From contig CM066295.1 in assembly GCA_033816765.1 (NCBI GenBank), forward strand, positions 682,001 to 746,000: a stretch of DNA of 64,000 nucleotides, read 5' to 3'. Under the pieces are notes generated by a model. The model worked only from the letters and a program-made list of their open reading frames with translations, did not search any database and was not told where the DNA came from. Position numbers and translations under genes: made by a program. Every line of letters begins with the position of its first letter. The first letter of the stretch is position 1. This document shows, piece after piece, positions 1-64,000 of the stretch. This stretch comes from Nothopassalora personata (Eukaryota > Ascomycota > Dothideomycetes > Mycosphaerellales > Mycosphaerellaceae).

Positions 1-148
1 AATGATACTCTAGTATTACTTTAGTCTATTCTTACTATTACTATTATTATTAGGCGTATTACTCTTCTTATCCTATATAGATATTAGGGAATGTTATAAT
101 ATATAGTATACCTACGACCTTATAATAGAAGATAAACTAAATGTAAGG
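1..148. other. AT-rich DNA, unassigned
   Basis: Strongly TpA-rich sequence without a readable frame or a repeat shared with the rest of the window. It lies just upstream of the point where the two C-family copies begin to match each other (149 and 27694), so it is probably the DNA flanking C1. I recognise nothing in it. Confidence 0.5.
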
Positions 149-852
149 GTAGCCTATACCTAAACATTATATATAATATATAGCTATACTCGGCTTAGTA
201 AGCCGTACGTAACACGTAGATATGTATAAAGCGATACGTAATACGTCTATAGAAGAAGGTAAGATTTAGTTTATCGATAAGTACGAGGTCGTAAGTATAC
301 TATATATTATAATATTTCCTTATAGTCCTAAATTATTCTCTTATTATAAACTATATATACTATAGAGTCTAATTATAACGCGCGTAATAGTAAAGTATAT
401 ATAGCGTTTCTAAGCCTTAGGGTATAGTAGTAGGTACGTTACGTAGTCTTAGTTACGAGAAGAGAGGCCTTACGGGCTAAGATTAAAGAGTAAGAGATAT
501 AGCAGGAGATTAAGTAGTTAGGGATCTTACGTACTATAAATATACTACCTCTAGAGACTATAAGAGGACCGGCTAGAGAAGCTTACTTTCCTACTATATC
601 CCCTACCTCTATATCTATAGCTACTAAAGATAATATTATAGTAAGAGGCGCGGCCGTAGCGTATATAACTCAACCGCGCCTAAAAGAGCTAACGCCTTTT
701 AAGGAGGACTTAATAACGAAGGTAAGGGTATTCCTTAAGGAGCTCTTACTTATTTTTACCCTCTTAGGTACTATATATACGACGAACGGGTCGAAGGTTC
801 TATATAGGCTTATATACCTTAGTAAAGAGATAAGTAAGTAATAGTACGCTAA
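149..852 (+). pseudogene. Gypsy family C, copy C1, 5' part (leader and gag)
   Basis: This stretch matches 27694-28400 nearly base for base. The match resumes after the B1 insertion at 17714 and runs to 18218, so about 1.2 kb of the two C copies align. In C2 the same sequence leads into a gag zinc knuckle, protease and reverse transcriptase, so this is the 5' end of a Gypsy element on the plus strand. It is saturated with TAG and TAA from RIP and has no usable start codon. The last five bases (gctaa, 848-852) are repeated at 17709-17713 as the target-site duplication of B1. The LTR of family C cannot be delimited here. Confidence 0.7.
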
Positions 853-1014
853 TGTTACGGGTAAACGACGTATATACTAAAGTTCTATAAAGTTTGTAAT
901 AAGTTCGATATAGAAGAAAGGGGAAGTTATACGCTGTCCGAAGAAAAGGTGTCGGAAAGCAATCCGAACGTATAGGCGTAGCCTATGCTAAGAAACAGGG
1001 GCCCGCCCCTTATA
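853..1014 (-). repeat. 3' LTR of B1
   Basis: 162 bp, plus-strand ends TGTTACGGG and CCTTATA, hence TATAAGG...CCGTAACA in element orientation. It pairs with 17547-17708 and is also found at 18219-18380 (D) and 37678-37839 (B2). The outer terminal TG has become TA, as RIP would do. Confidence 0.92.
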
Positions 1015-1026
1015 CTACCCCCCCTT
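1015..1026 (-). promoter_or_regulatory. Polypurine tract of B1
   Basis: On the minus strand this reads AAGGGGGGGTAG and directly abuts the 3' LTR, the expected place for the plus-strand DNA primer. The same run lies next to the B2 LTR (37840-37851). It fixes the element's orientation. Confidence 0.75.
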
Positions 1027-1500
1027 CCTCCTCCGCCGCCCCTAGTTATAGCTCCGCCCTAGAGCCTATTGTCCTAGGTGTTTTTATTAGGCTCGTAATA
1101 GGAAGTGCCCGAGCTTCTCTTCCTTATTGTCTAGCCCCGCCGACGCCGAGACGAAGTGTTGTTACCTAGGTAAGTATAAGGTTTACTATTGTCTACTAAG
1201 TGATAATAGCTATTGTTATATATAAACAATAGGAGCCTAGAACATATCTTTAGGTTCTCGTTCTCTTTTTTCTTTTCTTTCTTTTTCTTAATACTAACCG
1301 TACGCGTAAGTCGCCCCTCCCCCTCCCCCCTAGCTAAGCGTCTCTAGCCTTAGGGGCATATTTGCGTATCTTATGTCTATCGCTTAGGGAGACAACATTT
1401 TCCCTACGGGTTCCGACAGATACTAATAGTATACCGTAAATAGAAACTACTACTACTATATCTCCTATTAATACTATTAAGTAAGTCCGAATAAATTCCT
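1027..1500. other. B1 3' untranslated region
   Basis: Sequence between the third frame and the polypurine tract, with pyrimidine-rich runs on the plus strand (1258-1290). It is also present in B2 (37852-38442), with divergence around 37870-37990. No open frame or RNA gene seen. Confidence 0.5.
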
Positions 1501-2460
1501 ACGGAGACCGAAACATTCTAACCGGAGCCTAGCATAAAATAGCCTAACGCCGTATCTACTACGTCCCCTACGCCTCTACTAGCGTAGACTACGTCTCCTA
1601 GCATATAAGTACCGGTCCTCGTCCTATTCTTGTTAGGGTCCGCTAATTATCGTTAGGGCGTAACCGCGCGCGCCTACTAGGCCTATAACACTAATCGCAA
1701 GCATTACGAGGACATATACGTATCTCGCGGACCCCGAAGGAAAATTATCGCTAACCGCGCGTTTTGGGCCGGAGCTTGCCTACGCCGCCTATACTAAGTG
1801 GACCCGCGCTACTAACTAGAACCGCGCGTAAGCATCCTCCCTAGCGTCCTCCGCGACTTTTCTACCGGCTTACGGTCTTTTAGCGACAACGCTCGTACTA
1901 AGCTCCGCGCCGTCCTTAAAGCCTAGAAGGCTTTAAAGCCTCTCTAGCGTACTAGCGTACTCTCCCGGTAAGTTTCTACGGCCCCCGCCTTTTTATACGC
2001 GCTTACCGATTCTTTTAGTACGGTCGCCGCTAAGGTTATAGGTACTGTAGCTAATGCTTAGCTTACCTTTAGGTAGACGTATATACTACGGGCCCCGTTA
2101 TAAAACTATCGCTAACCGACCTCTTAGTCCCGGGGGCGCCCTACGCGACCTCTAGCTAGGCTAGCGCCGCGTGCGTTAGGCCTCGGCCTCTACTAACTAG
2201 CCTTCGGGTACCCTCGTCTTTCGCGCGGGCCGCGACCGGGCTATTATAGTATGTAGCTATCTCGAAAGGGATCGGGCTCCGCTACTTTTACGGCGGATGC
2301 CGCTAAAATAAAACGCTCTTAAACTTACCTATACCTTCTTACTTCTCTCTATCTCCTAAAAAGACTCTCTAACCTAAAAGAACGCCTACGTTTTCCTAAA
2401 CGCCTATGTCTACGCTAAATCCCTAGTAATCCTTACCTTTTCGCCTTTTCCCCCTTCTAT
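1501..2460 (-). pseudogene. B1 third frame with membrane-like segment (ORF3)
   Basis: Downstream of the chromodomain, in another frame from pol but on the same strand, a frame runs about 960 bp interrupted only by TAG and TAA codons, which RIP makes from Gln and Trp codons. Near its end (about 1735-1640) it reads YVYVLVMLAISVIGLVGA, a hydrophobic stretch of membrane-spanning length, after a polar, charged region. In B2 the corresponding stretch keeps the same character with I for V changes. Inference: an extra protein with one C-terminal membrane segment, possibly envelope-like by position. I recognise no family. Other frames in this GC-richer stretch are also fairly open, so the call is tentative. 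Ends are approximate. Confidence 0.4.
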
Positions 2461-2467
2461 TCGTATC

Positions 2468-3183
2468 CTATGCCTCCTTCGGTCCGTTATACGTTATTAT
2501 GTTACTATATTTCCTCTCGAAGTTATCCGCGGCCGCTGTGTCCGCGAGGTACCCTAATAGTTCCTACGTAGGCTTGTAGTATCCGGTCTATTTTACTAGG
2601 ACTTCGCGTACTCGGCCTCTACCTCTAGCCTTAGTTCTAGCGTAAAGGATCTCTTCTACCTACTACTCCTCGTAAGACTAAATTATAATAGGGTCCGGCT
2701 GTTTGTTATCGATCTCCTATCTAGGTAAGGGGTCTTAGCTTATAGGTCGTAGTAAGTTAGGATAGAAGACCAGGTAGATCCCGTCGGGGATCCTAGATAA
2801 GCGTATAAATAACGGCGAGATTACTTCTACTACCGTATACTTCGCGTATCTATAGTCGAGGCTCTTCTTTAGTCGTATAGTAACATAGTTACGTAGATCT
2901 AGCTAAACTTTATCGCCTATACGATAGATTAGTACGGGCTTCCTATTCCAGTTAGCGTAGTCCTCCTATTTTTAGGTAGCTTCCGCTATACTCGCCTAAT
3001 ATAGGTCCGTAATCTTTTGCATCCTTTCTACGAATAGCGTTACCCGTTACGCGGCGTCTAACTAAGAGGTCTCTAGATCCGGTTATAACTAAACGGGTAA
3101 TAGTGCCTCGTATCCGTATACTACGAAGAAGGGGCTTATTCCTAGCCTAGCGTAATACCGCGCGTTTAGAGCAAGTTACGCCG
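2468..3183 (-). pseudogene. B1 pol C-terminus: integrase tail and chromodomain
   Basis: On the minus strand, about 2665-2540 reads a chromodomain: VEEILYAR, then REVLVK-TGYY-PT-ELLGYL, where the missing Trp codons are now TAG. This matches the C-terminal chromodomain of chromovirus integrases, which binds modified histones and steers integration. The frame ends near 2468-2470. The upstream half (3183-2700) is the integrase C-terminal region, continuing beyond the A1 insertion at 12163. The duplicated cgccg (3179-3183, 12158-12162) marks that insertion. The same domain stands in B2 at about 46590-46720. Confidence 0.75.
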
Positions 3184-3589
3184 TGTTACGGTTCTAATCT
3201 AGGGCTGAAGGAAGCTAACTAATTAGACCTCCACAATTGGTGGGCGCTTCCGCCCGAGAAGTGCTCTCTCGCCCGTAGGAATAAAACTAAGGAACCGAGA
3301 GAGCAACTGAAGTGATCTCCTTAACCTCGCTAATCTCGGTGATCTCGAGAGAACATAGAGAGCATAGAGAGCACGGAGAGCAACGCTCTATCTCCTTTGT
3401 ATTTAGGAACGCTAAGAAACCCTTATGGTTCTAATGCGTTTAACTTATGTTACTATCTTACTAATTGGAATACAACTCTTATTCCTATTATTTATCTTCG
3501 CTTAGCTTGCTTTAGCCTCTCTAAAGAATACCGCCACGTGACTTAACTTATCTCTCTTTTGAGACGAGCCCTAGAACGAGATAATAACA
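3184..3589 (+). repeat. 5' LTR of A1
   Basis: 406 bp, starting TGTTACGGTTCTAATC and ending AATAACA; pairs with 11752-12157. The two LTRs differ mainly by C/T and G/A changes, the RIP signature. The segment around gcgtttaac (about 3437-3446) is shared with A2 and A3 LTRs and is nearly complementary to the primer site. Confidence 0.92.
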
Positions 3590-3591
3590 CT

Positions 3592-3600
3592 TTGAACGCC
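3592..3600 (+). promoter_or_regulatory. A1 primer-binding site (self-priming candidate)
   Basis: TTGAACGCC lies two bases inside the 5' LTR. Its complement GGCGTTCAA is matched, with a C/T difference, by gcgtttaa in the A-family LTR. In A3 the match is perfect over 9 bases. Chromoviruses of the Tf1 type prime this way from their own RNA 5' end. Confidence 0.5.
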
Positions 3601-3730
3601 CTTAGGATGAGCGCTACTTAAGCAGCTAGTAGGGGAACACCCGCCCCTAGCGAAGTAGGAAGCATCCGCCGTGCGCCACTACAATAGACTACTACTACGA
3701 AGGACGATAAGTCTAATAACGATAACGAGC

Positions 3731-4076
3731 TGTTACGGTTTGATTCGTGGAGAACTCACAGCCACTCACTAAGCGAGGAGAGCAAAGAAACTTGCGGGAC
3801 GGAGAGCAAGAGATCAAGAGATCGAGAGAGCAAGAGATCAAGAGATCAAGAGAGCAAGAGAACAAGAGATCAAGAGAGCAAGAGAGAGCAGGACAGATCA
3901 CGCCAAGACATGGCACTATATAGGCGACGCTCTTTTGCAAGTAGATAGGAGCCTCGTGCTCAACTCATTTTAAGTATACACCATATACTGTTTGGAACCA
4001 CTACCTTCATAACTGATTGAGACATCCCTGCAAAGATCCAAGCCCGAGTTGTGATAACGTACAGCGGTTCCTAACA
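3731..4076 (+). repeat. Solo LTR S1
   Basis: 346 bp, TGTTACGG...CCTAACA, flanked by the duplication cgagc (3726-3730, 4077-4081). Its last ~175 bp (from about 3901, with the TATA-like CACTATATAG) are almost identical to S2, S3 and S4. Its first half is private and contains short tandem repeats. It keeps CpA and TpG, so it post-dates RIP of A1. No internal region remains, so it is a recombined solo LTR of a Gypsy-like element. Confidence 0.88.
3800..3893 (+). repeat. Purine-rich tandem repeat in S1
   Basis: Imperfect tandem units of GAGATCAA and GAGAGCAA type, about ten in a row, lying in the part of S1 not shared with other S LTRs. Such repeats in U3 may act on promoter strength, but nothing here shows it. 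Confidence 0.7.
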
Positions 4077-4205
4077 CGAGCCTACTCTAAGGAAGAACGA
4101 CGTTAAGGCTACTAAGCTAGACCTCTTCTATAGAGACAGAGCTAAGTTCGACGACTAGATCAATTAGATAGATATATACCTTATATTTAACCTAGTCGAT
4201 GCCGA

Positions 4206-4283
4206 GTCGTCCTATAGAGAGCGCCTTCACGCGGCGGACGACGTAAGTATCTTCGTTACGACGAAGAGAAACTAAGACTCTCT
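4206..4283 (+). ncRNA. HDV-like self-cleaving ribozyme, copy 1
   Basis: The first 78 nt fit the HDV nested double pseudoknot. P1: GTCGTCC (4206-4212) with GGACGAC (4236-4242). P2: AGAGAG (4216-4221) with CTCTCT (4278-4283). P3: GCC (4223-4225) with GGC (4233-4235), whose loop TTCACGC resembles the L3 loop of the mammalian CPEB3 ribozyme. The second P3 strand runs straight into P1, as it should. P4: TCTTCGT (4250-4256) with ACGAAGA (4261-4267), loop TACG. The P4-P2 joiner holds ACTAAG, offering C4272 as the catalytic cytosine. Cleavage would fall before G4206, exactly the boundary of the target duplication. Known family role: R2, RTE and L1Tc-type retroelements use such ribozymes to trim their RNA 5' end. 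The fold was read by eye, not computed. Confidence 0.8.
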
Positions 4284-4978
4284 CTCTCGAAAAATACAAG
4301 CCTACTCGACTCGAAACAAGAAAAGACAGGTCGGACGAACCGAACGAACGAGATACGCTCAAAATCTACAAACAAGAACTCCGGAACTGCGAGAAGGGAA
4401 AGCGACGTACATAGCGTACACGTCGCTCGAACAACGAAGGCGCTGTCTACCTGTCGTCCCGGCAAACCACGTAAACTGCCGGCTGGAACCAAGAGAGGCG
4501 TTTAGGGGCGCAAACCACGTATACTGCACGGCTGGAACCAAGAGAGGCCGAGGGGGGGACGACAGCGAGGCCACTGCGACCGAGGAGCTACACTCGAGAC
4601 CGGAGAACGCGACTGGATTTGAAACAGAGGCAACGGGTGTTTCTTGGGATTTTGCTCGGTGCGTACGGGTACGGCCGGCTTGGCTTTTTAAAACAAGAAC
4701 GAGACACGGGCGCAAAACTTGTCTCGCCCGGGGCAAGGCGACAAACCGCAATTCTCGACAAGACACGACTACCGGGTACGCGCGTACTACGCGCGTACTA
4801 CGCCGCAATATATTCGATTTACGGTTCGAATAGCGAGCGTTGCTCGCATCTTTTAAGGAGTTTTTACGTCCGGGGTACGACGGGGCTTTTCTCCTTCTCT
4901 CAAATTTTGGTCTCGTTCTCGAGACCCGTGTTGCATAGTCTTTGACTCAAATAGCACGTTAATGGAATAATCAATCAA
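4206..4978 (+). mobile_element. SINE-like retroposon E, copy E1
   Basis: A 773-bp unit present three times in the window and nearly identical (E2, E3). It starts GTCGTCC and ends in a short (AATC)n tail. The flanking duplication is 13 bp (tagtcgatgccga, 4193-4205 and 4979-4991) and is 11-14 bp at the other copies. Variable, long duplications and a simple-repeat tail are hallmarks of LINE-type target-primed reverse transcription. No convincing protein is encoded, so it resembles a long SINE moved by a partner LINE not seen here. Its 5' end folds as an HDV-like ribozyme. Inside, a ~37-bp stretch is duplicated (about 4460 and 4510). Hairpins stand at 4833-4847 and 4909-4926. E1 alone has a 12-bp tandem duplication near 4778-4801. 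No RIP footprint. Confidence 0.82.
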
Positions 4979-7900
4979 TAGTCGATGCCGATAAAAGAAC
5001 TATCTTCGCTATTACGTACCTTCGTGGAAGTGCGTAGAACTGGATCAAACCTTACCTTAAGGAATACCTTAAAGGTATAGGACGATTAGACCCTACTAGA
5101 ATGTTTAGGAGCTACACCCTTTTTAAAGAGAAGATAAAATTAATCTTTAGAACCTCGAACGAAGTCTAACAGGCTATACGAATCATTTAACACCTAAAGC
5201 AGAAGACGTCTACTTTAGAGTATGCCGCCAAATTCGAAGAATACGGACAAATCACTAGATAGGACTAGACGGCGTTAATAACTATGTTCCGACGTAGACT
5301 TAAGGACTCCGTTAAGGACGAGTTAATAAGACACGGGGGACGGATTACTAACCTCGAAGAGCTAATAAAGGCGTCGATTAACATCGATAACCAGCTCTAG
5401 GAACGACACTAGGAGAAGAAATACGACTCTAAAGTAGGAGGAATAGTAGGATATGCTCCGGACCGTAGACCCTTAGGAGGATACGTTACGAAGGGAGAAT
5501 TCTCACGACAAAGCCAGCCCTACTATAGACCACAGCCAATAGAACTAGACGTTACCTAACGAGGACGGAGGATCGATAAGAGTAGGGGCTACGGAAAGCC
5601 CTTTAAAGGAAAAGGAAAACTTATATGTTATACCTATAGTAAAGAAGGCTACATAGCACGGGATTGCCACGGTAAGAATATAGTACGCCGCGAGCAGTTT
5701 AATATAATACAACCCCGAACTAGTAAATCTAAGAGTAGCGTTAGATCTCGAGGAGATACCGACTATACTCGGAGAGTAGAGGAGAGAGCTAGTAATAGAA
5801 ACACGACGCCTCTCCTAGACCCCTTAGAAGGACGAGGAGGATACTATAGGCAGCAAATGGTAGTTATTCCATTTAATGCGAAGAACCAACTACGACAGTT
5901 TAACATAATAACACGAAGAGTCGACTACGAGATCGAATCCGAGTCTCGAAATAGTCATAGAAGCCTTCATTAGCGATTCTGTTACTAAGACTCGTGTTAA
6001 ATCTACTACGCCGCGAAGTTAGGCGTAGGGTATTAGCCTTAGTAACTACGAGGAACCCTAGGAGCGACGTATAGGCAAGACGCTACGCTCCGAGAAGTAG
6101 ACATCGACGAATCCTATTTTAATAAAGATAGAAGCGATAAAGAAAATCAGGACCTAGGATAGAACGAATCGTAGTTACTAGAACTATAAGAAGAAAGTTA
6201 AGAAACTACCGGGCTAAGTACTATCGAGGAAGACTAGGATCCGGAAGAATTAAGTAAAGAAGATTCCTCCGAAGGAGAAGAGAGCGACACTAACGACGAT
6301 AACGAACAACTTACCTTCACGGTAGATGCACCTAAGAGACTATACGACATAATTATCTACCTATAAAGAAGGCACGAGGAATTCCTACCTAAGATAGGTA
6401 GACGAAGGAAGCTACATTCTATTAAGTTTAATAAGACACTCGACACCCTACGAGGCATAGCCTAGGGATACCTACTTATGGAAACAACCGAAAACCTAGT
6501 AACCGCTATTATAGAACGACTACCTATAGGAAGCCGAATAACAGGTACCGGGTACTAAACACTAGTAGGAACTTTCGTCTTAAACGAACTACGAACAGCA
6601 GTATAGTACGTACGGGCTCTCTACTTAGAAACGTAAAAGATCTAGGAACGTAACAGATTACAAGTGTAGACATAGGGCAACGGGCTACAGGTTCTAGCCG
6701 AAGCCTCTAGGCACGAAGTATAGCAAACTACATACTATTCGGGAAAAGGATTAGCTCCCTAGGAATAAGCAACCGGAGGGAGTTATGCAATACTTAGGCT
6801 TATGCATCGACATTAAACACAGTTTTCTAGACATAAGCAATCGTTAACGGACATAAGACTAGTGTTATGATCGACTTAGGAGTAGCGGGGAATTTTATCT
6901 CCGAGTCTTTTATAAGAAGAAACGGGTTAGCTACCCTAAAGAAGAAATAGGGTTACGAGTTAATCGCGGTAAACGGATTATCGTTACCTAGCGTAGAATG
7001 GGAGACGACACTATTGCTACTAGCTATCTAATAGTACTACGAGAATATTACCTTAGATATTACTAATATAGCTAGTTATAACATAGTATTAGGTATACCT
7101 TAGTTAAGAAAGCACAATCTAGTAATCGACTAGAGAAGAGGAGTACTTACATTTAGGGAATGCGATTACGTTATCGACATTTAGCCTACGTAGTAGTAGC
7201 GTTCACTAGTAGATAAGGTAAGGAAATAGCTAAACGAGATATAGCTTACGCCGACTAGAAGGATAGAAGAACTACCTTCGACCGGGATAGACACTAGCGT
7301 AGGGCCGCCGGGTTACGAAGTTACTAGAAGTAATAGAAGTAACGCACTATCGAAGAATACTAACATCTTAGAGTTGAGTATTCCTAAGGAGTATCGCAAG
7401 TAGTCGCGACTCTTTAAAGAGGAGAGAGGCAAAACCGCCTTACCTAAGCACCGCCTATAGGATTACAAGATTAACATTTAGCTAGGGAAAGAGCCTCTAT
7501 AGGGACCCCTATATTAAATGTCTAAGAAAGAGCTGTAGACCCTACGAGAATAGCTAAAGGAGAAGCTAGCTAAAGGATAGATAAGAAGATCTACCTTAAG
7601 TGTAGGAACTCTATACATGTTCGTTCTAAAAGTAAACGGGAAGTTACGACTCGTATAGGACTATAGAAAGTTAAACGAGATTACGATTAAGAACCGATAC
7701 CCGCTACCTAACATCGAAGAAGCATAAGACAGATTAACCGGATCGGACTAGTACACGAAGATTAACCTACGAGATGCCTTCTATGCTATACGAATAGTAG
7801 AAGGAGAAGAATAGAAAACCGCCTTTAGAATAAGATACGGACTCTACGAATTCTTAGTTATGCTAATAGGATTAACTAACGCACCCGCATCCTATTAGGA

Positions 7901-9592
7901 CCTTATTAACGAGACACTTAGAGACCTACTCGACGTATGCGTTATCGCCTACATAGACGATATACTAGTCTATACGAAAGGATCCCTATAAGAACACATA
8001 AAACAAGTCTAGGACGTCTTCGAACGACTTACGCAATTAGGATTCAAGACGGTACCCAAAAAATGCGAATTCCATAAGAAAGAAGTTAAATTCTTAGGCT
8101 TCATTATTAGTACTATAGGGATAACGATCGACCCTACGAAGACATAGTTAATTAGAGAATAGCTAGAACCGAAAACAGTTAAGGACGTACAATCATTCCT
8201 TAGACTAGCGAACTACAACCGGAAATTCATTAAGGATTACTTAAAGACAGCAGCACTAATAACGATGCTTATAAGAAAGGACGTCACTTAGAAATAGGGA
8301 AAGGAACAGATTGAAGCATTTAAGAAACTTAAGGAACAATACGCTTTAGCCCCTACGCTTCGACTATTCGATAGTAGCAAGGAAGTCCACATCGAGACCG
8401 ATACGTCTAATATAGCAATAGGCGCGTGTCTAACATAGACATACGATGGGTAGAGACACCTAGTAGTCTATTACTCCCGGAAAATAACCATAGCGGAACA
8501 GAACTACGACATCTATAATAAAGAGCTTCTAGCTATTATTACTACTATATAACATTAGAGAGTATATGTCGAGGGCCTACCGAAGTTAACGATTCTTTCT
8601 AACTATAAGAATCTTACGTACTTTATAACGACGAAAGAACTTACCCGAAGACAAGCCCGCTAGTCGGAGCTACTAGGACAGTATAAGTTCGAAATTAAAT
8701 ATACTCTAGGACGAGAGAACGGCCGCGCCGACGCGCTAAGCCGAAGAAGCGACTATATAGAAGGAAAAGAACTAGTACAACATAAAATATTAAAGACGAA
8801 CCCCGACGGAAGTCTTAGTACTCACATAAGAGAATTTAATAACATCGTACGGATATTAGGCGATAGGGACGAACAATTCCCTATATCGTAAGGAAAATAC
8901 TAGGTACTAAAGGATCGAGAAGAAGAATGTAAACGATAACATTACGACGGACTAACTTATAGACACCCCGGAACTTTAAAAACGATAGACCTAATATAAC
9001 GCAGTTTCTCATTTCCATAGATAAGACTTAAGGTGTCACGCTACATTAAACAATGCGTACACTACTAACGAAACAAGGCTACGAGACACGTAAAATACGG
9101 TCACCTACAGTTTAGGACACTACCGATAAAACCATAGGACGAAGTTACAATAGACTTTATTACGAAACTCCTACCGTTAAAGGATTAAGTTACGAAACAA
9201 CCATACGACATAATACTAGTTATGGTTAATAGACTTACGAAATACGCACACTTTATTCCTATATCGGAAACGTATAATGTAGAGTAGCTCGGATACCTCG
9301 TACTAGATAGACTTATCCGATACCACGGATTCCCTTAAGTGTTTATAACGGATAGGGACAAGCTATTCACATCAAATTACTAGAAGACGCTTATAGGAAC
9401 GATCGGAATTAAACATAAGCTATTAATAGTATATCATCCGGAGATAGACGGACAAACCGAAAGGATGAATTAAACGCTAGAACAATACCTACGACACTAC
9501 ATCAATTATGCATAAGACAACTAGGTTTCATTACTACTAATAGCGTAGATTGCACTAAACAACCACAAATCGGAGACAACTTTAACGACGCC

Positions 9593-9670
9593 GTCGTCCT
9601 ATAGAGAGCGCCTTCACGCGGCGGACGACGTAAGTATCTTCGTTACGACGAAGAGAAACTAAGACTCTCT
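9593..9670 (+). ncRNA. HDV-like self-cleaving ribozyme, copy 2
   Basis: The 78-nt 5' end is identical to that of E1: P1 at 9593-9599 with 9623-9629, and P2, P3, P4 at the same spacing. Candidate catalytic C at 9659. It again begins at the first base after the target duplication. Confidence 0.8.
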
Positions 9671-10357
9671 CTCTCGAAAAATACAAGCCTACTCGACTCG
9701 AAACAAGAAAAACAGGTCGGACGAACCGAACGAACGAGATACGCTCAAAATCTACAAACAAGAACTCCGGAACTGCGAGAAGGGAAAGCGACGTACATAG
9801 CGTACACGTCGCTCGAACAACGAAGGCGCTGTCTACCTGTCGTCCCGGCAAACCACGTAAACTGCCGGCTGGAACCAAGAGAGGCGTTTAGGGGCGCAAA
9901 CCACGTATACTGCACGGCTGGAACCAAGAGAGGCCGAGGGGGGGACGACAGCGAGGCCACTGCGACCGAGGAGCTACACTCGAGACCGGAGAACGCGACT
10001 GGATTGAAACAGAGGCAACGGGTGTTTCTTGGGATTTTGCTCGGTGCGTACGGGTACGGCCGGCTTGGCTTTTTAAAACAAGAACGAGACACGGGCGCAA
10101 AACTTGTCTCGCCCGGGGCAAGGCGACAAACCGCAATTCTCGACAAGACACGATTACCGGGTACGCGCGTACTACGCCGCAATATATTCGATTTACGGTT
10201 CGAATAGCGAGCGTTGCTCGCATCTTTTAAGGAGTTTTTACGTCCGGGGTACGACGGGGCTTTTCTCCTTCTCTCAAATTTTGGTCTCGTTCTCGAGACC
10301 CGTGTTGCATAGTCTTTGACTCAAATAGCACGTTAATGGAATAATCAATCAAATCAA
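9593..10357 (+). mobile_element. SINE-like retroposon E, copy E2
   Basis: 765 bp, same unit as E1 and E3, inserted in the integrase region of A1 with an 11-bp duplication (ttaacgacgcc, 9582-9592 and 10358-10368). The tail is (AATC)-type with one extra unit compared with E3. It differs from E1 by a few single-base changes and by lacking the 12-bp internal duplication. No RIP-type change. Confidence 0.82.
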
Positions 10358-10998
10358 TTAACGACGCCATTTTATACGAACTTTAGTAAAGATCCTAACC
10401 TATTCGGAACACCTAGATCCTATCTACAGGCCGAGAGAGTAATCGTAACGACGGATACTCTTAAGGAAGTGCATAAAGAAACACGTAAGGCGATCGAAGA
10501 TGTATAACGAAAACTGTCTTAACAACGGTAGGACACGAGAAAAATGGCACCTCTACTAAAAGAGGGGGATAAGGTCTATCTCCTTACAAAAAACTTGAGA
10601 ATAAGAAGATAGACCAAGAAACTAGATCACGTTAAGGTCGGACCATTTTTAATCGACAAAGTCGTAGGACTAGTTAACTATCGACTACGACTACCACCTA
10701 ACGTAAAAATCCACCTAGTCTTCTATATCTCTAAGCTAGAACCCGTAGACGCTAGAACACCTTACTAAGAGAGCTTCTATTTTAAGCCGGAAGTAGAAAA
10801 CGAATTTAAAGTCAAAAAAATCCTAGATAAAAAGGGTTAGCGATACCTTATTAAATGGAAGGGATACGACGAATTAGAAAATACCTAGGAACTAAAAGAA
10901 AACCTACGAAACTGTTAGCAGAAGATTCGGGAGTATTAAAACGGCGCTTACTTAGAAGTAACTATACTATAAGACATAGTAACTTTTAAGTAAACGGA

Positions 10999-11072
10999 CG
11001 ACTAGAGTAGGAATCGAACCTACGACCTTAAGAGTGTAGACAGCTTACGCTCTACCACTAAGCTACCTAGCC
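10999..11072 (-). tRNA. tRNA-like gene inside A1, antisense to the element
   Basis: On the minus strand: acceptor GGCTAGG pairs with TCTAGTC (two G-U pairs), the D arm is GCTTAGTGGTAGAGC, and the T arm is GTAGG-TTCGATT-CCTAC with a perfect stem. Pol III A-box and B-box positions are therefore present. The anticodon arm is imperfect: stem TAAG/CTTA with an oversized loop, so I assign no anticodon. It lies between the chromodomain and the antisense frame; the same site is occupied in A2 and A3. It may be a captured tRNA gene that is decayed or lightly intron-bearing. Confidence 0.55.
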
Positions 11073-11112
11073 AATTGATAAGAACAGGGACATAACTTAT
11101 AAATAAATACCC

Positions 11113-11676
11113 TTACGAAGAAGACGGCTAAGCTACCGACGGCACCGTCTCGCTAGAAGGAGAAAGCTAGAAGTCGTCCGGAAGACCTTCGACAGTACTC
11201 TAGGTCTACGGAGATAAGGACAGATTAGGAGCACTAGGATCCGCGTCTACTATAGCGTACTCCTACGCCCCTAGATCCTCGTCTAGTAATAACCGATCTT
11301 CTAACGAACGACCCTCCGTAACCTTCTAATTAACCGCATCTAATTGCTTACGAAGGCGCATTTCCTTTATATACGCTTCTATTAAGGCATCCTACCTTTT
11401 ACTAAGAATCCTCTTCGCGGTATCTAGTTCCTATAACAATTTCTTCCGCTAAAGCGATAAGCGCTTCTACTCGCCCTCGGTTACCCTCGCATTGCAACTC
11501 TTTAGATTCCGCTACTAGTACTTAGAATAGCGACTAGATAAGATATGCACCTTATATACATGGCCCTCCTTTTAATAAGAATTACACGGACGCATCGCGG
11601 TATCGCCGTTACGGAAGATCTACTAGGCTTTCTTCTTACGGCGAGCGGTAGATTGAGATTAGGAGGAAGAAGACAT
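11113..11676 (-). pseudogene. Antisense Zn2Cys6-like/coiled-coil frame of A1
   Basis: A 188-codon frame on the strand opposite to gag-pol, starting ATG (11674-11676) with MSSSS and closing at TAA (11113-11115). There are no frameshifts, and the only interruptions are TAG/TAA at probable Gln/Trp codons. Codons 31-61 read C-x2-Y-x6-Y-x8-Y-x2-Y-x7-C. RIP turns Cys into Tyr codons, so the parent had C-x2-C-x6-C-x8-C-x2-C-x7-C, which falls within the spacing rule of fungal Zn(II)2Cys6 DNA-binding clusters. A Lys/Glu/Leu-rich, probably coiled-coil stretch follows (about codons 70-135), then an acidic, Ser-rich tail. The same frame stands at the same place in A2 and A3. Likely role, by inference: a nuclear regulator of the element or host carried as cargo. 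Confidence 0.65.
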
Positions 11677-11738
11677 CGTTACGAGACATAAAAAGGAATT
11701 ATAACATAACTTATGAAGCTCTAGGACAGAGCTAGGCT

Positions 11739-11751
11739 AAAAGGGGGATAG
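11739..11751 (+). promoter_or_regulatory. Polypurine tract of A1
   Basis: AAAAGGGGGATAG directly before the 3' LTR; A2 and A3 have the similar GAAGGGGGATAG and GAAGGGGATAG. Confidence 0.75.
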
Positions 11752-12157
11752 TGTTACGGTTCTAATCTAGGGCTAAAGGAAGCTAACTAATTAGACCTCT
11801 ACAATTAGTAGGCGCTTCCGCCCGAGAAGTGCTCTCTCGCCCGTAGGAATGAAACTAAGGAACCGAGAGAGCAACTGAAGTAATCTCCTTAACCTCGCTA
11901 ATCTCGGTAATCTCGAGAGAACATAGAGAGCATAGAGAGCACGGAGAGCAACGCTCTATCTCCTTTGTATTTAGGAACGCTAAGAAACCCTTATGGTTCT
12001 AATGCGTTTAACTTATGTTACTATCTTACTAATTGGAATACAACTCTTATTCCTATTATTTATCTTTACTTAGCTTACTTTAGCCTCTCTAAAGAATACC
12101 GCCACGTGACTTAACTTATCTCTCTTTTGAGACGAGCCCTAGAACGAGACAATAACA
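11752..12157 (+). repeat. 3' LTR of A1
   Basis: 406 bp, same length as 3184-3589, ending AATAACA before the duplication cgccg (12158-12162). It carries more TA in place of CA and TG than the 5' LTR. Confidence 0.92.
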
Positions 12158-12538
12158 CGCCGTAGGGAGCTAGCGTTTCTAGTCGGACTGCTTATAGTTA
12201 ATGTAGTTACGAAGGTAAGCCTAGACTTCCTAGTTTAACCGTTCCGGGCCTCCGTCGGTTTATAGGTAGTAGGCGGAGCTAAGCCTCTATTTTATACCGG
12301 TTAAACGATAGAAGGTCCTCTAGAAGGTACTCGTCTAGTTAGTACCCCGGTCACTCGTAATAGCTTAAGGGAGGCTATAATATCTTACCTAGTAGTCTAA
12401 GAACCTTTTAGCGCAGTCCTCGGCTTTTATAGTAGGCATCGCTTCTAAAACGACGGTCTTACTTAGTCGATCCTTAATTACCTAGAGGCAAGTGTTCCCT
12501 TACGACTCGGGCATGTCCGTTATAAAATCTATCGAGAT

Positions 12539-12855
12539 TGTTAGGAACCGCTGTACGTTATCACAACTCGGGCTTGGATCTTTGCAGGGATGTCTCAATC
12601 AGTTATGAAGGTAGTGGTTCCAAACAGTATATGGTGTATACTTAAAATGAGTTGAGCACGAAGCTCCTATCTACTTGCAAAAGAGCGTCGTCTATATAGT
12701 GCCATGTCTTGGCGTGGTCTCGCGAGATCTGTCCTGCTCTGCGGATCTGTTCGACAGATCCCACAGATCCCTCAGATCCCTTGGTCACGTGTTCTGATCC
12801 TTGCCTTGCTGCCTGGATGATTGGTTGTCCCCTCTCTGCGAACTAAACCGTAACA
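12539..12855 (-). repeat. Solo LTR S2
   Basis: 317 bp on the minus strand, TGTTACGG...CCTAACA, with the duplication gagat (12534-12538, 12856-12860). The last ~170 bp (in LTR orientation) match S1, S3 and S4; the first ~140 bp are private. No RIP footprint. Confidence 0.88.
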
Positions 12856-14932
12856 GAGATCTCCTAGAAGAATCGGTCGGGGACCGGTAAGGGTTGTAGG
12901 AGGCCGTGTTTTTATTCCCTCTACACCTTATTCCTACCGTAGTAGTTATAGTTCCTTAAGAACTGCCTTACATGCTTAGACTATAGGGGCTAGTAGAAGT
13001 TACGACTTAGTATCGATGCTATAGAGTCCCGGCTAGGGTAGCCGTACACCGGTAAATCGTGCACGGATTAGATTAGCTTAGTTCGAAGGGTGTCGTTCTA
13101 TAGAATCGCTATGTCCGCCTCTTTATAGTCGGACTCCGTAGAACTAGGAGCTCTAGGCACCTAAATCCTACCGCGGTAGCGAAGATACCCGTTACGGTCA
13201 ATGCTATAGTTACCTACTTGTACCTTAAGTTTTACCTCGCTAGGAAGTAAACGCGCTCCTATCTTAATCGCGCGGTGTACCGCTTAGAACGTACTGTCCT
13301 TCTCGATAGTTCTTTCCTAGAGGTCGTTTAGCTCTTAGTCTTAGAAGGGTCCCTATAGTGCGCCCGGTAAATCCGCCTCTTCTATAGCGGATAGTCCTTC
13401 GAACTACGTAGCTAAGATTCGTACTAACGAAACCTTTATAGTCGAGCTAGCGTCTACTACCTTCGAGCCCGGCTAATTCTTTATAATGTCCGGTTTAAGA
13501 AATCTACGATACCGTAATAACTTGTCGTCCTACCTAAGCGTGTCCTACTCCCTTCGAGAAAGGGCATCCGGTACAATCGCCTCGGTACCCGGCCTATACA
13601 CTAGTAAAAACTAGAACTTTATAACTTCCTTAACCTACCGGATCTACCGTTCGGAGAGCTGTCTCTTCGTTATAAAGTATTCTAGGTTCTTGTAGTCCGT
13701 CTAGATTATAAAGGGCCTATATGTTTTTAACTCGGGAGCCTATTCCTTAAGACAGGACACTACCGCAAGTATCTCCTTATCGTAAATGTCGTAGTTAATC
13801 TTAGCCTTATTAAGCTTCTTCGAGTAGAATCCTACTAGTCTTACGACTCCGTCCTTTTCTTATAGGAGGGCGCCTCTAAGCGTAAAGCCGCTATAGTCCG
13901 TCTCTAAAAACGTAGGGAGCTCCGGGTTCTAGTAGGCTAAAACTAGTGCTTTATAGTACTTATCCTTTAGGGACTTAAACGCATTAGCCTAACGATCTCC
14001 CTAGGAAAACACCTTGTTCTTGCCGGTTAGCGACGTTAAGGGCTCGGCGAGCTTTAAATAGTTTAGAATAAACATTCGGTAGTAGTTCGCGAAGCCTAAG
14101 AACCGCCGCACTTCCTTCTAGGTAACTAGTGCCTTCTAGTCCTTTACTGCTACTACCTTTTCGGGGTCGGGTCCTACTCCTATCCCGTCGGCATATACGA
14201 TAAACCTAAGGTACTTAACCTTCTTCTATACGAACTTACACTTCCCTAGATCTAGGAAAAGGCCTCCGTCCTAAAGCTTCTAGAGCACGATACGAACCTT
14301 CTAGAAATAGTCCTCTTTTGTTCCGTCGGAGTAAATAACGACGTCGTTAGCGTAGGCCGAGGTAAAGTCGTCTAGGTAGTCCCGTAATAAACTGTTAATA
14401 TACCGCTAGAATGTTACGGGGGCCCCGGACAAACCGAACGGGCATACTAGCTATTCCTATAGACCGAATCTAGTTCAAAAAGCCGTCTTATACTCTTTAC
14501 CTCGAGCTATCCGGAGGTAATAGAATGCGGTAACAACGTTAACCTTCGTAATCTATCTAGCGCCCGTTAGGTTCCGAATAGTTTCCGAGATTAATAGAAG
14601 CGGGTAACGGTCCTACTTAGTAATCGAGTTTAGTACTCTATAATCGTAGTAGAACCTAAGTCCTCCCCCGGGCTTCTTTACGAACAGGACGGGAGCCGCC
14701 GCTTCTAAGGTAGAAGGGCGAATATAACCCTTACGCTATAGCTCCGTTAGCGACTTCCGGAGGATAAGTAGCTCGTCTTTTAACATACTATAGAGCGGTC
14801 CCTAGGGCAATAGTTCTAGGCTTCCGTCAGCTTCCGTCCGTATTTCGATCTTATAGTTAAGGTCGCCGCGGTATAGAGCTAGTTTATTAGCTTCCATAGT
14901 AGAAAATAACGGTAGCATATCCTAAAGTTCTA

Positions 14933-15010
14933 GTCGTCCTATAGAGAGCGCCTTCACGCGGCGGACGACGTAAGTATCTTCGTTACGACGAAGAGAAACT
15001 AAGACTCTCT
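14933..15010 (+). ncRNA. HDV-like self-cleaving ribozyme, copy 3
   Basis: Same 78-nt pseudoknot as E1 and E2, without a single change in the paired segments. Candidate catalytic C at 14999. It starts immediately after the target duplication. Confidence 0.8.
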
Positions 15011-15692
15011 CTCTCGAAAAATACAAGCCTACTCGACTCGAAACAAGAAAAGACAGGTCGGACGAACCGAACGAACGAGATACGCTCAAAATCTACAAAC
15101 AAGAACTCCGGAACTGCGAGAAGGGAAAGCGACGTACATAGCGTACACGTCGCTCGAACAACGAAGGCGCTGTCTACCTGTCGTCCCGGCAAACCACGTA
15201 AACTGCCGGCTGGAACCAAGAGAGGCGTTTAGGGGCGCAAACCACGTATACTGCACGGCTGGAACCAAGAGAGGCCGAGGGGGGGACGACAGCGAGGCCA
15301 CTGCGACCGAGGAGCTACACTCGAGACCGGAGAACGCGACTGGATTGAAACAGAGGCAACGGGTGTTTCTTGGGATTTTGCTCGGTGCGTACGGGTACGG
15401 CCGGCTTGGCTTTTTAAAACAAGAACGAGACACGGGCGCAAAACTTGTCTCGCCCGGGGCAAGGCGACAAACCGCAATTCTCGACAAGACACGACTACCG
15501 GGTACGCGCGTACTACGCCGCAATATATTCGATTTACGGTTCGAATAGCGAGCGTTGCTCGCATCTTTTAAGGAGTTTTTACGTCCGGGGTACGACGGGG
15601 CTTTTCTCCTTCTCTCAAATTTTGGTCTCGTTCTCGAGACCCGTGTTGCATAGTCTTTGACTCAAATAGCACGTTAATGGAATAATCAATCA
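14933..15692 (+). mobile_element. SINE-like retroposon E, copy E3
   Basis: 760 bp, inserted in B1 with a 14-bp duplication (atcctaaagttcta, 14919-14932 and 15693-15706). B2 shows the empty site near 63680 in the same RIP-altered form. Sequence nearly identical to E1 and E2. Confidence 0.82.
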
Positions 15693-16240
15693 ATCCTAAA
15701 GTTCTAGAGGCAAGCCCTTCTTAAGTTCCTCTCGCGTAGGCGGCTCCTTTTTACTAAGGGCTTTCTTAATATCTTCTACGGTTGCCGCGGCAATCGTAGC
15801 GAAACGCTTACCCGACTCGTATTCTTCGTAGTTACGCCCTTCGGGTACCTATTTCTTTACTAAGCTATAGTAGTACCGGCGCTTTTTAGGCGCGGTCCGG
15901 ATCTAATTGTGCGCCTTCTACGGGTTCCCTAGGATTATAGGGAAGTCTAGATTAGATACGACATAAGCATAAACTACCTAGTAGATCCCGGCAATTTCTA
16001 TACGGAAGGCGACTACTCCTTCGATCGAGTTCCGCATCGCCTTCGTAAACCCTATAGCCCTACGGCTCTCGTTACTAACATACGTAAGACCGAGGCCTTT
16101 CGCTAAGTCTCCGTTAATTATAGCGTAGTATATACATCCTTTATCGATAAGGGCAAACATTCCGTAACTTTCGTTTAGGAGTACGTTAGTATATACAAGA
16201 TTCCTATTTATAGAACTCTTAACTGCGTTCTACCCCTTTA

Positions 16241-17534
16241 CTAGTGCTTCTTTATCTCCTAGTTCTAGCTTTCGACTAGGAGCTAGTCTTTTCCTATCTC
16301 TCTAGGATCCGACTTAAACCCGTCGTCCTCTAGGATTAGCGCGACCGAGGCCGCGTTAATCATAGTAGGATTAACTACTACGGCGTACGGGCATTCCTTT
16401 ACTCGATGTCCGCTCGCTCTATAGCGGAAGTAGAGCTATTCTTAACGCCTACGATCTCTCTCCGCGGTGTCTACCTATTTTACTCTCTACCTCCCTTTAT
16501 CCTCCTTCCGATCTCTACGACTTCTAGGGCGGCCTCCGCTTATCCGGGTTAGTGCTATAATAGTGTTACTATCGGCATTAACCTAGTTACTAGCCGCTCT
16601 CGTAAAAGGACGGGTAGTAACTCTAGCGGTTACACTAGAGTCCTTATTATTGTCCTTCTACCTCTTATAGACTATTTTGAACTAGTCCGTGTCCTCGAGG
16701 TTAGTTATAATCCGTTCGACCTCCCCCGTAAACTCGTAGTAGTCCTCCTTTTTCGGTATAGCCGCCGTGTATATCCGAACGGGGTTCGAGAAGGTGTTAC
16801 GTAAGTAACTAATCTTTGCGTCGTCGCTCTAGTTCTCTCCGCCGGCGCTTAGTAGAAGTTCGTCGAATTTTATCTAGTAATCGTACTAAGGTTAACCGTT
16901 CGTATGTTTAATCTTAGTAAGCTACTCTAGAGCCTTAGCGCGCTCGTTACTATTACCGAAGACTTTCTCGAGTTGCGTAAAGAAAGCAACGGGGTCCTTC
17001 CTAAGTTCGCCGTCTCCCTTGTCCTAGAAGTGCCGTATCCTAGTACGCTCTCTCGCTAGTAAGGTGTCGTTAATCGTATCCTAGTAATACCCCTTAGAGA
17101 GCGTCGGTTTTAGGGCGGATCGTACCCTAAAAGAGCTCTTTAACCTTAAGAAGTAATCGCGGAATGTCTCTACCTTACCGTCCTAGGAAGGGGGGTTCTA
17201 ACCTCTAGGACCCGACGGTTCTTCTCCGGTGCGCGGCGAGGGCGCGGCGGCGTTTAGCGTCTATAGTAGCTATCTCATTAGGTTACTAGTAGTCGTCTTA
17301 TTATAAACTAGTAGCGAGACTATAGGTATTAACTAATGTCGAGCGTCTTCCGATTCTTTTAAAGCGGCGCGCGTTGTAATTAACTCGGCTTGTATCTCTT
17401 CCTATCGCTAGTACAGTTGCTAAAGCATAAGTTAGAAGTTTTTATTCGGGGTACTAGTCCCGGGGTTCTCGCTACCCGGCGACGTTATTACGTATCCCGT
17501 CTCTTTAATAGTAGGTGTCTAGCTAATTCGAATG
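16241..17534 (-). pseudogene. B1 gag, with zinc knuckle
   Basis: Gag region of B1 on the minus strand. At 16432-16391 a zinc knuckle reads Y-F-R-Y-R-A-S-G-H-R-V-K-E-C, that is C-x2-C-x4-H-x4-C with the first two Cys turned to Tyr. Upstream lies a charged capsid-like stretch without intact frame. Homologous sequence opens D at 18381. Confidence 0.7.
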
Positions 17535-17535
17535 G

Positions 17536-17545
17536 ATCGAACTTA
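17536..17545 (-). promoter_or_regulatory. B1 primer-binding site (self-priming candidate)
   Basis: On the minus strand TAAGTTCGAT lies one base inside the 5' LTR. Its exact 10-base complement, ATCGAACTTA, occurs in the B LTR itself (17594-17603 read on the minus strand). If the RNA began there, R plus U5 would be about 57 bases. This is the arrangement of Tf1-type self-priming. Confidence 0.55.
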
Positions 17546-17546
17546 A

Positions 17547-17708
17547 TGTTACGGGTGAACGACGTATATACTGAAGTTCTATAAAGTTTATAATAAGTTC
17601 GATATAGAAGAAAGGGGAAGTTACACGCTGTCCAAAGAAAAGGTGTCGGAAAGTAATCCGAACGCATAGGCGTAGCCTATACTAAGAAACAGGGGCCCGC
17701 TCCTTATA
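17547..17708 (-). repeat. 5' LTR of B1
   Basis: 162 bp, pair of 853-1014; followed on the right by the duplication gctaa (17709-17713) and then by the continuation of C1. Confidence 0.92.
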
Positions 17709-18218
17709 GCTAACTATAGTATTCTTATCCTTATAGGGTATATATACTAGGACTTTAAGGAGTTCTAATAAAACGTATACGTCGATCCTATAAACCGCGT
17801 ACTTAATATTATATTAGAGTATAAGGTAGTAAAATAGAAGAATAACTAGATAGTATACTAATTTGTAAATAAGTTAGATATTATAGAGGACTAGTTAGTA
17901 ATTACTTAAAAGTATAGTATATACGGTACCTACTAGTAAAGCTTATATTTTACTTACGGTCTACTATTGTTAGATACTATAAGATCTCTATTACTAGAGA
18001 AGAACTAGTCGTCCTAGCTTAGCGTATTAAGAGTACCGAGTGCTAAAGTAGTAGTAGAGGATATAACTACGGGTAGTATAGCCGTTGTAAGCGTAAAGCT
18101 AAGAGCTAATATAAGTAAAGTAATTACCTAAAGTAGTAGAAGTTAAGTTAAGTACTAAGCGCCTCGGGTACGAGTTAGTAGTAAGACGCTAGTAGTTCGT
18201 CTAAGACTAGCTAGAAGT
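17709..18218 (+). pseudogene. Gypsy family C, copy C1, gag continued
   Basis: Continues 149-852 after the B1 insertion and matches 28400-28907 of C2. It stops at 18218, where D begins; the last bases (gaagt, 18214-18218) would be D's target duplication, whose other copy is not in view. In C2 the zinc knuckle follows about ten bases further on, so C1 is cut just before its knuckle. Confidence 0.72.
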
Positions 18219-18380
18219 TATAAGGGGCGAGCTCTTATCTCTTAGTACTAGCTACGCCTATACGTCTAGATTAAAGTCCGGTACCTTTATTTTAGACTAC
18301 ATCCGACTTTCCCTTTCTTCCGTATCGAACTTATTATATACTTTATAGAACTTTAGTATATACGTCGTTTACCCGTAATA
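18219..18380 (+). repeat. 5' LTR of D
   Basis: 162 bp in the orientation TATAAGG...CCCGTAATA, an inverted, more RIP-altered copy of the B1 LTR. The sequence after it matches the B1 leader next to 17547. Confidence 0.85.
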
Positions 18381-19721
18381 TTAAATTTAATCTATTTGAA
18401 TTAACTAGGCATATACTATTAAAGAGACGGTATAAGTAATAGCGTCGCTAGGTAGCAAGAATCCTAGGGTAGGTACCTTAAATAAGAGCTTTTAGCTTAT
18501 ACTCTAATTCCTATACTAGCGATAAGAAGAAATATAGGCTAAATTAATTACGACGCGAGCCGTCCTAAAAGAGTTAGAAGACGCTTAGTAATAATTAACA
18601 CCTATAGTATTACCGCCTACCTAAAATAGTATACCTATAGAAGACCTAATTAGGTGGCTACTATAGACATTAAATACCGCTGTAGTTACGCCGCGGGCTA
18701 GTAGAGAATTATCGGGACCTAGGGGTTAGAAGCTACCGATATAGGATAGTAGAGTAGAGACTTTTTACGACTACTTCCTAAGGATAAAGAGCGCTTTTAG
18801 GGTACGATCTACCCTAAAACTAACGCTCTCTAATAAGTTCTATTAGGACGTAGTTAACGATACCCTACTAGCTAGTTAGCGTACTAAGATACGATATTTC
18901 TAGGAGAAAGGAGACGGTAAATATAGGAAGGATCTTATTACCTTCTTTACGTAGCTAGAGAAGGTTTTTAGGGATAGTAACGAGCGCGCTAAGGCCCTCG
19001 AGTAACTTACTAAGATTAGATACGCAAATAGCTAACCTTAGCGTAATTACTAGATAAAATTTAACGGGCTCCTACTAAGTACCGGCGGGAAAGACTAGTC
19101 TAATAACGCTAAGATTAGATATTTACGTAATACCTTCTTAAATCCCGTATAAATATATACAGCGGCTATACTTAAAAAGAAAGACTACTATAAGTTTATA
19201 AAGGAGGTTAAGAGGATTATAACTAACCTCGAGGATATAGACTAGTTTAAGGTAGCCTATAAGAAGTAGAAGGAAAATAATAGAGACTCTAGCGTAACTA
19301 CTATAGTTACTACTCGCTCTTTTACGGGACCTACCGTAATATAGGTTAATACCGACGGCGATACCGTTATAGTAATAACCTCATCTAGCGGAGGCTGCTC
19401 TAGAAGTTATAGAGACTAGAAGGAGGATAAGGAGAAGTAGAGAGTAAAGCTACTACGACTATAGAGCGCTAAACGTAATTACTAAGTAGGATCGTTACCT
19501 ACTCCCCTTAATTCTAGAAACTATTTAAAATCTAACGGGGCCTAAATAGATTACGAAGATTAATATAGTAGCCGCGTTCTATTACCTTAGTAAAGAGTAT
19601 AAAACGGCGTTCTAAACTAGGTTCGGGCTATAGAAGTAGTTAGTATATCCGTTTAGTTTATCCGGCGCCCCGGTAATATTCTAGCGGTATATTAATAGTT
19701 TACTACGGGACTATCTAGATA
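18381..19721 (+). pseudogene. D gag and central RT
   Basis: Leader and gag correspond to B1 17546-16400 read in reverse. From about 19555 the frame reads KITKINIVAAFYYLSKEY, then RFGL, YPFSLSGAPVIF, RYINSLLRDYLDNF: the RT palm leading to the active site that continues at 27235. Protease and RT fingers are absent (deletion near 19470-19550). Stops TAG/TAA at Gln/Trp positions. Confidence 0.7.
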
Positions 19722-19726
19722 ACTTT

Positions 19727-19932
19727 TATCACGTTACAAGTGGTTAGAAGTTATGAAATGGGCTCATAAAGGTGTTTTAAAAGCAGATAGTAGATTGTAT
19801 GTGTCTAAGCTAGAATTGAAGGGGCTGCTTGTGAAAAGGCTGCAGGTGACTAATCAATGTCACCTGATTCTTGGCGGCTACTACCTTAGGTTTGATTAGG
19901 CTGCAGCGCCGGTGCACGCTTAGATCGTAATA
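19727..19932 (-). repeat. 3' LTR of Copia 1R
   Basis: 206 bp, pair of 27024-27229. Some C-to-T and G-to-A changes are private to each LTR, so the two were mutated independently after insertion. Confidence 0.9.
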
Positions 19933-21294
19933 TACCCCCTTAGCTCGTGCGGCTTGTAGGTGAATGAGCTAATCGTATATGATCGCGTACACCCTATCTA
20001 TCACCTATTACCCTACCTACCCACCTTATAACGTTAGGCTTCGTTGCTGCGTGCTTGTTAGAGCTCTATTGTAAGCTGTATAGTAGGGCGCTAAGTTAGC
20101 GTTTCAGGTAAGGCTATTGTCCTAGCCTTACATCCCTATTTACAATCTTACTAAGTCCCTTATACTATAGTTAACCTATATAATAGGTTCTGAACGATGT
20201 GAATCTTATCCGGTAGGGTGGCTGAGCTGTTCTTGTAGCACTAAACGGCAAGGCGTGCTATCTCCCTACATTTTAACGGACATATAAGGTTGTAGGTTCG
20301 AGTCCTAGGGGTTATTATATCTACTGAATTTATTGCTTAGCCTATCGTCCGCTTCAATGTCCGCTCTATTATTCTTAATTAAAATCCTAGGTGTTATAGT
20401 ACGCTGTTACTTCGGCAATTAGGGTGCCTTACTGCTATCTAATGACCGCGCACATATAACTTCGGTTACGGTCTTAGAGAACTCCGCTTCCTGCCTTAGG
20501 TAGAGATTACTATTTAGCTACGTCCTAGTGGGAACTCTTTTACCTAATAAAAGGTCTTTACAGCTTATGAAGGCCTTATCTTTTTACTTAGGGCAAGGGT
20601 AATCCTAGCGACGGTAGTGCTATAGGTGCTGCACGCCTAGCGGGTAGAGATGCTATCTCTAAGTAAGGTGAGGACGATAATAGAGGCATCGATAATGTTA
20701 TAACGATCGTTGTAATATAGTAACGGAGGTAGTGATAGTAATGCTACTAGCAGCGAGGTTAATAGTGTTTTGGCGCCTATAATTAGCTGCGCCGTTGTAG
20801 GTGCTTATGCGCTGCACCGCTACTAGTAATAGGGGCGTTTCCGGTCCTTTTGCTATAGGCCAATGGGAGTCCGAGAAACACCTAGTAATAATAGTACTAG
20901 GGTAGCGCCGGTAAATAGTGGACGCTTACTCTAGCGGTAGCGGCGCTAGCGGCGCTAGGCGGTGGTACGGAGCCGGTAGAGGAGACAGTAGTACCGAACA
21001 TACTATACAGCCTCTACCGGTCTATGTTAGTTAAAGAAAGAGGAAGGGTTTAGAACTAAAGAGGTGTTTTTATGTAGTCCTGCTACTAGTTCCTTCCTGT
21101 TTTAGCATAAAAAGAATAAAAGGGAAGTCGCATCTATCCGAATGCGGAAGGAGAGGCATAATGGAAGTAGCGCTTAGTAGTAGCTAATCACTATATCGTG
21201 CATGCTATAATGCGCCGAGAAGAGGAGTCCTATAGTTAAAGCCTAGTGCTAGTAACTGTCGAGAAGAGCTACTAGTGTAGCAGGCCTACGCATC
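19933..21294 (-). other. Copia 1R 3' untranslated region
   Basis: About 1.36 kb between the ancestral stop and the 3' LTR, collinear with 39680-40992 of the intact element. On the plus strand it contains GGTTCGAGTCC (about 20296-20306), a pol III B-box-like word also kept in the intact copy. Confidence 0.6.
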
Positions 21295-24200
21295 TTAAGC
21301 GTTATTATTACCTCCTAAGGTGATGCGGCTAGTGTTAGCATCTATAGTAGGCGCTAAGGAGCGTAGATCTACGCCTTCTTTAGCTATGTTAAGCAGCTTT
21401 ACGAAGTGCTTATACTTTTGTAGTAGTAGTAGCTTAGTAAGCCTATCTATAGGCATGTCGTTAGTGTTAAGATACCGAATCTCGATATCTCCTCGTTAGT
21501 CTCTCTAGCGGAGCTAATAGTAATGGATGTTAACATAGCGCAGCTTAGTATTAAGCTTTTGCCCTTACTAGTTAACAAGTCGAATAGTCTAGGTGTTGTT
21601 ATAGTATAGGTGTGTGCACTAGTTAAACTCGAGATAGATCTCGGCGAAGATACGTTCCTACTAGATTAGCTCTAATGCCGCTTATAACAGGCTAAGGAGT
21701 TCGGCTTCGGTTAAGGACTTAGTAACAGTAATCTACTTAGAGGCTTTATAATTGACTAGTCCGCCAAATAGCATAAAGATCTATCCGCTAGAGCTAGTCC
21801 TATCGATGTTTATACCGTAGGAGGCATCTAATGCGCTAAAGAATTTATAGTTCTTACCGAGATGTTTAGGCTAACTATATAGGCTAGTAATGTGCTTACT
21901 AGCGCTATATACAAGGCAGAGGTTCTTAGTCTCTAGGAGGTAGCGTAAGCACTAATCCGTAAGCTTTAGATGTGTGTCCGTTAGCTTAGTTAGGTACTAC
22001 GAGAGCATAGACAGGGAAAAGGCGATATCTAGGCGTGTGTACGTTACTACGAAGTTTAGAGACCTAATGCGTTGTTAGTACGCAAGGATCTTTATAGCGT
22101 CTACGACGTAACCCTCGGGCACCGTCTAGTCGAGGTGTTAATCTACTAGCACATTAGTCTTACGTGCGCTAGTAGATATACTAAACTTAGCGGCGAGCTT
22201 CTCTATGTAGTCCTCTTATAAGAGCTACAGTAGTCTCTTTTGCCGGTCTCGTGTTACCTTAATTCCTAAGAACTAGGTTAGATCTCCGAGCTCGTGTATC
22301 TCGTATACGTTAAGAAGCTGTTGCTTAATGTGTGCCGCATAGGCCTTGTTCTTACAATGGTAGAGCATAACTAGGTCGTCTACGTAGAAGAAGAACATAA
22401 CCTTATCGTTATAATAGATGTACTTAGAGTCTAATAGGGGAACTAGGCCTAAAGAGGAGAGCGTTGTAGTAAGGGAGTTGTACTAAAGGAGAGGGGATTC
22501 CTTAAGTCCGTAGAGAGCCTTAACTAGTTTAAGAGCATAGCTAGATCCATCCGATAGTCGGTCGATTCTAGGAGGTGGTTGCAGGTATATAGTGTACGGC
22601 AGGTCCGAATTTAGAAAGGCATTTATAATATTAAACTGTTTAGCTTCTAGGTCGAAGCTTGCGGCTATAGCATAGTAGAGGCGGAACATGCTTACTAGTA
22701 GTGTAGCGGCGTATGTATCTAAGTATGTGCCCTATAGATCGCCTCTTGCGCATAGCCGGGCCTTAAAGCTCTTTAGCATACTATGCTCATCTAGCTTATA
22801 CTTGTATACCTACTTTAGCGGCAGTAGTGGCTAAAGTCCCTCCTCTTCTTACTAAGCATTATAATCCTTCTCTTACTAAGTTGCCTATTTGAATGTGCTA
22901 GTAGAGATTGCCTTAGCAAACTCCTTAGCTATAGCTTTACGCCATTGTTAGGCGAAGCGGTGCTTTATAGCGGCACGGTAGTTTAGAGGTTCGGGCGGAA
23001 GGTTATCGCGGTACATCGACGTAATAGTGTTAACACGGCGTAGAGGAGAGAAGTCGCGTGTACGTTCGGATCGAAGGATATCGTAGTACTTACGGCCTAG
23101 ATAACGAGGTCTCTAGCGGATGCCCGCCATCTAGCTAATAATAACGTTAGCAACTATAATATTGTGTAGAGCATAGTAGAAGTAGGCCGTTCTAAGTCTC
23201 TTGCCGGATCCGGTAAGGGCGTAATTAGTGTTAGCGGAAAAGTTATCTATTTAGCTAAGTTCTTCGAAGGGGATTGTAGGCGGAGCGGTAGCGATATTTA
23301 AAGTCGTCGAAGCATCTACTATAAGCTCCTTACGATCTTCCTCTATAAGGGCATCTATTAACTACTGTTATATGTTACGGTTTAGACCAATCACCGAAGA
23401 GCAGGAGCGATTCGGGTCTAACAAGCGGATCGCACACATCACGTGGCTACGACGAGAGCGATAACCCAGAGGGATCGGGCTCGTGATAGCGCGACTCATG
23501 GTGGCCGATCGCACTCGTGCGGAGGCACTATATAGACGACGCTCTTTTACAAGTAGATAGGAGCTTCGTGCTCAACTCATTTTAAGTATACACCATATAC
23601 TGTTTGGAACCACTACCTTCATAACTGATTGAGACATCCCTGCAAAGATCCAAGCCCGAGTTGTGATAACGTACAGCGGTTCCTAACATTATAGTGTGTT
23701 AATGTACTGTTGTTTAGACGCGTCACTGTTGTTTACCGCGTTGTTGTTATAGTTAGAGTTCTCTATGCTCTTATTAGTCGCTAGTTCGACCCCGGATTTG
23801 ACCTAGTCTCGTAAAAGTGTAGGGGTTATAGCGTTATTTGTTAATAGCTAATCAAGTGGCTAGAAACTGCTATTACCTTTAGGTTAGTTGAATGTTGCTA
23901 GCGCTCGGTGTTGTAGCTAGTGTAGTTTATGCCTAAGCAGTAATTGTTAATAGGCGTGTTAACGAGGGTTTTAATAGAGCGGCTACTGTTAAGCCTATTC
24001 TTCCACCCCCTCGGCCTGTGCTATGTCCTGCTCATAGTAAGCTATATACAGGTCGTAGTACTGTTTAGGCTCTTTAGCCGGTTCTACTATTGCGATGTTC
24101 TTAATAGGGGTTAAGTAACTAGTAGTGAGAATTAATAGGTCGTAGAACGTAGTCTTATTAAAGAGGACGTCCTTTACCCGCATAACCCTATCTTTCGATA

Positions 24201-26844
24201 GGTCCTACACCCTATAGATGTTAGTAGAGTCGTAGCCTATAAGGTATCCGATAAGTGCTCGTTCTTTAAGCTTCTTAGTCTTGCCTAGTTAAGTAGTGCT
24301 ATGAATGTACACGTAGGCTAGGTAGCCTCACACTACTATGTGGCCCACATTTAGTACCCTGCCTATTGCTAATTCGAAGGGAGTCTTCTAGCCTTTTGAT
24401 TAGATTAGTGACCGCTAGAGAATGTAGACGGTAGCTGCTATACATTCATTCTAGAGCTTTTTAGGCAGGCGAGCATAAATGCGGATTATGCGAGACATCG
24501 TAATAATAACGCCGCCCGCTCGTTCTGCTAGGTCCTAGTTAGACGCGTAGTTAGCAGTGTTGTGCCACTTAATTTAATTGTTATTAATGGTTAAGCGGAA
24601 GGCTGTGCTAATAGCTGCTTCATTATCGCTATAGAAGCAAACAAACCTGCGCCTAATGAAATTAATAAAGCTAAGTAGCCTGTTAAAGCAAGCTAATACT
24701 AATGGTTAGTCCCTATTCTTAATAGTAAATTGAAAGTGCCTATAGGTATCTAAATCGTAGAAATAAACTAGGTAACGATCACTATTGTATGCTAGTGTAA
24801 ACTTAGCCAAATCCATAGCTACGTGCCTATAGGGAGTTATTGCCCTAATTGGCTTAGTCCTATTAAACACTTTGTGTGCCTTAGCTAGGCTATATGCTCT
24901 ACAAAGTGCAGTAAGGGGTGCCTTAGGTGCATTAGGGTTGATAACCACCCCCTTAACTCTAAACGGAAGCTAGTTAATGCGTTTAGCGCTAATATAGCCG
25001 AAGATTTGGTGCCACTAGCGGCCTAAGAGCTTACGGTGTTTAATAGGGGTCCTGCTAGACGTTACTACACCTTTAGTGCCCCCTATGCTATTTATTACTG
25101 CTATAACGGTACGGTCGCCGTTAGAGTCCTAAACAGGCGGTGTTTAGATAGTATTACCCTTACTAATTGTGCTAATAAAGTGCGCTATACGCTGCTTCTT
25201 AGTAATCTTTAGCAGGGTGCTCCTATTATTGCTCGATAGCTATTTGTAGACTATCTCTAACTAAGGCGGTATAACTACCTTAAAGAAGGAGATTGTACTA
25301 GTAGGGCGGTGTAGGTCTATCAATTTCTTATTATTGTAATAGACTGAATTGGTGCGTCCGTGCTACTAAAGTCTAGCCGTCTCTATGCGTAAGTAGGAGA
25401 TAACGTTTATATAAAAGCCTAGGCAATAGGCTATATCTAATAGGGTGAATAGTATCCCCTCTATCTTTATACGAACCTTGCCTAATGCGGCAATAGGGAA
25501 TGTCGTAGTTCCGGCTTAGATTGATAATGTGGTTAGGCGCTCTATAATAAATTCTACGCCCTACTAGTTATAGTAATTAATGACATAGGTGTCCGAGCAG
25601 TTGTCGTATACCTAGCAATCCCTAAAGTTGAAGCTCAATTGGCTTATCGAGCTCGAAAGGACAGTAAGACTAGTAAAGCCGTGCGGTGCGGCCTTGCCCT
25701 TAGCAATTGCCTTATCTCGTTCCTTATCCGTGCGCCTATTACGGTTCAATACGCCTAGTAAGCGTTTACTATTATCGCCTAAGCAGTAATTAATAAAGTG
25801 CTTCTAGCACTTCTTCTACTCCTTAGAGCGCTAATCCTTTAATAGACGCTTCTTAGGGTTAACTACATCGTATAAATAGAGGTTCTTATAACAACTCTCC
25901 TTAGGCTCGCCGGTAATGTTCTAGTAGCCGCTTAGCTTATTACTGCTCTTGGTATCCTTGTTGCCACGGTTACGGCTCTTGTCGCCGCGGCTACGGCTAC
26001 GCGTGTTGTTGTTGTTCCTACCCCCTATGCTTACTATAGGTGCTAGGGTCGGTAGGACTTCTAGAGGATCGTGTTCGGCTAATAGCTCGCCTACGAAGGT
26101 TATAAAGACTAATCGACCGCTGTTAGTAACTAGGGTGGTATCGCGTATCTATTCGAGGTATCGCTTAGTAAGTTTACTAAGAGAGAGCTTATTACGCTTC
26201 CACTCGTTATATAGTAATGCTCTATAGGTAGGAGCTTACTTCTACTATATTGCGAGTAAGAAGTGTCGTGCTAGGTCTCCGTACTTAGCGTAGTTGCAAT
26301 CTAGCATCTTAGTCTACAACACTAGCTAGTCTAAGCACTAGTCGTTAATCCTTCGGGCTTAGCTCTTCTAAAGCCTATTTAGCTCTAGTGTAAGTTGTCG
26401 CTTACGTAGCATGTCGTCTAGTCTATACTGTGTCTTTAGAGCCTAGTACTTGCCTCTAAGAGTGCGTTTCCTATATATAAGCTCTTAGCCTAGCTCCGTA
26501 GTAGTACGGATTAGGTAGGTGACTAGTTTAGACCTTACTACGGCAAAGATGTTATACATCCGCTGCCTACGCTTAGCGTCCGACTAACGGAGCTTAATAA
26601 GCTCTTTATCTACCGCCGTAGCGTCTTTAGCAGTGTATGCTGATTGGATCTATTCGAACGTTAAGAACACCGGCTCTACTAGCTCGGCGATAGTGTCGTT
26701 CGGATCTACATACTTCTAGATGTTTAGAGACTTAGCGTAGAGCTCTAACTAACGGTTAAACTTGTCCTATTGGTTATGACTCTTAAGAACGATAGTAGCG
26801 TACGGCAAAGCACCGGTACCACCGGGTATCTCGGTAGTCGCTAT
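21295..26844 (-). pseudogene. Copia 1R polyprotein, RIP-inactivated
   Basis: Counterpart of the intact 1732-codon polyprotein; length without S3 is about 5.23 kb against 5.20 kb. The start codon is now ATA (26842-26844). Long stretches remain readable: RT active site FFFYVDDLV is still intact near 22370-22400, and an integrase segment lies at 24706-24948. TAG/TAA replaces many Gln and Trp codons. S3 splits it at 23373-23688. Confidence 0.88.
23373..23688 (+). repeat. Solo LTR S3
   Basis: 316 bp, TGTTACGG...CCTAACA, duplication ttata (23368-23372, 23689-23693). The same site in the intact Copia (about 43024) reads ttgca, so the duplicated target was already RIP-altered when S3 arrived. Shares its last ~160 bp with S1, S2, S4; its first half is private and rich in CpA. 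Confidence 0.9.
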
Positions 26845-27012
26845 AACGGTGTTAATAGGCCTAATGAAAGTTCCTATAGGTCCACTGGGGTTACTGCACT
26901 GCTGTGCAATGGTTATTAATAGGATAATGATGGATCCTACTAGTTTTTGATAACGATGCAAAATCTACTCTAGGGCTTCGTTTTGTGCAGCGAACGTTAG
27001 TAAGCGCCTGTC

Positions 27013-27023
27013 GGGCTCATAAC
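27013..27023 (-). promoter_or_regulatory. Copia 1R primer-binding site (half tRNA-iMet)
   Basis: On the minus strand GTTATGAGCCC abuts the 5' LTR. It is complementary to GGGCUCAUAAC, the anticodon stem-loop of initiator tRNA-Met. It has survived RIP unchanged. Confidence 0.7.
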
Positions 27024-27229
27024 TATCACGTTACAAGTGGTTAGAAGTTATGAAATGGGCTTATAAAGGTGTTTCAAAAGCAGATAGTAGATTGCATGTG
27101 TCTAAGCTAGAATTGAAGGGGCTGCTTATGAAAAGGCTGTAGGTAACTAATTAATGTCACCTAATTCTTAGCGGCTGCTGCCTCAGGTTTGATTGGGCTG
27201 CAGCGCCGGTGCACGCTTGGATCGTAACA
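27024..27229 (-). repeat. 5' LTR of Copia 1R
   Basis: 206 bp, plus-strand ends TATCACG and CGTAACA; pairs with 19727-19932 and is followed by the duplication acttt (27230-27234). Confidence 0.9.
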
Positions 27230-27234
27230 ACTTT

Positions 27235-27693
27235 ACCTTAGCTTATACTAACAACGTTGTTATTTACTTAGACGGGACGAAAGAGGACTATTTCTAGAAG
27301 GTTCGCGTCGTTCTCTAGAAGCTTTAGAATAGAGACTTTTTTCTAGATCTAAGGAAATATAAGTTCGCCTAGAAGAAGATTAAGTACCTTAGGTTTATTA
27401 TATATACCGACGGAATAGGAGTAGTACCTAACCTAGAAAAGGTATTAGCCGTAGAAGATTAGAAGATACTAGCTACCTAGAAAGAGGTCCGCTAGTTTCT
27501 AGGGTTTATAAACTACTACTAGATGTTTATCCTAAACTACTCTAAGTTAGCCGAGCCTTTAACGTTGTTAACTAGTAAGAATACGGCGTTCTCGTAGGGA
27601 AAGTATTAGGAAGGAGCGTTTTAGGCCCTAAAGGATAAGTACTATAAGGTACTAGTTCTTACTTACTAGAACCTAGAGCTTCTATAAGAGTAG
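27235..27693 (+). pseudogene. D RT C-terminus to start of RNase H
   Basis: Continues D after the Copia. AY-TNN-VVIYLDGTKEDYF at 27241-27290: the RT active site Y-x-D-D is YTNN (27244-27255), both Asp lost. Then the thumb and connection region (KYLRFIIYTDGIGVVPNLEK). The frame breaks off at VLTY-NLELL, just where the RNase H catalytic Asp should follow, because C2 begins at 27694. Confidence 0.75.
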
Positions 27694-28960
27694 CCTATAG
27701 CTAACCCTTATATATAATATACGGCTATATCCGGCTTAGTAAGCCGTACGTAACGCGTATACGTATACTAAGTAACGCGTATAGCGTCTATAGAAGAAGG
27801 TAAGCTTTAGTTTATTTACGATTAGAAGATTATAGGCGTACTATATATTACGATATCCTCTTATAGTCCTTATAGTTCTAAAGCTTCCCCTTATTATAAT
27901 CTATATACGCTATAGAGCCCGATCGCGACGCGCGTAACGGCAAGTTACCTACGTCCCCCCTAAGCCTTAGAGTATAGTAGTAGGCGCGTCGTATAGCCTT
28001 AGTTACGAGAAGAGAAGCCTTAAGGGCTAAGATTAAAGAGTAGGAAATATAGCAGGAGATTAAGCGGCTAGAGATCTTACGTACTATAAGCGTACCGCCT
28101 CTAGAGTATATAGGAGGGAGGAGAGAAAATTACTTTCCTACTATAACCTCTACCTCTATCTCTATAGCTACTAACGATAATATTATAGTACGCAGTACGG
28201 CCGTAGCGTATACGACTCGACCGCGCCTAAAAGAGCCGACGCCTTTTAGAGGGGACTCGATAAGGAAGGTAAGAGTTTTCCTTAGGGAGCTCTTACTTAT
28301 TTTCGCCCTCTTAGGTACTATATATACGACGGATGAGTTAAAGGTCCTATATAGGGTTATATACCTTAACGGAGAGGTAAGTAAGCGATAGTACGCTAAC
28401 TATAGCGTCTTTAAACTCGTAGGGTATATATACTAGGACTTTAAGGAGTTCTATTAAAACGTATACGGCGACCCTATAAATTACGTACTTAATATTATAT
28501 TAGAGTATGAGGTTATAAAATAGAAGGATAACTAGATAGTACGATAGTTTATAACTAAGCTAGATATTATAGAGAACTAGTTAGGTAACTACTTAGAAGC
28601 GTAGCGCGTACGTTACCTATTTGCAAGCTTACGCCTTACTTAAGGTTCGCTATTATTAGCTACTATAATATCCCTACGACTAGAGAAGAGCTAGTAGTCC
28701 TAGCCTCGCGTATCGAAAGTACTAAGCGCTAAGGTAGTAGCGGAGGGTACGACCGTAGGTAGTATAGGCGTCGTAAGCGTAAAGCTAAAGGTATATATAA
28801 GCGGGTCGATCGCCTAAAGTAATAGAAGTTAAGTTAAATACCGGACGCCTCGGGTACGAGTTAGTAGTAAGACGCTAGTAGCTTATCTACGACTAGCTAG
28901 AAGTTAAGGGTAGAATACTATAGCTACGGTAAGAAAGGTTATATTAGAACGGAGTACTAA
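27694..28960 (+). pseudogene. C2 leader and gag with zinc knuckle
   Basis: Gag region whose knuckle, 28916-28957, reads Y-x2-Y-x4-Y-x4-Y: every metal-binding residue of the C-x2-C-x4-H-x4-C motif has been turned to Tyr (TGC/TGT to TAC/TAT, CAT to TAT). Spacing is perfect, which makes the origin clear. The upstream gag is too damaged to delimit. Confidence 0.75.
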
Positions 28961-29149
28961 AGTAGATACCTATAGAAGGACTATAATACGTAAGCAATTT
29001 ATAGGCTAGAGACTATAGAGGCTTTAACTAAGAAGGGTAAATAGGGAAAAGGTAGAGGACTAGCTAAGGGTCGCTCCTAAGTCCGGGTTTCTATATAGAC
29101 CCCTTAAGGTAAGTTAATACGAGTCTAGCGTGTTACTTACGAGGCGTAG

Positions 29150-30870
29150 TCGAGACGCGTAAAGGCTTTTACGAGGCTATATTTCTCCTAGATAACGGCG
29201 CGGATTTAAGCTTAGTATCGTACGAGTATATACTCCGTTATTAGATATAGCCTATTAGTAGGATAAAGCTCCTAAATTTAGAGTCGTACGCGTAGGACTA
29301 GGGGTATTACTACGGCGCCTATATGATTCGCGTATAACTTACTAATGACGTAGGAGTAGAGCGCGTAAGTAACGCTATCTACTATATAGCACCTATAGGT
29401 AGGCCGTTATTAATTTTAGGAAGACCCTAGCGATATTATAATCGGATTATAAAGGCTAATAGGGATAACTAGTAGTCCTACGGTACCGAGACGCCTACGG
29501 TTTAGTAGCGTAATATACGCAAGTTCCTTAAGGATCTCGAGAGCTTAAAGTAGGTATATATAATAAGTATTTAGGTTATTACTATATTAGTATCTAAAGT
29601 AGAGGGTTCTTTATAGCCTAAAGAGTTTATAGACTTCCGAGATATATATATATATACCTAATAAGTAGGCGAAGCTTAAGATACCCGAAGGGGTTAAGTA
29701 TACGACTAATCTCGTAGAGGGAAAGAAACCCCTCTTTAAGCTACTATACTACTAGTCCTTAGCTAAACTAGAGGCCTTAAAGGAATACCTTACGTAATTA
29801 ATAGAGAAGGGGTAGATTAGGCAATCCGTAAGTAAGGCGGGTACGCCTATTCTATTTGTACTAAAGAAGAACGGTACCTTTAGGCTCTATTTAGATTATA
29901 GAGGCCTAAATAAGATTATAGTAAAGAAACGATACCTACTACCCCTAATTAGCGAGATATTAGATAGACTATAGAGTACGAGGCTCTTTACTATAATCGA
30001 TCTATAGGATACCTACTACTATATTCCTATTAAGCAAGGAGACGAGTAGAAGACTACGTTTTATATACGATACGGTTACTATAAGTACTTAGTAATGCCT
30101 TTTAGGTTAACTAACGTACTAGCTACCTTTTAAGGGTATATTAAAAAGGCCCTTACTAGGTTAGTAGATAATATCTACGTAGTCTACCTAAATAATATCT
30201 TTATCTATAGCGTAACGCGTAAGGAGTACGTAAGAGCCGTACGCGTAGTCCTAGAAAGGCTACAAAAGTTTACCCTATTCGCGAACCTAAAGAAGTATAG
30301 CTTCTTCTAGGAGAGTACCGAGTTCCTAGGGTTTATTATAAGCGTTATAGATATATCGATAGATAGGAGTAAGATAGCCGTAATTAAGGAATAGCCTACG
30401 CCTACGAGTTTCTATAAGATCTAATCCTTCCTAGGATTCTATAAATTCTATAGGCGTTTTATAGAAGGGTACTTAAGGGTTACTAAGCTATTAATAGACC
30501 TACTAAAGGAATATAAGAATAGTAAGAAGTAAGGACCTCTTATATAGTCCGCTTACGAGGAGTAAGCGTTCTAATAGCTAAAAGCTAAGTTCCTTAGAGT
30601 ACCTATCCGAAGGTACTTTAACCCTATATTACGTACGTGGGTTAAAACGGACGCCTTAACTTTTACGATTACGGGTATTATCTCTTAGCTATTTAGTACT
30701 AAGTAGTACCTAATTACCTTCTATTCTCGTAAGATAATACCTACTAAGTATAACTATAAGACCTACGACGAGGAGCTACTAGTAGTAGTAGAGGTATTTA
30801 AGTATTAGCGACCGTACCTAGAAGGCGTATCATATACGGTTTAGGTACTAGTTAAGTATATAAATCTATA
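29150..30870 (+). pseudogene. C2 protease, RT and RNase H
   Basis: Protease FLLDNGADLS at about 29182-29211 (D-S-G is now D-N-G, 29191-29199). RT begins near 29750: [20 protein letters not shown] at about 29848, then GLNKI. YKYLVMPFRLTNV is near 30080. The active site Y-x-D-D is YLNN (30185-30196). RNase H follows (WVKTDALTFTITGIIS near 30640). Copia-2 interrupts pol after RNase H at 30875. Confidence 0.8.
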
Positions 30871-30875
30871 GGGCT

Positions 30876-31122
30876 TATTAAGATGTAGCATCTTAGGGGG
30901 AGCTAACAGTTAGGTTGTAATCTAATAGCCTAAGGCATCCACGATAACTTAGCTTATCGGAAGACACCTTCTCTCCCCTTTAGCTTAGATAGACATCTAA
31001 CACAATTTACACATTGGTTCCTAATATATTGCTGTATGCCCTATAGCTATTAGCTAGTTAAAGATTGATCTCTTACTCCACTCCGCTACTAACTACGTAT
31101 CCTGTTAGGTCTTAACTTAACA
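30876..31122 (+). repeat. 5' LTR of Copia-2
   Basis: 247 bp, begins TATTAAGATGTAGC (TG to TA against the other LTR) and ends CTTAACA. Pair of 35796-36042. Confidence 0.92.
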
Positions 31123-31137
31123 GGTTATGAGCCCGGG
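31123..31137 (+). promoter_or_regulatory. Copia-2 primer-binding site (half tRNA-iMet)
   Basis: GGTTATGAGCCCGGG follows the LTR without a gap. Its complement CCCGGGCTCATAACC contains the CAU anticodon loop and stem of initiator tRNA-Met, as in the Drosophila copia half-tRNA mechanism. Confidence 0.75.
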
Positions 31138-31199
31138 TTTGTGCAGGAGTAAGAGCAACCTATATTAGTACAGGTTACTTGTATCCCTTGCTATTATAG

Positions 31200-34100
31200 C
31201 AGAAAACATCTAGGAAGCAGAAGTCTACCCTATCTGTCCTATTAAGGAGCTTAGTTTAATACTAAGTAATAGGTAATCTAGAAAAGGACTCTATACGGCT
31301 TACTATAAGCTAATACCTTAAAGACACTCTATAGGCAGAACTGCATCGAGATACTATTAAGAAGGACTTTAAGTAAGTTATTTGGAACTCTACTAGGAGA
31401 GACAGACCTATGTCCTAGCTCCGAGACTACACCGCTCTTTCTTTACCGTACTAAGTAGGCCTTAGTATCTACACCTACGAACCTTACTATTCTATACTAA
31501 AAGCCTTAGCAGGACCTAAGCTACGACTTTGAAGCATATACACCTTGTTTTATTACATTCAATTTATTATAGATTCACACTAAGAGAAAGGAGAAGAGAA
31601 TGGAACTAAAATCCCAATTCTTAGGAGAGACAACTAGAAGAGATAGTTCAACCTTTGGAGATAAGGAACTTAAGAAAATAGTGAAGAAACTTAGCTCTAA
31701 CATACTATCACTCTAGAAGAACTAGGCCTAGTCTCCTTCCTCTAAAACAAGGAAGACTAGGAAAGGTTTCTCTACCTAAGAGCTACCTAACTTATACAAC
31801 TCATCCTAGAAGACAATGTCTAATAATAATAAGTATAATAAAGTGGCTCACTCAACTATAGAAGTCTAAGGCAAGTTCCCCTTATTAGAGTAGTTACTTA
31901 ATTCTTATGCTTTATCCTATATAACTAACTAGAACTGCCTCTTTAGATCCATAACTCCCTTAACAAAGAAGAAATGGATTAAAGTAGGAGGTAGGCATTT
32001 GTTAACCACTTATATTAGGACTGTAGAGATAAGTAGGAGATCTAGCAGGAAAGTTGTTTTAGAAGATGTTCTACTTATACCTAAGCTAGGGGTAAACCTA
32101 GTTTCTTAGAACTAGTTTAGTAAGCAGTTTAGTGTCTAACCTCCTTTATTTTCTCTTGTATCCCCCTCTAGCTAAACTGTTGTCTAGACAAGGCTTCTTA
32201 GGGGGGTTCTATTTATTAATAAGATTTCTCCTCTACTATAAGAAAGGGCACATTACTTATTATATACACTACTAATAGAGAATGCCTTTATAACTGCTGA
32301 ATTAGAGACTGACCTAAAACAGTAGGAGCTTTAGCATAGAAGATTTGCACACTTTAGGAAGAACTTACTCTAGAATCTTTATAAGGTAATAGACTTAAAA
32401 GAACCTATTCCTATTCCTAGGGATAGCTTCTACTAGTGTAGAGTGTGTTTAATAGCAAAGATAAAGAAGTACAAAGGTAAAGTTACTAAGAGAAGACCTA
32501 AAAGACTTGCCCTTGTATCTATTAATATATGTGGTCCACTGCTAACATTAAGGCTAGGGTTCAAATACTAGCTTAAGATTATTAACAACTTCTCTAGAAA
32601 AAAGTGGACCTATCCTCTTAAGAAAAGAGAAGATGCTCTAGTTGCTCTCTAGAACTAGAAGATTAAGGTAGAGAGGAAATTATTAGTATAGTTAAAAGCA
32701 GTTAGGCTTAATAATGTAAGGGAACTTATTACATTAGTTAAGTAGTAGGAGAAGGATTTAGGAATTAGGCTAGAGCATACTAAGGCATACAACTCGCTCT
32801 AAAATGGACTAGTTGAAAGGTTAATATAAACCGTAGAAGACTCTATAAGGGCAATGCTTAAAGAGGCCAAGATGCTAATTGAATTCTAGCCTAAAGCACT
32901 AGAAGCCTAAACCTATATAAGGAACAAACTACTAAATGGTCTAGACTATAATAGGTTCAAGGTTTCACTAGATAAAGCCTTTAATAGCATTAAGCTAACT
33001 ATTAACTATTTAAAGGTTTAGGGATATAAAGCTATTGTCTACATAGACATAAGATCCTAGCCTTAATAGGCAAGAAGTGATAAACTAATAAACAGAGGCA
33101 AAGAAGCAGTGTTTGTTAGATACGTTAAAAACATAGCTAAGGCCTAGCTCTTTTAGGAACTAGACATAAAAGCTGTTAAACAACACATATATATAGACTT
33201 CTTTAAGGACTAACCTAGAGGTAATATAGATCTTAATATTACAAAATTGAATCTATTAAGCAATGCACCAGCTAGGAGACCCTTAGGGAGGCTAAGGAAG
33301 GACATATCCTTAGAGCAACCTATTCACTATTTAATTATTCAGTAGAGCAGCCTAGTAACAGCCTAGCTAAGAAAGCTGTTTATGCAACTTCCCTAGCCTC
33401 TAAAGAATGTAGGGGAATTTTAGAAAATCGATAAGCTAATTAAGATAAGTTTAGTAGATCTCTAGGAGAAGAATATCACTAGGACACAAGTAACTACTCT
33501 TAGATTATCCCTTAGTAAGAGGAGGGCTAACCATGATATTAAGGGCTATAAATAGAAATAGAAAGCCCTAAGATCTAAAGTCCCTATACCTAAACTAGCT
33601 ACTAAAGTAGGAGAAGCAATAGACCTCTTAGAGAACCTTACTACTTACTACTAAGCTTTCTTTACAGCTATGCAATTAGTAGATGATTTAGTACTATAGG
33701 ATAGTAAATTCCTAGAAGAAGTTAAGGAGATGGCCTTTATAGCAACTATAGAAGTTATTATATATAAGTAAGAGATCCTAATTCTAAAGTCCTATAAGGA
33801 TGCTATAAATAATAAGAAATAGGGACACCTTTAGAAGGAAGCAATCTAGAAGGAGCTAGATGCTCTATAGAGTAACAACACTTAGGAGAATGCTGTTCTA
33901 CTAAAAGGAGCAAACTTAGTTACGTTAAGATAGGTCTTTAATGTTAAAAGAAGCATTAGTAGAGTGTTACGGAACAGTGTTATCGGTGCAAATGGTTGGA
34001 CAACGGAGCAGGAAACCAGACGAAGCTGCAGACATGGATGCCTGGGGAGTCACGTGACAGAGCGATCAGGACTGATCGGTCCTGATCACTCTTGATCAGT

Positions 34101-35780
34101 TGATCAGACTCGCTCAGGGCAGAGCAGGACAGATCACGCCAAGACATGGCACTATATAGACGACGCTTCTTTACGAGTAGATAGGAGCCTCGTGCTCAAC
34201 TCATTTTAAGTATACACCATATACTGTTTGGAACCACTACCTTCATAACTGATTGAGACATCCCTGCAAAGATCCAAGCCCGAGTTGTGATAACGTACAG
34301 CGGTTCCTAACATAGAGCCATTAAAAAGTTCAAGGCTAGGCTAGTTATAAGGGGCTTTTTATAGAAGTTTAGTATTGACTTTATAGAGATATTTACGCCT
34401 ACAGTTAGATAGGACACCCTTAGGGTGTTTATAGCTATTATATGTAAGAAGGATCTCTATCTTTACTAAGTGGATGTAAACAATGCGTTTATAGAAAGCA
34501 CCCTCTATAAAGACATCTTTATGTTACTACTACTAGGAGTTAAGCTTCTACTAAACATAGTGTTTAAGATCCTTAAAAGCTTATATAGACTTAAGCAAGC
34601 AGCTAGAGATTGGAATTAACTCTATATGTTAAAGCTTAGAGAGATTAGATTCACATAGTTAGAGGTAGATCCATGCCTACTTATTTATAAGGAAAAAGAG
34701 ATTATAATTCTTACATATGTAGATAACATTCTAATTGCTACACTAAAGTTAATAGATGTTCTCTAGTTTAAAAGAGAACTTAGTAAAGTCTTTAAGATTA
34801 AAGATCTTAGTAAACCTAAAAAGATCCTTAGTATAAGAGTCACAAGGGATAGGAGGAGAGGAATCCTAAAACTTAACTAGGGACACTTTGTTAGGGACAA
34901 CCTTGCTAAGATAGGGATAAACTATAAGAAGGCAGCACCTACATACTTACCTATAGACAGCTATAAGGCTCTTAAACCTTTAAGCTACATAGATAAGAGG
35001 TGTAACAAGGTAGAGTACTAAAGTATTAATAGTACATAGATATAGCTAGTAACAATTATAAGGCTAGACATTGCTTTTGCCCTAGGAAGGATAAGCTCAT
35101 TTATAAGTAACCTATCCGCCTACCACATAAAGGCTTTAAAGAAGATTACAAGATATCTAAGGTTATATCCTAATCTTAGCCTTGTCTTCTCTAGGTATAG
35201 AGAAGGATACCTAGTTGGATACTATAACTCTAATTATGCAATAGACAAAGTAGATAGAGTCTCTATCCTTAGGTATGTCTTCTTCCTCTATAGGGCACTA
35301 GTCTCCTAGATAAGCAAGAAGCAAAAGTCTATAGCAACATCCATAATAGAAGCTAAATACATAGCTATAAATGCATATGCAAAGCAATCCCAATTCCTAG
35401 CTTTACTACTAAGGGAGATGGACTGTCTAGAGTTAGTAGGAGACTGTTCCTATTAACCAAGGATTACTAGAAACCAGGAGACTATGTTAAGCTTAAGACT
35501 AGTCTAATTAAGAGGTAACAACTAAGCTGCCCTTACCCTAGTAAGGGATGTATATGTTTATAATAAGTTAAAGCACATTAACATTGCCTACAATGCTGTT
35601 AGGAAATTTTAGTAGAGAAGGCTTATTACTATGAAGTACACCCTAACATCTAAGATAGTTGTAGATAGGTTCATAAAGCTAAAGACTAGTCCACACTTCT
35701 AGAGGTTTATAAGCTAGCTCAACCTATTATAGAGGTCTAAATACTACTAATAGGAGAAGAGTAGACTATGACCTCCTATG
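31200..35780 (+). pseudogene. Copia-2 polyprotein, broken
   Basis: Gag and protease parts lie about 31200-32250, integrase about 32280-33250. RT is recognised by Y-VDVNNAFIESTL at about 34466-34504 and the active site YVDN (34716-34727; YVDD with the last Asp lost). RNase H reads SIATSIIEAKYIAINAYAK near 35330-35390. Many TAG and TAA codons. S4 interrupts it at 33965-34312 just before RT. Domain borders are approximate; gag was not resolved. Confidence 0.75.
33965..34312 (+). repeat. Solo LTR S4
   Basis: 348 bp, TGTTACGGAACAG...CCTAACA, duplication tagag (33960-33964, 34313-34317). Shares its last ~177 bp with S1; the first half is unlike S1, S2 and S3. No RIP footprint. Confidence 0.88.
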
Positions 35781-35795
35781 TAAGATAAGTAGGAG

Positions 35796-36042
35796 TGTTA
35801 AGATGTAGCATCTTAGGGGGAGCTAACAGTTAGGTTGTAATCTAATAGCCTAAGGCATCTACGATAACTTAGCTTATTGGAAGACACCTTCTCTCCCCTT
35901 TAGCTTAGATAGACATCTAACACAATTCACACATTGGTTCCTAATATATTACTACATGCCCTGTAGCTATTAGCCAGTTAAAGATTAATCTCTTACTCTA
36001 CTCCGCTGCCAACTACGTATCCTGTTAGGTCTTAACTTAATA
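35796..36042 (+). repeat. 3' LTR of Copia-2
   Basis: 247 bp, begins TGTTAAGATGTAGC and ends CTTAATA (CA to TA), then the duplication gggct (36043-36047). Confidence 0.92.
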
Positions 36043-36047
36043 GGGCT

Positions 36048-37677
36048 TTATAATAGTTAAGTAGCTAAATAGGAGATAAGCTCGATAGGTAATATTCCTA
36101 TAATCTTTTAACTTTATAGTAGAGTATAGGCTAGGAAAGAGTAATCTAGCTAATACACTATCGTAACGTAGTAACTATATATACGTATCGTAGTAGACGT
36201 CGAACTTACTTCCTACGCTATAAAGTAAGCTATCTTTCTAGAAGGAATCCCTACTAAGAGAGGATAAGCCTATAGTAAGGTACGTAACCGCTACCTACGA
36301 GAAGATATAGGATAAGGCGGTAATAGCGGTAGTAGGAGCTTATAAGCCGTAGGGGACCCGATTGCTACTAGTAAGAGTATACGCTATAATAATATAAGGT
36401 AGCCTAGGTAAGCTACTTATACTACTAATAAAAATTATATAAGGGAGAGACGTTAGGTACGTTATATACTTATCGTAGGCGCCTAGCGAAGGGGACGCTA
36501 AGGATTAGTATATAAAAGATAGGTTAGTCTATTACGGAAACGCGATTATATTACCCGAAGATTACATAGTAAGAGTATAGTTACTATATATATATATATT
36601 ATAATAACCTACTAGTAGGATACTTTAGTAAGGTAAAGACTAAAGAGCTACTATAATATTACTACTAGTAGAAATTACTTAGTAAGGATATAAGAGAGTA
36701 TATAGAAAACTGTAGAGCGTATTAAACCTTAAAGACGAGGCGCTGGTAAGCTATAACTACTACCTTAGCTAGACGGTCTATAGTAAGAAATTACTTTAGA
36801 TTTTATTATAGACCTACTACTAAGTAAGTAAGGAAAATATATATATGATACGATTCTAGTAATCGTTAACTACCACTCTAAAATAAACTTATATATTCCT
36901 ACGACTAAGATATATATAGCCGCCGAGCTTACGAGAATCTTATAAGACGAGATTGTATAGTACTATAGTATTCTAGCGGGTATAGTAAGTAACCGCGGGT
37001 TAGTATTTGCGAGTAGGTTCTAGAGTAACTTCTACTTCGAGGTATAGGTAAAGCGTAAGCTATCTATAGCCTTTTACCCTTAGGCTAATAGCTAGACTAA
37101 GAGGATAAACTAAACCTTAGAATAGTACCTTCGTTATTATTATAGCGAGAACTAGATAGAGTAGGCTAAGTAGCTAGCTATTACTAAATTTGTATATTAT
37201 AATAGCGTCTACTCTACGCTACGTATAAGTCTATTTAAGATAGCGTATAGTTAGAGACTAGAGATTACCCTAAGACCTATAGGATCTTAAGGTAAGATCT
37301 AGGAAGGGGAGGTGATAGTAGCGGTAGACTTAGTTAACTATATACGAGAAATACGCACTATACTTATAAAGCGCTAGTAAACCGTAGTAGATAACTAGGC
37401 TCGCTACTATAATAAGACTTATAAGGCTAAGAGCTATTATGTAAGTAATATAGTCTTATTATCTATAAAGAACCTAAGGTTAGTATTACTAAAGAAGAAG
37501 ATAGGTCTAAAGTTTAGTAGACCGTATTATATTATTAACGCTATTATTTCATAGGCGTACCGCCTAGTACTACTAGTAGAGTTAAGAATCTACGATGTAT
37601 TTAATATATCCCTCCTCGAGCCGTACGCGGGTAGTAAGAAGAATAGAGGTACTATACCCCTCGCTAATAAGGGTAGG
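36048..37677 (+). pseudogene. C2 integrase
   Basis: The core shows TLDFIIDLLLS and YDTILVIVNYHSKINLYIP at about 36790-36900 (first catalytic Asp present). Then SNRGLVFASRF near 36975-37020, where family members have SDRD, so the second Asp became Asn. Then the region of the catalytic Glu with NQTLEQYLR near 37110-37130. The end reads RIYDVFNISLLEPYAG near 37590-37630, the post-core segment that precedes a chromodomain in many Gypsy elements. B2 cuts in at 37678. Confidence 0.78.
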
Positions 37678-37839
37678 TGTTACGGGTAAATAACGTGTAT
37701 ACTAAAGTTCTATAAAGTATGTAACAAGTTCGATATAGAAGAAAGGGGAAGTCGAACGCTGTCTAAAGAAAAGGTATCGGAAAGCAATCCGAACGCATAG
37801 GCGTAGCCTATACTAAGAAATAGGGGCCCGCCCCTTATA
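37678..37839 (-). repeat. 3' LTR of B2
   Basis: 162 bp, same length and termini as the B1 LTRs; more TA changes in its first third. Confidence 0.9.
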
Positions 37840-37851
37840 CTTACCCCCCTT
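37840..37851 (-). promoter_or_regulatory. Polypurine tract of B2
   Basis: Minus-strand run of seven G with flanking purines abutting the LTR, as in B1. Confidence 0.7.
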
Positions 37852-38442
37852 CCCCTTCGCCGCCTCTAGCCGTAGTTCCGCCCGATAGATACCGTCCGTA
37901 TTCGTATTTACGCCGGTGCTCCCTATTGTCCTACCCGGAGCCTATTGTCCTAGCTATTTTCAGTACTTAGCGCTACTTTCTAATATTACTCCGTATTATC
38001 CTAACCTATTTATAGCGACGCCTATTATTAGGCTCGTAATAGGAAGTGCCCGAGCTACTCTTCCTTATTATCTAGCCCTACCGACGTCGAGGCGTAGTAT
38101 TATTACCTAGGTAAGTGTAAGGTTTACTATTGTCTACTAAGTAATAATAGCTATTATTATATATAAACAATAGGAACCTAGAATATATCTTTAGGTTCTC
38201 GTTCTCTTTTTCTTTCTTTCTTTTCCTTATTACCTACCGTAAGCCTAAGTAGCCCCCCTCCCTCCCCCTAGCTAAGCGTCCTTAGCTTTAGGGGGTATAT
38301 AATTACGTATCTCTTACCTACTGCTTAGGGATCCGACGTTTTCCCTACGGGTTCCGATAGATACTAATAGTATACCGTAAATAGAAACTACTATAACTAC
38401 TATATCTCCTATTAATACTATTAAGTAAGTCCGAATAAATTC
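37852..38442. other. B2 3' untranslated region
   Basis: Matches B1 1027-1500 apart from a stretch around 37870-37990 that has diverged or carries an insertion. No open frame that I trust; the short plus-strand frame here is a by-product of the base composition. Confidence 0.5.
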
Positions 38443-39400
38443 CTACGGAGACCGATATATTCTAACTATAACATAGCATAAAATAGCCTAACGCCGTATC
38501 TACTACGTTCCCTACGCTACTACTAGCGTAGACTACGTCTCCTAGTATATAAGTACCGGCCTCTACTATATTCTTATCGGGGTCCGCTAATTATCCTAGG
38601 GCGTAACCGCTTGCGCCTACTAGGCCTATAATACTAACCGTAAGCATTGCGAGGATATATATGTACTACGTAGACCCCGAAGGAAAATTATCGTTAACCG
38701 CGCGTTTTAGGCCGGAGCTCGCCTACGCCGCCTACGCTAAGTAGACCCGTACTACTAACTAGAACCGCGCGTAAGTATTCTCCCTAGCGGCCTCCGCGTC
38801 TTTTCTACCGGCTTAGGGTCTTTTAGCGACGACGCCCGTACTAAGCTCCGCGCCGTCCTTAAAGCCTAGAAGGCTTTAAAGCCTCTCTAGCGTACTAGCG
38901 TACTCTCCCGGTAAGTTTCCCTAGTCCCCGCCTCTTTATACGCGCTTACCGGTTCTTTTAGTACGGTCGCCGCTAAGGTTCTAGGTACTATAGCTAATAC
39001 CTAGCTTACCTTAAGGTAGACATATATACTACGGACCCCGTTATAAAACTATCGCTAACCGACTCTTTAATCCCGGGGACGCCCTACGCGACCTCTAGCT
39101 AGGCTAGCGCTACGTACGTTAGGCCTCGGCCTCCTCTAACTTACCTTCGGGTACCCTCGCCTTTCGCGCGGGCCGCGACTAGGCTATTATAGTATATAGC
39201 TATCTTAAAAGGGATCGGGCTCCGCTACTTTTATAGCGGACGCCGCTAAAATAAAACGTCCTTAAACTTACCTATACCTTCTTACTTCTCTCTATATCCT
39301 TAAAAGACTTCCTAACCTAAAAGAAACGCCTACCCTTTCCTAAACGCCTATATCTACGCTAAATCCCTAGTAATCCTTACCTTTTCGCCGTTTTACCCTT
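38443..39400 (-). pseudogene. B2 third frame with membrane-like segment (ORF3)
   Basis: Homologue of the B1 third frame. The hydrophobic segment reads YIYILAMLTVSIIGLVGA at about 38675-38600 against YVYVLVMLAISVIGLVGA in B1. Substitutions are mostly V/I/A exchanges, so hydrophobicity is preserved. One single-base difference near 38595 shifts the frame after the segment. TAG/TAA elsewhere. Function unknown. Confidence 0.4.
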
Positions 39401-39461
39401 CTTTTTATATCCTATACCTCCTTTGGTCCGTTATACGTTATTAGGTTACTATATTTCCTCT
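39401..39461 (-). pseudogene. B2 pol C-terminal end
   Basis: Last codons of the B2 pol frame, beyond the chromodomain. The intact Copia separates them from 46576 onward; duplication cctct at 39457-39461 and 46571-46575. Confidence 0.65.
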
Positions 39462-39679
39462 TATCACGTTGTGACGGCTGTCTGCGTAATTATTGGTGTA
39501 TAGGCTCATATGAAAGGAGGTGACAAAAGCGAGTTGTGTATTGCATGTATCTCAGCTAGAATTGAAAGGGGCTGCTTGTGAAAAGGCTGCAGGTGACTAA
39601 TCAATGTCACCTGATTCTTGGCGGCTGCTGCCTCAGGTTTGATTGGGCTGCAGCGCCGGTGCACGCTTGGATCGTGACA
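39462..39679 (-). repeat. 3' LTR of the intact Copia
   Basis: 218 bp. In element orientation it begins TGTCACG and ends CGTGATA, an imperfect terminal inverted repeat with TG...TA instead of TG...CA ends. Same sequence as 46353-46570 by eye. Confidence 0.95.
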
Positions 39680-39690
39680 CACCCCCTCAG
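39680..39690 (-). promoter_or_regulatory. Polypurine tract of the intact Copia
   Basis: CTGAGGGGGTG on the minus strand, abutting the 3' LTR; the plus-strand primer site for reverse transcription. Confidence 0.7.
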
Positions 39691-40992
39691 CTCGTGCGGC
39701 TTGTAGGTGAATGAGCTGATCGCATGTGATCGCGTGCACCCCATCCATCACCCATCACCCCACCCACCCACCCATGACGTAAGGCGTCGTTGCTGTGCGC
39801 TTGTTGGAGCTCCATTGTGAGCTGCACAGTAGGGCGATGAGTCAGCGTTTCAGGTGAGGCTATTGTCCTAGCCTCACATCCCCATTCACAATCTCACTAA
39901 GTCCCTCACACTGTAGTTAACCCATATAATAGGTTCTGAGCGATGTGATTCTTGTCCGGTGGGGTGGCTGAGCTGTTCTTGTAGCACTGAACGGCAAGGC
40001 GTGCTATCTCCCTGCATTTCAACGGACATGTGAGGTTGTGGGTTCGAGTCCTGGGGGTTATTATATCTGCTGAATTTATTGCTTGGCCTATCGTCCGCTT
40101 CAATGTCTGCTCCATTATTCTTGATCAAAATCCTAGGTGTCATAGTACGCTGTTGCTTCGGCAATTGGGGTGCCTTGCTGCTATCCAATGACAACGCATA
40201 TGTGACTTCGGTCACGGTCTCAGAGAACTCCGCTTCCTGCCTTAGGTAGAGATTACCATTCTGCTACGTCCTGGTGGGAACTCTTTTGCCTGATGAAAGG
40301 TCTTCACAGCTTGTGAAAGCCTTATCTTTTTGCTCAGGGCAAGGGTGATCCCAGCGACGGTGGTGCTGCAGGTGCTGTACGCCCAGCGGGTGGAGATGCT
40401 GTCTCTGAGTGAGGTGAGGACGATGATGGAGGCATCGATGATGTTATGACGATCGTTGTGATATGGTAACGGAGGTAGTGATGGTGATGCTGCCAGCAGT
40501 AAGGAAGTTGATGGTGTTTCGGCGCTCGTGATTGGCTGCGCCGTTGCTGGTGCGCATGCGCTGCACCGCTGCTGGTAACAGGGGTGTTTCCGGTCCTTTT
40601 GCTATTGGGCCAATGGGAGTCCGAGAAACACCTGGTGATGATGGTGCTAGGGCAGTGCCGGTGATGCGGAGCCGGTAGAGGAGACAGTAGTACCGAACAT
40701 ACCGTACATCCTCTGCCGGTCCATGTTGGTTGGTTAAGGAAAGAGGAAGGGTTTGGACCTGAAGAGGTGTTTTTATACAGTCCTGCTGCTGGTTCCTTCC
40801 TGTTTTGGCATAAAAAGGATAAAAGGGAAGTCGCATCCATCCGAATGCGGAAGGAGAGGCATGATGGAAGCAGCGCTTAGTGGTGGCTGATCACCATGTC
40901 GTGCATGCTGTGATGCGCCGAGAAGAGGAGTCCTGTAGTCAAAGCCTGGTGCTGGCAAGAGAAGAGCCACTGGTGTGGCAGGCCTACGCATC
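39691..40992 (-). other. Long 3' untranslated region of the intact Copia
   Basis: 1.3 kb between the stop codon and the polypurine tract, unusually long for a Copia element. On the plus strand it carries A-box-like TGGCTGAGCTG (39965-39975) and B-box-like GGTTCGAGTCC (40041-40051), also kept in Copia 1R. A full tRNA fold could not be made: the T stem pairs only partly and there is no acceptor stem. Several short overlapping frames here are not supported. Confidence 0.55.
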
Positions 40993-43900
40993 TTAAGCGT
41001 TGCTGCCATTCGCAGAGGGTGCTAAGGAGGGGGTGCGTGGGTCTACGCCCTCCTCAGCCATGTTGAGGAGCTGCACAAAGCGTTGGTGTTTCTGCTTTGG
41101 CAGCAGCTTGGTAAGCCCGTCTGCTGGCATGTCGTTTGTGTTGAGATACTGGATCTCAATGTCTCCTCGCTGGTCTCGTTGACGCAGCCAGTGATGGTGT
41201 ATGTCAACATGGCGTAGCTTGGTGTCAAGCTTTTGCCCTTGTTGGTTAACAAGGCGGATGGTTTGGGTGTTGTCACAGTACAGGTAGGTGCGCTGGTTGA
41301 ACTCGAGATGGATCTCGGCGAAGATGCGTTCCCACTGGATCAGCTCTGATGCCGCTTGTGACAGGCCAAGGAGTTCGGCTTCGGTTGAGGACTTAGTAAC
41401 AGTGATCTGCTTGGATGCTTTGTAGTCGACTGGTCCGCCGAAGAGCATGAAGATCCATCCGCTAGAGCTGGTCCTGTCGACGTTCATGCCGTAGGAGGCA
41501 TCTGATGCGCCAAAGAATTCATGGTTCTTGCCGAGATGTTCAGGCTGACTATGTAGGCCAGTAATGTGCTTGCTGGCGCCATACACAAGGCAGAGGTTCT
41601 TAGTCTCTAGGAGGTAGCGCAAGCACTGATCCGCAAGCTTCAGATGTGTGTCCGTTGGCTTGGTCAGGTACTGCGAAAGCATTGACAGGGAAAAGGCAAT
41701 GTCCGGGCGTGTGTGTGTTGCTGCGAAGTTCAGAGACCCAATACGCTGTTGGTACGCAAGGATCTTCATGGGGTCTGCAACATGGCCCTTAGGCACTGTC
41801 CAGTCGAGGTGTTGATCCACTGGCACTGTTGTCTTGCGTGCGCTGGTGGATATGCTGAACTTAGCGGCGAGCTTCTCAATGTAGTCCTCTTGTGAGAGCC
41901 ATAGCAGTCTCTTTTGCCGGTCTCGTGTTACCTTGATTCCTAGAAACCAGGCAAGATCTCCAAGCTCGTGCATCTCGTACTTGGCAAGCAGACGCTTCTT
42001 GATGCTAAGTGCATGGTCCTTGTGCTTGCGGTGATACAGCATGACCAGGTCGTCCACATAAAAGAAGAACATGACCTTGTTATTAAAGTAGATGCATTCG
42101 GAGTCCGAGAGAGGAACCATTCCAAGGGAGGCCAGCGTCTCGGTGAGGGAGTTGTACCACAACAAAGGGGACTCCTTCAGTCCGTAGAGGGCCTTGACTA
42201 GTTTGAGAGCGTGTCCATCGGCAGGGCGATCGATTCCAGGAGGCGGCTGTAGATACATAGTGTATGGCAGGTCTGAGTTCAAGAAGGCGTTGACAACATC
42301 AAACTGTTCAGCTTCTAGGTCGAAGCTCGCGGCCATAGCACAGCAGAGGCGAAACATGCTTGCTGGCAATGTAGCGGCGTATGTATCCAAGTGTGTGCCC
42401 TGTAGATCGCCTCTTGCGCATAGCCGGGCCTTGAAGCTCTTTAGCATGCCATGCTCATCCAGCTTGTACTTGTACACCCACTTCAGCGGCAGTGGTGGCT
42501 GAAGTCCCTCCTCTTCTTGCTGAGCATCATGATCCTTCTCTTGCTGAGTTGCCCATTTGAATGTGCCAGTAGAGATTGCCTTGGCAAACTCCTTGGCCAT
42601 AGCTTCACGCCATTGTTGGGCGAAGCGGTGCTTCATGGCGGCACGGTAGTTCAGAGGTTCGGGCGGAAGGTCATCGCGGTGCATCGACGTGATGGTGTTG
42701 ACACGGCGTGTGGGGGAGGATCGGCGTGTTCGTACGACATCGTGGTGCTTAGGTCTCGGGCGGATGCCCGCCATCTGGCTGATGACAACGTTAGCGACCA
42801 TGATATTGTGCAGAGCATGGTGGAAGTAGGCGGTTCGGAGCCTCTTCCCAGTGTCGGTGAGGGTGTAATTAGTGTCAGCGGAAAAGTCATCCATTTGGCT
42901 GAGTTCTTCGAAGGGGATTGCTGAGGGGGGAGGAGCGGCAGCGACGTCTGAAGTCGTCGAAGCATCTGCTTCTGCCATAATCTCCTCACGATCTTCCTCT
43001 GTGAGGGCATCCATCAACTGCTGTTGCAGTGTGTTGATGTACTGTTGTTCAGACGCGTCACTGTTGTTTACCGCGTTGTTGTTGTAGTCAGAGTTCTCTG
43101 TGCTCTCATTGGTCGCTGGTTCGACCCCGGATTTGACCTGGTCTCGTGAAAGTGCAGGGGTTATAGCGTCATTTGTTAATGGCCAATCAGGTGGCTCGAA
43201 ACTGCTGCCACTTTCTAGGTGGTTGAATGCTGCTGAGGAGCGGTGCTCTGGCCAGTGTGGTTCTTGCCCAAGGAGGAGTTGATGGGCGTTTTGATGGTAT
43301 TGACGAGGGTTTTGATGGAGCGGCTGCTGTTGGGCCTGTTCTTCCACCCCCTCGGCCTGTAGTGTGTCGTGCTCATGGTGAGCCACATACAGGTCGTAGT
43401 ACTGTTCAGGCTCTTCAGCCGGTTCTGCCGTCGCGATGTTCTCAACAGGGGTTGAGTAACCAGCAGTGAGAATTGATGGGTCGTAGAACGTGGTCTCATC
43501 AAAGAGGACGTCCTTTACCCGCATAACCCTATCTTTCGATGGGTCCCACACCCTGTAGATGTTGGTGGAGTCGTAGCCCACAAGGTATCCGATCAGTGCT
43601 CGTTCTTTGAGCTTCTCAGTCTTGCCTGGTTGAGTGGTGCCATGAATGTACACGTAGGCTAGGCAGCCGTACACCACCATGTGGCCCACATTTGGTACCC
43701 TGCCTGTTGCCAATTCGAAGGGAGTCTTCCAGCCTTTTGATTGGATTGGTGACCGCCATAGGATGTAGCAGGCTGCTGCGGTGCATTCGTTCCAGAGCTT
43801 CTCAGGTAGGCGAGCGTGGATGCGGATTGTGCGTGACATCGTGATAATGACGCCGCCCGCTCGTTCTGCTGGGTCCTGGTTTGCACTGTAATCAGCAGTG

Positions 43901-46191
43901 TTGTGCCATTCAATCTGGTTGCTGTTAATAGTGGAGCGGAATCTTTTTCCAATGGCTGGTTCGTTGTCGCTGTAGAAGCACACGAATCTGCGGCCAATGA
44001 AGTTGATGAAGCTCAACAGACTGTTGAAGCAGGCAAGGACTGATTGCTGGTCTCGGTTCTTGACGGTGAACTGAAAGTGACCATGGGTATCCAGATCGTA
44101 GAAGTGGACCATGTACCGGTCTCCGTTGTAGGCGGGTGTGAACTCAGCCAGGTCCATGGCCATGTGGCCATAGGGAGTCATTGCCCGAATAGGCGCCACC
44201 CGATTGGTGACCTTGTGTGCCTTGGCAAGACCACATGCTCTGCAATGTGCAGTGAGGGGTGCCTTGGGACTATCAGGTTTAATGATCACCCCCTCAACCC
44301 GATAGGGTAACTGGTTAATGCGGTCTGCACCAATATGGCCAAAGATTTGATGCCACTGGCGCCCGGAGAGCTTGCGGTGTTTGATGGGGCTTCTGCTGGA
44401 TGTAGCAGCGCCTTTAGTGCCCCCTGTGCTGTTCATTACTGCCAAAACGGTGCGGTCGCCGTTGGAGCCCTGAACAGGCGGTGTTTGCATGGTATCACCC
44501 TTGCCAATTGTGCTGATGAAGTGCGCTGTGCGGTGTTTCTCAGTAATCTTTGGCAGGATGCTCCCATCGGTGCTTGATGGCCATTGGTAGACCATCTCTG
44601 ATTGAGGCGGTGTGACCACCTTGAAGAAGGGGATTGTGCCAGTCGGGCGGTGTAGATCCATCAATTTGGTGTCATTGTGGTACACCGAATTAGTGCGGCC
44701 ATGCCACCAGAGTCCGGCTGCTTCCATGCGAGAATGAGAGATGACGTTCACATGAAAGCCTGGGCAGTAGGCAACATCCATGAAGTTGAATGAATACCCC
44801 TGTATCTTCATGTGAACACGCCCTATTGCTGCAATGGGGAACGTGGTGGTTCCAGCCTGGATGCAGGCGGTGGTTAGGCGCTCAGCAATGAACTCTACGC
44901 CCTGCTGATCATGGTGATTGATGACGTGGGTGTCCGAGCAGTTGTCGTATACCCAACAATCCCTGAAGTTGAAGCTTAATTGGCTTATTGAGCTTGAAAG
45001 GACAGTGAGGCCAGTGAAGCCATTTAGTGTTGTTTCGCCCTTAGCAATGGCCTTGTCGCGTTCTTCATCTGTGCCATAGCGATTGAGCACCTTCAAGAGA
45101 CGCTCACCATCGTCGCCCATGCAGTAGTTAATGAAGTTGATCCAGTGCTTCTTCCACTGCTCTGTGCGTTGATCTGGTGATGGGCGGATCTTGGGGTTGA
45201 TCACATCGCATTTGCCCAGCGACGGATGGCAATTGTCCTTGGGCTCGCCGGTGATGTTCCAGCAGCCGCTTGGCTTGTCACTGCTCTTGTTGTCCTTGTT
45301 GCCACGGTCACGGCTCTTGTTGCCGCGGCTGCGGCCACGCGTGTTGTTGTTGTTCCCACCCCCTGTGCCTGCTGTAGGTGCTGGGGTCGGTGGGACCTCT
45401 GGAGGATCGTGTTCGGCTGATGGCTCGCCTGCGAAGGTTGCAAAGACTGATCGACCGGTGGTTGTGACTGGTGTAGTGTCGCGGATCCATTCGAGGTATC
45501 GCTCAGTAAGCTTTGACAATGGCAGGCTTTCGCTATCGCGTCTCCACTCATTGTACAGAGCAGCACCAAATGCTGGTGCTTTCTGCTGAATGGCAAGCAG
45601 CAGATGCCTGCTGAGATCGTCGTGCTCGGCGTGCCTACACCTGGCCATCTTGGTCTGTAAGACAAGCCAGTCTGAGCACCAGTCGTCGATCCTCCGTGCT
45701 TGGCTCTTTTGAAGCCTGGACAGCTCAAGGGTGAGCTGCCGCTTACGCAGCATGTCGTCTGGACTATACTGGCCCTGCAGAGCCTTGTACTTGTCTCTGA
45801 GGGTCTTCTTACCGTGCATAAGCTCGTGCCCAAGATCGGTAGTGGTCCGAATTAGGTATGTAACCAACTTGGACCTAGCGGTAGCGAATAGGTCGTACTG
45901 CCGTTGCTTGCGGTCGGCATCAGACTGCTTGAGTTTGAGGAACTCACGATCTGCAGCCTTATTGCCTTCCTGTGCTGAATGGTATGCATCGTAGATCTCG
46001 TCCATGCTCATGTGCACAGGCTCGACAGGCTCCTGGGCGGTGCCGGTCGGATCCACATACTTCCAGATGTTCAGAGACTCTGCGTAGAGCTCTATTTGCC
46101 TGTCAAACTTGTCCCATTGGTCAGGGCTCTTGAGAACGATAGTAGCTTGCGGTAGGATACCGGTACTACCGGATGTCTCGGAAGTCGCCAT
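40993..46191 (-). CDS. Copia Gag-Pol polyprotein, 1732 aa
   Basis: Complete polyprotein for reverse transcription and integration in one frame without a Gag/Pol break. Gag about 1-300, ending in an Asn/Arg/Gly/Lys-rich RNA-binding tract (about 277-305) and a Cys/His cluster CWNIT...NCH that is not a standard CCHC knuckle. Protease motif VYDNCSDTHV with Asp416. Integrase zinc domain HQIFGH...CRAC at about 613-660 and core residues Asp680, Asp742, Glu776. RT about 1230-1460 with FDVVNAFLNSDLPY and active site YVDD (1378-1381). RNase H about 1560-1700 (DASYG, STEAELLGLSQ, HVDIHHHW). Integrase before RT is the Copia (Pseudoviridae) order. The start is the first ATG after the leader and matches Copia 1R, where it has become ATA. 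Translated as one piece and cut by its own protease; capsid assembly is cytoplasmic, integration nuclear. Confidence 0.96.
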   Translation of the reverse strand: MATSETSGSTGILPQATIVLKSPDQWDKFDRQIELYAESLNIWKYVDPTGTAQEPVEPVHMSMDEIYDAYHSAQEGNKAADREFLKLKQSDADRKQRQYDLFATARSKLVTYLIRTTTDLGHELMHGKKTLRDKYKALQGQYSPDDMLRKRQLTLELSRLQKSQARRIDDWCSDWLVLQTKMARCRHAEHDDLSRHLLLAIQQKAPAFGAALYNEWRRDSESLPLSKLTERYLEWIRDTTPVTTTGRSVFATFAGEPSAEHDPPEVPPTPAPTAGTGGGNNNNTRGRSRGNKSRDRGNKDNKSSDKPSGCWNITGEPKDNCHPSLGKCDVINPKIRPSPDQRTEQWKKHWINFINYCMGDDGERLLKVLNRYGTDEERDKAIAKGETTLNGFTGLTVLSSSISQLSFNFRDCWVYDNCSDTHVINHHDQQGVEFIAERLTTACIQAGTTTFPIAAIGRVHMKIQGYSFNFMDVAYCPGFHVNVISHSRMEAAGLWWHGRTNSVYHNDTKLMDLHRPTGTIPFFKVVTPPQSEMVYQWPSSTDGSILPKITEKHRTAHFISTIGKGDTMQTPPVQGSNGDRTVLAVMNSTGGTKGAATSSRSPIKHRKLSGRQWHQIFGHIGADRINQLPYRVEGVIIKPDSPKAPLTAHCRACGLAKAHKVTNRVAPIRAMTPYGHMAMDLAEFTPAYNGDRYMVHFYDLDTHGHFQFTVKNRDQQSVLACFNSLLSFINFIGRRFVCFYSDNEPAIGKRFRSTINSNQIEWHNTADYSANQDPAERAGGVIITMSRTIRIHARLPEKLWNECTAAACYILWRSPIQSKGWKTPFELATGRVPNVGHMVVYGCLAYVYIHGTTQPGKTEKLKERALIGYLVGYDSTNIYRVWDPSKDRVMRVKDVLFDETTFYDPSILTAGYSTPVENIATAEPAEEPEQYYDLYVAHHEHDTLQAEGVEEQAQQQPLHQNPRQYHQNAHQLLLGQEPHWPEHRSSAAFNHLESGSSFEPPDWPLTNDAITPALSRDQVKSGVEPATNESTENSDYNNNAVNNSDASEQQYINTLQQQLMDALTEEDREEIMAEADASTTSDVAAAPPPSAIPFEELSQMDDFSADTNYTLTDTGKRLRTAYFHHALHNIMVANVVISQMAGIRPRPKHHDVVRTRRSSPTRRVNTITSMHRDDLPPEPLNYRAAMKHRFAQQWREAMAKEFAKAISTGTFKWATQQEKDHDAQQEEEGLQPPLPLKWVYKYKLDEHGMLKSFKARLCARGDLQGTHLDTYAATLPASMFRLCCAMAASFDLEAEQFDVVNAFLNSDLPYTMYLQPPPGIDRPADGHALKLVKALYGLKESPLLWYNSLTETLASLGMVPLSDSECIYFNNKVMFFFYVDDLVMLYHRKHKDHALSIKKRLLAKYEMHELGDLAWFLGIKVTRDRQKRLLWLSQEDYIEKLAAKFSISTSARKTTVPVDQHLDWTVPKGHVADPMKILAYQQRIGSLNFAATHTRPDIAFSLSMLSQYLTKPTDTHLKLADQCLRYLLETKNLCLVYGASKHITGLHSQPEHLGKNHEFFGASDASYGMNVDRTSSSGWIFMLFGGPVDYKASKQITVTKSSTEAELLGLSQAASELIQWERIFAEIHLEFNQRTYLYCDNTQTIRLVNQQGQKLDTKLRHVDIHHHWLRQRDQRGDIEIQYLNTNDMPADGLTKLLPKQKHQRFVQLLNMAEEGVDPRTPSLAPSANGSNA

Positions 46192-46341
46192 GACGGTGTT
46201 AATGGGCCTAATGAACGCGGTAGTAGGTCCCCTAGGGTCTCTGCAGTGGTTTGCAGTAGTGCTTTGATGACTGGCTGATGACGATGCAAAACCTGCTTTC
46301 TAGGGCTTCTTTTGTGCAGCGAATGTTAGTGAGCGCCTGTC
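46192..46341 (-). other. 5' leader of the intact Copia
   Basis: 150 bp between primer-binding site and start codon, collinear with 26845-27012 of Copia 1R. No splice site or upstream gene that I can support. Confidence 0.6.
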
Positions 46342-46352
46342 GGGCTCATAAC
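46342..46352 (-). promoter_or_regulatory. Primer-binding site of the intact Copia (half tRNA-iMet)
   Basis: GTTATGAGCCC on the minus strand directly follows the 5' LTR. It is complementary to GGGCUCAUAAC of the initiator tRNA-Met anticodon arm. The bases beyond (GACAGGCGCT) may extend the pairing towards the D arm. Confidence 0.8.
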
Positions 46353-46570
46353 TATCACGTTGTGACGGCTGTCTGCGTAATTATTGGTGTATAGGCTCAT
46401 ATGAAAGGAGGTGACAAAAGCGAGTTGTGTATTGCATGTATCTCAGCTAGAATTGAAAGGGGCTGCTTGTGAAAAGGCTGCAGGTGACTAATCAATGTCA
46501 CCTGATTCTTGGCGGCTGCTGCCTCAGGTTTGATTGGGCTGCAGCGCCGGTGCACGCTTGGATCGTGACA
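46353..46570 (-). repeat. 5' LTR of the intact Copia
   Basis: 218 bp; carries the promoter by position. Ends against the duplication cctct (46571-46575). Confidence 0.95.
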
Positions 46571-46575
46571 CCTCT

Positions 46576-47429
46576 TAAAGTTATCCGCGGCTACTATGTC
46601 CGCGAGGTACCCTAATAGTTCCTATATAGGCTCGTAGTATCCGGTCTATTTCACTAGGACTTTACGTACTCGGCCTCTACCTCTAACCTTAGTTCTAGCG
46701 TAAAGGATCTCTTCTACCTACTACTCTTCGTAAGACTTAATTATAATAGGGTCTAGCTATTTGTTATTAATCTCCTATCTAGGTAAGGGGTCTTAGCTTA
46801 TAGGTCGTAGTAAGTTAGGATAGAAGACCGGGTAGATCCCGTCGGGGATCCTAGATAAGCGTATAAATAACGGCGAGATTACTTCTACTACCGTATACTT
46901 CGCGTATCTATAGTCGAGGCTCTTCTTTAGTCGTATAGTAACATAGTTACGTAGATCTAGCTAAACTTTATCGCCTATACGATAGATTAGTACGGGCTTC
47001 CTATCCCAGTTAGCGTAGTCCTCCTATTTTTAGGTAGCTTCCGCTATACTCGCCTAATATAGGTCCGTAATCTTTTGCATCCTTTCTACGAATAGCGTTA
47101 CCCGTTACGCGGCGTCTAGCTAAGACGTCTCTAGATCCGGTTATAACTAAACGGGTAATAGCGCCTCGTATCCGTATACCGTAAAGAAGGGGCTTATTCC
47201 TAGCCTAGCGTAATACCGCGCGTTTAGAGCAAGTTATACCGTAGAGAGCTAGCGTTTCTAGTTGGACTACTTATAGTTAATATAGTTACGAAGGTAAGCC
47301 TAGACTTCCTAGTTTAATCTTTCCGGGCCTCCGTTAGTTTATAGGTAGTAAGCGGAGCTAAGCCTCTATTTTATACTAGTTAAACGATAGAAGGTCCTCT
47401 AGAAGGTACTCGTCTAGTTAGTACCCCGG
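46576..47429 (-). pseudogene. B2 chromodomain and integrase C-terminus
   Basis: Matches 2519-3183 and 12158-12340 of B1. The chromodomain lies at about 46590-46720 on the minus strand. At 47220-47240 the sequence runs uninterrupted through the point where A1 sits in B1. A2 enters at 47430 with duplication cccgg (47425-47429). Confidence 0.75.
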
Positions 47430-47792
47430 TATTACGGTTTGGTCTAGACTATATAACTATAGTTGACTATTAGACGCGGATAGTTACGTGCGCTATACGC
47501 GATTACTCGCTTACTAGCGACTTAGTAATCTATAAGTATAGTAATGCTATCTTCTTTATATTTAGGAACGCTAAGAATCCCCTATAGTTTCGAAGCGTTT
47601 AACTTACTATTTAATATTACTGTTTAGAATATACTATAACCTAACATCTACTATATTGTTTCTTAAGTCCTTATAAGACTAAGACAACTACTACTTTATT
47701 ACTCTCCCTCGACGTCCTATCGGCCCGAGAATAAACTTGATTAAGCTTATCTTCTTAACTTATAATATTATTAGGTTATACTAAACCTAATA
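47430..47792 (+). repeat. 5' LTR of A2
   Basis: 363 bp, TATTACGG...CCTAATA. The 3' LTR is 33 bp longer because it has two copies of a segment near gattactcgcttactagc. Confidence 0.9.
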
Positions 47793-47795
47793 GCT

Positions 47796-47804
47796 TTAAA
47801 CGCC
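47796..47804 (+). promoter_or_regulatory. A2 primer-binding site (self-priming candidate)
   Basis: TTAAACGCC three bases inside the LTR; eight of its bases are complementary to gcgtttaa in the LTR (about 47595-47602). Confidence 0.5.
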
Positions 47805-47879
47805 CTCTACGATAGGAGACTAATAGAGTAAACGGGGAACACCCGCCCCTAGTAAAGTAAGTAGAGCCTAACGACCTTA

Positions 47880-48760
47880 GACCTCTAACAATGCTATCGA
47901 AGCCCTAGCTACTTATATAGGTAACGAGAATCTTAAGGTTAGTAAGCTAGAGTTCTACTATAGCGTACGAGACAAGTTCGACACTTAGGTTACTTAAATA
48001 GACATATACTTCTTATTTAACGCCGTAGAAGAGAACCTTAAGCCTATCTTTACTACTACCTTCCTTCGAGGACGAGTATAGTATTAGGTTAAACTATTCC
48101 TTAGGACATACCTAGATAGTAACGGGGAAGACAATACTAACGGAGTCTTTAAATCTTATAACTATCTTAAGTATACTATAAAGAGCGTCTTTAGAATCTC
48201 TAACGAGGTTACTACTACCGTTCGCGTTATCTAGTACTTAATATAGAAGACATCTACCGCTAAATACGCTACTAAATTCCGGGAATACGTACAACTTACC
48301 GATTAGGACGAAGAAGTACTTTAAGTTATATACTAAAGAGAACTAAAGGAGTAAGTTAAGGACGAGTTAATAAGGGACGGTCGGAAGATCGATAACTTAG
48401 ATACCTTAGTCTAGGTTACGATTAATCTTAACGATAAGCTCTACGAGAGAGCTCTAGAGTAACGATACGACTCTAAGGTATCCGGAAAGGGCGGATATAC
48501 GTTAGGCTACGATAATTAAAATAGAGGCTTCTACGATAACTACTATAATAAGCCTAGGGACAAACTATACTACGGACCCTAGCCGATAGAGCTCGACGTT
48601 ACCGAGAAAGGTCGTAAGATTAGGAATAGTAAGGGGAATAGAAGACCTCCGAGTTTAGGAATAGAAACACAAACCTACTATAGATGTAGTAAATCTAGCT
48701 ACCTAGTAAAGAACTACCGCGGTAAGAATATAGTACGCCGCGAACAGTTTAATATAATAT
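47880..48760 (+). pseudogene. A2 gag with zinc knuckle
   Basis: Capsid region homologous to A1 and A3. The knuckle at 48676-48717 reads Y-x2-C-x4-Y-x4-Y; only the second Cys survives. Different residues survive in A1, A3 and A2, so each copy was mutated separately. Confidence 0.75.
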
Positions 48761-51700
48761 AACCCCGAACTAATAAATCTAAGAGTAGCGTTAGATCTTA
48801 GGGAGATACCGACTATACTTAGAGAGTAGAGAAGAGAGCTAGCGACGAAAGTAAGGAGCCTCTCCTAGACCCCTTATAAGGATAAGGAGGATACTATAGG
48901 TAGTAAATAGTAGTTATTCTATTTAATACGAAGAACTAACTACGATAGTTTAATATAATAGCACGAAGAGTCGACTACGAGATCGAATCCGAATCTCGAA
49001 ATAGTTACGGAAGCCTTTATTAGCGATTCTATTATTAAGACTCGTATCAAGTTTACTACGCCGCAAAAATAGGCGTAGGGTATTAGCCTTAAGAACTAAG
49101 AGAAACCCTAGGAGCGACGTATAGGCAAAACGCTACGCTCTAAGAAGTAGACATCGACGAATCCTACTTTAACGATAAAGATAAAGAAAACTAGGATCTA
49201 GGATAGAACGGATCGTAGTTACTAGAACTATAGGAAGAAAGTTAAGAAACTACTGGGCTAGATACTATTAAGGAGAACTAGGATCCGGAAGAATTAAGCG
49301 AAGAAGATTCCTCCGAAGGAGAAGAGAGCGATACTAACGATAACGAACAACTAACCTTTACGATCGATATACCTAAGAAACTATATAACATAACCGTACA
49401 CCTATAGAGAAGGTACGAAGAATTCCTACCTAAGATAAGCGGACGACGGATACTACACCCTATTAAGTTCAATAAAATACTCGACACCCTATAAGGTATA
49501 GCCTAGGGATATCTACTTATAGAGACAACCGAAAATCTAGCAACCGCTATTATAGAACAACCGCCGATAGGAAGCCGAATAATAGAAACCGGATACCTTA
49601 TACCGTTAGGAACATTCGTATCGAACGAATTACGTAATATAGTATAGTATATACGTACTCTCTACTTAGAGACGTAGAAGATCTAGGAACGTTAACGAAT
49701 ATAGGTATAGACATAGAAAGGCTCGCGTAAGGTTTAAGCGGAGGCCTCGAGATACGAATTACGACATTCTATATATAAATAGGGAAAAGGATTAACTTCC
49801 TAGGAATAAGCGACCGAAGAGAGTTATACGATATAGAGAAGACTTAAGTATTACTAACGATAATAGTGTTTTAAACGAAGATTATTGTTAACGAGTATTA
49901 GATATATGCTATAATAGATTCCGGAGTAAGCGAGAACTTTACCTCCGAATTATTTATTATAAGACATAGGATCGCTACCTATAAGAAGAAAGAGGGTTAT
50001 AAATTAATCGCGGTAGACGGATTATCCTTACCTAGCGTAGAGCACGGGACGATACCGCTACTACTTACTATCTAACGGTACTACGAGGAGATTACCCTAG
50101 ATATTACTAATATAGCTAGTTATAACATCGTACTAGGTATACCTTAGTTAAGAAAGCATAATCTAGTAATTAACTAGAGAAAAGGAGTACTTATATTTAG
50201 GGAATACGATTACATTATCGACATTTAGCCTACGTAGCGGTAGCGTTTACTAGTAGATAAGGTAAAGAGATAGCTAAATAGGATATAGCTTACGCTAACT
50301 AGAAGGATAGAAGAACTACCTTCGACCGGGATAGACACTAGCGTAGGGCCGCCGGGTTACGAAGTTATTAGTAGTAATAGAAGTAACGTACTATCGAAGA
50401 CTACTAACATCTTAGAGTTAAGTATTCCTAAAGGGTATCGTAAGTAGTCGCGACTCTTTAAAGAGGAAAGAGGTAAAGACGCCTTACCTAAGTACTAACT
50501 ATAGGATTATAAGATAAACATTTAGCTAGGGAAAGAGCCTCTATAGGGACCCCTATATTAAATGTCTAAGAAAGAGCTATAGACCCTACGAGAATAGCTA
50601 AAGGAGAAGCTAGCTAAAGGATAGATAAGAAGATCCACCTTAAGTGTAGGAACTCTATATATATTCGTTCTAAAAGCAAACGGGAAGTTGCGACTCGTAT
50701 AAGACTATAGGAAGTTAAACGAGATTACGATTAAGAACCGATACTCGCTACCTAACATCGAAGAAGCATAAGATAGATTAACCGGATTAGACTAGTATAC
50801 TAAGATTAACCTACGAGATGCCTTCTACGCTATACGAATAGTAGAAGGAGAAGAATAGAAAACCGCTTTTAGGATAAGATACGGACTCTACAAATTCTTA
50901 GTTATGCTAATAGGATTAACTAACGCACCCGCATCCTATTAGGACCTTGTTAACGAAACACTTAGAGACCTACTCGACGTATGCGTTATCGCTTATATAG
51001 ACGACATATTAGTCTACACGAAAGGATCCCTTTAGAATTACATAAAGTAGGTCTAGGACGTATTCGAACGACTTACGCGTTTAGGATTCAAGATAGCACC
51101 CGAGAAATGCAAATTCCATAAGAAAGAAGTTAAATTCTTAGACTCTATTATTAGTACAATAGGGATAATAATCGACCCTACGAAGACACAGTTAATTAGA
51201 GAATAGCTAGAACCGAAAACAGTTAAGGACGTATAGTTATTCCTTAGACTAGTAAACTATAACCGGAAATTCATTAAGGACTATTTAAAGACAGTAGTAC
51301 TAATAACGATACTTACGAGAAAAGACGTTACCTAGAAATAGGGAAAGGAACAAATTAAAGCGTTCGAGAAACTTAAAGAATAATGCGCTTTAGCCCCTAC
51401 GCTTCGATTATTCGATAGTAGTAAGGAAGTCTATATCGAGACCGACGCGTCTAATATAGTAATAGGCGCGTGTCTAATATAGACATACGATAGGAAAAGA
51501 CACCTAGTAGCCTATTACTCCCGGAAAATGACTATAGCGGAATAGAACTACGCCATCTATAATAAAGAGCTTCTAGCTATTGTTACTACTATACAATATT
51601 AGAGAGTATACGTCGAGAGCCTACTAAAGTTAACGATTCTTTCTATCTATAAGAATCTTACGTACTTTACGACGACGAAAGAACTAACCCGAAGGTAAGC

Positions 51701-53240
51701 CCGCTAGTCGGAGCTACTAGGGTAATATAAGTTCGAAATTAAATATACTCTAGGAAAAGAGAATAGCCGCGCCGATACGCTAAGCCGAAGAAGCGACTAT
51801 ATAGAAGGAAAAGAACTAGTATAATATAAGATACTAAAGACGAACCCTAACGGAAGTCTTAGTATAAACATAAGAGAATTTAATAATATCGTACGAATAC
51901 TAAGCGATAAGGACGAATAGTTCCCTATATCGTAAGGATAATACTAAGTACTAAAGGATCGAGAGGAAGAATATATACGATAACATTACGACGGACTAAC
52001 TTACGGATACCCTAGAACTTGAAAGACAATAGATCTAATATAGCGTAGTTTCTTATTCCTATAGATAAGACTTAAGGTGTTACGCTATATTAAATAATAC
52101 GTATACTACTAACGAAACAAGGCTACAAGACACGTAAAATACGGTTACCTATAGTTTAGGACACTACCGACAAAACTATAGGACGAAGTTATAATAGACT
52201 TTATTACGAAGCTTCTACTATTAAAGGATTAAGTTACGAAATAGCTATACGACATAATACTAGTTATAGCTAATAGACTTACAAAATGCGTACACTTTAT
52301 TCCTATATTAGAGACATATAATATAGAGTAGCTCGGATACCTCGTACTAGATAGACTTATCCGATACTACGGATTCCCCTAAGCGTTTATAACGGATAGG
52401 GATAAGCTATTTACATTAAACTACTAGAAAACGCTTATAGGAATGATCGGAATTAAACATAAGCTATTAACGGTATATTATCTAGAGATAGACGGATAAA
52501 CCGAGAGAATAAATTAGACGCTAGAATAATATCTACGACACTATATTAACTATATATAAGACAACTAGGTTTTACTACTACTAATAGCGTAGATCGTACT
52601 AAACAACTATAAATTACAGACAACTTTAACGATACTATTCTATACGAACTTTAGTAAAGATCCTAACCTATTCGGAACACCTAGATCCTACCTATAAGCT
52701 AAAAGAGCAATCGTAACGACGGATACTCTTAAAGAAGTATATAAAGAAACACGTAAGGCGATCGAAGATATATAATAAAAATTGTCTCGATAACGGCAAG
52801 ACACGAGAAAAATAGCACCTCTACTAAAAGAGGGGGATAAGGTCTATCTCCTTATAAAAAACTTGAAAATAAGAAGATAGACTAAGAAACTAGATTATAT
52901 TAAGGTCGGACTATTTTTGTTAACAAAGTTATAGGACCGGTTAACTACCGCCTATAGCTACTACCCGACGCTAAAATCTACCTAGTCTTCTATATCTCTA
53001 AGTTAGAATCCGTAGACGCTAAAACACCTTACTAAGAAAGCTTCTATTTTAAGCTAGAAGTAGAAAACGAATCCGAAGTCGAAAAGATCCTAGATAAGAA
53101 AGGTTAGCAATATCTTATTAAATAGAAAGGATACGACGAATTAGAAAATACCTAGGAACTAAAAGAGAACCTATATAACTATTAGCAAAAAATCTAGGAA
53201 TATTATAAGACTAAAAAGCGGCTAACTAACTAAGCTACCG
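48761..53240 (+). pseudogene. A2 pol: protease, RT, RNase H, integrase, chromodomain
   Basis: Protease AIIDSGVSENFTSELF keeps the D-S-G triad (49917-49925). RT about 50590-51130 keeps YIDD (50994-51005). RNase H about 51350-51800, integrase about 51990-53020. Chromodomain about 53085-53180 (YLIK, TAG for Trp, KGYDELENT). Catalytic residues are kept more often than in B or C elements, but dozens of stops make it inactive. Confidence 0.82.
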
Positions 53241-53264
53241 ACTAGCGACTAGTTATCTAGGAGT

Positions 53265-53393
53265 AACTAAGATAGGAATCGAACCTACGACCTCCCTTCT
53301 AAACGGTAAAGTGTAAGGGAATAGTTAAGGGTATAAGCCGAAACAATTCCCCTATAACGCTAGAAGGACGCTCTACTACTAAGCTACTTAGCT
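53265..53393 (-). tRNA. tRNA-like gene with intron inside A2, antisense
   Basis: Minus strand: acceptor AGCTAAG with CTTAGTT (one G-U pair), D arm GCTTAGTAGTAGAGC, anticodon stem TCCTT with AGGGA (one G-U pair), T arm GTAGG-TTCGATT-CCTAT. Between the halves of the anticodon loop lie about 55 extra bases, at the usual place of a nuclear tRNA intron (after position 37). The loop would read C-T-AGC-G/A, that is anticodon AGC (Ala), which is tentative. No CCA is encoded. Confidence 0.6.
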
Positions 53394-53433
53394 AAATAAT
53401 AAGGATAAGGGGAAACTTATAAAATTATATCCC

Positions 53434-53910
53434 TTACGATACCGAGATAGAGAAATCGATCGTATTATTAATAAAATTAATAGACGACTAAACCGCGGGA
53501 GATAAACTAACGGTTACGTCCGCGGTAGGACAATTAACATCCTCGATCTCTCTAGAAGCCTCTATCTTAGCCTCGAGGTACTACGCCTTCTTCCGCGCGC
53601 GCTCCTCCGCCTAACGGAGTATCGCCTTATCCCGCATTAACCGCCCTAGGACCTTAGTAAGTTTCTCCTCGTTCTTCTCGACCTTCTTTCGATATTCTTC
53701 GCGAGTCCTATCGAGAGACTCCTAGGAAAGATTTACGCATTTACGACCGCGGCGGACGTACTCGGAATAACGGAGTCGAAAGTTACCCTCTATCGCGATA
53801 TAGGAAAGGCCGTTTAAGAAATAATAGTTATAAGCGAAGTCGACGGGACGCCGGTATTCGTTAATTTTCTTCGTAAGACAAAGACGATTTTTAGAAGAAG
53901 AAGAAGATAT
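53434..53910 (-). pseudogene. Antisense Zn2Cys6-like/coiled-coil frame of A2
   Basis: 159 codons, same place and orientation as in A1, start ATA (from ATG, 53908-53910) with SSSSS, stop TAA at 53434-53436, no frameshift. Codons 27-58 read Y-x2-Y-x6-Y-x10-Y-x2-Y-x6-C. With Tyr taken as RIP-altered Cys this is C-x2-C-x6-C-x10-C-x2-C-x6-C, within the Zn2Cys6 rule. Codons ~62-115 are Lys/Glu-rich and likely coiled coil. The tail is shorter than in A1. Confidence 0.62.
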
Positions 53911-53988
53911 CGTTAGTCGCGCGAGAAGAGGGGACTATATACTATCTTATATAAGCTTCGAGACGAAGCTAGACTAGAAGGGGGATAG

Positions 53989-54384
53989 TATTACGGTTCG
54001 GTCTAGACTATATAACTATAGCCGACTATTAGACGTAGATAGTTACGTACGCTATACGCGATTACTCGCTTACTAGCGACTTAGTAATCTACGATTACTC
54101 GCTTACTAGTAACTTAGTAATCTATAAGTATAGCAATACTATCTTCTTTATATTTAGGAACGCTAAGAATCCTCTATAGTTTCGAAGCGTTAACTTTACT
54201 ATTTAATATTACTATTTAGAATATACTAGAACCTAACCTCTACTACATTGTTTCTTAAGTCCTTATAAGACTAAGACAACTACTACTTTATTCCTCTCCC
54301 TCGACGTCCTATCGGCCCGAGAATAAACCTAATTAAGCTTATCTTCTTAACTTGTAATATTATTAGGTTATACTAAACCTAACA
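53989..54384 (+). repeat. 3' LTR of A2
   Basis: 396 bp, TATTACGG...CCTAACA, with the 33-bp tandem duplication at about 54054-54120. Confidence 0.9.
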
Positions 54385-54389
54385 CCCGG

Positions 54390-55691
54390 TTACTCGTAAT
54401 AGCTTAAGGTAGGCTATAGTATCTTACCTAGTAGTCTAAAAATCTTTTAGCGTAGTCCTCGGCCTTTATAGTAGACATCGCTTCTAAAACGACGGTCTTA
54501 CTTAGTCGATCCTTAATTACCTAGAGGTAAGTATTCCCTTACGACTCGGGTACATCCGTTATAAAATCTATTAAGATATCCTAGAAGAATCGGTCGGGGA
54601 CCGGTAGGGGTTATAGAAGGCCGTGTTTTTATTCCCTCTATACCTTATTCCGGCCGTAGTAGTCGTAGTTCCTTAAAGAGTGCCTTACGTACTTAGACTA
54701 TAGGGGCTAGTAGAAGTTACGACTTAGTATCGATACTATAGAGTCCTAGCTAGGGTAGCCGTATACCGGTAAATCGTATATAGATTAGATTAGCTTAATT
54801 CGAAGGGTATCGTTCTATAGGATCGCTATGTCCGCCTCCTTATAGTCGGCCTCCGTAGAACTAGGAGCTATAGGCACCTAAATCCTACCGCGGTAGCGAA
54901 GATATCCGTTACGGTCGATACTATAGTTACCTACTTATACCTTAAGTTTTACCTCGCTAGGAAGTAAACGCGCTCCTACCTTAATCGCGCGGTATACCGC
55001 CTAGAATATACTGTCTTTTTCGATAGTTCTTTCCTAGAGGTCGTTTAGCTCTTAGTCTTAGAAGGGTCCCCGTAATACGCCCGGTAAATCCGCCTCTTCT
55101 ACGGTAGATAGCCCTTCGAACTACGTAGCTAAGATTCGTACTAACGAGATCTTTATAGTAGAGCTAGCGTCTACTACTACCTCGCTTCCCCCCTTCGAGC
55201 CCGGCTAACTCTTTACGATATCCGGTTTAAGAAACCTACGATACCGTAATAACTTATCGTCCTACCTAACCGTGTCTTACTTCCTTCGAGAAAGGGCGTC
55301 CGGTATAATCGCCTCGGTACCCGGCCTATATACTAGTAAAAACTAGAATTTTGGATTTTTCCTTAACCTATCGGATCTACCGTTCGGAAAGCTATCTCTT
55401 CGTTATAAAGTATTCTAGGTTTTTATAGTCCGTCTAGATTATAAAGGGCCTATATGTTTTTAACTCGGGAGCCTATTCTTTAAGATATAATACTACCGCG
55501 AGTATCTCCTTATCGTAAATATCGTAGTTAATCTTAGCCTTATTTAGCTTCTTCGAGTAGAATCCTACTAGTTTTACGACTCCGTCCTTTTCTTATAGGA
55601 GGGCGCCCCCTAGCGTAAAGCCGCTATAGTCCGTCTCTAAAAACGTAGGGAGCTCCGGGTTCTAATAGGCTAAAACTAGTACCTTATAGTA
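54390..55691 (-). pseudogene. B2 integrase and RNase H/RT connection
   Basis: Matches 12345-13950 of B1 on the minus strand without S2, so the empty site of S2 is seen near 54570. Ends at A3's duplication tagta (55687-55691). RIP-altered. Confidence 0.72.
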
Positions 55692-56095
55692 TGTTACGGA
55701 ATGATTCCTATAGACCCTAGAATTATAACGACAAGACAAACACGTAACTTATCCTACCTAAGCGCTTAGACTTAGAGCGATTAGACTGCTTATACCTAGA
55801 CTAATTAGACTACTTATGCTTAGACTAATTAGACTAATTACCGAGATCTACGAATCTCCTTTGTATTTAGGAACGCTAAGAACCCCCTATAGTTTCGAGG
55901 CGTTTAACTTACTGTTCAATATTACTGTTTAGAATATACTATAACCTAACCTCTACCTTACTGCTGCTTAGTCTTTACGAGACAAGACAGCTACTGCTTT
56001 ATTACTCTCCCTCAACTTCCTATCGGCCCGAGAACAAACCCGATTAAGCTTATCTTCTTAACTTATGATATTATTAGGTTATACTAAACCTAATA
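55692..56095 (+). repeat. 5' LTR of A3
   Basis: 404 bp, TGTTACGGAATGATTCC...CCTAATA. Around 55790-55850 lie about three imperfect 22-bp tandem units built on cttagactaattagactg. Confidence 0.92.
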
Positions 56096-56098
56096 GCT

Positions 56099-56107
56099 TT
56101 AAACGCC
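56099..56107 (+). promoter_or_regulatory. A3 primer-binding site (self-priming candidate)
   Basis: TTAAACGCC is the exact 9-base complement of GGCGTTTAA in the LTR (55899-55907). Confidence 0.55.
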
Positions 56108-56189
56108 CTCTACGATAGGAGACCAATAGAGTAAATAGGGAACACCCGCCCCTAGTAAAGTAAGTAGAGCCCGACGACCTTAGACCGCG

Positions 56190-57060
56190 AACGATGCTAT
56201 TAATGCCTTAGCTACTTATATAGGTAACGATACCCTTAAGGTTAGTAAGCTAGAATACTACTATAGCGACCGAGACAAGTTCGACACTTAGGTCTCTTAG
56301 ATAGACATGTACTTCTTGTTTAACTCTATGCCTAAGAACCTTAAGCCTATCTTTACTACTACCTTCTTAAGAGGACGAGCATAGCATTAGGTTAAACTGT
56401 TCCTTAGGAAATACCTAGATAGCAACGGAGAAGACAATGCCGACGGAATCTTTAGGTTATATAACTATCTTAAGCATGCTATAAAGAGCGTCTTTAGTGT
56501 CTCTAATAAGATTACTACTACCGTTCGTATTATTTAGCATTTAACCTAGAAGACATCTACTACCGAATATACTACTAAATTCTAGGAATACGCGCAACTT
56601 ACCGATTAGGACGACGAAGCCCTTTAAGTTATATACCGAAGAGGACTAAAGGAGCATGTTAAGGATAAGTTAATAAGGGACGGTCGGAAGATTAATAGCT
56701 TAGGCGACCTCGTTAGAGTTACGATTAATCTTAACGACAAGCTCTACGAGAGAGCTATAGAACGACGATACGACTCTAAAGTATCCGGAAAGGCTAGATA
56801 TATACTAGGCTACGACAAACGTAATAGAGGCTTCTACGACAACTATAACAATAAGCCTAGGGATAAACCGTACTACGGACTATAGCTAATAGAACTCGAC
56901 GTTACCGAGAAAGGTCGTAAGATTAGGAATAGTAACGGGAATAGAGTATCCCGGAGTTCGAAAGAAACACGAACTTACTACGGATATAGTAAACCTAGCT
57001 ACCTAGTAAGGGACTGCCGCGGTAAGAATATAGTGCGCCGCGAACAGTTTAACATAATAT
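56190..57060 (+). pseudogene. A3 gag with zinc knuckle
   Basis: Capsid region as in A1 and A2. The knuckle at 56976-57017 reads Y-x2-Y-x4-Y-x4-C; only the last Cys survives. Confidence 0.75.
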
Positions 57061-60000
57061 AACCCCGAACTAGTAAATCTAAGAGTAGCGTTAGATCTTA
57101 AGGAGATACCGACTATACTTAGAGAGTAGGGGAGAGAGCTAGCAATAGAAGTACGACGCCTCTCCTAGACCCCTTAGAAGGACGAGGAGGATACTATAGG
57201 TAGCAAATAGTAGTTATTCCATTTAATGCGAAGAACTAACTACGACAGTTTAATATAATAACACGAAGAGTCGACTACGAGATCGAATCCGAGTCTCGAA
57301 ATAGTTATAGAAGCCTTCATTAGCGATTCTATTACTAAGACTCGTGTTAAGTTCACTACGCCGCGAAGTTAGGCGTAGGGTATTAGCCTTAACAACTAAG
57401 AGGAACCCTAGGAGCAACGTATAGGCAAAACGCTACGCTCCGAGAAGTAGACATCGACGAATCCTACTTTAATAACGATAAAAGCGATAAAGAAAACTAA
57501 GACCTAGGATAGAACGGATTATAGTTACCGGAACTATAGGAAGAAAGTTAAGAAACTACCGGGCTAGATACTATCGAAGAAGATTAGGATCCGGAAGAAT
57601 TAAGCGAAGAAGATTCCTCCGAAGGAGAAGAGAGCGACACTAACGACGATAACGAACAACTAACCTTTACGATTAATGCACCTAAGAAATTATATAACAT
57701 AATCGTACACCTATAAAGAAGGCACGAGGAATTCCTACCTAAGATAGGCGGACGAAGGATGCTATACTCTATTAAGTTTAATAAGACACTCGACACCCTA
57801 CGAGGCATAGCCTAGGGATACCTACTTATAGAAACAACCGAGAATCTAGTAACCGCTATTATAGAACGACTACCGATAGGGAGCCGAATAATAGGAACCG
57901 GATATTTTACACCGTTAGGAACATTTATATCGAATAAATTACGTAATGTAGTATAACACGCACGCGTACTCTACTTAGAAACGTAGAAGATCTAGGAACG
58001 TTACCGAATACAGGTATAGATATAGAAAGGCTCGCGCTAGGTTTAAGCGGAGGCCTCGAGACACGAAGTACGACGTTCTATATACGAATAGGGAAAAGGA
58101 TTAACTCCCTAGGAATAAGCGCCCGAAGGGAGTTATATAACATAGAAAAGGCTTAAGTATTACTAACGACAATAGTGTTTCGAACTAAGATTATCGTTAA
58201 CGGGCATAAGACAGATGCTATAATAGATTCCGAAGTAAGCGGGAACTTTACCTCCGAATTATTTATTATAAGACATAGGATCGCTACCTATAAGAAGAAA
58301 GAGGGTTATAAATTAATCGCGGTAGACGGATTATCCTTACCTAGTATAGAGCGCGAGACGATACCGCTACCACTTACTATCTAACGGCACTACGAGGAGA
58401 TTATCTTAGATGTTACTAACATAGCTAGTTATAACATCGTACTAGGTATACCTTAGTTAAGAAAGCATAATCTAGTAATCGACTAGAGAAGAGGAGTACT
58501 TACATTTAGGGAATACGACTACGTTATCGACATTTAGCCTACGTAGCGGCAGCATTCGCTAGTAGATAAGGTAAAGAGACAGCTAAATAGGATACAGCTT
58601 ATGCCAAATAGAAGGATAGAAGAACTACCTTCGACCGGGATAGACACTAGCGTAGGGCCGCCGGGTTACGAAGTTACTAGTAGTAATAGAAGTAACGCAC
58701 TATCGAAGGATACTAATATCTTAGAGTTAAGTATTCCTAAAGAGTATCGTAAGTGGTCGCGACTCTTTAAAGAGGAAAGAGGTAAGGATGCCTTACCTAA
58801 GTACTAACTATAGGATTATAAGATAAACATTTAGCTAAGGGAAGAGCCTCTAGCTAGGAAAAGAGCCTCTATAGGGACCCCTATATTAAATGTCTAAGAA
58901 AGAGCTATAGACCCTACGAGAATAGCTAAAGGAGAAGCTAGCTAAAGGATAGATAAGAAGATCCACCTTAAGTGTAGGAACTCTATATATATTCGTTCTA
59001 AAAGCAAACGGGAAGTTGCGACTCGTATAATGCTATAGGAAGTTAAACGAGATTACGATTAAGAACCGATACCCGCTACCTAACATCGAAGAAGTATAAG
59101 ATAGATTAACCGGATTAGACTAGTACACGAAGATTAACCTACGAGATGCCTTCTATGCTATACGGATAGTAGAAGGAGAAGAATAGAAAACCGCTTTTAG
59201 AACAAGATACGGACTTTACAAATTCTTAGTTATGCTAATAGGATTAACTAATGCACCCGCATCCTATTAGGACCTTATTAACGAAACACTTAGAGATTTA
59301 CTCGACGTATGCGTTATCGCTTATATAGACAATATATTGGTCTATACGAAAGGATTCCTTTAGAATTACATAAAGCAAGTCTAGGACGTATTTAAACGAC
59401 TTACGCGTTTAGGATTCAAGATAGCACCCGAGAAATGCGAATTCTATAAGAAAGAAGTTAAATTCTTAGGCTTTATTATTAGTACTATAGGGATAACGAT
59501 CGACCCTACGAAGATATAGTTAATTAGAGAATAGCTAGAACTAAAGACAGTTAAGGACGTACAATTATTTCTTAGACTAGTAAACTACAACCGGAAATTT
59601 ATTAAGGACTACGTAAAGACAGTAGCACTAATAACGATACTTATAAGAAAAGACGTTACCTAGAAATAGGGAAAGGAATAGATTAAAGCATTTAAGAAAC
59701 TTAAGGAATAATGCGCTTTAGCCCCTACGCTTCGACTATTCGATAGTAGTAAGGAAGTCTATATCGAGACCGATACGTCTAATATAGCAATAGGCGCGTG
59801 TCTAACATAGACATACGACGGGTAGAGACACCTAGTAGCCTATTACTCCCGGAAAATGACTATAGCGGAATAGAACTACGACATCTATAACAAAGAGCTT
59901 CTAGCTATTATTGCTACTATACAACATTAGAGAGTATATATCGAGGGCCTACCGAAGTTAACGATTCTTTCTAACTATAAGAATCTTATGTACTTTACGA

Positions 60001-61540
60001 CGACGAAGGAACTTACCCGAAGGCAAGCCCGCTAGTCGGAGCTGCTAGGACAGTATAAGTTCGAAATTAAATATACTCTAGGAAGAGAGAACGGCCGCGC
60101 CGACGCGCTAAGCCAAAGAAGCGACTACATAGAAGGAAAGAAACTAGTGCAATATAAAGTACTAAAGACGAACCCCGACGGAAGTCTTAGCGCTAACATA
60201 AGAGAATTTAATAACATCGTACGGATATTAGGCGATAAGGACGAACAATTCCCTATATCGTAAGGAAAATACTAAGTACTAAAGGATTGAGAAGAAGAAT
60301 ATATACGACAACATTACGACGGACTAACTTATAGACACCCTAGAACTTTAAAGACAATAGACCTAATACAACGCAGTTTCTCATTTCTATAGATAAGACT
60401 TAAGGTATTACGCTATATTAAATAATGCGTATACTGCTAACGAAACAAGGCTACGAGACATATAAAATACGGTTACCTATAGTTTAGGACACTACCGATA
60501 AAACCATGGGACGAAGTTATAATAGACTTTATTACAAAACTCCTACCGTTAAGAGACTAAGTTACGAAACAACTATACGACATAATACTAGTTATAGTTA
60601 ATAGACTTATAAAATACGCACACTTCATTCCTACATTAGAGACATACAATGTAGAGCAGCTCGGATACCTCGTACTAGATAGACTTATCCGGTACTACGG
60701 ATTCCCTTAAGCGTTCATAACGGATAGAGACAAGTTATTTATATCGAACTACTAGAAGACGCTTATAGGAACGATCGGAATTAAATATAAGCTATTAATA
60801 GCATATTATCCGGAGACAGACGGACAAACCGAAAGGATAAATTAAACACTCGAGCAATACCTACGACACTACATTAACTACATATAGGACAACTATGTTT
60901 TATTACTACTAATAGCGTAGATTGCACTAAACAACTACAAATTAGAGACAACTTTAACGACACTATTTTATACGAACTTTAGAAAAGATCCTAACCTATT
61001 TAGAACACCTAGATCTTACCTATAAGCCGAAAGAGCAATCGTAACGACGGATACTCTTAAGGAAGTACATAAAGAAACACGTAAGGCGATTAAAGATATA
61101 TAACAAAAACTGTCTTAATAACGGTAGGACATAAGAAAAATAGCACCTCTACTAAAAGAGGGGGATAAGGTTTATCTCCTTACGAAAAACCTAAGAATAA
61201 GAAGATAGACTAAGAAACTAGATTACGTTAAGGTCGGACCATTTTTTATCGACTAAGCTATAGGACTAGTTAACTACCGTCTACGGCTACCACCTAACGT
61301 AAGAATCTACCTAGTCTTCTATATCTCTAAGTTAGAACCCGTAGACGCCGAAACACCCTACTAGGAAAGCTTCCATTTCGAGCTAGAAGTAGAAAACGAA
61401 TTTGAAGTCGAAAGAATCCTAGATAAGAAAGGTTAGCGATACCTTATTAAGTAGAAAGGATACGACGAATTAGAAAATACCTAGGAACTAAAACAAAACC
61501 TACAAAACTATTAGCAAAAGATCCGACAATACTAAAAATA
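57061..61540 (+). pseudogene. A3 pol: protease, RT, RNase H, integrase, chromodomain
   Basis: Protease AIIDSEVSGNFTSELF (58226-58234, D-S-G now D-S-E) lies in a 69-codon readable piece (58175-58384). Another readable piece, 58601-58807, covers the linker before RT (IPKEYRKWSRLFKEERGK). RT active site YIDN (59322-59333), last Asp lost. RNase H about 59690-60130, integrase about 60300-61360, chromodomain about 61395-61510. Broken by TAG/TAA at Gln/Trp sites. Confidence 0.82.
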
Positions 61541-61586
61541 GGTCCGCTGATATAACTAACGATAATCGATCTCTCGGCCGACGAGC

Positions 61587-61659
61587 GACTAGGGTAGGAA
61601 TCGAACCTACGACCTTAAGAGTATAGATAGCTTACGCTCTACTACTAAGCTACCTAGCC
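61587..61659 (-). tRNA. tRNA-like gene inside A3, antisense to the element
   Basis: Minus strand: acceptor GGCTAGG with CCTAGTC (one G-U pair), D arm GCTTAGTAGTAGAGC, T arm GTAGG-TTCGATT-CCTAC. Closely matches the A1 copy, with C-to-T changes in the oversized anticodon loop. No anticodon assigned. Confidence 0.55.
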
Positions 61660-61698
61660 GATTAATAAGAATAGGGACACGACTTACGAATAAATACC

Positions 61699-62238
61699 CT
61701 AATAAGTCTCTACCCCTAGGGACTCGCCCTAAGGCTCCGCTCTAGAAAGCGCCGCCTAGTTATTTACGGGCATCTCTAGGATATCCGAAAAAGAAACTAG
61801 CAAAGGCGACACCTCTACCCCCGACGCCCGCTTAAGAGACGCTAGCTCCTCGCGCGCCTCTTCCTCCTCGAGCTCCTCTAACTCCTTAGCGACGGCATCG
61901 TCGGTGCGACGCTTAGCTAATCGAAGCTATTTCCGAAGACGGGTCTTGCGCATCTTTAGCCGTACCTCCTCCTCTTTAATCCTCTTAAGCTCTAGCTTAA
62001 GATTATCGCGCGAATCGCGAAGACGTTCCTACTCCGGACGAGAAAGACGTACGTCGCAATCCTTATAGCCTTTTCGAATATAGGCCGAACACTTCCTAGA
62101 CCGAGAACCTACGATACACTTCACTACTACGCCCGAGGATCGAGACTTCTAACAATTCGTATATAGAGCTATTTCGATACTAGAAACTTTAGTATCCTAA
62201 GTAAGTCGTTAACGGCGTTTGTAGGAGGAAGAAGATAT
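61699..62238 (-). pseudogene. Antisense Cys-cluster/coiled-coil frame of A3
   Basis: 180 codons, start ATA (62236-62238), stop TAG at 61699-61701, no frameshift. Cys or altered Cys at codons 29, 41, 50, 53 (Tyr) and 61; the last four positions equal those in A1 (41, 50, 53, 61). The second Cys position is Ser and the first spacer is longer, so the Zn2Cys6 fit is weaker here. Codons ~64-135 are dominated by Glu, Lys, Arg and Leu in heptad-like order, a probable coiled coil. Confidence 0.6.
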
Positions 62239-62311
62239 AGTTAACTATTACTATAAGAAACGATGACGGCTTAAGAAGCTTCGGGACGAAGCTAGGCTAA
62301 GAAGGGGATAG

Positions 62312-62715
62312 TGTTACGGAATAATTCCTATAGACCCTAGAATTATAACGATAAGACAAACACGTAACTTATCCTACCTAAGCGCTTAGACTTAGAGCGA
62401 TTAGACTGCTTATACTTAGACTAATTAGACTGCTTATGCTTAGACTAATTAGACTAATTACCGAGATCTACGAATCTCCTTTATATTTAGGAACGCTAAG
62501 AACCCCCTATAGTTTCGAGGCGTTTAACTTACTGTTTAATATCACTGTTTAGAATACACTACAACCTAACCTCTACCTTACTACTACTTAGTCTTTACGA
62601 GACAAGACAGCTACTGCTTTATTACTCTCCCTCGACTTCCTAGCGGCCCGAGAACAAACCCGATTAAGCTTGTCTTCTTAACTTGTAATATTATTAGGTT
62701 ATACTAAACCTAACA
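62312..62715 (+). repeat. 3' LTR of A3
   Basis: 404 bp, TGTTACGGAATAATTCC...CCTAACA, with the same 22-bp tandem units. Confidence 0.92.
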
Positions 62716-62720
62716 TAGTA

Positions 62721-64000
62721 CTTATCCTTTAGGGCCTTAAACGTATTAGTTTAACAATCTCCCTAGGAAAACACCTTATTCTTACCGGTTAGTAACGTTA
62801 AGGGCTCGGCAAGCTTCGAATAGTTTAGAATAAATATCCGGTAGTAGTTCGTAAAGCCTAAGAAACGTCGTCCCTCCTTCTAGGTAACTAGTGCCTTCTA
62901 GTCCTTTACTACTACTACCTTTTCGGGGTCGGGTCCTACTTCTTTCCCGTCGGTATATATAATAAACCTAAGGTACTTAACCTTCTTCTATATAAACTTA
63001 TACTTCTCTAGATCTAGGAATAGGCCTCCGTCCTAAAGCTTCTAGAGCACGACGCGAACCTTCTAGAAATAGTCCTCCTTTATTCCGTCGGAGTAAATAA
63101 CGACGTCGTTAGCGTAGGCCGAGGTAAAGTCGTCTAGGTAGTCCCGTAATAAACTATTAATATACCGCTAGAATATTACCGGGGCCTAGGATAAACCGAA
63201 CGGGTATACTAGCTACTCCTATAGACCGAATCTAGTTCGAAAAGCCGTCTTATACTCTTCGCCTCGAGCTATCCGTAGGTAATAAAATGCGGTAATAATA
63301 TTAACCTTCGTAATCTATCTAGCGCCCGTTAGGTTCCGAATAGTTTCCGAGATTAATAGTAGCGGATAACCGTCCTACTTAGTAATCGAGTTTAGTACTC
63401 TATAATCGTAGTAGAACCTAAGTCCTCCCCCGGGCTTCTTTACGAATAAGACGGGAGCCGCCGCTTCTAAGGTAGAAGGGCAAATATAACCCTTACGCTA
63501 TAGTTCCGTTAGTAACTTCCGGAGAATAAGTAGCTCGTCTTTAGATATACTATAGAGCGGTCCCTAGGGCAATAGTTCCGGCTTTCCGTCGGCTTTCGTC
63601 CGGATCTCGATCTTATAGTTAAGGTCGCCGCGGTATAGAGCTAGTTTATCTACTTCCCTAGTAGAAAATAGCGGAAGTATATCCTAAAGTTCTAGAGGTA
63701 AGCCCTTCTTAAGTTCCTCTCGCGTAGCGGGCTCCTTCTTACTAAGGGCTTTCTTAATATCTTCTACGGTTACCGCGGCAATCGTAGTAAAACGCTTACC
63801 CGACTTTTATTCTTCGTAGCTACGCCCTTCGGGTACCTATTTCTTTACTAAGCTATAGTAGTACCGGCGCTTTTTAGGCGTAGTCCGGATCTAATTATAC
63901 GCCTTCTACGGGTTCCCTAGGATTATAGGAAAATCTAGATTAGGCACGACGTAAGTATAAACGACCTAGTAGATCCCGGCAATTTCTATATAGAAGGCGA
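62721..64000 (-). pseudogene. B2 RT and protease region, runs off the window
   Basis: Minus strand, matches 13950-15980 of B1 without E3 (empty site near 63680). RT active site YAND at 63105-63116, the same first-Asp loss as in B1. Continues into the protease region at the right edge. Confidence 0.75.

Follow-up and report, generated by a model that had tools for sequence, protein, structure and literature searches.

Introduction

Among the closest described systems is Pr77, a 77-nt HDV-like head at the 5' end of the trypanosomatid L1Tc/ingi LINEs and of the NARTc/SIDER SINE-like elements (PMC4035085; this and the other papers are cited from excerpts of their text). In R2, an HDV-like ribozyme frees the 5' end of the element from its co-transcript (PMC3774820, PMC3414825), and cleavage exactly at the element end accompanies variable 5' junctions (PMC3774820). 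The fungal SINEs MgSINE and the AfuSINEs are derived from tRNA or 5S sequences, and the 3' end of AfuSINE2-1a is common to a Tad-like LINE; the word 'ribozyme' is absent from the paper that describes them (PMC5063351). In the excerpts of two reviews (PMC7761336, PMC8256844), 'fungi' and 'fungal' occur 0 times, and hammerheads have been noted in fungi (PMC3088659). Among the matches listed by our searches of the literature, mostly papers outside subscription, there was no HDV-like ribozyme in a fungal retroposon.

Here we describe such a candidate in Nothopassalora personata. The window is the whole stretch of DNA that was analysed: 64,000 nt of assembly GCA_033816765.1, contig CM066295.1, positions 682,001 to 746,000 of the forward strand.

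Results

Three retroposon copies in the window

The window contains three copies of a non-coding retroposon, family A, each 760–773 bp long, flanked by target duplications of 11–14 bp and ending at the 3' end in a short (AATC)n tail. No ORF of at least 150 aa lies inside the element. The initial annotation placed a 78-nt head at 4206, 9593 and 14933, directly 3' of each copy's own target duplication, and this is where we find it. The first 119 nt are identical in the three copies, and the whole elements are 99–100% identical, compared block by block. Their coordinates are:

4193..4205, + strand: 5' target site duplication of copy 1, TAGTCGATGCCGA, 13 bp, read from the sequence
4206..4978, + strand: retroposon copy 1, family A (T4979 may be counted to the tail or to the duplication)
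4979..4991, + strand: 3' target site duplication of copy 1
9582..9592, + strand: 5' target site duplication of copy 2, TTAACGACGCC, 11 bp
9593..10357, + strand: retroposon copy 2, with its predicted ribozyme head at 9593–9670
10358..10368, + strand: 3' target site duplication of copy 2
14919..14932, + strand: 5' target site duplication of copy 3, ATCCTAAAGTTCTA, 14 bp
14933..15692, + strand: retroposon copy 3, with its predicted ribozyme head at 14933–15010
15693..15706, + strand: 3' target site duplication of copy 3

Further inside the element, window positions 4450–4550 carry two near-repeats of CAAACCACGTAnACTGC...GGCTGGAACCAAGAGAGGC, and a similar pair is present in the relic at locus L076.

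The predicted fold of the head

All four helices of the HDV double pseudoknot first described for the head, P1, P2, P3 and P4, are perfect in the window copies, and the proposed catalytic base, C4272, does lie in the ACTAAG of J4/2. With 4206 as base 1, the ribozyme has P1 at 1–7/31–37, P2 at 11–16/73–78, P3 at 18–20/28–30, P4 at 45–51/56–62 and J4/2 at 63–72, so numbered that C67 is 4272. In window coordinates the parts of copy 1 are:

4206..4283, + strand: HDV-like ribozyme head, 78 nt, predicted from the descriptor and pair counts
4206..4212, + strand: 5' strand of P1, GTCGTCC, with cleavage predicted just before 4206
4216..4221, + strand: 5' strand of P2, AGAGAG
4223..4225, + strand: 5' strand of P3, GCC
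4226..4232, + strand: L3, TTCACGC
4233..4235, + strand: 3' strand of P3, GGC
4236..4242, + strand: 3' strand of P1, GGACGAC
4250..4256, + strand: 5' strand of P4, TCTTCGT
4261..4267, + strand: 3' strand of P4, ACGAAGA
4268..4277, + strand: J4/2, GAAACTAAGA, with the candidate catalytic C at 4272
4278..4283, + strand: 3' strand of P2, CTCTCT

The word TTCACG in L3 is one that we take to be the word of the CPEB3 ribozyme. By reading, one C-G pair of P1.1 is possible between L3 and J1.1/4, C25-G38, position 38 not being invariant.

Chance matches, covariance models and nested folding

Our descriptor demanded a 7-bp P1, a 5-bp P2, a 3-bp P3, a P4 of at least 5 bp and CNAA in J4/2, with tolerances that were set with the sequence already in view. 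It found 18 starts in 40 x 64,000 bases of first-order Markov sequence derived from the window (about 7 per million bases) and 4 in 2.56 Mb at the element's own composition (1.6 per million bases). The real window gave starts at 4206, 9593 (and 9592) and 14933, plus two at 1062 and 32340. When A, G or T was put in place of the catalytic C, a control taken from work on the phage theta ribozyme (PMC10879173), the window gave 0, 0 and 3 starts, none of them at an element end.

The covariance-model match by which the initial annotation proposed to check the head did not appear: across the window, every ribozyme family in Rfam stayed below its gathering score. Among the HDV models RF02682 scored best, aligning from 4206 with 19.9 bits where its cut-off is 44 (E 0.45). 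This sub-threshold score is evidence neither way; the models describe particular lineages. A genome search with RF00094 returned no match, and its controls were equally silent. Nested folding of the 85-nt strand, by a folder that does not form pseudoknots, gave a z of 0.29, with 120 of 200 shuffles at least as good. RNAalifold on 18 copies returned 4 of the 7 P4 pairs, put P2 in another register and replaced P1 and P3 by other pairs.

Genome copies and their 5' junctions

We searched 54.5 Mb of genome in 40 contigs. An exact 25-base 5' core occurs at 278 places and an exact 26-base 3' end at 304; the reversed control patterns of both occur at 0. At least 40 near-full-length copies are present, and the best 40 of 460 candidates all begin at element base 1 and end within 4 bases, a full length that is no test of truncation since candidates were scored best first. 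Most exact copies among the matches listed are full length: on contigs C1–C4, among those matches, an exact 5' core lies 712–725 nt upstream of 69 of the 79 exact 3' ends, and 69 of 70 exact 5' cores have a 3' mate. The ribozyme is identical in 26 of the 30 copies fetched, and this high-copy family is apparently recent. At L077:1-325 we also noticed a partial copy of element A (bases 439–774, 96.7%) that ends at the locus edge.

Junctions were scanned in 32 oriented copies, the three in the window and 29 from L002–L030, with a duplication threshold of at least 9 bp. Such a duplication was readable in 26 of the 32, and none was readable in the other 6. The first P1 base adjoins the duplication in 24 of these 26, and one extra base stands between them in 2. 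Where a duplication is readable, then, copies differ in their 5' end by at most one base. No single base precedes the element: it is A in 17, C in 8, T in 5 and G in 2 of the 32 copies, and the flanks differ widely from copy to copy. In a scan that took in up to 1.5 kb of flank, each of the 29 loci held one intact copy, with one ribozyme per element.

Pairing in diverged copies

We aligned 27 distinct heads, consisting of pattern-found copies, two relics at L076, and L080, L081, L084 and L104. Patterns of up to 35 places served to find copies with a changed P4 or P1 base. About 20 of the 27 heads came through a pattern in which AGTA, GANACTAAG and a change at one P4 base were required, so that the conservation of those words is not independent evidence; pairing was not demanded. 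This pattern matched 26 places, of which 21 were retrieved; the other five comprise the family-like C6:5430801, three that resemble another repeat and one that looks like chance. The pattern with a changed fourth P1 base matched 9 places, of which L080 and L081 were taken and 7 stayed outside all counts; of the six P1 pairs that can be read in 35 printed bases, each of these 7 breaks one or more when set in the A register. A diverged P4 at C3:147175, seen as printed bases, is likewise outside the pair counts.

The HDV topology proposed for the head is kept in the alignment: 82.5% of 613 cells pair over the 27 copies, compared with 42.4–60.5% when the partners are slid by 1–3 columns. Compensatory change, which the annotation had proposed as one check on P1, P2 and P4, divides by measure. 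Two measures bear it out: doubly changed cells number 48 against 26.5 +/- 3.8 after shuffling, and the covariation score is 0.293 against 0.229, each value being reached in 0 of 500 shuffles. Two do not: 13 pairs show a double change against 11.3 shuffled (reached by 130 of 500), and there are 27 pair types against 29.7 (reached by 475 of 500). The same division appears in an in-register set of 18 copies, which leaves out five of family B (described below) and four with a 5' part that does not align. There 87.9% of 414 cells are paired and 18 are doubly changed against 10.1 +/- 2.4 (0 of 500), while the 7 pairs with a double change are reached by 158 of 500 shuffles and the pair types by 455 of 500. 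The shuffles ignore the relatedness of the copies, and their counts are not probabilities.

Decay of the kind produced by RIP complicates the reading of such changes. In the five LINE relics that could be aligned (L077, a sixth, could not), C>T and G>A together make up 1190 of the 1988 substitutions, and 879 of these fall at CA or CG. RIP-like decay acts alike on the two arms of a hairpin, whose context is the same, and can therefore mimic compensation, and we weighed C-G to U-A double changes with care because it can make them (the CTTTATTATAATAAAG copies). The evidence that survives this caution is a switch at P4 pair 3, the copy L104 and family B. P4 pair 3 is U-A in 21 of the 27 copies, A-U in 5 and unpaired in 1, a double transversion. 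Between L104 and the window copy, 8 of the 78 places are different. Among these, four make up two double changes, P2 A-U to G-C and P4 U-A to C-G, which, seen from the window copy, run opposite to RIP-like decay; the other four sit in J1/2, L4 and J4/2.

Read in the A register, single old copies have lost up to 5 of the 7 pairs of P1. Bases other than C at the catalytic place turned up at 4 places in a search for them (T, G, T and one without letters), and since most diverged copies were chosen by a pattern that demands the catalytic C, its presence in them is no independent count. Between P1 and P4, AAGTA (40–44) is kept in copies not chosen by pattern, namely those in the window, L104, L080, L081 and L076:1971-2048.

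A second family with an unrelated body

L080 and L081, which are 85% identical, represent a second family, B. Family B matches family A only over 72–80 columns at the 5' end (69–78%) and 98 columns at the 3' end (73–77%). In L081 the duplication, read by eye, is imperfect, TACTA[A/C]TATCTTTA, and the first base after it starts P1, GCCGTCT/AGACGGT, which has 6 Watson-Crick pairs and a terminal G-U. L080 begins after CCTAGGAAAGGTTT with TACCGTCT, and its P1, ACCGTCT, runs from the second base with 5 Watson-Crick pairs, 1 G-U and 1 broken. Three other B copies have 5' ends that are not fixed by a duplication (L076:1971-2048, L098 and L086), and their best P1 lies one base further in than that of family A; the P1 of L086 is poor (1 Watson-Crick, 4 G-U, 2 broken). 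P1 of family B stands in another register and, in the two copies with a readable duplication, begins within one base of the element's own 5' end; it is thus found at the 5' end despite a different sequence and body. Two unrelated bodies with only the ribozyme head and the LINE tail in common are what selection on both ends would leave.

In diverged copies, then, P1, P2 and P4 are on most measures kept by two-sided changes more often than in the shuffled and slid controls, which supports the HDV-like ribozyme first read from the window. We regard the HDV-like fold of the 78-nt head as almost certainly real, and self-cleavage by it, a prediction from that fold, as highly probable.

A LINE with the same tail

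A search with PF14529 gave 18 matches, 11 of which (L062–L072) form one LINE family without stops in the matched domain; 7 of the 11 keep the whole 1110-codon frame. In the LINE copy at L079, the upstream ORF (410 codons) matches nothing in Pfam, and a second one encodes endonuclease and reverse transcriptase domains; a 13-bp duplication, read by eye, flanks this copy. Relatives of the LINE protein include proteins from Sclerotinia, Hirsutella and Fusarium and one Trifolium pratense record; the named ones are mostly ascomycete. Many of these relatives carry RNase H, which by Pfam the protein here does not.

In a blastn comparison, family A meets the L079 LINE at the 3' end of the element only:

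4924..4979, + strand: 3' tail common to element A and the LINE, 56 nt, 94.6% against L079:5654-5709

The family B tail matches the LINE 3' end over 212 columns at 70–74%. At the other end, L079, L082 and L083 share a LINE 5' start at about CACCCTTA, by eye, and a relaxed HDV descriptor found no + strand match in these three LINE loci that hold the 5' region. We considered and rejected the idea that the ribozyme was copied from the 5' end of this LINE, as the likeness to the LINE is at the 3' end only and L079, L082 and L083 show no such head on the + strand. Two observations concern LINE 5' regions themselves. At L079:275-361, about 90 bases lie between the 13-bp duplication and the shared 5' start; they may have been added at the 5' end by transduction or without a template. 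A second LINE, at L061 and L105, shows no clear 5' end in the region fetched.

Element A has the features of a LINE-mobilised non-autonomous retroposon: its tail is also that of a LINE, a target duplication is readable in 26 of the 32 copies, and it has no coding capacity. Judged by the shared tail, this LINE is the likely source of its mobility. The term 'SINE-like' in the initial annotation holds only loosely; it does not extend to an origin from a small RNA gene, as no tRNA, 5S or other Rfam family is over its cut-off. A tRNA- or 5S-derived SINE was rejected on these grounds, together with the internal T runs. The element holds six runs of 4–5 T, which with the absence of any match to a Pol III RNA make a Pol III origin unlikely, and one B-box-like word, at 4823, lies far from the 5' end.

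Other repeats in the window and the genome

Three tRNA-like sequences lie on the minus strand of the window, at 10996–11073, 61585–61659 and 53264–53393, with 46–55 bits against Rfam tRNA. ARAGORN gives two of the three a CTA anticodon, and the upstream flanks of these two are alike (GGGTATTTATT...GTCCCT). Their appearance is that of a dispersed repeat bearing a tRNA, not of single genes, with an anticodon that is perhaps the result of C-to-T decay. At 40993–46191 (minus strand), the window holds an intact 1732-aa ORF with RVT_2 and retroviral SH3-like domains, a Copia-type LTR retrotransposon; a protein search with it gave 5 distant Copia-type matches, the best at 30% over a third.

In a PF00078 search, for which 150 of 1916 candidates were scored, we saw numerous stop-free reverse transcriptase ORFs whose scores are equal (e.g. 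L031–L060). Thirty of these loci we take, from integrase motifs in their ORFs, to be Ty3-like LTR retrotransposons. We read such ORFs as the product of recent retrotransposon bursts, standing beside heavily decayed relics. Another repeat family, with CTTCACGGACTRATTAGTG...TATACTAAG, occurs at many genome places, and one more carries CTTCACGATGTCCGGTTTAAGAAACC.

Discussion

How the element may be copied

The reading that we consider probable is that the predicted ribozyme frees the element RNA at base 1 and that the enzyme of the LINE copies this RNA from the tail to that end. The element would sit in a longer transcript, made by Pol II from the host or another element or begun just upstream. 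While emerging, the ribozyme would fold and cut just before 4206, freeing the 5' end of the element. The LINE's enzyme would then take up the shared 3' tail, target-primed reverse transcription would run to the cleaved 5' end, and the copy would be inserted with a 10–14-bp duplication. Since the cut would fall just before base 4206, each new copy would start there. Several results count against this reading or are neutral to it: the Rfam scores below cut-off, the outcomes of nested folding and RNAalifold, the two covariation measures that do not exceed shuffles, the mimicry of compensation by RIP-like decay and the broken P1 pairs of single old copies. A further one is the contrast with R2, which has variable 5' junctions where it is cleaved at the element end; the junctions here are uniform.

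It is tempting to go further and see the head as a portable, promoter-free ribozyme that is the sole 5' module of a non-autonomous class, passed between bodies, with a LINE partner that has none and with RNA obtained by self-excision from any through-transcript. We offer this broader idea tentatively and would put it somewhat short of an even chance.

The main rival gives the head another role, in which it is kept chiefly as a DNA promoter or as a structured RNA bound by the LINE protein, transcription starts at 4206 itself, and the fold is not, or is no longer, catalytic. A promoter with a fixed start would also give a uniform 5' end behind varied upstream bases, and for the trypanosomatid Pr77 head both functions, promoter and HDV-like ribozyme, have been reported (PMC4035085). 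AAGTA at 40–44, kept and not explained by the ribozyme fold, may belong to such a second role. However, a promoter needs neither pseudoknot pairing kept through double changes nor a P1 register that shifts with the 5' end in family B, and neither a Pol III RNA family over cut-off nor freedom from T runs, of which the element has six, speaks for one. On balance we find this rival unlikely.

It could also be that the ribozyme is active and HDV-like with its main use elsewhere, in trimming or destabilising the host mRNAs that copies land in or in resolving tandem or circular RNA of the element. In Leishmania, SIDERs with a ribozyme head are found in the 3' UTRs of mRNAs and are linked to instability (PMC4035085), and retrozymes use ribozymes to make circles (PMC4918200). 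Against this stand the single ribozyme of each element, the single intact copy at each locus (29 loci, up to 1.5 kb of flank) and the excerpted report that Pr77 in the 3' UTRs of downregulated mRNAs had no activity in vitro (PMC4035085). The exact match to the inserted 5' end fits release for retroposition best, and a main use elsewhere seems to us very unlikely.

A chance fold on a conserved repeat end could point to the missing Rfam match over cut-off, the nested-folding z near zero and the ability of RIP-like decay to mimic compensation, yet it is hardly credible when starts occur about 7 times per million bases and all three window elements start on one, when P4 carries a double transversion and when two families with unrelated bodies have the head in common.

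Comparison with known systems

Returning to release by a predicted ribozyme, element A resembles MgSINE, Foxy and AfuSINE in being a short non-coding fungal retroposon; MgSINE and the AfuSINEs differ from it by their tRNA or 5S origin. mgsr1 (800 bp) and Egr1 (700 bp) can be likened to it by length alone. With the Faecalibacterium prausnitzii HDV ribozyme (RF02682) it has the consensus CUAAG in common, at a score below the cut-off of that model.

Like R2 and the non-autonomous elements derived from it, the element has an HDV-like ribozyme, here a predicted one, at its 5' end. Unlike R2, which sits in the 28S rRNA genes and is released from the rRNA transcript, its copies lie between many different flanks and have uniform junctions.

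The likeness to Pr77 is that of an HDV-like head at the 5' end of short non-autonomous retroposons. In the trypanosomatid system, however, LINE and SINE share the head, whereas here the LINE copies L079, L082 and L083 show none on the + strand, two non-autonomous families with unrelated bodies share it, and the host group is different. The pair therefore falls outside the L1Tc/NARTc type, as the three LINE loci scanned show no ribozyme head on the LINE partner.

HDV-like ribozymes were known on animal and trypanosomatid LINEs and SINE-like elements; to judge from the literature searched, a fungal retroposon with a predicted one is likely new. With a high-copy, apparently recent case in fungi, the question of ribozymes and retroposons could be taken up in a kingdom whose laboratory genetics are good. 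As no such head is seen on the LINE partner, what the ribozyme does for retroposition could be separated here from the LINE's own transcription, a separation that is hard to make where LINE and SINE share the head.
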